Source of the DNA: Gammaproteobacteria bacterium
GTDB taxonomy: Bacteria > Pseudomonadota > Gammaproteobacteria > GCA-2400775
Reading direction: 5' to 3'
Assembly (NCBI GenBank): GCA_015492075.1
Contig: WGFU01000040.1
Coordinates: forward strand, 1-56,334
DNA length: 56,334 bases
Shown here: piece by piece, positions 1 to 56,334 of the stretch
Position numbering within the stretch: position 1 is the first letter of the stretch
How the letters are laid out: every line of letters begins with the position of its first letter
Notes under the pieces: model-generated
Database searches by the model: none
Told to the model about the DNA's origin: nothing
The model's input: the letters and a program-made list of their open reading frames with translations, nothing else
Made by a program: the position numbers and the translations under genes

Positions 1-2
1 CT

Positions 3-116
3 GAAATTAATCAGGCTATGAACAAACTCAATAACCGACCAAGAAAATGTCTTGGTATTAAAACGCCTAATCAAGTATTGTTAGGCATCAACCCATCCGT
101 TGCACTTGTGAGTTGA
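3..116 (+). CDS. IS30-family transposase, C-terminal fragment (cut by window start)
   Basis: A 37-codon open frame runs in from the left edge and ends in TGA. It encodes a tail containing LNNRPRKCLGIKTPNQVL, the hallmark C-terminus of IS30-family DDE transposases. Only this end is visible, so the catalytic domain and left inverted repeat lie outside the window. The sequence just after the stop (about 117-125) probably belongs to the right inverted repeat, as IS30 transposase genes usually end at or inside it, but the boundary cannot be fixed without the left end. It points toward the yqaA-pcm-surE genes, which are on the other strand. Confidence 0.85.
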   Translation, partial: EINQAMNKLNNRPRKCLGIKTPNQVLLGINPSVALVS

Positions 117-186
117 ATCCGCGTTGTTCCCGCCAAACAAAAAACTAACATTGCTCTGGAACTTAGTCCGTTCTTTCAGTTACTTT

Positions 187-762
187 CTATCGAAACACCA
201 AATAAACACTTACTGCTGCAGCGATTGTAATCCAGCCCAGGGTATCCACGTACTTATGTAATGCTCTTTCCATTCTTTCGCCGCCGGCTTTGATCAGCCC
301 CGCCACCAAAAAAAATCTGGCGCCACGGCCAATGAGAGATGCGATAACAAAAGGAATAAAGCTCATGGCTAGCGCACCGGCACTAATGGTAAAGAGCTTA
401 TAAGGAATAGGTGCAAAGCCCGCGATAAAAACGACCCAGACACCCCAACGTAAAAACCACTGCCGAGAAAGTTCGAGTTCGTCTCCATAACCTATATTGT
501 TTAGCCATGGTTCAATAAGGTCGAACGCCAACCATCCAATTAAGTAGCCAAAAATACCGCCCAGTACTGATGTAACAGTGGTAATGCTAGCAAACCGCCA
601 CGCCTTGTTACGTTTTGCCAAGACCATTGGCGCCAGCATAACATCGGGAGGAATGGGGAAAAAAGACGATTCGGCGAAGCTTAAACCACCTAAATACCAG
701 GGCGCCTTAGGGTGGTGTGCCCAGCGCAGGGCAATGTAATATAAGCGACTAAAGATACGCAT
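187..762 (-). CDS. yqaA: YqaA-type VTT/DedA-family membrane protein
   Basis: This 191-residue inner-membrane protein resembles the YqaA/DedA (VTT domain, SNARE-associated) family. It shows the family stretch SFFPIPPDVMLAP near residues 33-45, a glycine-rich hydrophobic segment around 63-80, and the GFAPIPYKLFTISAG motif around 115-130, followed by further membrane segments. DedA-superfamily proteins are linked to lipid scrambling or flipping, but the substrate of the YqaA branch is not established. It lies 33 bp downstream of pcm and in the same direction, as in many gammaproteobacteria where surE-pcm-yqaA-nlpD-rpoS is one block. Here the sequence after yqaA is an IS30 end rather than nlpD. 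Confidence 0.8.
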   Translation of the reverse strand: MRIFSRLYYIALRWAHHPKAPWYLGGLSFAESSFFPIPPDVMLAPMVLAKRNKAWRFASITTVTSVLGGIFGYLIGWLAFDLIEPWLNNIGYGDELELSRQWFLRWGVWVVFIAGFAPIPYKLFTISAGALAMSFIPFVIASLIGRGARFFLVAGLIKAGGERMERALHKYVDTLGWITIAAAVSVYLVFR

Positions 763-795
763 AAGTGAATAACTATTGCCCTTGTAAATATTGTA

Positions 796-1464
796 TTACT
801 TGGTGCCAACAAGCATAGGCACAAAGCTTACTTTCTCGACATCTTCGCGCACATAACGTGTTGCGCTTTCTCTGATAACACGTACCAGAACTTGATGGCC
901 CATTCTGCCGACTGGGATGACCAAACGCCCTCCTATAGCAAGTTGTGATAACAAGCCTTCTGGTATCTCTTCTGGCGCAGCAGTCGCAACAATGGCATCA
1001 AACGGCGCAGAACCTGTCCAACCCTCGCTGCCATCGCTTAAGCGCGGGCGAATATTACGTAATGACAATTCAGCAAAGCGTCGCCGTGCGCTATCGAGCA
1101 AAGCAGATATCCGTTCTACCGTATTCACTTTTTCAAAAAAAAGAGAGAGTATCGCGGTTTGATAGCCACAGCCTGTACCTATTTCTAAAACAGAATGGCA
1201 TTCACCGTCACTGATAACCAGCTCAGTCATTCTCGCAACAATGTACGGCTGTGAGATAGTTTGGCCGTGCCCAATGGGTAAGGCGGTATCTTCGTAGGCA
1301 CGGCTGGCCAAGGCTTCCTCAACAAAGATATGACGGGGTGTTTGCCGCATCGCTTCGAGTACACGTGGATCAGTGATACCCTCTTCTTTTAATCTCTGTA
1401 CCAGGCGTTCTCGTGTACGCTGGGAGGTCATGCCAATACCAAGGTGATGCGCTTTGATCGACAT
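796..1464 (-). CDS. pcm: Protein-L-isoaspartate O-methyltransferase
   Basis: This 222-residue cytosolic enzyme transfers a methyl group from S-adenosylmethionine to L-isoaspartyl residues in aged proteins, starting their repair. The family signature is clear: the N-terminal RERLVQRLKEEGI helix, PRHIFVEEALASRAYEDTALP (residues 43-63), GHGQTISQPYIVARM, and the SAM-binding loop VLEIGTGCGYQTAILS (about 92-107). Length matches E. coli Pcm (208) with a slightly longer N-terminus. Its ATG overlaps the surE stop codon by one base (TAATG), so translation is probably coupled to surE. The product normally protects stationary-phase or stressed cells, which fits the usual rpoS neighbourhood. Confidence 0.93.
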   Translation of the reverse strand: MSIKAHHLGIGMTSQRTRERLVQRLKEEGITDPRVLEAMRQTPRHIFVEEALASRAYEDTALPIGHGQTISQPYIVARMTELVISDGECHSVLEIGTGCGYQTAILSLFFEKVNTVERISALLDSARRRFAELSLRNIRPRLSDGSEGWTGSAPFDAIVATAAPEEIPEGLLSQLAIGGRLVIPVGRMGHQVLVRVIRESATRYVREDVEKVSFVPMLVGTK

Positions 1465-2228
1465 TAAATCTCTGCCTCAGATTCTATCGGAGGCAGCCAT
1501 TCACCGAGCGCATCAACTTGTTGATACCGCGTTAAGTCGACATGTATGGGGGTAACAGAGACGTAGCCATTTTCCACTGCATAAAAATCTGTGCCGATGC
1601 CCGAATCGGCAGCAGCGCCGGCTGCGCCGACCCAATAGATCGGCTGACCGCGTGGATCCTTGTCGCAGATAACGGGTTCAGCCTTATGACGGTAGCCAAG
1701 GCGCGTTGAGGCAAAGCCTTTAATATCAGGCCAAGCTAGATCAGGCACATTCACGTTTAACAGTGTGTCTTTTGCTAACGGTGTTACCTGCAGTTTACGA
1801 ACGAGTATTTCTATCGCTTTAACCGCGCTGCTATAATGCTTAAGCTTATGCCCGGTAAGGGATACCGCTATGGCGGGCAAGCCAAGGAAGCGCCCTTCCA
1901 TTGCCGCCGCAACGGTACCAGAATAAACGACATCGTCGCCTAGGTTGGCGCCGGCATTGATACCAGCAATCACCATATCAGGCTCTTGGTCAAGTAAGCC
2001 AGTAACGGCGATATGAACACAATCGGTAGGCGTGCCATCAACGCTGATGACATCATTATCATGCTGTTTTAAACGAAGAGGCCTTAATAAGGTGAGTGAA
2101 TTACTGGCACCGCTACGGTTTCTGTCTGGTGCAATAACATCAACATGGGCAAGGCTACGGAGTGAATCATAAAGCGCGATTAATCCCGGAGCAAGATAAC
2201 CATCATCGTTGCTTAATAAAATTCGCAT
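1464..2228 (-). CDS. surE: 5'/3'-nucleotidase SurE
   Basis: This 254-residue metal-dependent phosphatase of nucleoside 5'- and 3'-monophosphates is classically a stationary-phase survival protein. The N-terminus [16 protein letters not shown] contains the DD metal-binding pair. Further family motifs are [14 protein letters not shown] (about 36-49), [10 protein letters not shown] and [30 protein letters not shown]. Length equals the family norm (~250). It is the first gene of a surE-pcm-yqaA run. In many relatives truD or ispF lies just upstream; here nuoN does, 97 bp away and in the same direction, and no clear terminator was seen in between, so some readthrough from nuo is possible. Confidence 0.95.
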
Positions 2229-2325
2229 AACATCAAACGCGACAGTGAGTGCTTATAACGATACGCTATGCCGGATCATAGCTCAATCAGTTTGCGCTAA
2301 ACAAACCGACGGAGAACCCTTATCG

Positions 2326-3771
2326 CTATGCAGCAATGGCTGCAACGCACAAGGCCATGAGCGAACTTGGATAAATGCCTAGAGCCAGTATCAATAAGGC
2401 GTTGAAACTGAGCGCGATCTTCATATCCGCCGGAGCAGTGATCTCTGATGCATCTTCGTCAGCATCATCAAAGTAGGCAAATTTAATAATGCGCAGGTAA
2501 TAAAAGGCTCCGACAACAGAGAGCAGAACGGCAAGTACTGCCAACCAAACCAGTTCAATATTGACGACAGCTTGTAAAACCTGCAACTTGGCCCAAAAGC
2601 CAATAAATGGAGGCACACCCGCCATCGACATCATAACAATCATGACCATGAAGGCAAACCAGGAGCTGCGTTTGTTCAAGCCTTTAAAGTCAGAAATATT
2701 TTCCGCATCATAGCCGGCGCGACTCAGTAAAATAACGAGGCCGAAACCTGCGGCAGTGGTGATGGCGTAAACAATCGCATAGAACATGGAGGCGACATAG
2801 CCTTCGTCTGTTCCTGCCAAAACACCCAGAAGCAAGAAACCGACATGAGCGATGGTTGAATAACCCAACATACGTTTGATGTTGGTCTGTGCGATGGCAA
2901 CAAGATTACCGATGATAATCGACAACACCGCTAAGAGAATCAACATGTCTTGCCAATGCACATGCAAGCCTTCTGCGCTGTCAACCAGGAGCCGCATTAG
3001 CATTGCGAAAGCAGCAATTTTTGGCGCACTGGCAATAAACAAAGTCACTGCCGTAGGCGCACCCTCATAGACATCTGGTATCCACATGTGAAATGGTACT
3101 GCGCCCAATTTAAAAGCGATACCAACCACTAGAAAAACAACACCAAATTTAAGTACGATACTATCGCTGTCATTAGCGGCGATATAACTTGCCACTTCGC
3201 CAATATCCAGCGAGCCAGTAGCACCATAAATCATCGACATGCCGTAAAGCAGCATACCGGAGGCAATCGCACCCAAAACAAAGTACTTCATCGCGGCTTC
3301 GGCAGAAGTACTGGAATCACGGTTAAAGGCGACCATGGCATAAAGTGATAATGATAGTAATTCGAGGCCAAGATAGATGGTGAGATAGCTATGCGCTGAC
3401 ACCATGACCAACATGCCAAGTACCGCAAACAGTCCTAAGACATAGTATTCACCACGATAGATGCCACGATCAACCAGGTATTGCCGCGCATACAAAAATG
3501 CAAAAAAGCTCACCAGATAAATAAACAGCTTTAACACCAAGGCCATAGGGTCATTGATATAACTACCATCAAACGTCAGAACCGTTTCGTTCATAGGCAG
3601 TGACAAGGTCAGAAAGGCACCTATAAGCAGTGATAACTGCGTCAATATATAGGTGATACCACGTTTTTCCGGCGGTAAATACACGTCGACCAATAAGACA
3701 ACGCAGCACATAATCAGCAGAAAAATCTCTGCTATAGCAGGTTGGAAATTAGGTGCAATAAAATCCGTCAT
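2326..3771 (-). CDS. nuoN: NADH-quinone oxidoreductase subunit N
   Basis: This 481-residue polytopic subunit is one of the three antiporter-like proton-pumping subunits (L, M, N) of respiratory complex I. It has about 14 predicted transmembrane helices. Family signatures are [16 protein letters not shown] (about 134-149) with the functional glutamate, the broken-helix region [20 protein letters not shown] (about 221-240) with its conserved lysine, and [18 protein letters not shown]. It is the last gene of the nuoA-N run, 9 bp after nuoM. The C-terminus ([19 protein letters not shown]) looks complete. surE follows downstream. Confidence 0.95.
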
Positions 3772-3780
3772 TCAACCCAC

Positions 3781-5295
3781 CTACAGTTTCGAAGTTACAA
3801 TGTGATTAAGGAAGTGATCGACAGAGCTATGCATCACGTCGACCAAAGGTGCAGGCCAAATGCCCAGTAGTAATACGGCAACCGCTAGCACGCCCAGCAT
3901 CCAGAATTCGCGGCGATTTACATCGTTTAACTGGGCAACCTTGTCGTTGGTAACATCACCAAAGATAACGCGCTTCACCATCCATAATGTATAGGCAGCA
4001 CCAAAAATCAGTGTCGATGCGGCAAGGAATGCGATCCAGAAATTAACCTGAAATGCGCTGAGAATAACCATAAATTCACCAACAAACCCAGAGGTTCCAG
4101 GCAAACCAGTATTAGCGAGCGCGAACAACACCATAAAGCCAGCAAAGACTGGCATAGTATTGACGACACCACCGTAATCACTGATACGGCGTGAGTGTAT
4201 ACGATCATACATAACGCCGACGCACAAAAACATGGCGCCTGAGATAAAGCCGTGCGAAATCATCTGAACCACTGCGCCTTCTACACCCAAGGCAGCACCA
4301 GCAACATCTCCTGTTTGCCTGTAAATGGAAAAGACAACGAACAAACCGAGTGTGACAAAACCCATATGTGCGATGGATGAATAAGCAACCAGCTTTTTCA
4401 TATCTTCTTGCACCAACGCCACTAGAGCAATATACACCACAGCGATCAAAGACAAGGCGATGACAAACCAGTCAAATTCGGCCGCCGCATCGGGCACTAT
4501 CGGCAATAAGAAACGAATAAAACCGTAGGCACCTAACTTAAGCATAATCGCAGCCAAAATAACGGAGCCACCCGTTGGTGCCTCAACGTGCGCATCGGGC
4601 AACCAAGTGTGCACCGGCCACATAGGTACTTTAACGGCGAAAGCAATCAGAAAGGCGAAGAACATCAGCGTTTGGGCGGTCATACCCAGCGCTTGATCAT
4701 GGAAATCGAGAATCGCGAAGCTGCCAGTTTGGAAATACAAATAGAGGATTGACACCAGCAATAATACCGAACCCAAAAAGGTATACAAAAAGAACTTAAT
4801 CGCCGCATAAACACGACGCGGTCCGCCCCAAACACCGATGACAATAAACATCGGTATCAGCATGGCTTCCCAGAATACATAGAACAGGATGGAGTCGAGC
4901 GAGGCGAAGACTCCGTTCATTAGTCCTTCCATGATCAAGAACGCCGCCATGTATTGTGCAACGTGCTTCTTGATCACTTGCCAGCCGGCAACGACCACAA
5001 TGACAGTAAAAAATGTCGTCAACAAAATTAACGGCATTGAAAACCCATCAATACCGAGCTCATAATTCACATTGAATGAAGGTATCCACGCTGCTGTTTC
5101 AACAAACTGCATCTGCGGCGTTGCAACATCAAAGGCAGTATATAATGGAATAGACAACAAAAAGGTGGCAACGGAAAATGCCAATGCCAAGACGCGCTGC
5201 AATCCTGTTTCACCACGGCTAGCAAACAACACCACCATACCGCCAATAATGGGCAGCCAGATTATCAAACTCAAAAGCGGCAAATTAGAAAACAT
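3781..5295 (-). CDS. nuoM: NADH-quinone oxidoreductase subunit M
   Basis: This 504-residue antiporter-like subunit of complex I lies in the distal membrane arm. Motifs include FYVFWEAMLIPMFIVIGVWGG (about 138-158, with the conserved glutamate of TM5), KVPMWPVHTWLPDAHVEAPT (about 224-243) with the pumping-channel lysine, and QEDMKKLVAYSSIAHMGFV. The C-terminal helix contains GIWPAPLVDVM. It is 23 bp downstream of nuoL and 9 bp upstream of nuoN. Nothing is truncated, and length agrees with E. coli NuoM (509). Confidence 0.95.
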   Translation of the reverse strand: MFSNLPLLSLIIWLPIIGGMVVLFASRGETGLQRVLALAFSVATFLLSIPLYTAFDVATPQMQFVETAAWIPSFNVNYELGIDGFSMPLILLTTFFTVIVVVAGWQVIKKHVAQYMAAFLIMEGLMNGVFASLDSILFYVFWEAMLIPMFIVIGVWGGPRRVYAAIKFFLYTFLGSVLLLVSILYLYFQTGSFAILDFHDQALGMTAQTLMFFAFLIAFAVKVPMWPVHTWLPDAHVEAPTGGSVILAAIMLKLGAYGFIRFLLPIVPDAAAEFDWFVIALSLIAVVYIALVALVQEDMKKLVAYSSIAHMGFVTLGLFVVFSIYRQTGDVAGAALGVEGAVVQMISHGFISGAMFLCVGVMYDRIHSRRISDYGGVVNTMPVFAGFMVLFALANTGLPGTSGFVGEFMVILSAFQVNFWIAFLAASTLIFGAAYTLWMVKRVIFGDVTNDKVAQLNDVNRREFWMLGVLAVAVLLLGIWPAPLVDVMHSSVDHFLNHIVTSKL

Positions 5296-5318
5296 AGTTA
5301 TAGTGTCCGCTCTTCATC

Positions 5319-7277
5319 CTAACGTGCTAATACGAACCAGCCAATTAAGACTAGCAACCCAACAATCATGGCAAAAGCATAATGATAAAGGAAACCGGTT
5401 TGTAAGCGTCGAACAACACTTGAAAAACGTCCCACGCTATTTGCCGCACCATTTACCATCATGCCATCGATCAGCCTGGCATCACCGACAGAAGAAAAAC
5501 CTCTACCCAATAACTGACTGCCTTTTGCGAAGACTGCATAGTACAGGCGGTCTATGCCATAAGCATCACTGAGCACGCGATATATTCCGGAAAACCTGTC
5601 AGCAATAATTCCAGCTATCTCTGGTTTGGCGATATAAAACACCCAAGCGGTGACAATCGCTGCAATCACCAACCAAAAGGGCAATGTCATAATGCCGTGA
5701 GTCAAGAAATGCCAAGGCTCTCCGCCGTGCATCTCTTTGGCGATAGCCAAACTATTATGTTGATCAAAAACCACAATTGAATTACCGAAGTAATCGCCAA
5801 AGGGCATGCCGGACAGCGCTATCCAACCGGCAAGCACTGACGGTATCGCTAATAAGATGAGCGGAACAGTGACCACCTTCGGGCTTTCTTTAACATGATG
5901 CAGCGTATGCTCGTCCATGCGTGGTTTACCGTGAAAAGTTAAAAACAGCAGCCGCATGCTGTAGAAAGCAGTAACGAATACACCGGCAACCACTGCAAAA
6001 TAGGCAAAGTCAGAACCCGCGATAGTTGAGGCCCCTACTGCCTCGATAATGGTGTCTTTTGAGAAGAAACCTGCGAACGGTGGAATACCCATCAATGCCA
6101 ATGAACCTATCAAAGCCGTCCAATAGGTTATTGGCATATACTTACGCAAGCCACCCATCTTGCGCATGTCCTGTTCGTGGTGCATGGCAATAATCACGGA
6201 ACCGGCCGCCAAGAATAACAAGGCTTTAAAAAAGGCATGAGTCATTAAATGAAACATTGCCGCAGAGTAGGCAGAAACACCCAAGGCAACCGTCATATAG
6301 CCCAGCTGCGACAAGGTTGAATAGGCGATAACACGTTTGATGTCATTTTGAATCAAACCCAGGAATGCCATAAATAAAGCAGTAATCGCACCGATCACCA
6401 AAACGACACTTAATGCGGTCTCCGACCATTCAAACAGGGGGGACATGCGCGACACCATAAAGATACCAGCTGTTACCATAGTCGCAGCGTGGATCAACGC
6501 CGAAATAGGTGTCGGGCCTTCCATCGAATCGGGCAACCATACATGTAACGGCACTTGCGCTGACTTCCCCATCGCACCAACGAAAAGCAGAATGCAAATA
6601 ACGGTTATCAAGGACCATTCAATGCCCGGGAAAATCGCTATAGTCGTCTCGGCATGGTCGGCGGCACCAGCAAAGACCTCGGCATAATCCAACGAGCCAA
6701 AATACATCAGTACTGCAGCTATACCGAGCAAAAAGCCAAAGTCACCGACACGGTTAACTAAAAATGCTTTTAGATTAGCGTAAATCGCAGTGGGTTTTTT
6801 ATACCAAAAACCAATCAATAAATAGGAGACAAGCCCTACGGCCTCCCAACCAAAAAACAGCTGCATGAAATTATTTGCCATCACCAGCATTAACATCGAA
6901 AAAGTAAATAAAGAAATATAGCTAAAGAAACGCTGGTAGCCCGGATCATCGTGCATATAACCGATGGTATAGATATGCACCATAAGTGAAACAAAGGTCA
7001 CGACTATCAACATGGTCGCAGTCAATTCATCAACGAGAAAGCCCACCTCAAAGTTAATGGCATCACTTAGTAACCATTGATAAACGGTAGCATTGTAAGT
7101 CGGTGCATCGTTGAGCACGATGTGATTAAAAACAAACAGTGATAATACAAACGAAATTGCTACACTGATAATTGTTGCCCAATGCGCACCAGCACGGCCG
7201 ATCTTTTTACCAAACAAGCCAGCGATAATGGCGCCCACCAGGGGCGATAACGCGAGTATTAGGTATACTTTATCCAT
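5319..7277 (-). CDS. nuoL: NADH-quinone oxidoreductase subunit L
   Basis: This 652-residue distal proton-pumping subunit of complex I has about 15-16 transmembrane helices and the long lateral helix HL at its C-terminus. Motifs visible are LFFGWEAVGLVSYLLIGFWY (about 138-158), KSAQVPLHVWLPDSMEGPTPISALIHAATMV (about 237-267) and QNDIKRVIAYSTLSQLGYM. The C-terminus after the HL helix (GRFSSVVRRLQTGFLYHYAFAMIVG) contains the typical final TM anchor. It is 19 bp downstream of nuoK. A cytoplasmic loop near residue 455 carries KPRMDEHTLHHVKESP, a usual feature. Confidence 0.95.
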   Translation of the reverse strand: MDKVYLILALSPLVGAIIAGLFGKKIGRAGAHWATIISVAISFVLSLFVFNHIVLNDAPTYNATVYQWLLSDAINFEVGFLVDELTATMLIVVTFVSLMVHIYTIGYMHDDPGYQRFFSYISLFTFSMLMLVMANNFMQLFFGWEAVGLVSYLLIGFWYKKPTAIYANLKAFLVNRVGDFGFLLGIAAVLMYFGSLDYAEVFAGAADHAETTIAIFPGIEWSLITVICILLFVGAMGKSAQVPLHVWLPDSMEGPTPISALIHAATMVTAGIFMVSRMSPLFEWSETALSVVLVIGAITALFMAFLGLIQNDIKRVIAYSTLSQLGYMTVALGVSAYSAAMFHLMTHAFFKALLFLAAGSVIIAMHHEQDMRKMGGLRKYMPITYWTALIGSLALMGIPPFAGFFSKDTIIEAVGASTIAGSDFAYFAVVAGVFVTAFYSMRLLFLTFHGKPRMDEHTLHHVKESPKVVTVPLILLAIPSVLAGWIALSGMPFGDYFGNSIVVFDQHNSLAIAKEMHGGEPWHFLTHGIMTLPFWLVIAAIVTAWVFYIAKPEIAGIIADRFSGIYRVLSDAYGIDRLYYAVFAKGSQLLGRGFSSVGDARLIDGMMVNGAANSVGRFSSVVRRLQTGFLYHYAFAMIVGLLVLIGWFVLAR

Positions 7278-7296
7278 AAATCTACGCCCTTCCCGC

Positions 7297-7602
7297 CTAA
7301 CCGCTCAAATTATCCAATTCGCCGACGTTAATCGTTCGACGGTTTCGGAACAAGGTAATTAAAATGGCTAGGCCAATGGCCGCTTCCGCAGCCGCGACGG
7401 TAAGAATAAAGAAGACAAATATTTGCCCCGCTATATCACCATGAAAATGCGAGAATGCAACGAAGTTCATATTTACTGCAAGCAACATCAACTCGATCGA
7501 CATCAAGAGAATGATGACGTTTTTACGGTTTAGAAAAATACCCGCCACACTGAGACAAAACAGAATCGCGCCAAGAACAAGAAAATGTGATAGCGAGATC
7601 AT
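7297..7602 (-). CDS. nuoK: NADH-quinone oxidoreductase subunit K
   Basis: This 101-residue membrane subunit (Nqo11/MrpC-like) has three transmembrane helices. It carries the two conserved membrane glutamates: one in [15 protein letters not shown] (about residues 36-50) and one in [18 protein letters not shown] (about 69-86). It forms part of the proton path between NuoJ/A and NuoN. The start ATG overlaps the end of nuoJ by four bases, which implies coupled translation. Length equals the family norm (100-102). Confidence 0.95.
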
Positions 7603-8219
7603 GACTCTGCTCCATTACCCGATTTAGGTGAGGATTGCATTTTTACAATACGCAAACGATCTGCCTTACGTGCCAACACCTGTTGACCAGGATCTTGATA
7701 TTTGTTGTTCGGGCGACGACGCAATGTCAACATAATTGCTGCAACAATCGCTAGCAAGAGAATGGCTGCCGCCAACTCAAACGCATACAAATAAACCGTA
7801 TAAAGAACCGAACCCAACTCTTTCGTATTACTGTAATCAGCGCCATGGGGAATAGGTGCGCCGTGGGTATCTAATCCGAAGTTTGGCCAGACGACCAGGA
7901 TAATCTCGACCACCATGATCAATGCAACCAGAATCCCAATGGGCAGATTTTTGATAAACCCTTCCCGCGTCGGCTCGAAATTAATATCCAGCATCATAAC
8001 TACAAACAAGAACAACACCATCACGGCGCCAACATAAACCAGCACCAAGGTAATGGCGAGAAACTCGGCCTCAAGCAATAACCATAGACCGGCGCTAGTA
8101 AAAAAGGCTAGCACCAGAAATAACACTGCATGAACAGAATTAGGCACAGTAATAACTGCTACCGACGCCGCCACCAGTATTGTCGCAAAAAAATAAAATA
8201 TTACAGGCTCTATCGCCAT
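7599..8219 (-). CDS. nuoJ: NADH-quinone oxidoreductase subunit J
   Basis: This 206-residue membrane subunit of complex I has five transmembrane helices and a short basic C-terminal tail (residues about 168-206, [23 protein letters not shown] onward). The conserved TM3 segment with the pi-bulge region ([31 protein letters not shown], about 49-79) is intact, including the glutamates and tyrosine around residues 50-63. It lies 36 bp after nuoI and overlaps nuoK by 4 bp. Confidence 0.95.
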
Positions 8220-8255
8220 ACTAGATCGCTTCTGTTTTGAAGAAAAATAAATAGT

Positions 8256-8744
8256 TTATCTGTATGCTGCATCCTGAGCCCTGTCAGCAGCGATTTGTTT
8301 CTCATTTTCATCGCCAATGGCCAACAATTTTTCCTTTGTCATGATCTGTTCACCACGATTTTCAAAGTGATATTCAAAAATGCGTGTTTCAACAATCGAG
8401 TCAACCGGGCAAGCCTCTTCACAAAACCCACAAAATATGCATTTAAATAAATCAATGTCATAGCGTGTTGTACGGCGTGTCTTGTCTTCGCGCTCTTCCG
8501 ATTCAATAGTAATTGCTAAAGCCGGACACACAGCTTCACACAATTTACAAGCAATACAACGTTCTTCGCCATTCGGGTAACGGCGCAACGCATGCAAGCC
8601 GCGAAACCGCGGCGACTGCGGAGTCTTTTCTTCAGGGTACTGAACCGTAATCTTCTTTTTAAAGAAGTAACGACCAGTTAGTTTCATGCCACGAAATAAT
8701 TCGACCAACATGAAACTTTTAAAATAATGTCCTAGTTTACTCAT
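8256..8744 (-). CDS. nuoI: NADH-quinone oxidoreductase subunit I (two 4Fe-4S clusters)
   Basis: This 162-residue peripheral-arm subunit carries clusters N6a and N6b, which pass electrons toward NuoB. Two classical ferredoxin motifs are present: [16 protein letters not shown] (about 63-78) and [16 protein letters not shown] (about 102-117). An N-terminal amphipathic/membrane-surface segment ([19 protein letters not shown]) and the [25 protein letters not shown] linker are typical. Length equals Pseudomonas and betaproteobacterial NuoI. It is 38 bp after nuoH. Confidence 0.96.
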
Positions 8745-8782
8745 TATTACTCATTGCGTCGGTCTCTTGCAGAAGAGCACTG

Positions 8783-9835
8783 TTACGCCTTATCAAACCA
8801 AGGGCCAACTTCACCCAGCACTAACAAACCCACCACAACTATCCAAACGATCGTAACAGGAATGAAAACCTTCCAGCCCAAACGCATTATCTGGTCATAA
8901 CGGTAACGGGGAAAAGTCGCCCTAAACCACAAAAACAGGAATAGAAAGAAACCCATCTTCAGCAATAACCAGACAATTCCTGGCACCCATTCGGTGAGTC
9001 CGTCGAGAACGGCTATTCCTTCGAAAGGTGACAACCAACCACCCATGAACATAATAGATGTCAGAGCAGCGATCAAAATCATGTTAGCGTATTCCGCTAG
9101 GAAGAATAGCGCGAAAGTCATTCCCGCATATTCAACATGGAAACCGGCGACAATTTCAGACTCACCTTCTGCGACATCAAACGGTGCCCGGTTGGTCTCG
9201 GCAACGCCCGAAATAAAATAGACCAGAAACAATGGTAATAAAGGCCATAGATACCACTGAATAATGTTACCTTGCTGACGCAGAACAATATCTTGCAAGT
9301 TCAAGCTACCGGCTGCCATCAACACCCCGACCAAAGCAAAACCCATTGCGATTTCGTAAGAAACCACCTGAGCCGAGCTACGTAAGGCACCCAGGAATGC
9401 GTATTTAGAATTGGATGCCCAACCTGCGATGATGACACCGTAAACACCGAGTGATGTCATCGCCAAAATATACAGTAGCCCGGCATCGATATCCGCCAGC
9501 ACCACACCCTCATCAAAGGGAATGACGGCCCATGCTGCCAGAGCTGGCGCCAATACCAGTAGCGGTGCGATGACAAACAAAAAGCGGTTGGCATTGGTTG
9601 GAATAATAATTTCCTTTAGTGCCAGCTTGAGACCATCAGCAATCGGCTGCAGCAATCCGCGTGGTCCAACACGATTAGGGCCAATACGCACTTGGATGTA
9701 ACCGATCACTTTACGTTCTGCCAAGGTTAAATAGGCAACAGACAACATGATCGGTACCACTATGACAACGATCTTCAGCAGTATCTGAACCAGTTCAGGT
9801 AACCAGTTCCATATGTCGAGCACTAATTGCAACAT
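8783..9835 (-). CDS. nuoH: NADH-quinone oxidoreductase subunit H
   Basis: This 350-residue membrane subunit connects the peripheral arm to the membrane arm and forms much of the quinone chamber. It has 8-9 transmembrane helices. Signatures are [32 protein letters not shown] (residues about 40-71) and [28 protein letters not shown] (about 211-238), which holds the conserved acidic loop lining the quinone channel. The C-terminal [18 protein letters not shown] stretch is complete. It is 23 bp downstream of nuoG. Confidence 0.96.
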
Positions 9836-9858
9836 CCGCTTATTTGTCTCTTGTCAAA

Positions 9859-12219
9859 TTAACGCTGAATCTGTACAGCTTGTTGGCTAAAGTCATACAT
9901 CATAGTCGCCGATACGGCTGCCGGCACGTACACACAATTATCAGCTACGCGCTCGTTGATCCGTAGCGGTAATGATATCTCAACACCCGACGCACTGAGA
10001 CGAACTTGATTCGCATCTGTCAGTCCGTGCTTTTCAGCGCATCGGCTATTCATACTCGCTGCCTGTGTATTTTTCGCATCAACGGTATTTTGTAACGCAG
10101 ACGCTCTACGAACGATGGCATCGACTGCATACATTGGTACGTCGCTGACAGTATAGACCTCACCGCCGCCTGTTTTCAGTTCAGCGGGACATCGCCAGCC
10201 ACCCAATAAGTCAGGTGAATCTGTCGTCATACGAGCGACTTCATCGCGTACTTCTTCTGAGCTGGTATAGTCGAAACCTTCAACCTGGCACAGATTACCG
10301 AGCACTCGCAGCACCTTCCAGGCAGGTCTTGCCTCGCCGGGCGGAGGAACAGAACCAGTAAAACTCTGCCAATTACCCTCGATATTAACAAATGTGCCAG
10401 ACGTTTCAGAAAATGCACCGATAGGCAGCAACACATCTGCATATTCACGCATTGTGTCGCTAACGTAAGCTGACAGCATCACCGTGAGTTCCGCATGGGA
10501 CAGCGCACTAATAGCCTGCTGAGCGTTAATAACATCAAACTCGGGTTCAATACCTAACAATATGTAGGACCTCAAACCTTGGGTCAGCATCTGCTGTGTA
10601 TTAAGCCCAACACGTGATGCTGCCACACCATCAACGACGCGATGCGGCACCGCACCAGCCAGCCATGCACCTGAGGAATTAGCTCCATCAGTCAATGCCC
10701 CCAGTGAGCTGTGGCTCATTTTCGCAATCGCAATCGCTAATGCCCTGATTGTGGCGTAATCATGATGATGTAATAACTGTGTACCCAGAATAACGGCTGA
10801 CTTGTCACCATCGCTTAACTGTTGCGCAATCGTACGCTGTGGCTGACTGACAGTGACGCCATTAACCAAGTTCGCAATACCCCCCGGAGCGCTTGCGCCC
10901 TTTTCTAGCAGTGCTTTGGCAATGCCTGCTAATTCACTGGCATAACAAGATGGTGATACGATAATGGTCTCTGCGGCAGAAAAACTGAGCTCATAGTCCA
11001 AGCCATTAACCAACGATACTTTAGCACCCGCCAACGCCGCCTTACGCAAGCGGTGCCCTGCAATAGGTTGCTCCTTGCGAATGTTGGAGCCGACCAACAG
11101 GGCGGCATCAAGCTGATCCAGCTCACGAATTTTTATGCCCAGTGACGGGTAAACCGGTGCAGTATCGTCGGCACTAAAATCCAGCTGGCGCATACGGTGG
11201 TCAACATTGCTGGAACCTAGATCACGCACCAGTTTTTGTAACAAGAAAGATTCTTCCAAAGTCGAGGATGGGGATAGCAAAGCACCTATCTGGTTAGCAC
11301 CGTGCTGCTCCCTAATCGTATCGAAAGACTGCGCGACCTTGGTCAGGGCCGTTTCCCAATCCACCTCCTGCCAAACACCACGTTCTTTAATCATGGGTTG
11401 CAACAAACGATCGTTGCTTAAACCTTGGTAGGAAAACCGGTCACGGTCAGAGATCCAGCACTCATTGATATCTTCGTTATCGCGTGGCAAAGCACGTTTA
11501 ATTTTATCAAAACGATTATGGAGAACAATGTTAGAACCCAAACAGTCATGCGGCGCAATAGTTTCGGTAGCACTTAATTCCCACGGACGTGATGTATAAC
11601 GAAACGGTTTCGAGGTTAAGGCGCCAACGGGACAAAGATCGATCATATTGCCAGACAACTCGGAATCGATACTCTTTTCTACATAGGTGCCGATTTCCAT
11701 ATGCTCACCACGACCAGTCGCGCCTAGCTCCATGATACCAGCAATCTCCTGACCAAAACGGACACAACGAGTGCAATGAATGCAGCGTGTCATATCAGTG
11801 CTAATCAATGAGCCAAGGTTTTTGTCCTTAACGACACGTTTAGCATCAGTATACTCAGAAGAATCGCCGCCGTAACCCATAGCAGTCTCCTGTAAATCAC
11901 ACTCACCGCCTTGATCACAAATTGGGCAATCCAACGGGTGGTTAATTAACAGGAATTCCATGGTGCCGCGCTGAGCCGCCAGCGCCTTGGGTGACTTGGT
12001 ATGAACTGTCATACCTTCCATCACCGGTGTTGCGCAAGCTGGTAGCGGTTTGGGCGCCTTTTCCACTTCGACCAAACACATGCGACAGTTAGCAGCAATT
12101 GACAGTTTCTCGTGATAGCAAAAACGCGGAATATAAATCCCCGCTTTATCAGCGACTTCAATCAACATAGCACCGCTTTCGGCTTCGAGCTTTTGACCGT
12201 CTATCTCAATGGTTACCAT
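9859..12219 (-). CDS. nuoG: NADH-quinone oxidoreductase subunit G (iron-sulfur)
   Basis: This 786-residue peripheral subunit belongs to the molybdopterin-oxidoreductase fold and carries several Fe-S clusters. From the N-terminus: a 2Fe-2S ferredoxin domain with CYHEKLSIAANCRMC and ACATPV, a His-containing segment HPLDCPICDQGGECDLQ (cluster N5), and the CIHCTRCVRFGQEIAG 4Fe-4S motif, then a large catalytically silent molybdopterin-like domain. An open frame continues 270 bases upstream into nuoF, but the start chosen is the ATG at 12219 (MVTIEIDGQKLE), which matches family N-termini and leaves a 16-bp gap after the nuoF stop. The ribosome-binding site there is weak. Confidence 0.93.
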   Translation of the reverse strand: MVTIEIDGQKLEAESGAMLIEVADKAGIYIPRFCYHEKLSIAANCRMCLVEVEKAPKPLPACATPVMEGMTVHTKSPKALAAQRGTMEFLLINHPLDCPICDQGGECDLQETAMGYGGDSSEYTDAKRVVKDKNLGSLISTDMTRCIHCTRCVRFGQEIAGIMELGATGRGEHMEIGTYVEKSIDSELSGNMIDLCPVGALTSKPFRYTSRPWELSATETIAPHDCLGSNIVLHNRFDKIKRALPRDNEDINECWISDRDRFSYQGLSNDRLLQPMIKERGVWQEVDWETALTKVAQSFDTIREQHGANQIGALLSPSSTLEESFLLQKLVRDLGSSNVDHRMRQLDFSADDTAPVYPSLGIKIRELDQLDAALLVGSNIRKEQPIAGHRLRKAALAGAKVSLVNGLDYELSFSAAETIIVSPSCYASELAGIAKALLEKGASAPGGIANLVNGVTVSQPQRTIAQQLSDGDKSAVILGTQLLHHHDYATIRALAIAIAKMSHSSLGALTDGANSSGAWLAGAVPHRVVDGVAASRVGLNTQQMLTQGLRSYILLGIEPEFDVINAQQAISALSHAELTVMLSAYVSDTMREYADVLLPIGAFSETSGTFVNIEGNWQSFTGSVPPPGEARPAWKVLRVLGNLCQVEGFDYTSSEEVRDEVARMTTDSPDLLGGWRCPAELKTGGGEVYTVSDVPMYAVDAIVRRASALQNTVDAKNTQAASMNSRCAEKHGLTDANQVRLSASGVEISLPLRINERVADNCVYVPAAVSATMMYDFSQQAVQIQR

Positions 12220-12235
12220 GGTAAATGCTCTATAA

Positions 12236-13516
12236 CTAGTGGACGCGTGAACCGACCATGCAGCGTTTATGCTCCACATGATAGGCAAACTCGTTACGGT
12301 AATGTCTAATAAAACTGGCAACCGGCATCGCTGCGGCATCACCCAAAGCACATATTGTGCGCCCTTCAATCTTGGCGGCGACATCTTCAAGCTTATCGAT
12401 ATCCTCAGGCCTACCCTTGCCGTGTTCAATACGATGCACGATGCGCGACAACCATCCAGTACCTTCGCGACATGGCGTGCATTGGCCACATGATTCTTCG
12501 AAATAAAAATGGGAAATACGCGCCAGTACTTTAACCATACAAGTCGAATCGTCCATCACGATGACCGATCCGGCGCCCAACATCGAGCCGGCTTGCACAA
12601 TGGCATCATAATCCATATCGACATTCATCATGATCTCACCAGGCAAGACTGGCACCGAGGAACCCCCAGGAATAACGGCTTTTAGTGTGGCCCCGTTTTT
12701 CATACCCCCCGCCAACTTCAATAATTCGGCAAATGGCGTGCCTAAGGGTACTTCGTAATTACCCGGCTTGTTGACGTGGCCTGAAACTGAAAAAATCTTG
12801 GTACCGCCATTATTGGGCTTGCCCAAATCAAGGAACCACTGACCGCCATTACGCAATATAGTCGGAACCGACGCTAAGGTCTCAGTATTGTTAATAGTCG
12901 TGGGACGACCATAGAGGCCGTAGCCGGCCGGGAAAGGGGGTTTAAATCGGGGCTGCCCTTTCTTGCCTTCCAGAGATTCGAGCAGTGCCGTTTCTTCGCC
13001 GCAAATATAGGCGCCTGCACCCGGGTGAGTAAAAAGATCAAAATCAATACCTGATCCCAAAATATTCTTACCAAGTAAACCCGCTGCATAGGCTTCTTCT
13101 ACCGCCTGCTCAAAGCGTTCAATGGGTTCATCAAACTCACCGCGGATATAATTATAGCCAACCGTTGCACCGATACAATAACCGGCAATGGCCATGCCTT
13201 CGATCAACGAGTGCGGATCAAAACGAAGAATATCGCGATCTTTAAATGTCCCGGGCTCACCTTCATCAGAGTTACAAACAATATATTTCTGACCATCAGC
13301 CTGACGCGGCATAAAACTCCATTTCAAACCAGTGGGAAAACCGGCACCACCACGACCGCGCAAGCACGAGGTTTTTAGCTCAGCAATAATTTCATCCGGC
13401 GGCGTTTTTTCTTTGAGAATTTTCTTCCACGCATCATAACCCTGGTTGCTGACATAGGTATCCAACTTCCATGGATTGGAAAGATGTAAATTACGGAAAC
13501 ATACTTCGTTAGCCAT
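12236..13516 (-). CDS. nuoF: NADH-quinone oxidoreductase subunit F (NADH/FMN)
   Basis: This 426-residue subunit is the NADH entry point of complex I. It binds NADH and FMN and holds cluster N3. Visible motifs are the nucleotide-binding loop [15 protein letters not shown] (about 51-65), the FMN/NADH segment [15 protein letters not shown] (about 81-95), [20 protein letters not shown] (about 165-185), and the C-terminal cluster motif [15 protein letters not shown]. Length fits the family. It is four bases after the nuoE stop. Confidence 0.96.
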
Positions 13517-13520
13517 TGCT

Positions 13521-14015
13521 CTATTCCATCATCCCATCCAGAATTTCGTCAATCTTTTCTGGAGTCAAATTCTCATAATAGGCGCGGTCAACCTGCATCA
13601 TCGGTGCGCCGCCACAGGCGGCGAGGCATTCTACTTCACGTAACGTGAACTTATTGTCCGCGGTTGTTTCACCTAACTTGATGCCGAGTCGCCTCTGTAA
13701 ATGCGCCACAATCTCATCTGAACCGCACAGCATGCATGAGACATTGGTGCAGACATTAATTTTGTGGCGACCAGTCGGCTCGTGCACGAACATGCTGTAG
13801 AAGGTACCTACTTCATATACCGCTATACGTGCCATTCCCAAGTAATCAGCAACGGCATCCATCAGCTCAGTCGTAAGCCAACCACCATTGTCGCGTTGTA
13901 CTGCATGCAGTGCCGGAATAACGGCCGAGCATTTTTTCTCTGGTGGATAACGCTTTATCCATTTTTCAATCTCGCGAATCACTGGCTCGGAAAGCATTGA
14001 TCTTTGCTCTGACAT
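13521..14015 (-). CDS. nuoE: NADH-quinone oxidoreductase subunit E (2Fe-2S)
   Basis: This 164-residue subunit has a thioredoxin-like 2Fe-2S domain (cluster N1a) next to NuoF. The four-cysteine pattern is intact: two in [10 protein letters not shown] (about residues 88-97) and two in [14 protein letters not shown] (about 129-142). The helical N-terminus ([24 protein letters not shown]) is typical. Its start codon shares one base with the nuoD stop, so translation is probably coupled. Confidence 0.95.
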
Positions 14016-15268
14016 TAGCGATCCACCTCACCGAACACAATATCTTGCGTACCAAGAATAGACACCACATCAGCGAGCATATGCCCTTTGGTCATTTCAT
14101 CTAGTGATGCGAGATGCGCAAAACCAGGCGCCCTCACTTTTAGTCGGTAGGGTTTATTTGCGCCGTCAGACACAATGTAACAACCAAACTCTCCCTTAGG
14201 GTGTTCAACTGCGGCATAAACCTCACCGGGAGGAACCTGGTAACCCTCGGTAAACAACAAAAAATGATGAATCAGTGATTCCATATCACCTTTCATTTCT
14301 TCGCGCTGTGGCGGGGTCACTTTATGGTTTTCAAGCATAACGGGACCAGGGTTATTACGTAGCCACTGCACACACTGTCGAATAATTCTGTTTGATTGGC
14401 GCATTTCTTCAACGCGCACCAGATAACGATCATAACAATCACCGTTGACACCAACAGGGATGTCAAAATCAAGCTTGTCATAAACCTCATAAGGTTGCTT
14501 TTTACGCAGGTCCCATTCGACACCGGAACCACGCAACATCGGGCCGGTAAATCCCAGCTGCAGTGCGCGCTCAGGGCTTACCACACCAATATTAACCGTA
14601 CGCTGTTTCCATATACGATTATCCGTTAACAAGGTTTCATATTCATCAACGTATTGAGGAAAACGTTCGCTAAACTGCCAAAGAAAATCGAGTACAGAAC
14701 CCTGTCGGTCGGCATTTTTCTTTTTAACTTCACGCTCGCTATGCCACTTTGATGCTTCATACTGAGGCATACGCTCCGGCAGATCACGGTAAACACCCCC
14801 CGGGCGATAATAAGTTGCGTGTAAACGCGCGCCCGATACCGCTTCGTAGATATCCATGAGATCTTCGCGCTCACGAAAGCAATACAAAAAGACAGTCATT
14901 GCACCAATATCCAGCGCATGAGCGCCTAACCACAAACAGTGGTTTAAAATTCGAGTAATTTCATCAAACATGACCCGAATATACTGGGCGCGCTCCGGCA
15001 CTTCGATGTTCAGCAATTTTTCAATTGCCAACACATAACCATGTTCATTACACATCATGGAAACGTAGTCGAGCCTGTCCATATAACCGATGCTTTGGTT
15101 ATAGGGTTTGGTCTCTGCAAGCTTTTCGGTACCTCGATGCAACAAACCAATATGGGGATCAGCACGCTCGATAGTTTCGCCATCCATTTCAAGCACTAGA
15201 CGCAATACGCCATGAGCAGAAGGATGTTGCGGCCCGAAGTTCATCGTAAAGTTGCGAATCTCAGCCAT
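14015..15268 (-). CDS. nuoD: NADH-quinone oxidoreductase subunit D
   Basis: This 417-residue peripheral subunit is related to the large subunit of NiFe hydrogenases. With NuoB it forms the quinone-reduction site. Family motifs are [21 protein letters not shown] (about 11-31, containing the quinone-site histidine of the HPSAHG loop), [25 protein letters not shown] and the C-terminal APGFAHL...[18 protein letters not shown]. nuoC and nuoD are separate genes here, as in beta- and many gammaproteobacteria, not fused as in E. coli. It overlaps nuoC by 8 bp. Confidence 0.96.
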
Positions 15269-15884
15269 TATTTACCTCTTCGCCTTTGCCGAGATAGCGA
15301 TTATCTTCATGGTATTTACGGGGCACTAATACACGTGGTTCAATGCTAACCGGCTCGTAGACAACGCGATTTTTCTCTGGGTCGAAACGCATTTCAACAT
15401 GGCCGGAAATCGGGAAATCCTTGCGAAATGGATGACCGATAAAGCCATAGTCGGTTAACAAGCGACGCAGGTCAGGGTGGCCATAAAACAAGACACCAAA
15501 AAGGTCATAGGCTTCACGCTCGAACCAATCCGCGCAACGCCACACCTCCAGCACCGAGTCAACGCTTGGCTGCTCTTCACTTATATACACCTTCAGACGC
15601 AGACGTTGATTGTGTTTTATAGACAACAGATGATAGACCACGGCAAAACGTTTGGCTGGATCACATTTTTCGCCTGTGTATTCGAGGTAGTCAACCGCAC
15701 ACAAATCGATAAGTTGTTCAAAACTATAGTCAGCTCGATCGCGCAACTCGGCGCATAAAGATTTTATTGCATCGGCCCGAACCACTGCAGTGACTTCGTC
15801 ACCCACACCACAAGTGATGCTCTCAACGACATCGGCAAAATCGTCATTGAGACGCTTAAGCAGCATCTGCTCCATATTAGCCAT
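15261..15884 (-). CDS. nuoC: NADH-quinone oxidoreductase subunit C (30 kDa)
   Basis: This 207-residue peripheral structural subunit holds no cofactor but helps assemble the NuoB/D/I module. The family signature is [37 protein letters not shown] (about residues 123-158). The C-terminal tail [17 protein letters not shown] is typical of the unfused form. It starts 19 bp after nuoB and overlaps nuoD by 8 bp. Confidence 0.95.
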
Positions 15885-15903
15885 TAATGACTACCCTATC
15901 TCT

Positions 15904-16380
15904 TTAACGCGCAATCGTATTCGTGCGCTTGATTTTATTTTGTAATTGAATAATGCCAAACAACAAGGCCTCAGCCGTTGGCGGACAACCGGGTATATAG
16001 ATATCGACAGGTACAATCCTGTCACAGCCACGTACAACCGAGTAAGAATAATGATAATAACCACCGCCGTTGGCACATGAACCCATGGAAATCACCCAGC
16101 GCGGCTCGGCCATCTGCTCATACACTTTACGTAAAGCCGGGGCCATCTTGTTAACCAGGGTACCGGCAACAATCATCACGTCGGACTGGCGCGGACTAGG
16201 GCGAAAAACAACACCGAAGCGATCAAGATCATAGCGCGCCGCACCGGCATGCATCATTTCAACTGCGCAACAGGCCAGGCCAAAAGTCATTGGCCAAAGC
16301 GAACCGGTTCGCGCCCAATTAATGACTTTGTCAGCGGTAGTCGTGACTATACTTTTTTCAAGAACGCCTTCTATTCCCAT
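15904..16380 (-). CDS. nuoB: NADH-quinone oxidoreductase subunit B (cluster N2)
   Basis: This 158-residue subunit carries cluster N2, the last Fe-S centre before quinone. The unusual tandem cysteines are in [14 protein letters not shown] (about 35-48). The other two ligands are in [19 protein letters not shown] and [15 protein letters not shown]. The frame stays open for 37 residues upstream, but the ATG at 16380 ([22 protein letters not shown]) fits family N-termini. It overlaps the nuoA stop by 10 bp, implying coupling. Length matches the typical 158-160. Confidence 0.95.
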
Positions 16381-16727
16381 TGCAGCGCCCCTTTTTTCCA
16401 CTCGTAGATAAAGCCTACGACGAGAATACCCAAAAACACCATCATTGCTGCAAAACCAAACCAGCCGATTTGATCCAGCACGACTGCCCACGGAAAGAGA
16501 AAGGCAATTTCAAGATCAAAAATAATAAACAGAATAGCAACGAGGTAATAACGCACATCGAATTTCATGCGCGAATCTTCAAAGGCTTCAAAACCACATT
16601 CGTAGGGGGAGTTCTTTTTTTGATCAGGGCGATGCGGTGCCATCATAAAGCCCATCACCAACGGACCGACACCAAACACGAAGCCCATAACGATAAACAC
16701 CAAAATTGGTAGGTAGTTATCAAGCAT
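16371..16727 (-). CDS. nuoA: NADH-quinone oxidoreductase subunit A
   Basis: This 118-residue membrane subunit has three transmembrane helices and is the first gene of the nuo operon. The conserved loop [44 protein letters not shown] (about residues 37-80) includes the loop cysteine near the quinone site and the membrane acidic residues. No Shine-Dalgarno-like purine run precedes the ATG. A good -35/-10 pair ends only six bases before it, so the message may begin at the start codon itself. Confidence 0.95.
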
Positions 16728-16733
16728 GCGCGG

Positions 16734-16763
16734 AGTCTACGGCCAGAGCCGTTCCACTGTCAA
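16734..16763 (-). promoter_or_regulatory. Sigma-70-type promoter abutting nuoA
   Basis: On the minus strand a perfect TTGACA (16758-16763) is followed by an 18-bp spacer and TAGACT (16734-16739). The nuoA ATG begins six bases after the -10 box, about where transcription should start. This suggests a leaderless nuo message, or transcription mainly from farther upstream, since the tRNA-Leu gene lies only 86 bp away in the same direction. Confidence 0.55.
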
Positions 16764-16813
16764 CGAAGTCCATTTTTTTATCATTATAAATCATAAGCTT
16801 ATGCCCATAATTA

Positions 16814-16898
16814 TGGTGCCGATGGCCGGAGTCGAACCGGCACGGCTTGCGCCACTGCCCCCTCAAGACAGCGTGTCTACCAATTCCACCACATCGGC
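16814..16898 (-). tRNA. leuU: tRNA-Leu, anticodon GAG
   Basis: This 85-nt sequence folds as a class II tRNA. The acceptor stem is GCCGATG/CATCGGC, the D-loop contains AATTGGTAGACAC, the anticodon stem is CTGTC/GGCAG around the loop TTGAGGG (anticodon GAG, reading CUC/CUU), and there is a long variable arm and a TPsiC arm GCCGG-TTCGACT-CCGGC. The 3' CCA is encoded. Position after secG is the same as E. coli leuU and the Pseudomonas tRNA-Leu. The CCA end overlaps a 12-bp AT-rich palindrome (CCATAATTATGG). Confidence 0.97.
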
Positions 16899-16950
16899 CA
16901 AATAATAGATCGCAGCTCTTGTTAAGAATGCGCGATCACTATACTACGTC

Positions 16951-17355
16951 TTAATGGTTCGTGCCTTCTGCTGTGAAGTCACTCGTTTCCTCAGGCAATA
17001 AGGGTACATCTGCGGGCAGATGCAATACCTCAGAAATATCATCTTGGGGGATATCGGCACTGACAGGAGCGCCATTATTCGTGACGCCAACAGTTCCCAC
17101 AGTGACACCACTCGAACTCGTTGTCTGCCCCACTGACAAATAGGCCAGCGTTAATGAGGTAACAAAAAACACGGTCGCCAAAACAGCGGTTGTGCGCGTC
17201 AAAAAGGAGCCCGAGCCCTGGCTGCCAAAAACGGTTTGTGACGCACCACTACCAAAAGCAGCCCCCGCATCGGCGCCCTTGCCATGCTGCAACAAAACCA
17301 GCCCAACGAGGGCAACGGCGATCACGACATGAACGAGCAATAAAATTGTTTGCAT
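16951..17355 (-). CDS. secG: Preprotein translocase subunit SecG
   Basis: This 134-residue inner-membrane protein is the auxiliary subunit of the SecYEG channel. It has two transmembrane helices: residues about 4-21, and about 57-73 with the sequence LTRTTAVLATVFFVTSL. Between them is the family motif LLQHGKGADAGAAFGSGASQTVFGSQGSGSFL (about 21-52). The C-terminal 60 residues are a poorly conserved acidic/Thr-rich tail, as usual for SecG. The gene lies 6 bp after tpiA and is followed by tRNA-Leu. Confidence 0.93.
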   Translation of the reverse strand: MQTILLLVHVVIAVALVGLVLLQHGKGADAGAAFGSGASQTVFGSQGSGSFLTRTTAVLATVFFVTSLTLAYLSVGQTTSSSGVTVGTVGVTNNGAPVSADIPQDDISEVLHLPADVPLLPEETSDFTAEGTNH

Positions 17356-17361
17356 AAAATC

Positions 17362-18120
17362 CTACGCGCTGGTAGCGCGACAAATATCCAAAAATGACTG
17401 CGCATCAAGCGATGCGCCACCAATAAGCCCGCCATCGATATCTGCCTGCGAAAACAGTTCTGCAGCATTATCCGGTTTCACACTGCCACCATAGAGTATT
17501 TGAACTCCTGCTGCGACCTTGGCATCTTTTTTGGCAATCCGCTGACGAATGAACGCATGCACTTCCTGCGCTTGTGCAGGGCTTGCACTCATCCCTGTCC
17601 CAATCGCCCAAACAGGCTCATAGGCGATCACCGCGCCACGCAGACCTTCAACGCCGCCTGGCAGTGTAAGTATAACATCGAGCTGACGCGCAATGACGCT
17701 TTCGGTCTGATTTTGCTGACGTTCTTGGAGTAATTCTCCCAGGCAAAATATCGGGGTCAAACCGTTTTCAAGCGCGACGGTAAATTTGCGGGCAACCAGT
17801 TCATCACTCTCGCCATATAAGGCACGACGCTCAGAATGGCCGACAATGACATATTTGCAATCGAAATCTTTCAGCATAGCGCCAGCGATTTCACCGGTGA
17901 ACGCCCCCGGTTCCCGGTCACTGAGGTTTTGCGCCCCTAAGGCGATACGCGTGTCGCTCAGCATCCTCTGCACATCAGCCAGATAGACAAAACTCGGACA
18001 TACCGCGACTGCTGCATTGGTAACAGAATCGATACCTTGTATAAGACCCTCAACGAGTTCGCACACGCTGGCACGTGACCCATTCATCTTCCAATTACCC
18101 GCTACAAACGGCTGTCGCAT
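17362..18120 (-). CDS. tpiA: Triose-phosphate isomerase
   Basis: This 252-residue TIM-barrel enzyme interconverts dihydroxyacetone phosphate and glyceraldehyde-3-phosphate. Catalytic motifs are present: GNWKMNG (lysine 11), VIVGHSERR (catalytic histidine) and VIAYEPVWAIGTG (catalytic glutamate), followed by the phosphate-binding ILYGGSVKPDNA. The open frame begins five codons earlier at 18135, but the ATG at 18120 (MRQPFVAGNWK) fits homologues and has a GGAG box nine bases upstream. tpiA sits between glmM and secG, as in Pseudomonas and Legionella but not in E. coli. Confidence 0.95.
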   Translation of the reverse strand: MRQPFVAGNWKMNGSRASVCELVEGLIQGIDSVTNAAVAVCPSFVYLADVQRMLSDTRIALGAQNLSDREPGAFTGEIAGAMLKDFDCKYVIVGHSERRALYGESDELVARKFTVALENGLTPIFCLGELLQERQQNQTESVIARQLDVILTLPGGVEGLRGAVIAYEPVWAIGTGMSASPAQAQEVHAFIRQRIAKKDAKVAAGVQILYGGSVKPDNAAELFSQADIDGGLIGGASLDAQSFLDICRATSA

Positions 18121-18269
18121 TGAGATGCGCTCCATAGCTCAAAATAGCCACGCATCTTAGCGAGACGGCCGCAATAAATCAATTTGGAATGGTCAATAAC
18201 TACGCGAAAGGTGAGAAAAACCAGGAATCAATTTACTTTACCCGGTAATGCACAATGTCAGTGCATACT

Positions 18270-19610
18270 TCAGGCGCGCTCAGCGATAACCGCAGCGATG
18301 CCATCTGCCAGACGACCAATCTGCGCTGCATCTTCACCCTCCACCATGACACGCACTACAGGCTCGGTACCCGACGGGCGCAACAATACACGGCCTCTAT
18401 CGCCGAGCTCGGTTTTAGCAGCAAGTACTGCCGCTTGCGTGCCATCATATTGTACTACGCTGGCGTCGGCCTTCACATTAATCATGATTTGTGGGGTTTT
18501 ACTCACTTCGGAAGTGATCTCGTGCAAGCTGTATGACATCCCCGACAAGGCAGCCAGCACCTGCAGCGCGGCAATGACACCGTCACCGGTCGATGTTCTG
18601 TCAAGGCAAATGATGTGGCCTGAAGTTTCACCACCCAAAATCAAACCATGTTTTTTCATTAACTCCAGCACATAACGATCACCTACTGCAGCGCGTGCCA
18701 GTCTGATCCCTCGATTTGCCAATGCCTTCTCAAGACCAAGATTACTCATCAAGGTGCCGACCACCATCTTGTCGCGACCGAGCCCCTTTCCAAGCAAACG
18801 ATGGCACGCTATTACATAGAGCAAATCATCACCGTCAAGTATGTTACCCAGATGATCGACCATCATTACTCGATCGCCATCGCCATCCAATGCTATACCG
18901 ACATCAGCGCCGTGCTCTAATACCGCCTTGCTTAGCGTTTGCGGATGTAAGGCGCCGCAAGCCTCGTTAATATTAAAGCCGTCGGGTTGGTTACCTATTT
19001 CTATAACCTCGGCACCGCGTTCACGAAATACACTGCCGGCGACGTGGTAGGTCGCACCATTGGCGCAATCAACAACGATTTTTGTGCCGGCCAAATCCAG
19101 ATTGCGCGGCACTGTACTCTTACAATATTCGATATAACGCCCCGCGGCATCCTCCACACGCAGCGCCTTACCTAACATCGAAGATCCCACTGTCTCCAAT
19201 GGTTTTTCCATTTCAGCCTCAATAGCGCGCTCGATCTCGTCGTCAAGCTTACTGCCATCGGCGGAAAAAAACTTAATCCCATTGTCATAATAGGGGTTAT
19301 GCGATGCACTAATGACAATTCCCGCCTGGGCGTGAAGTGTATGAGTGAGATAGGCCACCGCGGGCGTCGGCATGGGACCACTTAGTAAAATGTCAACGCC
19401 AGCGGCAGACAAACCCGCTTGCAAAGAAGACTCGAACATATACCCCGACACCCGTGTGTCTTTACCAATGAGTACTTTGCCCTTACCACTGTGTCCTTTA
19501 CATAAGACGCGCCCTGCTGCCCAGCCAAGCTTCAAAACAAACTCTGGTGTTATGGGATAGGTTCCTACTTTGCCGCGGATACCATCGGTACCAAAATATT
19601 GTCGATTCAT
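18270..19610 (-). CDS. glmM: Phosphoglucosamine mutase
   Basis: This 446-residue enzyme converts glucosamine-6-phosphate to glucosamine-1-phosphate for UDP-GlcNAc and hence peptidoglycan and LPS. Motifs: FGTDGIRG at residues 6-13, the phosphoserine loop [15 protein letters not shown] (serine 103), the metal-binding ALDGDGDR, and the C-terminal phosphate-binding [14 protein letters not shown]. The frame extends 30 bases upstream into the end of folP, but the ATG at 19610 gives the family N-terminus [10 protein letters not shown] and a length equal to E. coli GlmM (445). It begins 13 bp after the folP stop. Confidence 0.95.
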
Positions 19611-19623
19611 TTTAACAAGCCCA

Positions 19624-20484
19624 TTATTGACTTTTTTCATTGTTGTGCCCTGCGCTCAATTTTCGCAGGGCCTGTACCACCTTGAGCACATCGTGTGTTG
19701 CTGCCACATCATGGGTTCGAACAATCGTCGCCCCCTTGTCCAGCAACAGCGCTGTCATGGCCAAACAGCCATAGAGCCGTTCTTGAATGCTGGCATGGAG
19801 TATAGCGTCAAAAAACGATTTACGTGAAACGCCAATCAGCACCGGCAAACCCAGCGACACGAATTGATCCAGATGTTGCGCCAAGGCCAGGTTATGCGCC
19901 AAGGTTTTACCAAAACCAAAACCAGGGTCAATAATGAGCCGTTCACGCGCAATGCCGGCTTCAACGCAAGTCCTAATTCTATCTGCCAGAAACACCATCA
20001 CATCAGAGACTACATCGTTATATTGAGGGTTTGTTTGCATGGTCTGTGGTGTACCGACGGCATGCATCAGGCAAACGGGAACATCGCTGTTGCGAGCGAC
20101 CTCAAGGGTTCCAGGATGGCTGAGCGCCCTGACATCGTTAATCATGCCGGCACCAGCCGCCAGCGCTGCTTGCATTACTTCAGGTTTGCTGGTGTCGATG
20201 GATACAGTAACCTCTAATGCAGCAGTAATCGCCTCTATAACAGGGACAACCCGCTGGATTTCTACTTGCGCTGCAACCGGCTCGGCACCGGGTCGGGTTG
20301 ACTCGCCGCCAACGTCGATGATGCTTGCACCCTGTTCCACCATCGCCCGCGCTCGGATAAGGGCAGCATCAGGTCCAACAAAAAGACCCCCGTCCGAAAA
20401 GGAATCGGGGGTCACATTAAGTATCCCCATCAGCCGGGGAGTATTCAGATCAATCACTTTTAGCCAAAAGCTTGTGTGATTCAA
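19624..20484 (-). CDS. folP: Dihydropteroate synthase
   Basis: This 286-residue TIM-barrel enzyme joins 6-hydroxymethyl-dihydropterin pyrophosphate and p-aminobenzoate in folate synthesis; it is the sulfonamide target. The two signatures are intact: [15 protein letters not shown] (about 19-33) and [16 protein letters not shown] (about 55-70). Later are [16 protein letters not shown] and [12 protein letters not shown]. The start at 20484 is a TTG with no clear ribosome-binding site, 15 bp after ftsH. It gives the usual ~20 residues before MGILN, but an internal GTG nine codons later is an alternative. Confidence 0.93.
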
Positions 20485-20499
20485 TATGAGACTAGGTGA

Positions 20500-22419
20500 T
20501 TAATGCAAGCTCGCGGGTCCGCCAATCGCTGAATCATTTTGCGACTCGTCTTCAACATCATCTGCCACCTTGCCTGTTGGGGGTGGCTCAGTCTGATCCC
20601 AGTCTTTAGGTGGACGAGGTGTTTTGCCATTCATAATGTCCGCCACCTGATCACTATCGATGGTTTCATATGTCATTAAAGCATTGGCCATGACGTGCAG
20701 CTTGTCTGTATTCTCAGTAAGTATCTTTTTAGCTCGCTGATAGTTGCGATCGATAATTGCCCGTACTTCTTCGTCGATAATACGAGCTGTCTCATCTGAC
20801 ACAGTTTTATGCTGCGAAACGGAATGACCGAGAAATACCTCACCTTCCTCGTCGCTATAGGTCAGCGGCCCCAGTCGATCCGATAGGCCCCACTTGGTCA
20901 CCATGCTACGTGCAATCTCAGTGGTACGCTGAATATCGTTAGAGGCGCCGGTAGTGACAGCTTCCGGGCCAAAGATGATTTCCTCTGCGATACGGCCACC
21001 AAACATCGACGAAATCTGACTCTCAAGACGCTCGCGACTATAGCTATAGCGATCTTCCTCGGGCAGAAACATGGTGACACCCAAAGCACGACCACGTGGG
21101 ATAATCGTCACTTTATGAATAGGGTCGTGCGAAGGCACTAGCCAACCAACGATGGCATGGCCAGACTCATGATAGGCGGTAAGTTTTTTCTCATCCTCAC
21201 TCATGACCATAGAACGGCGTTCTGCACCCATCATGATCTTGTCTTTGGCCTTCTCAAAATGCTCCATATCCACTTCGCGCATATTGGCGCGCGCTGCGAG
21301 CAAAGCGGCCTCATTGACCAAGTTGGCCAAATCAGCCCCAGAAAAACCTGGTGTACCACGAGCGATAATACTTGCTTTCACATTATCATTAAGCGGCACT
21401 TTACGCATATGCACTTTAAGGATTTGCTCACGACCGCGTACGTCAGGCAAAGGCACGACAACCTGGCGATCGAAACGTCCAGGGCGCAACAGTGCCGGAT
21501 CCAGTACGTCAGGCCTGTTCGTTGCGGCAATCACGATAACGCCTTCATTACCTTCAAACCCATCCATCTCAACCAGCAACTGGTTTAGCGTTTGCTCACG
21601 CTCATCATGACCGCCACCAAGCCCTGCGCCTCGTTGACGACCTACTGCGTCGATTTCATCAATAAAGATAATACAGGGAGACTGCTTTTTGGCTTGTTCA
21701 AACATATCGCGAACGCGAGATGCACCGACACCAACAAACATTTCGACAAAATCAGAACCAGAGATACTGAAAAATGGCACCTTGGCCTCACCGGCAATAG
21801 CCCTGGCAAGAAGGGTTTTACCGGTACCGGGAGAGCCAACCATCAAGACACCACGTGGTATCTTACCGCCCAGCTTCTGGAATTTTGCTGGCGCGCGCAG
21901 GAATTCTACCAGCTCACCGACTTCTTCTTTTGCTTCTTCAACACCGGCAACATCACTAAACGTCACCTTGATTTGATCCTCGCCAAGCAAGCGCGCCTTA
22001 CTGCGACCAAATGACATGGCACCACGACCACCGCCGCCGCCTTGCATCTGGCGCATAAAGAAAATCCAGACACCGATCAATAACAGCATCGGAAACCATG
22101 AAATAAAGATCTGCATCAGCATGCTTTGGCGCTCAATCGGTCGCGCACTGATTTGCACCCCATTATTGATGAGGTCATCGACGAGACCATCATCACCCGG
22201 ACTGTAGGTGATAAACCTGTCGCCACCGCTACGCTCGCCCTGGATGGTACGGCCTTCAATGACCACCTTGCTGACCGCACCCTTGCGCACATCGTTCAGA
22301 AACTCTGAGTACGTCACTTGTTGCAACGGCACCTGCGGCGGCCCGAAATTTTGAAAGACAGACATCAATACAACCGCGATGACCACCCAAAGAATGATGT
22401 TTTTTGCCATGTCGCTCAA
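20500..22419 (-). CDS. ftsH: ATP-dependent zinc metalloprotease FtsH
   Basis: This 639-residue membrane-anchored AAA+ protease degrades LpxC, SecY, misfolded membrane proteins and, in enterics, sigma-32. It has two transmembrane helices (about 8-24 and 104-122) around a periplasmic domain, Walker A GSPGTGKT (195-202), Walker [12 protein letters not shown] (about 250-260), the second region of homology [20 protein letters not shown], and the zinc site HESGH (417-421). The start chosen is TTG at 22419: an AAGGTG box lies five bases upstream, and the resulting N-terminus MSDMAKN parallels the MNDMAKN start I recall for Pseudomonas FtsH. ATG 22410 is the alternative. Confidence 0.95.
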
Positions 22420-22438
22420 GCTAGCACCTTATCCCAAT

Positions 22439-22466
22439 AATCTATGTAATTGCTTAGTGTATGCAA
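22439..22466 (-). promoter_or_regulatory. Candidate sigma-70 promoter for ftsH
   Basis: In the 133-bp gap between rlmE and ftsH the minus strand shows TTGCAT (22461-22466), a 16-bp spacer and TAGATT (22439-22444). It would place the transcript start about 13 bases before the TTG start codon. The -10 is imperfect, and no convincing heat-shock promoter was found here, although ftsH is heat-shock controlled in E. coli. Confidence 0.3.
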
Positions 22467-22552
22467 ACTCGCACCGTTTGCTCAATGTTTTCCGTTCAAG
22501 ACATCGAAATTAGCAGGAGTATTCGATGTTTATGCTCAAGAATAACTGTTTT

Positions 22553-23182
22553 TCAAGCAGCATTTCCGCAATAACCTTTTGCTACCAGATACACTTCCCT
22601 GGACTGCGGTCGCGAAGCTTGCGGCTTGCGCGTTTTTACGCTGGCGAAGCAAGCCCTTGCCACACGCATATACTCATCAAACCCTTCTCCCTGGAATAGC
22701 TTGGTAACAAAGTTGCCGTTCTTGCTAAGCACCTGCCGTGCCAAGTCGAGCGCCAATTCCGCTAAATACATCGATTTGGGTTGATCCACCGAGCTTACCC
22801 CACTGATATTGGGGGCCATATCAGAAAGAACAAGCCCTACCTCGCGACCATTTATACAGCGAATTAACTGCTCAAATACATTATTATCGGTAAAATTACC
22901 CTGGATAATCTCGACATCGGCCAAATTATCCATCGGCAAGATATCAAGTGCGATGATATCACTCTTATGTTGGCACCATTTTGCCGCCAATTGTGACCAA
23001 CCGCCAGGGGCTGCCCCCAAATCAATAATCATTTTACCGCGAATATGAACGCGGTCACGTTCGTTGATTTCCTCAAGTTTATAGACAGCGCGCGAACGGT
23101 AGCCATCCACCTTGGCACGTTTAACATACTCGTCCTTTTCCTGACGTTGCAACCAGCGGCGCTGGCCGGCACGGTTAGCCAT
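22553..23182 (-). CDS. rlmE: 23S rRNA 2'-O-methyltransferase RlmE (RrmJ/FtsJ)
   Basis: This 209-residue enzyme uses S-adenosylmethionine to methylate the 2'-OH of U2552 in the A-loop of 23S rRNA. It shows DEYVKRAKVDGYRSRAVYKL (about 18-37, including the first catalytic lysine), the SAM loop IIDLGAAPGGWSQLAA (about 52-67), LVLSDMAPNISG and the later VTKLFQGEGFDEY segment with the catalytic lysine. The frame opens 14 codons earlier, but the ATG at 23182 has a GGAG box nine bases upstream and gives exactly the E. coli length. It precedes ftsH as in E. coli and Pseudomonas. Confidence 0.95.
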   Translation of the reverse strand: MANRAGQRRWLQRQEKDEYVKRAKVDGYRSRAVYKLEEINERDRVHIRGKMIIDLGAAPGGWSQLAAKWCQHKSDIIALDILPMDNLADVEIIQGNFTDNNVFEQLIRCINGREVGLVLSDMAPNISGVSSVDQPKSMYLAELALDLARQVLSKNGNFVTKLFQGEGFDEYMRVARACFASVKTRKPQASRPQSREVYLVAKGYCGNAA

Positions 23183-23242
23183 AGCACTACGCTCCCGTTT
23201 CTGGCATAATACGCAGTCGCGCATCTGTATTTGTCAACGTCA

Positions 23243-23521
23243 TTATGGCTCTACCTGCTCTGATGTCTGTTTGAGTATCTTACGCGTGCGCAAGATTATC
23301 CATCCCGCCGCCAGCAAGCTATAGCCAACGAGCATGAGAAAAGCTTCAATACGGTGAGGAAAGAGCCGTTCAAGTACGAGCCATATTATCAGCCCGCCAA
23401 TCAGAATCAGGGCCAACTCAAACTTGATCCCGTTGAATGGGCTCGCCGCAACCGCAAAGTGCCCTTGGGGTGCTAAGTGCTTTTTGTCCCCTGCCGGGTC
23501 ATGACTATTTGGAGTATTCAC
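23243..23521 (-). CDS. Small two-helix membrane protein of unknown function
   Basis: This 92-residue protein is not recognised. A polar 30-residue N-terminus is followed by two hydrophobic segments (about 35-50, LALILIGGLIIWLVLE, and about 60-77, AFLMLVGYSLLAAGWIIL) and a basic tail, so it probably spans the inner membrane twice. It starts with GTG, and no other credible start exists before the first helix. The start codon is five bases from that of yhbY, which runs the opposite way. It lies 60 bp upstream of rlmE in the same direction and may be cotranscribed with it. The absence of room between the two starts casts some doubt on its N-terminus. Confidence 0.6.
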   Translation of the reverse strand: MNTPNSHDPAGDKKHLAPQGHFAVAASPFNGIKFELALILIGGLIIWLVLERLFPHRIEAFLMLVGYSLLAAGWIILRTRKILKQTSEQVEP

Positions 23522-23526
23522 ATCTA

Positions 23527-23820
23527 ATGCTTACTGGAAAAGAGCGTCGCTATCTTAATGCTTTGGCGCACGATTTAAAGCCTGTTGTCACCGTGGGGAA
23601 TGCCGGTCTCACAGATAACGTTATCAACGAGATCGATATTGCCCTAAGTGTTCACGAGCTCATCAAGGTAAAAATCAACCATGGTGACCATGATACACGC
23701 GCGCAAATCGATACTGAAATTGCTGGGCGCGTGCGCTGTAATCCGGTAAAAAATATTGGTCGTGTCTTCATCTATTACCGACCAGCCAAGAAGCCGAATA
23801 TTAAACTACCCGCTGCGTAA
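23527..23820 (+). CDS. yhbY: YhbY-family RNA-binding protein (CRS1-YhbY domain)
   Basis: This 97-residue protein has a KH-like CRS1/YhbY fold that associates with pre-50S ribosomal particles. Signatures are LTGKERRYLNALAHDLKPVVTVGNAGLT (residues 2-29), the central INEIDIALSVHELIKVKI, and the C-terminal GRVFIYYRPAKKP. An open frame starts 90 bases upstream, but the ATG at 23527 is the conserved start. In Pseudomonas and E. coli yhbY is also divergent from rlmE, so the context supports a ribosome-assembly role. Confidence 0.93.
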   Translation: MLTGKERRYLNALAHDLKPVVTVGNAGLTDNVINEIDIALSVHELIKVKINHGDHDTRAQIDTEIAGRVRCNPVKNIGRVFIYYRPAKKPNIKLPAA

Positions 23821-23903
23821 GGCACAGCAAACTGTACCTATTCTAGCATCTATTCGGGCACAGGTTCGAATAGCCGACCCAACTTTTATTGTAAGGCACC
23901 ACC

Positions 23904-25763
23904 ATGACGTCCAAGCCCACAGAAACTATCCCATTTAAAGACCTTGGCCTGAGCAAGAACGTGCTTGAGTCACTAGAAATAATTGGCTATGAGACGCCAT
24001 CACCTATCCAGGCAACCATCATCCCGCATGTGCTGAACAAGCGCGATGTCATTGGCCAAGCTCAAACTGGAACCGGAAAAACAGCTGCCTTCGCCCTGCC
24101 GTTGCTGTCGCAAATCGATATCCGACGTAGCGAAACCCAGGTTCTCGTACTGGCGCCGACACGCGAGTTAGCGATTCAGGTCGCTGAAGCCTTCCAACGT
24201 TATGCCAGCCATATCAAGGGATTCCATGTCGCACCGATCTACGGCGGCCAGGACTACGGCGTACAGATTCGCGCACTAAAACGCGGCCTTCATGTTGTTG
24301 TTGGCACTCCGGGTCGCGTCACCGACCATATGCGTCGCGGTACCTTAAAGCTGGGAGGACTTAAGGCACTGGTTCTTGATGAAGCCGATGAGATGTTACG
24401 CATGGGGTTTGTTGAAGAGGTCGAGTGGGTATTACAACAGACGCCTGACAACCGTCAGATCTGTTTATTTTCCGCCACCATGCCTAAAGTCATTCGCCAG
24501 ATCGCGCAAAAGCATTTAAATAACCCTGAAGAAGTTACCATCAAGGTTAAAACCACTACAGCAGAAAATATTCGTCAGCGCTATTGGATGGTCAGCGGTT
24601 TACATAAACTCGATGCCCTCACCCGTATTCTAGAGGCTGAAACCTTTGACGGCATGCTCATTTTTGTGCGCACTAAAACGGCCACCGTAGAACTTGCCGA
24701 CAAGCTACGTGCGCGTGGTTATGCCGCAGCGGAACTTAATGGCGACATCATACAAAAACAACGCGAACGCACCATTAATCAGCTTAAGAAAGGCGCACTC
24801 GATATTGTTATCGCTACAGATGTTGCTGCGCGCGGCCTGGATGTTGAACGTATTTCACACGTTATTAACTATGACATTCCTTATGATAGCGAAGCCTATG
24901 TTCATCGTATTGGCCGTACCGGTCGTGCTGGTCGTTCCGGAGATGCCATTTTATTCGTCGCCCCGCGTGAGCGCCGCATGCTAAATAGCATTGAGCGCGC
25001 AACAAAACAAAAAATGGAGATGATGGAGCTGCCTTCTACGGAAGTCATCAATAACAAACGTATCGCTGCCTTTAAACAGCGTATTACCGACACACTTGCC
25101 AAGAATGATGAACTTAATTTATACCAGCAAGTGTTAGAACAATATCAGCATGAACATAATATTCCCGCGATTGAAATCGCAGCGGCGCTGGCAAAAATAG
25201 CACAAGGTGATACGGCGTTATTGCTTAAGAAAGAATCAGTGAAACCATCACGGCGCCGTGGAAATGAAAATGATCGCGCAGCTCCCATTGCAAAAGGGAA
25301 AAGAGAGCGTGATGGTAGCCGCGACGGAGATAGAGACCAAAATAGAAACAACGACAATAACCGTAGTCGTAATAGAGACGGCAACAGCGAGCGCAAGCCA
25401 AAAAGAAGCCCCCATGCTGCAAGCGAAAACATGGAGTCTTTTCGCATTGAAGTCGGACATGAGCATAAGGTCAAGCCTTCCAATGTGATCGGCGCCATCG
25501 CCAATGAAGCTGGTATTGATAGCAAATATATCGGGCGTCTACAGATCTTTGATGAGCACAGCATTATCGATCTACCTAGCGATATGCCCAAAGAAATCTA
25601 TATGGATCTTAAAAAAGCGTGGGTCTGCGGGCAGCAATTAAAGATAAAACGAATCAACGAAAAAAGCGACTCAGATTCATCTAAGCGACGCAAACCAAAA
25701 CGCGGTGCGCCAGCTAAGGAAAAACACAAAAATAAAAAACCTAAAGACAAAAAAACTAGCTAG
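23904..25763 (+). CDS. deaD: DEAD-box RNA helicase, DeaD/CsdA type
   Basis: This 619-residue ATP-dependent RNA helicase is likely involved in ribosome assembly or RNA decay at low temperature. The helicase core has the Q motif, Walker A AQTGTGKT (53-60), PTRELA, TPGRV, DEAD (159-162), SAT in LFSATMP, and the HRIGRTGRAGR motif VI. A highly basic, low-complexity linker rich in Arg/Asn/Asp/Lys follows (about 445-510). Next is a DbpA-type RNA-binding domain (about 512-584, FRIEVGHEHKVKPSNVIGAI onward) and a Lys-rich tail. The ATG has an AAGG box seven bases upstream. Its TAG stop codon lies within the terminal inverted repeat of a MITE-like element. Confidence 0.92.
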   Translation: MTSKPTETIPFKDLGLSKNVLESLEIIGYETPSPIQATIIPHVLNKRDVIGQAQTGTGKTAAFALPLLSQIDIRRSETQVLVLAPTRELAIQVAEAFQRYASHIKGFHVAPIYGGQDYGVQIRALKRGLHVVVGTPGRVTDHMRRGTLKLGGLKALVLDEADEMLRMGFVEEVEWVLQQTPDNRQICLFSATMPKVIRQIAQKHLNNPEEVTIKVKTTTAENIRQRYWMVSGLHKLDALTRILEAETFDGMLIFVRTKTATVELADKLRARGYAAAELNGDIIQKQRERTINQLKKGALDIVIATDVAARGLDVERISHVINYDIPYDSEAYVHRIGRTGRAGRSGDAILFVAPRERRMLNSIERATKQKMEMMELPSTEVINNKRIAAFKQRITDTLAKNDELNLYQQVLEQYQHEHNIPAIEIAAALAKIAQGDTALLLKKESVKPSRRRGNENDRAAPIAKGKRERDGSRDGDRDQNRNNDNNRSRNRDGNSERKPKRSPHAASENMESFRIEVGHEHKVKPSNVIGAIANEAGIDSKYIGRLQIFDEHSIIDLPSDMPKEIYMDLKKAWVCGQQLKIKRINEKSDSDSSKRRKPKRGAPAKEKHKNKKPKDKKTS

Positions 25764-26004
25764 CAGGTTGTTGAAAAAAGTGCATGGTGAGTGCGAGACA
25801 AAGTGAGATAACCATAGGGAACAAATGCTTAATAAATCCGCAGGGTTATAAGGGAAAAAATAGTGAATACCCCAAGGGCACCCGGGAAGCGCAGTTTACA
25901 CGGAGTCTATCGCTGCGCGACCCTGCATTTTGAGCTATTTTTCCGGGTGCCCCGGGGTATAACGCTGTATCGTGCCGCTAGGGACTGTTTCAACAGTCTG
26001 CTAG
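25760..26004. mobile_element. MITE-like nested palindromic element
   Basis: About 245 bp between the convergent deaD and glgP genes are bounded by 17-bp inverted repeats: CTAGCAGGTTGTTGAAA at 25760-25776 and, on the other strand, CTAGCAGACTGTTGAAA at 25988-26004 (15 of 17 identical). Inside is a second imperfect arm pair, ATACCCC..GGGCACCCGG (25867-25888 and 25941-25960), and an inner pair GCGCAG/CTGCGC (25889-25894 and 25913-25918). The whole could fold as a cruciform. It has no coding capacity. It could also serve as terminator for both genes; on the minus strand the inner arm is followed by ACTATTTTTT. No target duplication was resolved. Confidence 0.55.
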
Positions 26005-26014
26005 TTCAGTCTAG

Positions 26015-28504
26015 CTAATGAGAGACGGGGCTAACATTCCAAATATCCCGGGCATATTCTTCGATCGTGCGATCACTGGAGAATTTGCCCATATTGGCAA
26101 TATTCAATATCGACTTTTCTGTCCAAGTGTCAGGCTGAGCGTAACAATCATCTACATTTTGCTGGCATGTGATGTATGAGGCATAGTCCGCTAACAGATA
26201 ATAGTCATCACCACCATTAGTTAACATATCAAATATCGGCTGGTAGCGACTTTTTTGATCCGGGCAAAAAAAGCCATCGCGAATCATATCCAACGCGCGG
26301 CGCAGCGCAGAATCACCGTCGTAATAATCCCAGGGCTGATAGCCACTGGCCTTTAATGCCATTACCTCGTCGGCGCTCAAACCGAAAATAAAGAAATTAT
26401 CCGCACCCACCTGCTCTCGAATTTCAATATTCGCGCCGTCGAGCGTGCCAATCGTTAAGGCACCATTGAGTGATAGTTTCATATTACCAGTACCAGATGC
26501 CTCAGTACCCGCGGTAGAAATCTGTTCTGACAGCTCGGCTGCAGGAATAATCAATTGCGCGGTAGAGACATCGTAGTTCGGCACAAATACGACTTTAAGC
26601 CTGTCGCCAATGACCGGGTCATTATTCACGATTTCTGCGACATCACTAATGAGTCGGATCACCAGTTTTGCCATTTGATAACCCGGTGCTGCCTTGCCCG
26701 CAAAAATGACCGCGCGCGGGATCATCGCTGCATCAGGATTGTCCTTGATCCGGTTATAACGTGTAATCACATGCAGCACATTGAGCAATTGGCGTTTATA
26801 TTCATGTAACCGTTTTATGTGCACATCAAACATTGCATCAGGGTTTAAATCAACACCTGTACGCTGCGCAATCAATGCTAATAAACGCTTTTTGTTTTCA
26901 TATTTGACCGCAGCAACAGCAGACTGAAACTCGCTATCGCTTGCATAAGCAGAAAGCCGGGACAATTGAGACAATGACTTCTTCCAACCATCGCCAATAC
27001 ATGAAGTAATCAGATTGGATAACAAAGGGTTTGACTGATTCAGCCAGCGGCGCGGTGTAATCCCGTTGGTGATATTAATAAACTTATCCGGGAAGAAGGC
27101 ATGAAAATCGGCAAAAATCGTCTTTTGCATTAAGTCCGAATGCAAGGCGGCAACCCCATTCACCTTATGGCTGCCTACTATCGCCAAGTGCGCCATTCGC
27201 ACACGTCGTCCATTGTCCTCATCAATAATAGACATACGACGCAATAGCGCCTCATCGCCTGGACACCAATACATCACCTGTTTGAGAAACTTATGATTGA
27301 TCTCATAAATAATCTGCAAATGGCGCGGCAATACTCGCGCCATCAGCTCAATCGGCCAGGCCTCTAAGGCCTCAGGCAGTAACGTATGGTTGGTATAGGA
27401 AAAAGTATGCTGCGTAATCTTCCATGCGCAATCCCATTCATAGTGGTGTACATCAAGCAATATACGCATTAGTTCGGCAATCGAAATCGCCGGATGGGTA
27501 TCGTTCAGCTGTATCGAAACCTTGTCAGGTAATTCATTAAAAGAGTCGTGTACCTTATTGAATCTATGCAGAATATCCTGCAATGATGCGCTAACAAAAA
27601 AGTATTGTTGTTGCAGCCGCAACTCGCGTCCGCTGTCTGTCGAATCGTCGGGATACAACACCTTGGACAAGTTCTCGGACAAGGTCTTGTCTTCGACCGC
27701 CTTGATGTAATCGCCTTCATTGAAATACTGCAGATTAAAATCGCGGCTGGCTTTTGCCGCCCACAAGCGCATATTGTTAACGGTATTATTCGCGTATCCA
27801 GGCACCGGCGTGTCATAGGCCATGGCAATGACATCTTCAGTACCTACCCATTGATGGTGCGCGCGCCCGTCATCATCGCAGTATTCGGTGCTTGCACCAA
27901 AAAATTTCACTCGGTAAATGGACTCAGGACGCCCAAACTCCCAAGGGTTACCATAGCGCAGCCAGTTGTCTGGGTGCTCAACTTGCTCACCATGACGAAT
28001 TTCCTGGCGAAACATGCCGTAATCGTAACGTATGCCATAACCGTAGCCAGGCAACTGCAGGCTTGCCATTGAATCAAGAAAACAGGCCGCCAATCGGCCC
28101 AAACCACCATTACCTAATGCGGCATCGTACTCAAGGTCACAAATCTCTTCAAGATCAATGCCTAAGGAATTCATCGCCTCACGGCAAGGTTCGTAAATAT
28201 CAAGTGACAGTAATGCGTTGGTCAAAGAGCGGCCAATCAAGAACTCAAGAGACAAATAATAGACGCGCTTAGTGTCTTCACGATAATAGCTCGTCATCGT
28301 ATCCATCCAATGTTCCGTCAGACGGTTACGCACTTCGTAAGCAAGGCTATGCAGCCAATCCCTGGGCGTCGCCGTATGGCCATCCTTGCCCACGTTATAG
28401 AGCATGCTCTTAATCAGAGACTGCTTGATCGATTCAGCCTCATCGCTAAGAGAGCACGAATCAATGGCAGTGACATTTGCCGTTTTATTTAACACCACAG
28501 ACAT
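26015..28504 (-). CDS. glgP: Glycogen/starch/alpha-glucan phosphorylase
   Basis: This 829-residue enzyme releases glucose-1-phosphate from alpha-1,4-glucans using phosphate and pyridoxal phosphate. Clear motifs are YYLSLEFLIGRSL (about 83-95), DAALGNGGLGRLAACFLDSMA, GYGIRYDYGMF, QLNDTHPAISIAELMR, and the PLP-lysine signature EASGTGNMKLSLNGALTIGTLDGAN. Length is near the E. coli GlgP norm (815). No other glycogen gene is in the window, so it stands alone. It interrupts the otherwise conserved greA-DUF4149 / yhbY neighbourhood together with deaD, which suggests insertion at this point. It converges on deaD. Confidence 0.95.
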   Translation of the reverse strand: MSVVLNKTANVTAIDSCSLSDEAESIKQSLIKSMLYNVGKDGHTATPRDWLHSLAYEVRNRLTEHWMDTMTSYYREDTKRVYYLSLEFLIGRSLTNALLSLDIYEPCREAMNSLGIDLEEICDLEYDAALGNGGLGRLAACFLDSMASLQLPGYGYGIRYDYGMFRQEIRHGEQVEHPDNWLRYGNPWEFGRPESIYRVKFFGASTEYCDDDGRAHHQWVGTEDVIAMAYDTPVPGYANNTVNNMRLWAAKASRDFNLQYFNEGDYIKAVEDKTLSENLSKVLYPDDSTDSGRELRLQQQYFFVSASLQDILHRFNKVHDSFNELPDKVSIQLNDTHPAISIAELMRILLDVHHYEWDCAWKITQHTFSYTNHTLLPEALEAWPIELMARVLPRHLQIIYEINHKFLKQVMYWCPGDEALLRRMSIIDEDNGRRVRMAHLAIVGSHKVNGVAALHSDLMQKTIFADFHAFFPDKFINITNGITPRRWLNQSNPLLSNLITSCIGDGWKKSLSQLSRLSAYASDSEFQSAVAAVKYENKKRLLALIAQRTGVDLNPDAMFDVHIKRLHEYKRQLLNVLHVITRYNRIKDNPDAAMIPRAVIFAGKAAPGYQMAKLVIRLISDVAEIVNNDPVIGDRLKVVFVPNYDVSTAQLIIPAAELSEQISTAGTEASGTGNMKLSLNGALTIGTLDGANIEIREQVGADNFFIFGLSADEVMALKASGYQPWDYYDGDSALRRALDMIRDGFFCPDQKSRYQPIFDMLTNGGDDYYLLADYASYITCQQNVDDCYAQPDTWTEKSILNIANMGKFSSDRTIEEYARDIWNVSPVSH

Positions 28505-28721
28505 ACTCCATCCTCGGTATGTACAGGGCTTCTCTATACGCTTAAGCGATGACTACGAAAGATAGCCCCCTCCTAGCGGATAGCGTCAATATTGCCGCAA
28601 GGTTTAGTGCTTATGCTGCTTAAACTGCCTGGCAACTCTATACACCTACTCTCATGGGTAAACATAAGACGTGAAAAATGGATGATGTGGCAGATGTTGA
28701 ATTTAGAAAAGATTGATTTTA
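28505..28721. other. Intergenic region upstream of glgP
   Basis: These 217 bp hold the glgP leader and the sequence downstream of the small membrane gene at 28722-28901. No open frame with coding character, no strong promoter pair and no intrinsic terminator was recognised. The far end is AT-rich. Confidence 0.4.
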
Positions 28722-28901
28722 TTAATTACTATCGGACATAAATCGACGTGAGAGGTAGATACCAAACAATAGAATGACTATGCCAGCAACTGTTAACCTT
28801 ATATTGATTGGCTCGTCCATAAAGTAATCGACGCCCGCTCTTATAATTAAAGCAAAGCCTATAAAGGTGACAAAAAGTATTGCCCTACGCGTTTTGCGCA
28901 T
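28722..28901 (-). CDS. Small two-helix membrane protein (59 aa)
   Basis: A 59-codon ATG frame begins MRKTRRAILFVTFIGFALII and contains two hydrophobic segments: residues about 7-20 and about 36-50 (RLTVAGIVILLFGIYLS). Each is flanked by basic residues, with KTRR at the start and SRRF near the end. It starts six bases after the stop of the DUF4149 gene and so looks like the last gene of the carAB-greA operon. The family was not recognised. The regular basic-hydrophobic pattern and the operon spacing favour a real inner-membrane microprotein over chance, but only by inference. Confidence 0.55.
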   Translation of the reverse strand: MRKTRRAILFVTFIGFALIIRAGVDYFMDEPINIRLTVAGIVILLFGIYLSRRFMSDSN

Positions 28902-28907
28902 GACGGT

Positions 28908-29375
28908 TCAGACTCGATCAGGTGAGTGCCGTCGCAGGCCAAACGCGACAAGAACTAGGCCGAAGAGGCTGAGGAGAAGATAGAGCGCAGAGGAAAGACC
29001 ATGCAATTTGCCGAATTGAGACTTATATTCCACTGCATCCATGACTTCTTTTTGCAGTTTTAATTCGGCAATCATGGGGTGAACACCGAATAAGCTGACT
29101 AATGTAATGACCAGCATAGCGACAAGCAGCCACCAACGCCATGATTTTAACACCGTGCTTAAACCACTGAGCGCACCACTAATTAATAGCAATACGCTGC
29201 AAATCAAACCAATCGTCAGTATGGCACGTAACATCTCACCGGCAACGGCGCCGGCTAACTGGCGATCCGCTACTGAGGCAAACAAACTGGGGGCGGCAAT
29301 ATAACCAATGGTCCAGGTACCCCCGACCCAGAGCGTTAACAGAATACGCTCACCGATGTTGAGCTTAGATAACAT
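28908..29375 (-). CDS. DUF4149-domain membrane protein
   Basis: This 155-residue protein has four predicted transmembrane helices (about 10-30, 47-70, 80-98 and 125-147). The N-terminus LLTLWVGGTWTIGYIAAPSLFASVADRQLAGAVAGEML (about 12-50) is characteristic of the DUF4149 (TMEM205-like) family, whose function is unknown. It lies five bases after greA. The same carAB-greA-DUF4149-yhbY order is found in Pseudomonas, which supports the assignment. A small membrane protein gene follows at six bases. Confidence 0.85.
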   Translation of the reverse strand: MLSKLNIGERILLTLWVGGTWTIGYIAAPSLFASVADRQLAGAVAGEMLRAILTIGLICSVLLLISGALSGLSTVLKSWRWWLLVAMLVITLVSLFGVHPMIAELKLQKEVMDAVEYKSQFGKLHGLSSALYLLLSLFGLVLVAFGLRRHSPDRV

Positions 29376-29380
29376 AGTGA

Positions 29381-29860
29381 TTAATCATCATAACTAACCG
29401 AATCAATCTCGTATTCGATTTCGCCGGCAGGTGCATTAACCGTTGCAATGTCACCTACTTCTTTACCAATCAATGCGCGCGCAACAGGAGAGTTAATCGA
29501 TAACAAGCCTTTACTGATATCAGCTTCTAGGTCGCCAACAATCTGATAAGTAACTTGCTCGCCATTATCTTCATTGATCAAGACGACTTTAGCACCGAAG
29601 ACGACTTTATCACCTGGATCCAGTGATGCCACGTCAATAATTTGCGCATGACTCAGACGGCTCTCGATTTCCTGAATGCGGCCTTCAAGAAAACCCTGCT
29701 GCTCCTTCGCCGCATGGTATTCCGCATTTTCTTTCAGGTCGCCGTGCTCACGTGCGGTGGCTATCGATTCAATAATACGCGGCCGATCGATCGTTTTCAG
29801 TTGATGCAATTCTTCACGCAGGCGTTCGGCGCCTTTTAATGTAATCGGTTCTTTTTGCAT
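29381..29860 (-). CDS. greA: Transcription elongation factor GreA
   Basis: This 159-residue factor enters the RNA polymerase secondary channel and stimulates cleavage of backtracked RNA. The N-terminal coiled coil contains the usual [18 protein letters not shown] (about 9-26) and acidic tip region [23 protein letters not shown] (about 33-55). The C-terminal domain contains [18 protein letters not shown]-type sequence and ends [10 protein letters not shown]. Its start lies inside the 3' end of carB (25-bp overlap), which suggests translational coupling to carB. Confidence 0.96.
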
Positions 29861-32800
29861 TCGTTTAGCTCCTCATGCAATGCTTGCAGGGCATAGACAT
29901 CATAATTATTTCCTTTGGCCATGGCCATACAGCTGGCACGCGCGCCGGCAATAGTCGTAGTGTAAGGTATCTTGTGCTGCAAAGCTTCACGTCGAATAGA
30001 GTAAGAGTCGGCGATGGCTTGCTTACCTTCCGTTGTATTGACAATAAACGAAATCTCTTCGTTCTTAATCATGTCGACAACGTGCGGGCGCCCTTCGGTG
30101 ACTTTTAATACCTTTTCCACCGCCAGTCCAGCTTGTTCAAGCGCGGCGGCGGTACCGCCGGTTGCGACAAGTTCAAAGCCTAAGCTGGCAAGGTCACGGC
30201 CAATCTCCACTGCGTGCTTTTTATCGGCATCCCTCACGCTGATAAATGCACGGCCACCACATTTTAAGAAATTGCCCGCAGCCATTTGAGCTTTGGCAAA
30301 CGCTTCGGCAAAACTGCGCCCCACCCCCATGACCTCACCGGTCGACTTCATCTCCGGGCCCAATAAAGGATCAACACCGAGAAATTTGGAAAACGGGAAC
30401 ACGGCCTCTTTCACCGCGTGATAAGGCACGTCGATATCTTCATCAGCATTCTGCTGCGCTAACGTCTTACCGACCATGCACAAGGCGCCTACCTTCGCCA
30501 GCGAATAACCAATCACTTTGGATACAAACGGTGTAGTACGAGACGCGCGTGGGTTAACTTCAATCAAATAGACCTTATCGCCTTTTACCGCAAACTGTGC
30601 ATTCATTAAACCGACAACTCCCAGTGCTGCAGCCAACGCTCGCATCTGGCGTTTGATCTCGGTCTGAATATAGTCATTGAGACTGTATGGTGGCAGTGAA
30701 CAGGCAGAATCGCCAGAATGAACGCCCGCTTGCTCAATATGCTGCATGATGCCACCGATGGTGACATGATTGCCATCACAAACGGCATCCACGTCAATTT
30801 CGATGGCATCATCAAGAAAACGATCCAGCAATACCGGTGCGTCATTGGATACCCTCACCGCTTCGCGCATATAGCGTTCAAGGTCGCTGATATCGTGAAC
30901 AATCTCCATCGCCCGTCCACCTAACACATAAGAGGGTCGCACCACTAAGGGAAAGCCAATACCTTCTGCTAACTCCAATGCCTGTTTTTCATTTGTTGCA
31001 GTAGCATTGGGTGGTTGTAACAAACCGAGTTCATTAATAATATGCTGAAAATGCTCACGGTCTTCAGCCTTGTCAATGGCGTCCGGCAGAGTACCGATAA
31101 TCGGCGCACCGGCATCGGCCAAAGCACGTGCCAGGTTCAAGGGTGTTTGACCGCCGTATTGAACAATCACACCCTTGGGTTTTTCAACGCGAATGACTTC
31201 AAGCACGTCTTCAAGGGTCAGTGGCTCGAAATACAATCTATCCGATGTGTCATAATCGGTTGAAACGGTTTCAGGGTTACAGTTAACCATAATGGTTTCA
31301 TAACCTTCTTCCCGCAAGGCCAGCGCGGCATGAACACAACAATAATCGAACTCAATACCTTGTCCAATACGATTGGGGCCGCCACCCAAGATCATAATCT
31401 TATCTTTAGCGCTCGGATTGGCCTCACACTCGTCCTCATAAGTCGAGTAAAGATACGCCGTCGTGGTCGCAAATTCGGCAGCGCAGGAATCCACCCGTTT
31501 AAATACAGGGTGAATATTCAATCGCTCGCGCAGCGCCCTAACTTCTGCATCGGTACAGCCAAGCAAGCTTGAAAGTCGCTCATCCGAGAACCCCTTACGC
31601 TTAAGCTGACGTAACAAATCCGCATCGATTGCTGACAAACTTTTACCTGATAAGGTTTTTTCGGTTACCACGAGGTCGGCAATTTGTGCCAAAAACCAGG
31701 TGTCTATACGCGTAATTTGATGCAGCTCTTGCAGAGAGAAACCTGCTCGCAATGCGTCAGCCACTGCCCACAAACGCATTGGCCTTGGCAAACGCAAATA
31801 ATTACGGATCTGGTCAGCAGTGTCGGCTTGCGAATGGTCGTACTGCTCATCAAGGCCCTGAACGCCAATCTCAAGACCGCGCATGGCCTTTTGCAAGGAC
31901 TCCTGGAAAGTGCGGCCCATCGCCATCACTTCGCCCACCGACTTCATCTGCGTACTAAGGGTGTCTTCAGCCTGAGGAAACTTCTCAAAGGTAAAGCGCG
32001 GTATCTTGGTCACGACGTAATCAATCGTTGGCTCAAACGATGCGGGGGTCAAGCCGCCAGTAATCTCGTTTTGCAACTCATCAAGGGTGTAACCCACCGC
32101 CAGTTTAGCCGCCACCTTGGCGATCGGAAAACCGGTGGCTTTCGATGCCAGCGCAGATGAACGCGACACTCGCGGATTCATTTCGATAACCACCAGGCGT
32201 CCATCTTGCGGGTTAACAGCAAATTGAACGTTAGACCCACCCGTATCAACACCAATTTCACGCAGCACTGCGATCGATGCGTTACGCATTATCTGGTATT
32301 CTTTATCCGTTAGTGTTTGCGCTGGCGCGACCGTGATAGAATCACCGGTATGAACCCCCATTGGGTCAAGATTTTCAATAGAGCAGATAATAATGCAATT
32401 ATCTTTGCTGTCACGCACCACTTCCATCTCAAACTCTTTCCAACCAATGATAGATTCTTCAATCAATAACTCATCAGTTGGTGACAATTCAAAACCACGC
32501 TCGCATATTTCCGTCAACTCTTCACGGTTGTAGGCAACACCGCCACCACTGCCACCAAGGGTAAATGACGGCCGGATAATTGTTGGAAAACCAATATCGG
32601 CATGACCGTGCAAGACCTCTTCCATTGAATGCGCAATATAAGAGCGTGGCACATTCAAACCGATCGCATCCATCGCCATGCGAAAGCGATCACGATCTTC
32701 TGCTTTATCAATCGCGTCCTGTTTAGCACCGATCAATTCGATACCAAACTGATCAAGCACGCCATTGCTGGCCAAATCCAATGCACAATTAAGCGCAGTT

Positions 32801-33078
32801 TGACCACCCATTGTGGGCAAAATGGCATCGGGACGTTCTTTTTCAATAATACGTTCTAAGACACACCATTCGACCGGTTCGATATAGGTCGCATCTGCCA
32901 TCGATGGATCAGTCATAATAGTAGCAGGGTTGGAATTGACGAGAATAACGCGGTAGCCTTCTTCCTTTAAAGCTTTGCATGCCTGCGCACCGGAATAATC
33001 AAATTCGCAAGCCTGGCCAATAACAATCGGCCCGGCGCCAATAATCAAAATGGTTTCAATATCACTTCGTTTTGGCAT
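29836..33078 (-). CDS. carB: Carbamoyl-phosphate synthase large subunit
   Basis: This 1080-residue protein makes carbamoyl phosphate from bicarbonate, ammonia and two ATP for pyrimidine and arginine synthesis. Two homologous ATP-grasp halves are visible: [21 protein letters not shown] at the start, and [24 protein letters not shown] near residue 560. A C-terminal MGS-like allosteric domain follows (about 940-1080, with [14 protein letters not shown]). Length matches E. coli CarB (1073). It starts two bases after the carA stop and overlaps greA by 25 bp at its end. Confidence 0.97.
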
Positions 33079-33080
33079 AG

Positions 33081-34211
33081 TCAGACACTCGCCTCCATCA
33101 GCGCAACAAACTGATCAAACAACGGCTGCACGTCATGTGGGCCAGGGCTTGCCTCCGGATGCCCCTGAAAACTAAAAGCGGGCTTGTCGGTACGTTTAAT
33201 CCCTTGCACGCTGCCATCGAACAAGGAACGATGTGTCACCTCAATATTTGCCGGCATATCGGCTTCGGACACAGCGAAACCGTGATTTTGACTGGTGATC
33301 ATTACTTTATTGGTGGCCAGATCCCGCACTGGATGATTGGCGCCATGGTGACCAAATTTCATCTTCTCTGTTTTGGCACCACTGGCCAAAGCTAAAAGCT
33401 GATGGCCAAGACAAATACCAAAGACAGGAATTGCCGTCGCCACAATTTCTTTAATGGCATTAATAGCGTAGTCGCAGGGCTCGGGATCACCCGGACCATT
33501 CGAAAGAAACACGCCATCTGGTTTGCTCTCCAGCAAGGTTTGAGCTGGAGTTTTGGCCGGATACACCGTGACTTCGCAACCACGATCCACCAACAAACGT
33601 AAAATATTATGTTTGGCACCAAAGTCATAGGCAGCAACGCGAAAACACTTGCTCGGCTTGACCTTGATATGGGAACCGCTCAGGCTCCAAGTCGTGCTAT
33701 CCCAATGATAAGGTTCGCTAGTCGTTACCATTTGCGCCAAATCCATACCTTTTAAACCGGGAAAGCCGCGCGCTAACTCTAGAGCTTTGCCTGCATCGGC
33801 ATCAGGGCCAGCCATTAGACAGCCGCTTTGCGCGCCTTTTTCACGCAATACGCGTGTCAGCTTACGTGTATCAATATCGGCAATTGCAACAACACCAGCA
33901 TCACGTAAATAACCCCGTAAATCGCCTTCTTGCCGCCAACAGCTGTGGGTCATTGGCACATCGCGTACGATCAACGCCGCCGCATGAATCTGCTTAGACT
34001 CGGTGTCGTCATTGTTAACACCGGTATTTCCGATATGCGGATAGGTCAGGGTAACCAGTTGCTTAGAATAGGAAGGATCGGTAAGGATTTCCTGGTAACC
34101 GGTTATAGCGGTATTAAACACCACTTCACCGACGCTATAACCCTTCACACCGAGTGACTCGCCGACAAAGATGGAGCCGTCCTCGAGTGCGAGCAAGGCA
34201 GTATCAGACAT
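33081..34211 (-). CDS. carA: Carbamoyl-phosphate synthase small subunit
   Basis: This 376-residue glutaminase subunit supplies ammonia to CarB. The N-terminal domain begins [17 protein letters not shown] and contains [19 protein letters not shown] (about 29-47). The class I glutamine amidotransferase domain has [12 protein letters not shown], the nucleophile loop [15 protein letters not shown], and the histidine/glutamate motif [20 protein letters not shown] run lies just upstream of the ATG. An intrinsic-terminator-like hairpin ends about 28 bases before the start codon, so expression may be attenuated. Confidence 0.96.
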
Positions 34212-34239
34212 TCAACCCCCGAACAAAACTGCAAGACAT

Positions 34240-34272
34240 AAAAAACGGGAGGATGTGAACCATCGCCTCCCG
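34240..34272 (-). terminator. Intrinsic terminator/attenuator in the carA leader
   Basis: On the minus strand CGGGAGG-CGATG-GTTCA-CATC-CTCCCG (34246-34272) forms a GC-rich hairpin with a small bulge. Six T residues follow at once (34245-34240). It lies after rof and 28 bases before the carA ATG, too close to leave room for a carA promoter downstream. It either ends the dnaJ-dapB-rof transcript with some readthrough or acts as a carAB attenuator. Confidence 0.75.
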
Positions 34273-34394
34273 CCTGCTAGATACGCCAGCGCTTTACAGC
34301 GTGCGTGATTGAGGGGGAATTTTACGCTATCGCCACCCCGACTGTCTATGCAAACATTCAGGGTTTGTGGCTTGGATCAATCACTTCAACCAGA

Positions 34395-34661
34395 TCAAGC
34401 GCGTAACAGAATCCGGCCGAAATCAGCACCATCGTCCACAGGCGTCATGGCCACAATGTGATCAAGCCGAATGCAATGCTGTCGCTCACCATCACATAAA
34501 AGCAGCCACTCCGTCTTGTCGGCACGGGTCTGTGTCGACTCCGCTGTTGCCTCTATCTCGGCACCATCAATGAGCTCTAAGCTGAGGCGATAGCGTTTGA
34601 GACAGGCGATCTCGATATAGTCATGCAGACTACAATCAATCGGAATGTAGCCGTCGCCCAT
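34395..34661 (-). CDS. rof: Rho-binding antiterminator (Rof/YaeO family)
   Basis: This 88-residue protein aligns by eye to E. coli YaeO/Rof. The start YIPIDCSLHDYIEIACLKRY parallels YQPINCDDYDNLELACQHH, followed by the SLELIDG strand, the CDGE turn and the RLDHIVAM strand of the Sm-like fold. Rof binds Rho near its primary RNA site and reduces Rho-dependent termination. The ATG directly follows the dapB stop codon, so it is probably translated with dapB. It lies upstream of the terminator-like hairpin before carAB. The assignment rests on pattern memory, not a search. Confidence 0.8.
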   Translation of the reverse strand: MGDGYIPIDCSLHDYIEIACLKRYRLSLELIDGAEIEATAESTQTRADKTEWLLLCDGERQHCIRLDHIVAMTPVDDGADFGRILLRA

Positions 34662-35474
<813 letters not shown>

Positions 35475-35495
35475 CTATGCTTCTACCAACTCGCG

Positions 35496-36629
35496 TTAAG
35501 AGAATCGGATATCATCAAACACTTTCTTCACACTGTCCAGCCAGGATTTGGATTTCGGGCTGTGTTCCTGATTACTTTCAGTCATCGTTCGCCGCAATTG
35601 TTGTAATAATTCTTTTTGTTCGCTGTTAAGATTGACCGGTGTTTCCACAATAACATGACATAGAAGATCACCAGCATGATCGTTATGAACCGTGCGCGCA
35701 CCCTTACCGCGTAGGCGGAATACTTTGCCAGACTGTGTCTCAGCAGGCACTTTCAGTCTCACTCGACCTGTAAGCGTAGGAATCTCAAGTTCGCCACCTA
35801 ACGATGCTGTCACGACATCAATCGGTACTTCACAGACCAGATCAGCATTGTCACGCTGAAATAGGGGGTGCGGTTTGACACGTACTTGTACGTACAAATC
35901 ACCGCTTGGCCCGCCGTGTTCACCAGCCTCTCCCTCACCACTGAGGCGAATACGATCACCGCTATCGACACCCGGCGGGATTTTAACCGATAATGTTTTG
36001 CTTTCCTTGACGCGACCCTGGCCGTGACAGGTATGACAGGGATCGCTGATGACCGTGCCTTTGCCATGACACTTGGGGCAAGCCTGCTGAATAGAGAAAA
36101 AACCTTGTTGAACGCGTACTTGGCCATGACCGGCGCAAGTATCACAAGTTGCCGGCTTAGAACCCTTTTTGGCGCCCGAACCATCGCATGACTTGCAACG
36201 AACACGTGTCGGCACACGGATTTTAACTGTTGTGCCGGCCACAGCATCTTCAAGGCTCATCTCCAGATCGTAACGCAGATCAGCACCGCGGTTGACGCTG
36301 CGATGACCACGGCCACCGGCGCCACGACCACCACCAAAAATATCGCCAAAGACGTCTTCAAAAATATCGCTAAAACCACCAGCACCCGCAGAACCCGCAG
36401 TACCAGCCAAACCTTCATGGCCAAACTGATCATATGCGGCGCGCTTTTGGGCGTCATTGAGGACTTCATAGGCCTCTTTGACTTCTTTGAATTTATTTTC
36501 AGTTTCGCTATCACCCTGGTTACGATCAGGGTGGTACTTCATCGCCAAACGGCGATAGGCTTTTTTTAGTTCTGCCTCACTAGCATTGCGCTCGACGCCG
36601 AGCACGTCATAATAATCCCGCTTTGACAT
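35496..36629 (-). CDS. dnaJ: Molecular chaperone DnaJ (Hsp40)
   Basis: This 377-residue co-chaperone delivers clients to DnaK and stimulates its ATPase. It has a J domain with the HPD triad (MKYHPDRN, about residues 31-38), a Gly/Phe-rich segment (about 75-110), four zinc-binding CxxCxGxG repeats ([32 protein letters not shown], about 145-210) and the C-terminal substrate-binding domains. It is 50 bp downstream of dnaK in the same direction and probably shares its heat-shock promoters. Confidence 0.97.
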
Positions 36630-36679
36630 TTGCCCAGCGCCTCACCTTCATTGTTATAGTGTTTACTAGATATAACTCT

Positions 36680-38611
36680 TTATTTATTTTTGTCGTCAAC
36701 TTCTTCGAAGTCTGCATCGACAACATTGTCATCGCCCGAACCCGAATCACTTGCACCAGTATCGCTTGCGCTCTCATCACCGCCACTAGCCTGCTGCTCA
36801 GCATAGGCGCGTTCCGCCATTTTACTTGAGACCTCACCCAGTTCTGAGGTTTTCGTTTCAATTGCTACCACATCATCACCCTTCATGGCTTCTTTCAAAG
36901 ATTCAATGGCTGCTTCGATTTTAGTCTTTTCATCGGCTTCAAGCTTGTCACCGAGATCAGACATCGCCTTAGCCGTCGCGTGAATCAGTGCGTCAGCGCT
37001 GTTGCGCGCGCCGACCAATACATGGAATTTCTTGTCGTCCTCGGCATGCGCTTCAGCATCCTTTACCATATTTTCAATCTCCTCCTCAGACAAGCCGCTG
37101 GATGCCTTGATAACAATAGACTGCTCTTTACCTGTTGCCTTGTCTTTAGCGGAAACATTAAGAATCCCGTTGGCATCAATATCAAAAGAAACCTCAATTT
37201 GAGGAGTGCCACGCGGTGAGGGTGGAATATCAGCCAGATCAAAACGACCTAAGGACTTGTTGGCTGATGCGATCTCGCGCTCACCTTGCAATACATGCAC
37301 GGTGACAGCGGTTTGATTATCTTCGGCAGTTGAAAACACCTGCGATGCATTGGTTGGAATAGTCGTGTTCTTGTCAATCAACTTGGTCATAACACCACCC
37401 ATGGTCTCAATACCCAATGACAAAGGCGTTACATCAAGTAGTAAAACATCTTTTACATCTCCGGCCAGAACACCGCCTTGAATGGCAGCGCCAATAGCTA
37501 CCGCCTCATCAGGGTTGACGTCGCGACGTGGCTCTTTACCAAAGAAGTTTTGTACTGCCTCTTGCACCTTGGGCATACGGGTCTGACCACCTACCAGGAT
37601 GACATCGTCAATGTCAGAAGTGCTGAGTCCCGCGTCTTTTAATGCAATGCGACACGGTTCAATAGTACGTTCTATGAGTTCTTCAACCAGAGATTCCAGT
37701 TTGGCTCGTGTCACCTTGACATTAAGGTGTTTCGGACCAGTAGCATCGGCAGTAATATAGGGCAGGTTAACATCGGTCTGTTGGCTTGATGACAACTCAA
37801 TTTTGGTTTTTTCCGCTGCTTCTTTAAGACGCTGCAATGCCAACGGATCGTTGTGAACATCAATACCGCTATCTTTTTTGAATTCTTCGGCGAGATACTC
37901 GATTAAACGCAAATCAAAATCTTCGCCACCGAGAAAGGTGTCGCCATTGGTCGATAACACTTCAAACTGGTGCTCGCCATCCACTTCAGCGATTTCAATA
38001 ATCGAGACGTCAAAGGTGCCGCCGCCAAGGTCAAATACGGCCAGCTTGCTGTCACCGCGTTTTTTGTCCATTCCATAAGCCAAGGCTGCGGCTGTTGGCT
38101 CGTTAATAATACGCTTGACTTCCAGCCCTGCAATCTTGCCAGCATCTTTAGTCGCCTGGCGCTGTGAGTCATTGAAATAAGCGGGAACCGTAATCACCGC
38201 TTCAGTGACCTCTTCACCCAAATATTCTTCAGCGGTCTTTTTCATCTTCATCAAAATACGGGCAGCAACTTCTGGTGGCGCCATTTTCTTCCCACTCACC
38301 TCAACCCAAGCATCACCGTTGTCAGCAGCCACGATGGTGTAAGGCACCATTTTGATATCACGCTGAACAATATCATCGCTGAACTTACGGCCAATCAAGC
38401 GCTTGATCGCAAACAGGGTGTTTTTCGGATTGGTCACCGCCTGGCGTTTTGCCGACTGTCCCACCAACACTTCACCATCGTCGGTAAACGCTACAATAGA
38501 AGGCGTTGTCCGATCGCCTTCGGCATTTTCGATCACTTTTTTCGAACCGCCTTCCACTACCGCCACACATGAGTTGGTGGTACCCAAGTCAATACCAATA
38601 ATTTTGCCCAT
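36680..38611 (-). CDS. dnaK: Molecular chaperone DnaK (Hsp70)
   Basis: This 643-residue ATP-dependent chaperone starts with [17 protein letters not shown]. It contains [21 protein letters not shown], the phosphate loop [24 protein letters not shown], the substrate-binding domain with [17 protein letters not shown], and a C-terminal lid ending in [12 protein letters not shown] (the EEVD-like tail). Length is close to E. coli DnaK (638). The order grpE-dnaK-dnaJ is conserved. A sigma-32-like promoter lies in the 94-bp gap after grpE. Confidence 0.97.
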
Positions 38612-38663
38612 TGTTGTTCTCCGTATAAACCCGCGCTCAGCCTAGAGCATCTGATGTCTAGCT

Positions 38664-38691
38664 ATATAAGGTTAACTCTGATTAATTCAAG
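38664..38691 (-). promoter_or_regulatory. Sigma-32-like promoter upstream of dnaK
   Basis: On the minus strand CTTGAA (38686-38691) is followed by 14 bp and CCTTATAT (38664-38671), close to the heat-shock consensus CTTGAA-N13-15-CCCCAT-T. The same -35, spacing and -10 core occur upstream of grpE, which strengthens both calls. The predicted start is about 45 bases before the dnaK ATG. Confidence 0.55.
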
Positions 38692-38705
38692 AAAATCCTG
38701 CGAAA

Positions 38706-39311
38706 TTATTCCTCAGCAGCCGTTTTCTCTTCCTGCGAAGAGCTTGCCTTGGCTACGACAACCATAGCAGGTCTCATCAGTCGATCGTTCAGCATATACC
38801 CCTTTTGATGCACCGCGATCACTGTGTTGGGTTCTGCCTCGTCAGTTTCCTGCGTCTGCATGGCCTGATGACGCTCCGGGTCAAACTTTTCCCCTAGCGG
38901 GTTAAGCTCGACAATCGCCGCCTTGGCCATTACATCGACAAGCATTTTCAGCGTCAGATCCATGCCCTCCTTAACGTGATCAATGGTGGCGCTTTCCTGA
39001 GCAGCCGCAGCCAAGCCCAGTTCAAGGCTATCCACCACAGGCAAAAGCTGACTGGCAAAGCGCTCTAGTGCATATTTGTGCGCATTAGCGATATCACGTT
39101 CACCGCGGCGACGCACATTCTCGGTCTCGGCGCGCGCTCTAAGCAAACTGTCTGTCAGCTCATTGATACGCTGTTCAGCTGCACTAAACACATCCTCTTC
39201 CGAACTCGCATCCTCACCAGATTCCACCTCTGCTCGTTCAGCAGAATCCATCGTCGTGCCTTCTCGCTCGTCTTTCTCACTAGAACCATGCTCTTGCCGT
39301 GTAGCTGTCAT
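38706..39311 (-). CDS. grpE: Nucleotide exchange factor GrpE
   Basis: This 201-residue DnaK nucleotide-exchange factor has an acidic, disordered N-terminus (Glu/Ser-rich, residues about 5-50), a long coiled coil (INELTDSLLRARAETENVRRRGERDIANAHKYALERFASQL region) and a beta domain with the C-terminal GYMLNDRLMRPAMVVVAK signature. A TTG frame starts 18 bases earlier, but the ATG at 39311 has a GGGAGC box six bases upstream and is preferred. It is transcribed with or just before dnaK. Confidence 0.94.
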   Translation of the reverse strand: MTATRQEHGSSEKDEREGTTMDSAERAEVESGEDASSEEDVFSAAEQRINELTDSLLRARAETENVRRRGERDIANAHKYALERFASQLLPVVDSLELGLAAAAQESATIDHVKEGMDLTLKMLVDVMAKAAIVELNPLGEKFDPERHQAMQTQETDEAEPNTVIAVHQKGYMLNDRLMRPAMVVVAKASSSQEEKTAAEE

Positions 39312-39388
39312 GATAAAGCTCCCGTTCAATCAAAGAAAATAAATACATTCAAGCCGGGGACTGGCTTGCCAATCAATTTTTGTGGTCA

Positions 39389-39416
39389 ATATAAGGGTAT
39401 TCAGCGTTGATTCAAG
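39389..39416 (-). promoter_or_regulatory. Sigma-32-like promoter upstream of grpE
   Basis: CTTGAA (39411-39416) and CCCTTATAT (39389-39397) on the minus strand match the heat-shock promoter layout and share spacing with the site before dnaK. The -35 lies within the last codons of hrcA. The predicted start is about 70 bases before the grpE ATG. Confidence 0.5.
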
Positions 39417-40447
39417 GCCGAACTTAGTAGTTTAGCTGTAATATCAACGACAGGGATGACCTGGTCGTATTCCATGCGGGTTGGCCCAATCACACCCAAC
39501 ACACCCAGAATTTTTCCATCACGTTCATAAGTTGAGGTGACGACGCTCATATCATCTAAAGGGTGATAACCAGATTCCTCGCCAATAAAGATTTGTATGC
39601 CAGGACTATGCAGACACTGATCCAGCACATGCAGAATATCGCGTTTCTGGTTAAAGGCCTCAAACAGCTGTCGCAGCTTATCGATATCCGATAACTCGGC
39701 ATAGCCCATGAGATTGGTCTGACCCGAGATCACGCAATCTTCACCACCTTCTTGCTCAGTCGCGTTGAGTACTTGGTCGGCCATTTTGACCGCCTCACAC
39801 ATGAGCCGATCCATATCATCGCGCGCTTCACGCATGTCAGACATGATCAGCTCGCGCATATGTGGCAACTCTTGACCAACAAATGTCTGATTTAAATAAT
39901 TACTAATAAATTGCAGCTCAGCTGCGCTGAATTTGCGTGGGGTGCGAATAATATGGTTGCGTACTTCTTCATCGCTGGTGACCAAAATCACAAGCACGCG
40001 ATCATCGCCCAATACAACAAATTCGACGTGTTTAAGACTTTTGTTGGTTTGTCGTGGAATCATCACCACGCTCGCCATACTGGTTACACCGGACAAGATA
40101 GACGATGCAGCCGACATCAAGTGGTTAACCGACTGACCACTGTCGAGTTGGCGCTTCAAGGTTTCGACAGCAGCATTTTCAATAGACATGGGTTCCGCCG
40201 ACACAATGGAGTCGACAAAAAAACGATAGCCTTTAGCGGTAGGAATACGACCAGCAGAAGTATGTGGTGAGACAATCAATCCTGCTTCTTCTAAATCCAC
40301 CATGACATTGCGAACGGTCGCTGGACTCAGCTTTAGGCCTGAGTCCAGCGCTAATGCACGTGACCCAACCGGCTGGCCATCTTTAATATATGATTCAACC
40401 AGAGTCCTCAACAAGGCGTTGGCTCTGTCGCTAAGTTCTGCTGCCAT
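39401..40447 (-). CDS. hrcA: Heat-inducible transcription repressor HrcA
   Basis: This 348-residue repressor binds CIRCE operators (TTAGCACTC-N9-GAGTGCTAA) and depends on GroEL for folding. It has an N-terminal winged-helix (SDRANALLRTLVESYIKDGQPVGSRALA, residues about 5-32, then LSPATVRNVMVDLEEAGLI and PHTSAGRIPTAKGYRFFVD) and the C-terminal GAF-like inhibitory domain with IFIGEES. The open frame begins 114 bases upstream, but MAAELSDRANALLR at 40447 is the family start. No CIRCE site was seen before hrcA, grpE or dnaK, so its target may be groESL elsewhere. Confidence 0.94.
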   Translation of the reverse strand: MAAELSDRANALLRTLVESYIKDGQPVGSRALALDSGLKLSPATVRNVMVDLEEAGLIVSPHTSAGRIPTAKGYRFFVDSIVSAEPMSIENAAVETLKRQLDSGQSVNHLMSAASSILSGVTSMASVVMIPRQTNKSLKHVEFVVLGDDRVLVILVTSDEEVRNHIIRTPRKFSAAELQFISNYLNQTFVGQELPHMRELIMSDMREARDDMDRLMCEAVKMADQVLNATEQEGGEDCVISGQTNLMGYAELSDIDKLRQLFEAFNQKRDILHVLDQCLHSPGIQIFIGEESGYHPLDDMSVVTSTYERDGKILGVLGVIGPTRMEYDQVIPVVDITAKLLSSALNQR

Positions 40448-40478
40448 AATAGATGAAAAATAAGGTCTAGATCGCCGT

Positions 40479-40508
40479 ATAATACGCAGACTAAAGCTCG
40501 ATAACCAA
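40479..40508 (-). promoter_or_regulatory. Candidate sigma-70 promoter for hrcA
   Basis: In the 179-bp divergent gap between hrcA and nadK the minus strand shows TTGGTT (40503-40508), 18 bp, and TATTAT (40479-40484). It would give a short leader of roughly 25 bases with no evident ribosome-binding site. The plus-strand TATAAT at the same palindromic place lacks a -35 for nadK. Confidence 0.35.
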
Positions 40509-40626
40509 GAGCGTCCATTGACAGTAGCAACCGCGATCAGGCCCGTCAAGCAAGAATCCACCGCTTATAGGGCAAAAAGTTGGCGCTATAAGGCTGCCGT
40601 GCTAGTTTTAATAAAAAGGAACAATA

Positions 40627-41508
40627 ATGACTTCACCATTCCAGACTATCGGCCTTATCGCAAAAAAATCAGTCCCCGAAGTCGTCGCCGTACTCCGTAC
40701 GCTGCACCGCTATTTTGCCCAGCGTAACATGGCTGTTTTTGCTGAACAAGAAACCGCTGAACTGCTAGACATTAAAGCTGAAGCGATCAATTGGTCGGGG
40801 TTTTCTCAGCATTGTGATCTTGCCGTTGTCATTGGCGGTGATGGCACCCTACTCGCTGCTGCACGCGCATTGGGCAACACCAAAACGCCATTACTTGGCG
40901 TTCACATGGGGCGACTTGGCTTTCTTGCAGATATCACACCAGACGTCATGATCAAACAGCTTAATGAGGTAATGGAAGGTCGCTATTTATCAGAAGAACG
41001 CACCCTGTTAAAAAGTACTGTCGTTCGTCACGGTGAAAGCATTCAAGAGAGCCACGCACTCAACGACATCGTCATCCACAAATGGGCATCGTCACGGATG
41101 GTTGAGCTCGAAACCTTTATCGATGGCGCTTTTGTTAGCACCGAGCGTTCTGATGGTTTAATTGTCGCAACGCCCACTGGCTCAACCGCTTATGCTCTCT
41201 CCGGCGGTGGGCCGATCGTTCATCCGTCGCTCAATGCTATAGTCTTGGTGCCGATCTGCCCCCATACACTGAGCCACCGGCCTATAGTCGTCAGCGGTGA
41301 CAGTAAAATCGAACTCGTTATTACCGATACCAACCTTACTTCTGTCAAACTCAGTTGTGATGGCCAAAGCACACTCGAAGTCATGAATGGTGACAAGATA
41401 TTGTTGGAGAAAAGCGAGCAACGCATACATCTAATACACCCTGAGCAACATAACCACTTTCATACCCTGCGCACCAAATTGGGCTGGGGAACGACGCCAC
41501 ACCGCTAA
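40627..41508 (+). CDS. nadK: NAD kinase
   Basis: This 293-residue enzyme makes NADP from NAD and ATP. The ATP/metal site GGDGTLLAAAR lies at residues 70-80. The NAD-binding segments HALNDIVIHKW (about 142-152) and TPTGSTAYALSGGGPIVHPSLNAI (about 180-203) match the family, as does the CPHTLSHRPIVV loop. Length equals E. coli NadK (292). An AAGGA box precedes the ATG. It is divergent from hrcA and 4 bp ahead of recN. Confidence 0.96.
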   Translation: MTSPFQTIGLIAKKSVPEVVAVLRTLHRYFAQRNMAVFAEQETAELLDIKAEAINWSGFSQHCDLAVVIGGDGTLLAAARALGNTKTPLLGVHMGRLGFLADITPDVMIKQLNEVMEGRYLSEERTLLKSTVVRHGESIQESHALNDIVIHKWASSRMVELETFIDGAFVSTERSDGLIVATPTGSTAYALSGGGPIVHPSLNAIVLVPICPHTLSHRPIVVSGDSKIELVITDTNLTSVKLSCDGQSTLEVMNGDKILLEKSEQRIHLIHPEQHNHFHTLRTKLGWGTTPHR

Positions 41509-41512
41509 CCCT

Positions 41513-43189
41513 ATGATTACGCAGCTTTATATCCGTGATTTTGTTCTGGTTGAGGCACTTGACCTTGCACTAGATAACGGTATGACCACCATCACCGGAG
41601 AAACTGGTGCTGGCAAGTCCATCTTGCTTGATGCCATTGGCCTGGCGTTAGGAGATCGAGCCAATATCAATCTTGTCAGGCCCGGAGCCAAACGTGCCGA
41701 AGTGATACTTGATTTCGACATCAGGAACAACACCGAGGTCGCTCACTGGCTAGCTGAACATGAAGTCGATGCCGATGATAATAGCTGCCAGATACGCCGC
41801 ACCGTCAGCAATGATGGTCGCTCACGCGCCTACATAAATGGTAGCCCTGTTACCGTACAGTGGTTACGCGAACTAGGCGAGAAGCTTATCGATATTCACG
41901 GCCAACATGCCCATCAATCGATGATGCACAGTTCCACACAGCGTGAATTACTTGATGCCTATGCTGACCATACTGACGTCTTGAAACGTGTCGGCGAAAA
42001 ATATCGAGAATGGCAACAACTCTTGAAAACACTTAACCATTTACAACAATCGGCACGCGAGCGTGACGCCAAGATCGATCTGCTGCGCTACCAACTCGAC
42101 GAATTACTTAAGGCTGAACCCAAAGATGGTGAATGGGATCAACTCGAAACCGACCTCAAGCAATTAGCCAATGCTGGTGAATTACGCGCAGCGTGCCATA
42201 GCGCTATGCAGTTTATTGATAGCGACAGTGCCCACCAGCTTTCTCAAATCACCACGCAGCTTAGCAAAGCCGTAGAACTCGACGGCAACCTTAAAAATGC
42301 GCTTTCCTGCTTTGAAAATGCCAACATTCAAATACAAGAAGCCAGTGGCGAGATACGCCATTATCTCGATTCACTCGACGATGATCCACAAAAACTCAAC
42401 CAAACCGAATCACGCATCAGTGAATTGCATAGCTTGGCACGTAAACATCATGTAGAGCCGAATGCCCTGCTTGCCTTGCAGAATGAATTAAGTCTCACCG
42501 TCGACAAACTCGATAGCGAAAGCGCCTCACTCGAGACGCTGGAACTAGATATAGAAAAAGCACGCGACGCCTATTTAACTCTCGCCAAAAAAATCAGCAA
42601 AAAACGTAAAAGCAATGCGAAAAAGCTCAGTGCTGAAATCACCAACAATATGCAGCAACTGGGTATGCCAGAGGGTGTGTTCGAAATTACCTTGCATGAG
42701 TTGGATGAAAACCAATACGGAGAACACGGTCTCGAACGTGTTGAGTTTTTGGTCAGTGCCAACCCAGGGCAGACGCTCCTACCCATGACAAAAGTCGCCT
42801 CCGGTGGTGAGTTGTCACGCATTAGCCTGGCAATACAGGTCGTGAACGTCAGCCGCCACCAGATCGGCACTTATATCTTTGACGAAGTCGATGTTGGTGT
42901 CGGTGGCAGTATTGCAGAAATTATTGGCCAAACACTACGTCGCGTGGGTGAAAACCACCAAGTTCTCTGCGTCACCCATCTGCCGCAGGTGGCGGCGCTA
43001 GGCCATTATCAGCTCAAAGTTGAAAAATCCGTTATTGACAAGATGACCAACACCCGCGTCACGGTATTATCCGCAACAGAGCGCCTGGAAGAAATTGCTC
43101 GTATGCTTGCCGGAACAAAAATTACCGACAGCGCGCGCAAGCATGCGCAAGACTTGATATCGCGAGGCGACGCGGATTCACCGCGATAG
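41513..43189 (+). CDS. recN: DNA repair protein RecN
   Basis: This 558-residue SMC-like ATPase acts in double-strand break repair. Walker A GETGAGKS is at residues 29-36 in the conserved N-terminus MITQLYIRDFVLVEALDL. A long coiled-coil middle follows (about 150-370, rich in Leu/Glu/Lys), then the ABC signature VASGGELSRISLA (about 427-439) and the Walker B/D-loop YIFDEVDVGVGGSIAE (about 458-473). The C-terminus carries CVTHLPQVAALG. The gene begins four bases after nadK, giving an operon. No LexA box was identified, but the upstream nadK promoter would drive it. Confidence 0.96.
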   Translation: MITQLYIRDFVLVEALDLALDNGMTTITGETGAGKSILLDAIGLALGDRANINLVRPGAKRAEVILDFDIRNNTEVAHWLAEHEVDADDNSCQIRRTVSNDGRSRAYINGSPVTVQWLRELGEKLIDIHGQHAHQSMMHSSTQRELLDAYADHTDVLKRVGEKYREWQQLLKTLNHLQQSARERDAKIDLLRYQLDELLKAEPKDGEWDQLETDLKQLANAGELRAACHSAMQFIDSDSAHQLSQITTQLSKAVELDGNLKNALSCFENANIQIQEASGEIRHYLDSLDDDPQKLNQTESRISELHSLARKHHVEPNALLALQNELSLTVDKLDSESASLETLELDIEKARDAYLTLAKKISKKRKSNAKKLSAEITNNMQQLGMPEGVFEITLHELDENQYGEHGLERVEFLVSANPGQTLLPMTKVASGGELSRISLAIQVVNVSRHQIGTYIFDEVDVGVGGSIAEIIGQTLRRVGENHQVLCVTHLPQVAALGHYQLKVEKSVIDKMTNTRVTVLSATERLEEIARMLAGTKITDSARKHAQDLISRGDADSPR

Positions 43190-43677
43190 CCCTTAATTAA
43201 GGATGCCTTATCTACGCTCTGCTCGTCGTTCTCGCGCAGGCCGTGCTTCAGTGGTTGCGACAACTTCATCAATACCGGCATGCCCGGCATAGCAATAAAA
43301 GGATCAAATAGGACGGCAGCCAGACAAAGTTACTGGTAAAGTGCCTTCGTTCAATAAAACCACTAAAACCGCATCAATCACTTAAGTGAAACAGAACAGA
43401 GCTGTGGCTAAGCAGCGCCAATGAACGAATCGTGGCAAAATCCATAACGGTCAAAGGCCGACCAGCATAACTCCCACCGCTAAGCTCGTTAGCTCACATT
43501 ATGCTCTGTAACGACAGATTGATAAGAATTAAACTACTGAAACAAAGCTGGTCAACGAGAATGCCTGCCCTCACCCAAACCAAATTGTAAACTCATATAT
43601 TAATATTAAAATCAATAAGTTAAATGAACAAATTAACCAATAAAATTAAGTCTAACATCGCTGCACAAACAGCCAGA
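43190..43677. other. 488-bp gap between convergent recN and fur
   Basis: No convincing gene or RNA was found. The first ~130 bp are GC-richer and could be a decayed coding remnant: the minus strand reads in frame into the end of recN (a 93-codon frame), with no recognisable family. The last ~130 bp are very AT-rich. Small palindromes are present (CCTTAATTAAGG at 43191-43202, and GCTAA-GCTCG-TTAGC near 43480), but neither is followed by a T run typical of an intrinsic terminator. Confidence 0.4.
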
Positions 43678-44097
43678 TTAGTCCTCGTTATCTTGATACT
43701 CTGATGACACGCCGTAAATGATCAAGGTATGGTCCGTCATTTTAAAACCATATTTTTTAGCAATGGCCTGCTGGCGTTCTTCGATAACTGGGTCGGTAAA
43801 TTCAATCACCTTGCCACTTTTAACACAAACAAGGTGATCATGATGATGACCTTCGTTAAGCTCAAACACGGCATGGCCACCTTCAAAATGATGGCGGATC
43901 ACCAAGCCTGCATCTTCAAATTGAGTTAAGACACGATAAACCGTCGCCAGGCCAACGTCTTCGCCCCCTTCACGCAGGGCTTGATAGACCTCTTCCGCAC
44001 GCATATGGTCGGCGCGGTTCTTTTGCATGATTTCAAGAATCTTGATGCGCGGCAGTGTGGCCTTGAGGCCAACATTTTTTAATTCTGAAGAACTCAT
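43678..44097 (-). CDS. fur: Ferric uptake regulator Fur
   Basis: This 139-residue iron-responsive repressor has an N-terminal winged helix (NVGLKATLPRIKILEIMQ, about residues 7-24, and EDVGLATVYRVLTQFEDAGLV, about 49-69) and a C-terminal dimer/metal domain with HFEGGHAVFELNEGHHHDHLVCVKSGKVIEF, holding the His-rich regulatory site. The frame begins 20 codons earlier, but the ATG at 44097 (MSSSELKNVGLK) matches homologues. Only one of the Cys-X-X-Cys positions of the structural zinc site is visible (CVKS), as in Pseudomonas-type Fur. It is divergent from bamE, as in Pseudomonas. Confidence 0.95.
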   Translation of the reverse strand: MSSSELKNVGLKATLPRIKILEIMQKNRADHMRAEEVYQALREGGEDVGLATVYRVLTQFEDAGLVIRHHFEGGHAVFELNEGHHHDHLVCVKSGKVIEFTDPVIEERQQAIAKKYGFKMTDHTLIIYGVSSEYQDNED

Positions 44098-44262
44098 AGC
44101 TAAATACTGATCCTGAGTCAATATTGAGTAGACAAACCTGTTGGGCAAGACCGACATGCGTTACACTTTGCAGCTGACAATCCGTCGGCCCTGCCTTCAT
44201 GGTACTGTATTCGACGTCGCAATAAAACCGAAATCTAAATGGGGATTAATTTTATTACTGTC

Positions 44263-44568
44263 ATGATATATCGCTATCTGATCACTTTAGCTCTGCTCTT
44301 TTTGTTCTCAGCGTGTTCGATCCACAAGATCGATATTCAGCAAGGCAATATTATTGAAGACAAACAACGAGAAAAACTCCAACTCGGTATGCGCAAGCAA
44401 CAAGTGCTGCGCTTGCTTGGCACCCCGCTGATACAAGACCCCTTTCATCCGAATCGTTGGGATTATACCTACTATTTTAAACCGGCGAACAAACCAGCTC
44501 AGTTAAACCAACTGACCTTGTTCTTCGAAGCTGAGTATTTGATTTTTATTAACTCAGACCAGACCTGA
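44263..44568 (+). CDS. bamE: Outer-membrane assembly lipoprotein BamE (SmpA/OmlA)
   Basis: This 101-residue lipoprotein is a small subunit of the BAM complex that inserts outer-membrane beta-barrels. The signal peptide MIYRYLITLALLFLFSAC ends in a lipobox FSAC (cysteine 18). The mature part has the SmpA_OmlA motif LQLGMRKQQVLRLLGTPLIQDPFHPNRWDYTYYF (about 40-74) and a short C-terminal strand. An in-frame ATG lies 24 bases upstream (44239); the ATG at 44263 is chosen because it gives a compact signal peptide. It is divergent from fur with a 165-bp gap. Confidence 0.92.
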   Translation: MIYRYLITLALLFLFSACSIHKIDIQQGNIIEDKQREKLQLGMRKQQVLRLLGTPLIQDPFHPNRWDYTYYFKPANKPAQLNQLTLFFEAEYLIFINSDQT

Positions 44569-44688
44569 CGTTGAGTGAGCGCTATTCATCCTATATCGTT
44601 AGCCTGCGTGTTTTTGTAGTTCTATGGGTGTAGATGTCCAACAATTGATTTTTGCCAAGCTAAGCCGCCGTAAAATCGGCTATTCGGC

Positions 44689-44714
44689 CGCTTCGCTATC
44701 GCGTTAGCGAAGCG
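44689..44714. repeat. Perfect 10-bp inverted repeat over the cheB stop codon
   Basis: CGCTTCGCTA (44689-44698) and TAGCGAAGCG (44705-44714) are perfect arms around a 6-base loop. The arms include the last codons and the TAG stop of cheB. A second, weaker stem AGCCG/CGGCT lies just downstream. No T run follows, so it may act as an mRNA-stabilising or Rho-assisted end structure for the che operon. Confidence 0.6.
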
Positions 44715-45775
44715 ATCTTTCCAACAATTTTATCAAGCGGCAAGATACTGCTAACGGCATCCAGTTTTACTGCGGAACCTGGCATACCCCAAACGATACT
44801 GGTTTTTTCATCCTGAACGATGGTGTGTACACCAATATCATGTAATTCTTTCATTCCCTCTGCGCCATCGTCACCCATACCGGTGAGAATAACGGCTATT
44901 GCATTGGTACCTACATTTTGCGCGACGGATCGAAACATAACATCGACCGAGGGACAATGGCGGTTAACCGCCGGCCCATGGTTCAATCTGCATACATAAC
45001 GAGCACCGTTACGCTCTACCAATAGATGAGCATTGCCTGGAGCGATATAGACGTGACCACGCAAAATCTGTTGGCCATCACTGGCCTCACAAACTGTCAT
45101 CGCAGAAGAGGCATTCATGCGCTTGGCAAATGGTGCACTGAATGACTGTGGAATATGTTGGCTGATCACAATACCCGGCGCATTGTGAGGCAGACTACTG
45201 AGCACCTCTCTGATCGCTTCGGTACCACCAGTCGAGGCACCAATAGCAATAACTTGGTCGGTGGTCTTAAAGAGTTTGGCCCGTGTATTTTTAGCCAGGA
45301 TAGCATCTGCAGAAAGTTTTTGCGTTGCATGCATTGACTCGGCTTTGCGCTTGAGCGTTTCCTTTGAGACGCTGGCGGCAATTTTAACTTTGCTAAGAAT
45401 TTCATCAGAAAAGTCTTGCAGGCCACGGGCAACGTCCAACGCAGGTTTGGCAATATAGTCTATAGCGCCGGTTTCCAGCGCTTGCAGAGTGACATCTGCA
45501 CCCTTGGTGGTCAGTGATGACACCATAATGGTCGGGATTGGATGCAGGCGCATGATATTACGTAAAAAGGTAATTCCATCCATACGTGGCATTTCAACAT
45601 CCAGCGTCAAAACATCCGGCTCAAGCTGCTTGATTTTATCGCGAGCCATATAGGGATCATGGGCAACGCCAACAACTTCTATGTCGGGATCATCACTCAA
45701 AATCTGGCTCATCATCTGTCTGACCAGGGCAGAGTCATCTATCACCAATACGCGTATTTTTGAATTGTGTGGCAT
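44696..45775 (-). CDS. cheB: Chemotaxis methylesterase/glutamine deamidase CheB
   Basis: This 359-residue response regulator removes methyl groups from the receptor for adaptation. The N-terminal receiver domain has VLVIDDSALVRQMM and the phospho-acceptor aspartate 59 in TLDVEMPRMDG. A linker follows, then the esterase domain with VIAIGASTGGTEAIRE (catalytic serine), ISQHIPQSF (catalytic histidine) and ILTGMGDDGAEGMKEL (catalytic aspartate). The frame starts 11 codons earlier, but MPHNSKIRVLVIDD at 45775 is preferred. It is the last gene of the che operon, 13 bp after cheD. Confidence 0.95.
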   Translation of the reverse strand: MPHNSKIRVLVIDDSALVRQMMSQILSDDPDIEVVGVAHDPYMARDKIKQLEPDVLTLDVEMPRMDGITFLRNIMRLHPIPTIMVSSLTTKGADVTLQALETGAIDYIAKPALDVARGLQDFSDEILSKVKIAASVSKETLKRKAESMHATQKLSADAILAKNTRAKLFKTTDQVIAIGASTGGTEAIREVLSSLPHNAPGIVISQHIPQSFSAPFAKRMNASSAMTVCEASDGQQILRGHVYIAPGNAHLLVERNGARYVCRLNHGPAVNRHCPSVDVMFRSVAQNVGTNAIAVILTGMGDDGAEGMKELHDIGVHTIVQDEKTSIVWGMPGSAVKLDAVSSILPLDKIVGKIASLTR

Positions 45776-45788
45776 AGTTTCCCTACAT

Positions 45789-46439
45789 TTAAAATAAGTC
45801 GATCTCACCTTCTACCGGTGCCTGATCCAATTCATTCCGATATTTCAATTCGCGAGAACTTATCGTGTTGTTATGAACCGAGCGAAGCTTCTTGATACTG
45901 GCCTTACCTGTAAACGGGTTATAAATCACTTTACGTGGATAAACATCGCCAGTATCTTCGGCAGCGGCCTTGAAGCCTTCCATACGTAGATATTGTTTTA
46001 CAAACTTGATATTGCGCTCACCTACATCCGTCATCTGTGCAAGTACGCTACCTCCGCCAAATATCTTAAACTCAAGATTGGCTCGTTTGCCTCCATACTT
46101 GAGTATGGTATTAATCAAATACTCCATCGCCACATTGCCGTAACGAGCGGCCGCACTGACATCAACCTGGTTGCTTTGCGAGTGCGAATTTTTCAGAGGC
46201 AACATAAAATGATTCATACCTCCAACCCCGTTAACAGGATCACGAATGCAGGCTGAGATACACGAACCGAGCACTGTGGTAACGAGTTCGTTAGCCCGGG
46301 TGACATAATACTCACCTGGCAGAATTTTGGCCGCGCAAATATTACGCTGCTTATCCCAGTAGCGATTAATATGTTCGAACCCAAGTAATGCGGGCGGCAT
46401 ACTCCTGCGAGCAACCATTTTTTTTTCCGAAGCTGTCAT
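45789..46439 (-). CDS. cheD: Chemoreceptor glutamine deamidase CheD
   Basis: This 216-residue protein deamidates receptor glutamines and may bind phospho-CheY or CheB-type partners. The catalytic core is visible: the nucleophile in VTTVLGSCISACIRD (about 53-67) and the histidine in GVGGMNHFMLP (about 71-81), followed by RANLEFKIFGGG. The N-terminal 30 residues are a variable extension. The start overlaps the cheR stop (ATGA), so it is translationally coupled. CheD in this position is typical of Che2/Aer2-type clusters. Confidence 0.93.
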   Translation of the reverse strand: MTASEKKMVARRSMPPALLGFEHINRYWDKQRNICAAKILPGEYYVTRANELVTTVLGSCISACIRDPVNGVGGMNHFMLPLKNSHSQSNQVDVSAAARYGNVAMEYLINTILKYGGKRANLEFKIFGGGSVLAQMTDVGERNIKFVKQYLRMEGFKAAAEDTGDVYPRKVIYNPFTGKASIKKLRSVHNNTISSRELKYRNELDQAPVEGEIDLF

Positions 46440-47296
46440 GAACTCGCCAATTTGTATATCGTCTGACCCAATAAATCGAAACGATTACTAACGCGGTACA
46501 AACTTTCAGAATGGCCCATGAGCAAATACCCGTCAGGATTGATGATTCTAGAAAACTTCTCCATAAGCGTTTTCTTGGTTTCAAGATCAAAGTAAATCAC
46601 TACGTTGCGACAAAATATGATGTCCATCGGGCCGCGCATTGGCCACTCATCCAATAAGTTTAATTGTTTAAATGTAATTAACTCATGTATGCTGCGCTTG
46701 ACCTGTACTTTATCCTCGTTTTCGCCTTTACCTGTTTGAAAAAAACGTTTTTTTCTCGCAACACTAAGATTTTCAATGCGTTTTTTTGTGTATATGCCCT
46801 TAGAAGCAGTAACAAGCACATTGGTATCAAGATCAGTCGCTAAAATCTTAATATCCCAGCCAGATTTTTCTGGTATGACTTCTCTCACCACCATTGCAAT
46901 ACTATAAGGTTCCTCTCCAGTTGAGCAGGCTGAACTCCATATGCGAATGCGTCGCGTATCACGATTGCTTTCCATAAGCTGAAGCAGTGCCTTTTTGGCG
47001 AGGAACTCGAAGTGATGATTTTCTCTGAAAAACATGGTGAGGTTTGTTGTCACAGCGTTGGTGAAACTGACAAACTCATCCTCTGAGTTTTTTTCCTCCA
47101 AAAGAGCCAGATAATCGGAGAAACTGCTAAGTTTCAGATCACGAAGGCGGCGACTCAAGCGACTGTATATCATGTCACGCTTGGCGTCCGATAAAGTAAT
47201 TCCAGTGCGCGTAGTAACGATAGAACGAATCACCTGGAAATCTTTATCCGTAAACTTGAATTCTCTTTCGGCGCTGCTTGAAGTGGCTGCTCGCAT
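46436..47296 (-). CDS. cheR: Chemotaxis protein methyltransferase CheR
   Basis: This 286-residue enzyme methylates receptor glutamates with S-adenosylmethionine. The N-terminal helical domain contains ITLSDAKRDMIYSRLSRRLR (about 33-52). The SAM domain has TNLTMFFRENHHFEFL, IRIWSSACSTGEEPYSIAMV (about 118-137), ILATDLDTNVL and DIIFCRNVVIYF, ending GYLLMGHSESL. The beta-subdomain that binds receptor pentapeptides is within this region, which matters because the adjacent receptor ends in EWEDF. A terminator-like hairpin separates it from the receptor gene. Confidence 0.95.
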   Translation of the reverse strand: MRAATSSSAEREFKFTDKDFQVIRSIVTTRTGITLSDAKRDMIYSRLSRRLRDLKLSSFSDYLALLEEKNSEDEFVSFTNAVTTNLTMFFRENHHFEFLAKKALLQLMESNRDTRRIRIWSSACSTGEEPYSIAMVVREVIPEKSGWDIKILATDLDTNVLVTASKGIYTKKRIENLSVARKKRFFQTGKGENEDKVQVKRSIHELITFKQLNLLDEWPMRGPMDIIFCRNVVIYFDLETKKTLMEKFSRIINPDGYLLMGHSESLYRVSNRFDLLGQTIYKLASS

Positions 47297-47335
47297 ATCA
47301 CCTATTTTCCAAGTAATTTTTTAAAAAAGACGAAT

Positions 47336-47387
47336 AACAGGGGTTACTTAACTCTCACACTCAATTCTCAACCGCCTTACCCCTGTT
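47336..47387 (-). terminator. Terminator-like hairpin between receptor and cheR
   Basis: On the minus strand AACAGGGGT(A)A (47377-47387) pairs with T(T)ACCCCTGTT (47336-47346), ten of eleven matching, around a 30-base loop. ATTCGTC and TTTTTT follow. The long loop makes it a weak terminator. Inside the che operon it could lower cheR-cheD-cheB relative to the receptor. Confidence 0.45.
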
Positions 47388-47413
47388 CAGCACAAACATG
47401 ATCTGAAATGAAT

Positions 47414-50296
47414 TTAGAAATCCTCCCACTCACCATCATTATCATTAACCGCTTTTTTGTTTGAACGTGACGCAACTGAGGCCGAAGACCTTGTTGGTAC
47501 CGGCTCTCTCCTTGCAGTGCGTGTCACTGGAGCTCTTACTTCGGTTTTGTCACCGACTTCAAAGAAGTCCAGCATTTCAATCAAACCATTGCTTTGGTCG
47601 TTAACGGACTCGCTGGCAGCAGCCGCTTGTTCGACCAGTGCCGCGTTCTGCTGCGTGGTCTCATCCATCTGGGTGACGGCTTTATTGACTTCCTCAATTC
47701 CCGCCGCCTGTTCTTGGCTTGCAGCAGCAATTTCAGCAATAATATCGCCCACCTTCTTAACGGCATTAACTATCTCGTCCAGAGTGGCGCCTGAATTGTC
47801 AACAAGTCGCGAACCTTCTTCGACTTTTTCAACACTGTCCTTGATTAAGGTTTTTATCTCCTTCGCCGCCCCAGCACTACGCTGAGCGAGATTACGCACT
47901 TCAGAAGCCACAACAGCGAATCCGCGACCTTGCTCTCCGGCACGCGCTGCTTCTACTGCGGCGTTCAGAGCCAGCAAGTTTGTCTGAAACGCGATTTCAT
48001 CGATAACACCAATAATATCCGCAATCTTTTTGCTGGAGGCATTGATCTCACTCATGGCGACAATCGCCTCGCTCACGACTTCACCCCCCTTCTCGGCCTG
48101 CTCACGGGCCCCAACTGAAAGCTGGTCAGCTTGCTTCGCGTTATCTGCATTTTGTTTGACCGTGCTGGTAAGTTGTTCCATGCTGGCTGCCGTTTGTTCC
48201 AGGGAGGCCGCCTGTTCTTCTGTGCGTTGGCTGAGATCTTGGTTACCTTGAGCAATTTCACCGGCAGCGGAAGTAATACTGTCTGATGATTCGCGTATCT
48301 GACTGACAATATTCAGCAGGTTTTTCATTGTCACGTTGACTGCGTCGCGCAATTCAGCAAACTCACCGCTGTACTCATCTTCCATGGATTGCGTCACATC
48401 GCCTTCGGCAAGAGATTTCATTACTCGGGTAACATCCTTAATCGGTTTAACAACCGTGTCAACCAACACATTAATACCGTCACCTATTGTCTTCATGAAT
48501 CCCTCATATTGATCGGTGCTAATTCTCTCATCGAGATCACCTTTGACGGCTTTATTAATCAAGCTTTCTATTTGACGTTCCGCATCCTTCTGGCTGGTGA
48601 TATCGAGCCATTCAACCATGTTGCCCATATATTCTCCATGTGGCCCTAAAATAGCAGTGGCATTTACGGAGAAACTCAAGTCGCCCACATTAATATTAGC
48701 TTTTGCCGGCAAACGATTTTTATCCGCCAGTAATGCACGTTGATGGGCCGGATTCTTGTGGAATTGGTCAATGCATTGCCCAACAATATTATTGGTATCC
48801 AGGCTTGGCCAAATCTCGCGCAGCTCAGCCTGACGACTAGACAACATATCTATTACCGCAGGATTGGCATATGTAATCACCAAGTTTTCATCACACAACA
48901 TAAGATTGGCTTGCGCACCATTAATCGCTGACTGCAAGCGAGCAACCTCTGTTTCTTTCATCCTGACTTCCGTTACATCAGACCATTCAAGTGAATTTCC
49001 ATTGTAATTACCTTTCGCATCCATAATGGCACTAACGTTAATATTAAATGTTAACGGGCCCACTTTAATGTCAGTTGTATAAGGTAGATTATTTGGGTTA
49101 CTCAACAATTTCCGCTGATGAGCAGGGTTTTTATGGAAGCTATCGATGCAGGTACCAATTATTTTACTTGAATCGAAACCCGGGTAGACTTGCCGCAGAG
49201 TTTCCTCATGGCTGGCCAGTAAATCTCTAGTAGATTGGTTAACATAAGTAATAACCAAGTCTCGATCTATCATCATGATCGCGGTCATAGCGTTGTCTAC
49301 GGTGCTTTGCAAGCGCATGACATCGGTATCGCGCTGCCGCAGCTGGGTAATATCCGACCATTCCAAAGTATTACCACTGTAGTTTCCATGAAGATCATAA
49401 ATTGCGGTAACATGAAGCCGAAAACATAATGGGCCGACATCGATATCGGTATCGTAGGGCAAATTATTCGGGTCATCGAGAATCCGGCGCTGATGTGCCG
49501 GGTTCTTGTGGAAATCATCGATACATTTTCCGATCAGTGTGTCAGCCGAGAATCCCGGATAAATCTCTGCCAATGCGCTTTCGTGTGTTTTCAGTAAATT
49601 AACAGTCGCCTCATTGGCATAAGTAATAACCAAATTTCTATCGATGGTCATTATTGCAGACTGGGCACCATCAACGATGCTCTGTAGCTTACCCATTTGC
49701 TCCCTGATTGCTGCTGCTGATAATTTGACGCCTTTTTCCATACTTTTTTTGTTTGCAACCATTGCTACTTCCTCCTGATCGTCATAAGCCGAAATCATTG
49801 TTGCGGCTACCGTACTTAATGCCCTGCTCCAGGCTTGCTCGGCCTGTCGAGTCCACAAGTCTCCAGCGAACTCCTTCATCACCTGAAGCAGAACTCGCGT
49901 CACCTTTGTATAATGAATGGGTAATGCCCCGTACTCTAGATGCCTTTTTCCCAAATTTGAAAGCACTTGAACTAAATTATCTGGTGAGCGCAAATTATTA
50001 ATAACTAAATTCAGTGCCAAGAGCAGTTTTTTCTCCTGCTCCTTGCGTGAAGTATTAGCAAATAAGGAAGCGATATCGGGGTATTGCTCGAATAGCTGAT
50101 TGTAAAAATGGCTTACCAGCGCAGGCGCTTGGGGCGACAGTGCCTGGAATGTGTCTTCGAGTAACTCGACATTCAAACCCAGAAGGTTATTCTTGCCAAC
50201 TGGTTTTTTTAAACGAGTCGACTTAGGCTTTCCAACCTTGCTATCAGCACACGCCTTCAACCGTGTTGTGCCATTTCTTTTATTTCTGCTCCCCAT
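47414..50296 (-). CDS. Soluble globin-PAS3-HAMP methyl-accepting chemoreceptor (Aer2-like)
   Basis: This 960-residue protein has no transmembrane segment. Order: basic leader (1-38); flavohaemoglobin-type globin (about 40-172) with SLF at the CD corner and proximal-histidine motif GKRHLEYG (His119); three PAS repeats (about 203-320, 325-445, 450-570), each with FHKNPAHQ exactly 125 residues apart (His263, 388, 513) and EW-D 50 residues later (Trp313, 438, 563); a HAMP-like segment (about 575-665); and a signalling domain with the tip [22 protein letters not shown] (about 767-788). The C-terminus EWEDF is a CheR/CheB-docking pentapeptide. Position in a cheY-cheA-cheW-X-cheR-cheD-cheB cluster is that of Pseudomonas Aer2. 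Haem binding is inferred. Confidence 0.93.
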
Positions 50297-50328
50297 GCCA
50301 TAATCCTAGATTTGTTAGTTTAATAGCT

Positions 50329-50505
50329 TCACACACCTTTCCAGACAAGCTCGGAGAATATCTTCTCGAGCCATGCTCCTAACGCCGTTGGCTGACTGCA
50401 TCGCTTCTTACACGCATCATCTGCATTGAGAACAGCTTGGCTGTCTTTTTTGAGCGCTGTATCAAAAAGTAAGCAATCTGCATTAGAACGATTAAAATTC
50501 CTCAT
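50329..50505 (-). CDS. Possible 58-aa protein between cheW and the receptor gene
   Basis: An ATG frame of 58 codons fills the gap between cheW and the receptor. It starts 21 bp after the cheW stop with GGTGAGG just upstream and ends 32 bp before the receptor ATG. The product begins MRNFNRSNADCLLFDTALKK, has three cysteines and ends in an amphipathic stretch LGAWLEKIFSELVWKGV. No family is recognised and there is no membrane segment. Operon spacing and a ribosome-binding site support translation; the short length leaves real doubt. It could be a small coupling or assembly partner, which is only a guess. Confidence 0.45.
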   Translation of the reverse strand: MRNFNRSNADCLLFDTALKKDSQAVLNADDACKKRCSQPTALGAWLEKIFSELVWKGV

Positions 50506-50526
50506 AACCTCACCGCTATTGCCACC

Positions 50527-51051
50527 TTAGCAAGAAGCCTTGTCTATTGACTCCAGAACACTGCTGGTGAGCAAATGATCAATATCGAGCACGATAATCA
50601 TTTTTTCGTCCACTGTCGCCAAGCCCTTGACATAATCAACATTGACAACATTGCCAAAATCTGGTGGTGGTTTCATTTGGTCTTCTGATACATTGTAGAC
50701 ATCAGAAACACCATCTACCACAATACCCATCACTCTTTCGTCATCTTCACTAACAATTTTCAGAACGATAACTACCGTCAAAGGACTGTAGTTTACACTG
50801 TCAAGATTAAATCTCAGACGTAAATCAATAATAGGAACAATTGTGCCGCGCAGATTAATTACTCCCTTTATGTATCCCGGGGTATTAGGAATAAGTGTAA
50901 CGGTATCCCACCCTTTTATTTCTTGAACTCGCAATATATCAACACCGTATTCCTCGTCCGACAAAATGAACGTAAGATACTGGCTACTATCCGCACTAGT
51001 ATCCATACCTATTATCTCAGGTGCTGCCTCAATGGATTGTGTCGTGCTCAT
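50527..51051 (-). CDS. cheW: Chemotaxis coupling protein CheW
   Basis: This 174-residue SH3-like scaffold links the receptor to CheA. Motifs: YLTFILSDEEYGVDILRVQEIKGW (about 25-48), IPNTPGYIKGVINLRGTIVPIIDLRLRF (about 54-81), VMGIVVDGVSDVYNV and the C-terminal VKGLATVDEKMIIVLDIDHLL. Its start lies within the 3' end of cheA (23-bp overlap), so it is coupled to cheA. Confidence 0.95.
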   Translation of the reverse strand: MSTTQSIEAAPEIIGMDTSADSSQYLTFILSDEEYGVDILRVQEIKGWDTVTLIPNTPGYIKGVINLRGTIVPIIDLRLRFNLDSVNYSPLTVVIVLKIVSEDDERVMGIVVDGVSDVYNVSEDQMKPPPDFGNVVNVDYVKGLATVDEKMIIVLDIDHLLTSSVLESIDKASC

Positions 51052-53206
51052 CCGGTATCTCCTTATTCATATTGGCTATAATGATTTCCTGCCCGGAACC
51101 CTGTTGCGCCTCCCCAGCATGATCAGCAATTCTCTGTGATCGGAGCAGGCTTGTGTCCATTAACTTGGCACATCGAATCAGTCCTGCAATATCAAGAATA
51201 AGCGCAACGGTACCGTCGCCGAGTATCGTGGCACCAGATAGACCATTAACAGGCTTATAGTTTGTTTCCAGACTTTTGATTACAACCTGTTGTTGGGCAA
51301 GCAGATCATCTACGATCAGTCCGGCTTTTTGACCTTCACCTTCAACGACCACCATAAGACCTCCATCAATTGACAGTTTTTCTTTTGGTATACTAAAAAT
51401 ATCACTGAGATGAATGATGGGGATATAGTCTTCACGCAATAAATAAACCTGCGCCTGACCGGCAATGGTATTAACCTGTGCAATCTTGATTTGCAACGAT
51501 TCGATGATCGAGGTTAAAGGAACAATATAGGTTTCTTCGCCAACACTCACTAATTGGCCATCTAGTATTGCCAATGTAAGAGGCAAACGAATCAGCATGC
51601 GAGTGCCTTTTCCTTGTTCTGACTTGATCTCTACATTGCCGCCTAAATCACGGATATTACGCCGCACGACATCCATGCCAACGCCTCGTCCGGACACATC
51701 ACTAAGCGCTTCGGCGGTAGAAAATCCGGGTTGAAATATCAGATCGTAGATCTTCTCTTCAGAAATCGATTCATCTTCATTGACCAAGCCACGCTCTATT
51801 GCCTTACTCAATATCCTGTCGCAATCCAAACCCTTACCGTCGTCGCGAATCTCTACAACGATATTACCGCCCTGATGACTGGCATCAAGATACACGGTTC
51901 CCGTCCCCGGTTTGCCTGCAGCGATACGTTCATCCGGTTTTTCGATACCATGATCAATGGAGTTGCGGACCAGATGAACCAAAGGGTCACCGATTTTTTC
52001 CATAATCGTTTTATCAAGTTCCGTTTGCTCTCCTGTAATTACTAACTTGATATCTTTACCCATTTTTTTAGCCAGATCATGAACCATGCGTGGAAAACGG
52101 CTGAAGATAAAACTGATTGGAAGCATGCGTACACGCATCACACTCTCTTGCAATTCTCGTGTATTGCGTTCCAGCTGAGCAAGCCCTTCACGTAACCTTT
52201 CAGTGCGACGATTGTCACATTCCCTATCATCATCAATCTCCGACCCTATTTGACCAAGCATTGACTGCGTGATAACTAACTCGCCGACAAGATTGATAAT
52301 ATCATCGACTTTGTCGATGCCAACACGAATCGACGTGACTTCGCTAGTCGCGGTTTTTTTTACTTGGCCGACATCGGTTTTCTTTATACTTTGAGCACCA
52401 GCACCATCCTTAGTGCAATCCTCACCCGCACTCGAAACAAGCGCATCCGGCACTTTCGTACCATCTTTTTCTGATCCGCTTTCAATTGGGACGATGTCAA
52501 GATCACATTCGTCTTCTACCCATTCAAACACTTCGTATATCTGCTCTTTGGCCACATCACCGATGAGCCTTAAGCTCCAGCTCAAATAACAATTTTCAGG
52601 ATGTAGATCGTCGAAATTCGGGAGGCCTGAGGAATCAACTGTAACCGAAAGTTCGCCAAGTTCAGATAAGACGCTAAACATAGGCAGCGGGTCGTTACCG
52701 GTTCTCAGCATACTCGCAAGAGGTTTAAACCGTATATCCCAGCCCGTGCTGATTGATGTATTGACCTGGGTCAACTCTACAGTTTCTTGCTCCGGATCAA
52801 CTGTAGAATTGGAATTATTTTTCCCCAGTATGGCAATCAATCTATTTTCATTCTCAGTAACAACCTGGTCATGGATATCACCACCATCTCTTGTCGCGTT
52901 CAACATAGAACGGACACAATCGACTGATTGGAGTAAGCAATCAATACTCTCTTGATCAACCTTGCGTTTATTATCTCGCATCTCGTCGAGCAAGGTTTCG
53001 AGTAAATGTGTAAAGGCTGCAACTTCACTGAAACCAAAAGTTCCGCTACCGCCTTTGATCGAGTGCGCAGCACGGAATATAGTATTTATAATATCCTTGT
53101 CAGTCGAACCAGCTTCGAGATCTAGCAGGTTCGCTTCCATAATATCAAGCCCCTCAAAACTCTCGTCAAAAAAGGTTTGATGGAACTGCTTTAAATCGAT
53201 GGACAT
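51029..53206 (-). CDS. cheA: Chemotaxis histidine kinase CheA
   Basis: This 725-residue kinase phosphorylates CheY and CheB in response to the receptor. HPt domain P1 carries FRAAHSIKGGSGTFGF with phospho-histidine 48. A region around 155-250 (GWDIRFKPLASMLRTGNDP) looks like the P2 response-regulator-binding domain. The P3 dimer helix contains VDDIINLVGELVITQSML. The ATPase has DPLVHLVRNSIDHGIEKPDER (N box), IRDDGKGLD (G1) and FSTAEALSDVSGRGVGMDVVRRNI (G2). A CheW-like P5 domain follows. It is 3 bp after cheY. Confidence 0.95.
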   Translation of the reverse strand: MSIDLKQFHQTFFDESFEGLDIMEANLLDLEAGSTDKDIINTIFRAAHSIKGGSGTFGFSEVAAFTHLLETLLDEMRDNKRKVDQESIDCLLQSVDCVRSMLNATRDGGDIHDQVVTENENRLIAILGKNNSNSTVDPEQETVELTQVNTSISTGWDIRFKPLASMLRTGNDPLPMFSVLSELGELSVTVDSSGLPNFDDLHPENCYLSWSLRLIGDVAKEQIYEVFEWVEDECDLDIVPIESGSEKDGTKVPDALVSSAGEDCTKDGAGAQSIKKTDVGQVKKTATSEVTSIRVGIDKVDDIINLVGELVITQSMLGQIGSEIDDDRECDNRRTERLREGLAQLERNTRELQESVMRVRMLPISFIFSRFPRMVHDLAKKMGKDIKLVITGEQTELDKTIMEKIGDPLVHLVRNSIDHGIEKPDERIAAGKPGTGTVYLDASHQGGNIVVEIRDDGKGLDCDRILSKAIERGLVNEDESISEEKIYDLIFQPGFSTAEALSDVSGRGVGMDVVRRNIRDLGGNVEIKSEQGKGTRMLIRLPLTLAILDGQLVSVGEETYIVPLTSIIESLQIKIAQVNTIAGQAQVYLLREDYIPIIHLSDIFSIPKEKLSIDGGLMVVVEGEGQKAGLIVDDLLAQQQVVIKSLETNYKPVNGLSGATILGDGTVALILDIAGLIRCAKLMDTSLLRSQRIADHAGEAQQGSGQEIIIANMNKEIPDEHDTIH

Positions 53207-53209
53207 CTT

Positions 53210-53572
53210 CTACCCCAGCACTTTTTTGACCGTTGCCAATAGCTGATCAGGGTTAAAAGGCTTAACAATCCAGCCAGTAGCGCCAGCAGCTTTTCCGGCT
53301 TGTTTCTTTTCCGCTGTAGATTCGGTCGTTAGCGTCAAAATAGGAATAAATTTATAGGTGGGTAACGCTCGTAACTCTTTAGTCAGAGTAATACCGTCCA
53401 TATTCGGCATATTGACATCAGTGATAACTAGCGAAAATTTTTTTGACTTCGCTATTCCTAATGCCTCTTTACCATCTTTTGCCTCAGTCACTTGGTATCC
53501 GGCCCCTTTAAGGGTAAACGCAACCATCTGCCGCATGGACGCCGAGTCATCTACTGCCAATATATCTGCCAT
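53210..53572 (-). CDS. cheY: Chemotaxis response regulator CheY
   Basis: This 120-residue single-domain receiver has LAVDDSASMRQMVAFTL at the start (acidic pocket), phospho-acceptor aspartate 52 in VITDVNMPNMDG, TLTTES with the switch threonine/serine, and KPFNPDQLLATV with the conserved lysine. It resembles the CheY of Che2-type clusters. Whether it acts on the flagellar switch or another output cannot be told from sequence. It lies 48 bp after the STAS gene and 3 bp before cheA. Confidence 0.95.
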   Translation of the reverse strand: MADILAVDDSASMRQMVAFTLKGAGYQVTEAKDGKEALGIAKSKKFSLVITDVNMPNMDGITLTKELRALPTYKFIPILTLTTESTAEKKQAGKAAGATGWIVKPFNPDQLLATVKKVLG

Positions 53573-53620
53573 TAAAATATCTCCAATCCGTACATATTTG
53601 CCTTAGAATTGTTTCCATAG

Positions 53621-53923
53621 CTAGCTATTACTTGCCTGAGAGGGTGCAACGAAGGGAGGGGACTGCGTCACTAACCCGAGTTTCTCCATCGCGCTGCCGA
53701 CGGCGCGCGAAAGCTTCCAATCGACTGTCATACTATTTGACTGAGCTGAACGCATATACGCATATAACAATTGTGCTATAGCAGTATCTATACGTTCGGT
53801 TCGTGTCGCATCTATGGTGATGGAACTGGTACTTCCGTAGGTGCTCTGGAGAAGTTCGTATACGTGCTCGGCATCAGCTATCCCGAGCTCACTATCTAAT
53901 ATAATGTGCGATGTATCTTCCAT
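53621..53923 (-). CDS. STAS-domain protein of the chemotaxis operon
   Basis: This 100-residue protein has the STAS (anti-sigma-factor-antagonist-like) fold pattern: a beta strand HIILDSELGIADAEHVYELL, then SITIDATRTERIDTAIAQLLYAYMRSA (about 34-60) with the loop-helix typical of the family. The usual phospho-serine position of SpoIIAA (D-S-S-G) reads D-T-A-I here. It is the first gene of the che operon. Its ATG is preceded by AAGGATT and lies about 27 bases after the predicted sigma-28 start. Small STAS proteins often lead cheY-cheA operons, but their role is unclear. Confidence 0.85.
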   Translation of the reverse strand: MEDTSHIILDSELGIADAEHVYELLQSTYGSTSSITIDATRTERIDTAIAQLLYAYMRSAQSNSMTVDWKLSRAVGSAMEKLGLVTQSPPFVAPSQASNS

Positions 53924-53956
53924 AATCCTTCATGCTAAATTCCGTAGCTATGTTTG

Positions 53957-53983
53957 GTATCGGCCAGCGCAAGTCTCACTTTA
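53957..53983 (-). promoter_or_regulatory. Sigma-28 (FliA) promoter of the che operon
   Basis: On the minus strand TAAAGTGA (53976-53983), an 11-bp spacer and GCCGATAC (53957-53964) match the FliA consensus TAAAGTTT-N11-GCCGATAA at 13 of 16 positions, with the exact spacing. The predicted start is about 27 bases upstream of the STAS gene. This ties the operon to the flagellar regulon although no flagellar gene lies in the window. Confidence 0.75.
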
Positions 53984-54087
53984 GCGGAATAATATAGGAA
54001 CTAACTATTCTGATTGCCAGCAGCCGAAGGAAAATGTAATTTTCGCTCTAAAAATAATATCCTTTTGCTTATCCACCCAGAACAGAA

Positions 54088-54240
54088 TTATGAATTGCCC
54101 CGAGTTTTCCAGGCAATGCACAGTTTTTTAATGCTCGAATGGCGCTGCGCATGACCTTGTGCGGTTCCTCCAAAGGCATTTTTCATACCTTTAAACGGTT
54201 TCTTGAAGAAAACCCGCTCAGATCGGTATAACTTAGACAT
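54088..54240 (-). other. Unassigned 50-codon frame upstream of the che operon
   Basis: Between the che promoter and the Rhs remnant an ATG frame of 50 codons (MSKLYRSERVFFKKPFKGMK at its start) and an overlapping 34-codon frame in another phase (MPLEEPHKVMRSAIRALKNC) can be read. Neither matches a family I recognise and neither has a convincing ribosome-binding site. It may be decayed sequence that arrived with the Rhs fragment. The rest of 53984-54252 shows nothing else. Confidence 0.2.
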
Positions 54241-54252
54241 AGCGATTGAGGT

Positions 54253-54470
54253 TTACGCTTTAAATGGAGCTTTTATATTGGCGGCGGCCGAGAGAAAACT
54301 GCCTAGCCCCGGGATCATAGATGCGGCCGCTCATGTACATGAGACCGAATTCTTCTAAGTACTGCTAGCCAATGAAGCCGCGGTTGACGGCCGTGGAGCT
54401 GGCGACCAGGGAACCATCGGCACGTTTGACCTCGTTGACGGGATGATTTCGTCATCTAGCGTGACGACAG
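54253..54470 (-). pseudogene. Rhs/YD-repeat core domain remnant
   Basis: Read on the minus strand, this stretch spells RNHPVNEVKRADGSLVASS, then TAVNRGFIG, a TAG stop, QYLEEFGLMYMSGRIYDPG. It then continues in the +1 phase as LGSFLSAAANIKAPF. This is the RHS-repeat-associated core ending (compare GFTGHE-L-EFGLMYMNGRIYDP-LGRFLSADP). There is one in-frame stop (TAG at about 54367-54369) and one frameshift after the CCCGGGG run near 54308-54312. An upstream TGA also interrupts the frame. No start, N-terminal repeats or toxin tip is present, so it is a dead fragment of a polymorphic-toxin-type gene. Confidence 0.75.
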
Positions 54471-54534
54471 GCATAGCCCCCCAAGCGCTGAGGGGCTCAG
54501 GTTAACTATGCAGCGACGTTAGCGCTGCCGCTAA

Positions 54535-54855
54535 TTAATACTGCTCCATAGCGGGGTCAATTTCTCGTGCCCAGGCATCGAGGCCGCCAGCAAGATTGAT
54601 AATATTAGTAAAGCCGCTTTGGACAAGGTACTGGGCAACCTGGGCACTGCGCATACCATGATGACAAACGAGTACGATACCTTCGTCAGGGTCAAACTGA
54701 TCGATATGGTCTTCGATTTCATCCATGGGTATAAGTATGGAACCTTCTATATGGCACTTTTCATATTCCCATTCTTGACGAACGTCTATCACTTTTGGTG
54801 GCAGGTCTTTCTCTAGTAGATCCTTGAGTTCTTGTGGCGTAATGTCATCTATCAT
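54535..54855 (-). CDS. Single-domain rhodanese-like sulfurtransferase
   Basis: This 106-residue cytosolic protein has one rhodanese domain: ITPQELKDLLEKD at the start, VIDVRQEWEYEKCHIEGSILIPMDEI (about 22-47), and the active-site loop LVCHHGMRSAQVAQYL (about 62-77) with the persulfide-forming cysteine. The CHHGMRS loop has the six-residue length of sulfur-transferring rhodaneses rather than the longer phosphatase form. A good AAGGG box lies six bases before the ATG, and a perfect -10 TATAAT (54884-54889) lies upstream without a clear -35. Substrate unknown. It is flanked by the Rhs remnant and the IS3-type element. Confidence 0.9.
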   Translation of the reverse strand: MIDDITPQELKDLLEKDLPPKVIDVRQEWEYEKCHIEGSILIPMDEIEDHIDQFDPDEGIVLVCHHGMRSAQVAQYLVQSGFTNIINLAGGLDAWAREIDPAMEQY

Positions 54856-55019
54856 GATCGGCCCTTACACGCATAAAAATTGAATTATAAATGATCTCAA
54901 TACCAAGATGCACTACAGTAAAAAGACGTTTTACCAAAAACCACTTTTACACTGTGATTCTCTCAACTTAGTCTGCAGCCAGCCCTTACTGATCCATGTC
55001 GAACCCAAATATGGCGGTC

Positions 55020-55046
55020 TGAACCGCCCCGGGTTTTGAGGAGGCT
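55020..55046 (+). repeat. Left terminal inverted repeat of the IS3-type element
   Basis: 27 bp starting TGAACCGCCCCGG and ending GAGGAGGCT, identical to the reverse complement of the right end at 56308-56334. Confidence 0.9.
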
Positions 55047-55069
55047 CCAACCTTTGAGAGAATGGAGCC

Positions 55070-55393
55070 ATGAACAAGTCAAACAAGTTTTCACTGGAAG
55101 TCCGTGAGCGTGCGGTGCAGATGGTTCAGGAGCATCGCGGGGAGTATCCGTCGTTGTGGGCAGCGGTTGAGTCGATAGCGCCGAAGATTGGTTGCGTACC
55201 ACAGACCTTGCTCACGTGGGTCAAGCGTACGGAGATTGATGCTGGAACCCGGCCGGGTATGACCACGACCGAGGCACAGCGCATCAAGGAGCTGGAGCGC
55301 GAGAACAAAGAGCTGCGGCGCGCCAACGATATCCTCAAGACCGCCAGCGCTTTTTTCGCCCAGGCGGAGCTCGACCGCAAACTGAAGTCTTAA
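55070..55393 (+). CDS. IS3-family transposase OrfA (HTH protein)
   Basis: This 107-residue protein has an N-terminal helix-turn-helix ([22 protein letters not shown], then [22 protein letters not shown], about residues 7-53) for binding the element ends, and a leucine-zipper-like coiled coil ([22 protein letters not shown], about 71-92). It normally acts as a regulator. It continues into OrfB by a -1 frameshift at the TTTTTTC run inside ASAFF. Confidence 0.93.
55351..55357 (+). promoter_or_regulatory. Predicted -1 frameshift site TTTTTTC
   Basis: The heptamer T-TTT-TTC lies in the orfA frame as GCT-TTT-TTC, the X-XXY-YYZ phase required for tandem -1 slippage. The -1 frame from here is open through to the end of orfB, so the fused OrfAB transposase can be made. 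Position near the end of the OrfA coiled coil fits IS3-family practice. Confidence 0.65.
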
Positions 55394-55449
55394 ACGCCTA
55401 TATCGACGAGCACCGGGACACGTACGGGGTCGAGCCGATCTGCAAGGTC

Positions 55450-56295
55450 TTGCAGGTCGCCCCGTCGGCGTACCGGCGCCATGCAGCCCGGCAACGCAAT
55501 CCGGAGTTGCGCAGCAACCGAGCCAAGCGCGATGAGCAGCTGATGCCGCACATCAAACGGGTCTGGGAAGCCAACCTGCAGGTATACGGTGTTGACAAGG
55601 TCTGGAAACAGATGAACCGGGAAGACATCCGGGTCGCACGCTGCACGGTGGAACGGCTCATGCGTCGTCTGGGCTTGCAGGGCGCACGCCGTGGCAAGAA
55701 GGTGCGTACCACGATACCGGATACGAAGGCACCCTGTCCGCTGGATCGGGTGAATCGGCAGTTCAACGCGGAGCGTCCCAACCAGCTGTGGGTGTCGGAT
55801 TTCACCTACGTGTCCACCTGGCAGGGTTGGCTGTATATCGCCTTTGTCATTGACGTATTCGCCCGGCGCATCGTCGGCTGGCGTGTCAGCACTACCATGA
55901 CCACGGACTTCGTGCTCGATGCGCTGGAACAGGCCCTGTATGCCCGTCAGCCCGATCCGGATGCGCTGATCCATCACAGTGACCGGGGTTCACAGTATGT
56001 CTCGATCCGGTACAGCGAACGACTGGCCGAGGCCGGGATCGAACCCTCGGTGGGTAGCAAGGGTGATAGCTACGATAACGCACTGGCCGAGACCATCAAC
56101 GGACTGTACAAGGCTGAACTGATCCATCGTCGCGGCCCGTGGAAGACCAGGGAATCGGTCGAGCTGGCAACCCTTGAATGGGTCGCCTGGTTTAACCACC
56201 AGCGATTGATGGGGCCCTTGGGTTATATACCTCCGGCAGAAGCTGAGGCAAACTACTACAGGCAACACAACGGTCAGGCTGCTGTAGCAGCATGA
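55450..56295 (+). CDS. IS3-family transposase OrfB (DDE catalytic domain)
   Basis: The catalytic part of the transposase. The DDE triad is intact: QLWVSDFTYVSTWQG (first Asp), LIHHSDRGSQYVS (second Asp) and DNALAETINGLYKAELI (Glu), with the final WFNHQRLMGPLGYIPPAEAE typical of the family. Conserved sequence ([20 protein letters not shown]) precedes the listed TTG start in the same frame, from about 55392. The natural product is therefore probably OrfAB made by frameshift, not a free OrfB from this start. Confidence 0.93.
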   Translation: MQVAPSAYRRHAARQRNPELRSNRAKRDEQLMPHIKRVWEANLQVYGVDKVWKQMNREDIRVARCTVERLMRRLGLQGARRGKKVRTTIPDTKAPCPLDRVNRQFNAERPNQLWVSDFTYVSTWQGWLYIAFVIDVFARRIVGWRVSTTMTTDFVLDALEQALYARQPDPDALIHHSDRGSQYVSIRYSERLAEAGIEPSVGSKGDSYDNALAETINGLYKAELIHRRGPWKTRESVELATLEWVAWFNHQRLMGPLGYIPPAEAEANYYRQHNGQAAVAA

Positions 56296-56307
56296 CTTAA
56301 ACCAAAC

Positions 56308-56334
56308 AGCCTCCTCAAAACCCGGGGCGGTTCA
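56308..56334 (-). repeat. Right terminal inverted repeat of the IS3-type element
   Basis: 27 bp, the perfect inverse of 55020-55046. Its last base is the last base of the window. Confidence 0.9.

Follow-up and report, generated by a model that had tools for sequence, protein, structure and literature searches.

The chemosensory operon that spans 53923 to 44696 on the minus strand of the window (the whole stretch of gammaproteobacterial DNA analysed, 56,334 nucleotides) is preceded by a FliA (sigma-28) type site at 53983-53957. The same site precedes the same operon in many gammaproteobacteria, so it is very probably a real FliA promoter. Judging by sequence and conservation, we are confident that it functions as such and makes the operon part of the flagellar regulon. 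This wiring was the core of the original prediction, and it gains support from the conservation of the site and from flagellar genes elsewhere in the genome. The response regulator of the operon probably does not itself turn the motor, while comparison with related systems makes indirect effects of the array on swimming likely. The promoter and the genes of the operon are as follows.

53957 to 53983, minus strand: predicted FliA (sigma-28) type promoter, TAAAGTGA-N11-GCCGATAC, 13 of 16 positions matched
53621 to 53923, minus strand: STAS-domain protein, first gene of the operon (PF13466), with Ala at the usual phospho-Ser position
53210 to 53572, minus strand: CheY of F7 type (PF00072; phmmer match to 4h60/4hnr, E 1.2e-40)
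51029 to 53206, minus strand: CheA, with Hpt, H-kinase_dim, HATPase and CheW-like domains
50527 to 51051, minus strand: CheW, by domain match
47414 to 50296, minus strand: Aer2-like soluble receptor, with globin, PAS repeats, HAMP and MCP signalling domain, C-terminal EWEDF
46436 to 47296, minus strand: CheR, by domain match
45789 to 46439, minus strand: CheD, by domain match
44696 to 45808, minus strand: CheB, by domain match

Read along the minus strand from 53983 to 53957, the site is TAAAGTGA GACTTGCGCTG GCCGATAC. It was scored against the consensus TAAAGTTT-N11-GCCGATAA, with 16 positions and a spacer of 11. Both the 13/16 match and the spacing of exactly 11 are as originally claimed; the distance to the STAS gene, given as 27 bases, measures 33 nt from the end of the -10 element to the ATG at 53923. 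No other match with three or fewer mismatches occurs in the window; shuffled windows contain 0.56 such sites on average, and at least one was present in 41 of 100 shuffles. Taken alone, a 13/16 match is not beyond chance and is weak evidence, and the significance of the site comes from its position and conservation rather than from the match by itself. A sigma-70-like match, CTGGCA-18-TATATT at 54020-53991, is located just upstream and is of a strength also reached by shuffled sequence. Farther upstream, in the gap between the promoter and a rhodanese gene, about 100 bp within 54270-54410 are dense in palindromic restriction sites (CCCGGG, GCGGCCGC, TGTACA, GAATTC, AGTACT, GCTAGC and CCGCGG), giving a polylinker-like look; this stretch has no plasmid matches and is present once in the genome.

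Conservation was assessed in a class-wide sample of 144 relatives, one per family except for the genus of the window. The cheY gene served as an independent anchor, found with at least 59% identity in 42 genomes (three weaker ones were left out), and a STAS gene was recognisable before it in 25 of the 42 loci. In the 350 bp upstream that were searched, a match of 12/16 or better was found for 17 of these 25 STAS-cheY clusters, and one of 13/16 or better for 12 of them. The antisense strand has such a site in three of 25, two of them in the gap to a divergent second operon, and other spacings give one to three of 25. Control genes were taken from the named loci where no less than 80 nt of upstream sequence was available; 12/16 is reached in 7/108 of them and 13/16 in 1/108, and a second control set gave 6/145 and 1/145, respectively. 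With the genus collapsed to one and a contig-end case dropped, the site is present in 14 of 21 families (binomial probability about 2e-12). The dropped case, G068 (L161), is a contig-end artefact that is counted as a miss in the 17/25. Where no STAS gene was recognised (17 loci), nine also reach 12/16 before cheY and are counted neither way; some of these may contain a STAS that escaped recognition.

In the first test based on STAS genes (16 of 21 loci), most of those with an F7 cheY after them had an upstream FliA-like site, and those without cheY after them reached 11/16 at most. The named sample consists of 80 loci fetched by cheY alignment, 38 of them STAS-cheY. A site of at least 12/16 lies within 350 bp upstream in 14 of the 38, ten from Xanthomonadaceae or Rhodanobacteraceae and four from uncultured gammaproteobacteria. 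The other 24 count against the FliA site as a general rule; among them is every locus from Shewanella (three), from Pseudoalteromonas (three) and from outside the gammaproteobacteria (eight). Pooling the 38 named loci with 14 from the STAS search gives 27 of 52 with the site. A logo from 31 sites reads TAAAG-N14-GCCGATA with a random spacer, and in an alignment of four congeners both hexamers are near-fixed (4/4), while the surrounding DNA has diverged.

FliA itself was found in 36 of the 42 genomes with an F7-like cheY versus 48 of the 102 others (Fisher p 1.4e-5). It is encoded in 23 of the 25 STAS-cheY genomes, the exceptions being the window's assembly and G038. In G130, a genome that is 98% complete, a 14/16 site precedes cheY (contig C25, L181), but the FliA search found nothing up to its limit.

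The assembly that contains the window, as contig C40, is 80% complete and 1.65 Mb long; HMM searches of it for FliA and FlhA found nothing except an RpoH-like gene. A genome devoid of flagella, as these searches had suggested, was discarded as a reading in view of contig C2 and the congeners. C2 carries a flgB-to-flgK region (named by eye, apart from a FlgJ-type Pfam match), cheR, cheV, flgA, flgM, flgN and a YcgR-like gene, and FliA and FlhA are both present in all four other congeners; the organism is thus very probably flagellate, with a fliA region that the assembly seems to have missed. The original prediction was to fall if the genome had no fliA or flagellar genes: the flagellar genes are there (flgB-flgN, flgM, cheV and cheR on C2), and fliA is absent from the 80%-complete assembly. 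In a genome-wide scan, TAAAG-N14-GCCGATA is over-represented at up to two mismatches (295 matches versus 203 for the reversed control); a spacer one base longer gave 180 versus 166. There are 31 matches with no or one mismatch. Of the best ten, which were examined, five precede flagellar or chemosensory genes, namely flgM-flgN, cheV, an MCP gene, an MCP-STAS-phosphatase operon and the STAS gene of the window, and the remaining five are upstream of unrelated genes.

The gene order STAS-cheY-cheA-cheW-receptor-cheR-cheD-cheB, with its Aer2-like receptor, is that described for F7 systems of stage 1, such as cluster III of V. cholerae and the cluster of M. alcaliphilum (Ortega et al. 2020, PMC7184735). 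Stage 1 clusters have two cheW-like genes and an mcpA-STAS-serine phosphatase module at the downstream end. The window, in contrast, has a single cheW at 50527-51051, its receptor has an extra globin domain, and the mcpA-STAS-PP2C module is located on another contig (C5), being divergently oriented in two congeners. Because of the one cheW and the displaced module, the cluster is stage-1-like and not a strict member of stage 1. An F6 system alongside, as in the congeners, is part of the published description of stage 1 (PMC7184735). The chemotaxis operons of E. coli (F7 stage 5) differ from the window in that their receptor is Tar-like and their CheY and CheZ are of F6 origin, according to the same source. 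The promoter also sets the window apart from V. cholerae, where F7 is reported to be RpoS-dependent, that is, linked to the stationary phase (PMC7534058).

Each PAS repeat of the receptor contains the sequence FHKNPxHQ (at residues 262, 387 and 512), putting several haem-type sensors into one soluble protein. The C-terminal EWEDF resembles a CheR tether. The STAS protein at the 5' end of the operon was considered as a phosphorylated anti-sigma antagonist. Of 63 aligned relatives, however, 47 have Ala at its phosphosite, the copy of the window included, making switching by phosphorylation unlikely. A search of the PDB with it found no relative at E values up to 1.

The original prediction went on from the promoter to a CheY that acts on swimming, and here the evidence does not follow it. 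The nearest solved structure to the CheY of the window is V. cholerae CheY4 (phmmer E 1.2e-40), described as phosphorylatable and as giving no pull-down with FliM (PMC3774744). No cheZ is present within 44696-53923. A second CheA and a CheZ, belonging to a separate F6 system, are found in all four other congeners, in the order fliA-cheY-cheZ-cheA in the three loci examined (G001, G002 and G003); neither was found in the 80%-complete assembly of the window. The F6 CheY of the congeners has Tyr at the position where the F7 CheY has Trp. The CheY4-like CheY and the separate F6 system leave the step from a FliA promoter to a CheY acting on swimming unsupported. An output through a sigma-factor partner switch or through tuning of the F6 system is more likely than direct control of the motor.

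The partner switch would involve a second operon. Two congeners, G003 and G004, have mcpA, STAS and receiver/PP2C/ATPase genes in an operon that diverges from the same intergenic region, with a 13/16 FliA site of its own. Orthologues of this operon are present in the window's genome on contig C5, also behind a 13/16 site, with proteins 64%, 68% and 75% identical to those of G003. The STAS protein encoded there keeps the DSS phosphosite (VDSSALG), giving a receiver-PP2C-ATPase with an adjacent STAS that has a phosphorylatable Ser. This domain order is the one of CrsA-CrsR from the Shewanella F7 locus and of HsbA-HsbR from P. aeruginosa (PMC9855816, PMC6482189). The F7 system of S. oneidensis, Che1 with CrsR-CrsA, also has genetic links to McpA, to a STAS antagonist and to a receiver-PP2C-ATPase (PMC9855816, PMC6482189); unlike it, the genus of the window has FliA promoters on both operons and lacks an RpoS match. 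None of the five genomes of the genus (G000-G004, two of them 95% complete) has an RpoS above the NCBIfam family cut-off, which three of three genomes from other families pass. The only sigma factor matches seen in G001-G004 are of RpoD size, RpoH-like or FliA.

RpoS was therefore rejected as the target of the partner switch in this genus, and the sigma target must differ from that of S. oneidensis CrsR-CrsA. The HsbR-HsbA-FlgM system of P. aeruginosa shares the receiver-PP2C-ATPase and the phosphorylatable STAS, and FlgM is encoded in the genome of the window too; in its published description, HsbRA is fed by HptB and no link to an F7 cluster is given (PMC6482189). Should the partner switch control a sigma factor in this genus, the likelier target would be FlgM/FliA. 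An IS3-like element at the contig end (55018-56334), with two overlapping frames and inverted repeats at its bounds, is located on the side where the congeners carry the divergent mcpA operon. It may have separated the two halves in the genome of the window.

We propose the following sequence of events. The FliA promoter at 53983-53957 would start the STAS-cheY-cheA-cheW-receptor-cheR-cheD-cheB operon, so that the cell builds the array once its flagellar programme has come to the FliA stage. A second FliA promoter, on C5 and divergent in congeners, would drive mcpA, the phosphorylatable STAS and the receiver-PP2C-ATPase, resembling crsA/crsR of the Shewanella F7 locus. The globin/PAS receptor would report oxygen via CheA to the F7 CheY and probably also to the receiver-PP2C partner switch. 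The output would bear on sigma factor availability or on the F6 chemotaxis system, not on FliM. The output is less certain than the promoter, and the partner switch as its route is a tentative suggestion.

The promoter may alternatively serve timing and coexpression only, the array being built with the flagellum and tuning the F6 system through CheY as a phosphate sink, through shared receptors or through cross-talk of CheB, CheR or CheD. This is a possibility of modest weight. In P. aeruginosa, Che2 is reported to tune the Che pathway according to oxygen (PMC9864684), McpA of Shewanella, although encoded in the F7 operon, functions together with CheA3 of F6 (PMC9855816) and a phosphate-sink role has been suggested for V. 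cholerae CheY4 (PMC3774744), but tuning alone does not account for the STAS and PP2C genes that accompany the cluster under a FliA promoter of their own.

If phosphorylated F7 CheY acted directly on the switch of the flagellum, the FliA-driven operon with its globin/PAS receptor would give aerotaxis. This reading would agree with the conserved promoter and with the enteric F7 system, which does control the motor (PMC7184735). In E. coli, a Trp at the position of Tyr106 is not by itself enough to prevent binding to FliM (cited in PMC3774744). However, the closest relative, CheY4, fails to bind FliM (PMC3774744), the cluster is without CheZ, the F6 cheY-cheZ-cheA genes adjoin fliA in the congeners and the motor CheY of E. 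coli is described as derived from F6 (PMC7184735), all of which makes direct motor control improbable.

That the 13/16 site is an unused chance match, with transcription starting from an ordinary sigma-70 or other promoter, would fit the 0.56 matches expected per window, the nearby sigma-70-like match (itself at chance level) and the missing fliA, but is very hard to reconcile with a site conserved before the same gene across families, with near-fixed hexamers in diverged flanks and with the 7/108 of the control genes.

Returning to the FliA promoter as the probable start of the operon, the consequences concern what F7 arrays are for. The function of the older ones is stated to be unclear (PMC7184735), and no description of FliA control of a stage-1 F7 cluster was found in the open-licence PubMed Central literature searched. 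The cases that have been studied point to the stationary phase; the conserved FliA promoter puts these arrays in the flagellar regulon instead. FliA-linked arrays occur in many uncharacterised gammaproteobacteria and in culturable Xanthomonadaceae and Rhodanobacteraceae; with such carriers the function of F7 becomes testable in swimming, rather than starving, cells. In E. coli, the F7 kinase genes are under sigma-28. The wiring described here bears on the later takeover of the E. coli motor by F7, which may have joined the flagellar regulon beforehand. A more speculative reading, to which we give rather little weight, is that in this genus, with no RpoS match, the oxygen-sensing F7 array and the CrsA/CrsR-like switch, both transcribed by FliA, act back on FlgM. 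The array would then govern how much of the flagellar sigma factor behind its own transcription is available, and with it the commitment to swim in response to oxygen, and not the motor; wiring to FliA would be common, and perhaps old, among stage-1-like F7 systems, and the RpoS control of V. cholerae would be lineage-specific.

In several relatives, the F7 cluster is found directly behind flagellar genes: fliI-fliJ in L068 (FliJ and a FliI-type ATPase by Pfam) and fliG-fliH-fliI-fliJ in L073 (FliG and FliJ by Pfam). The same order was recognised by eye before the cluster in L071, L075 and L078; Pfam supports the ATPase of L071. The cluster follows flgA-flgM-flgN in a Chromatiaceae locus (L086) and fliJ-fliK in G039. 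The cluster lacks its own FliA site in four of these loci, L068, L071, L075 and L078, where it may be transcribed from the flagellar operon. The F7 clusters of Shewanella and Pseudoalteromonas (L079 and L085), also with no FliA site, follow the cytochrome oxidase assembly genes ctaA, ctaB and SCO1.

Two FliA genes are present in eight of the 144 genomes (G037, G039, G056, G068, G081, G105, G129 and G136). A second FliA dedicated to F7 was considered, but among the eight neighbourhoods examined only that of G039 has a copy at the end of the F7 cluster, after cheB. In several of these genomes the second FliA gene is near a recR-like gene (named by eye) and has a 12-13/16 FliA site before it. Five of 86 loci (L067, L068, L072, L192 at 11264-12049 and L193) have a gene for a ParA/BcsQ-like ATPase between cheA and the receptor gene; none was seen in the window.
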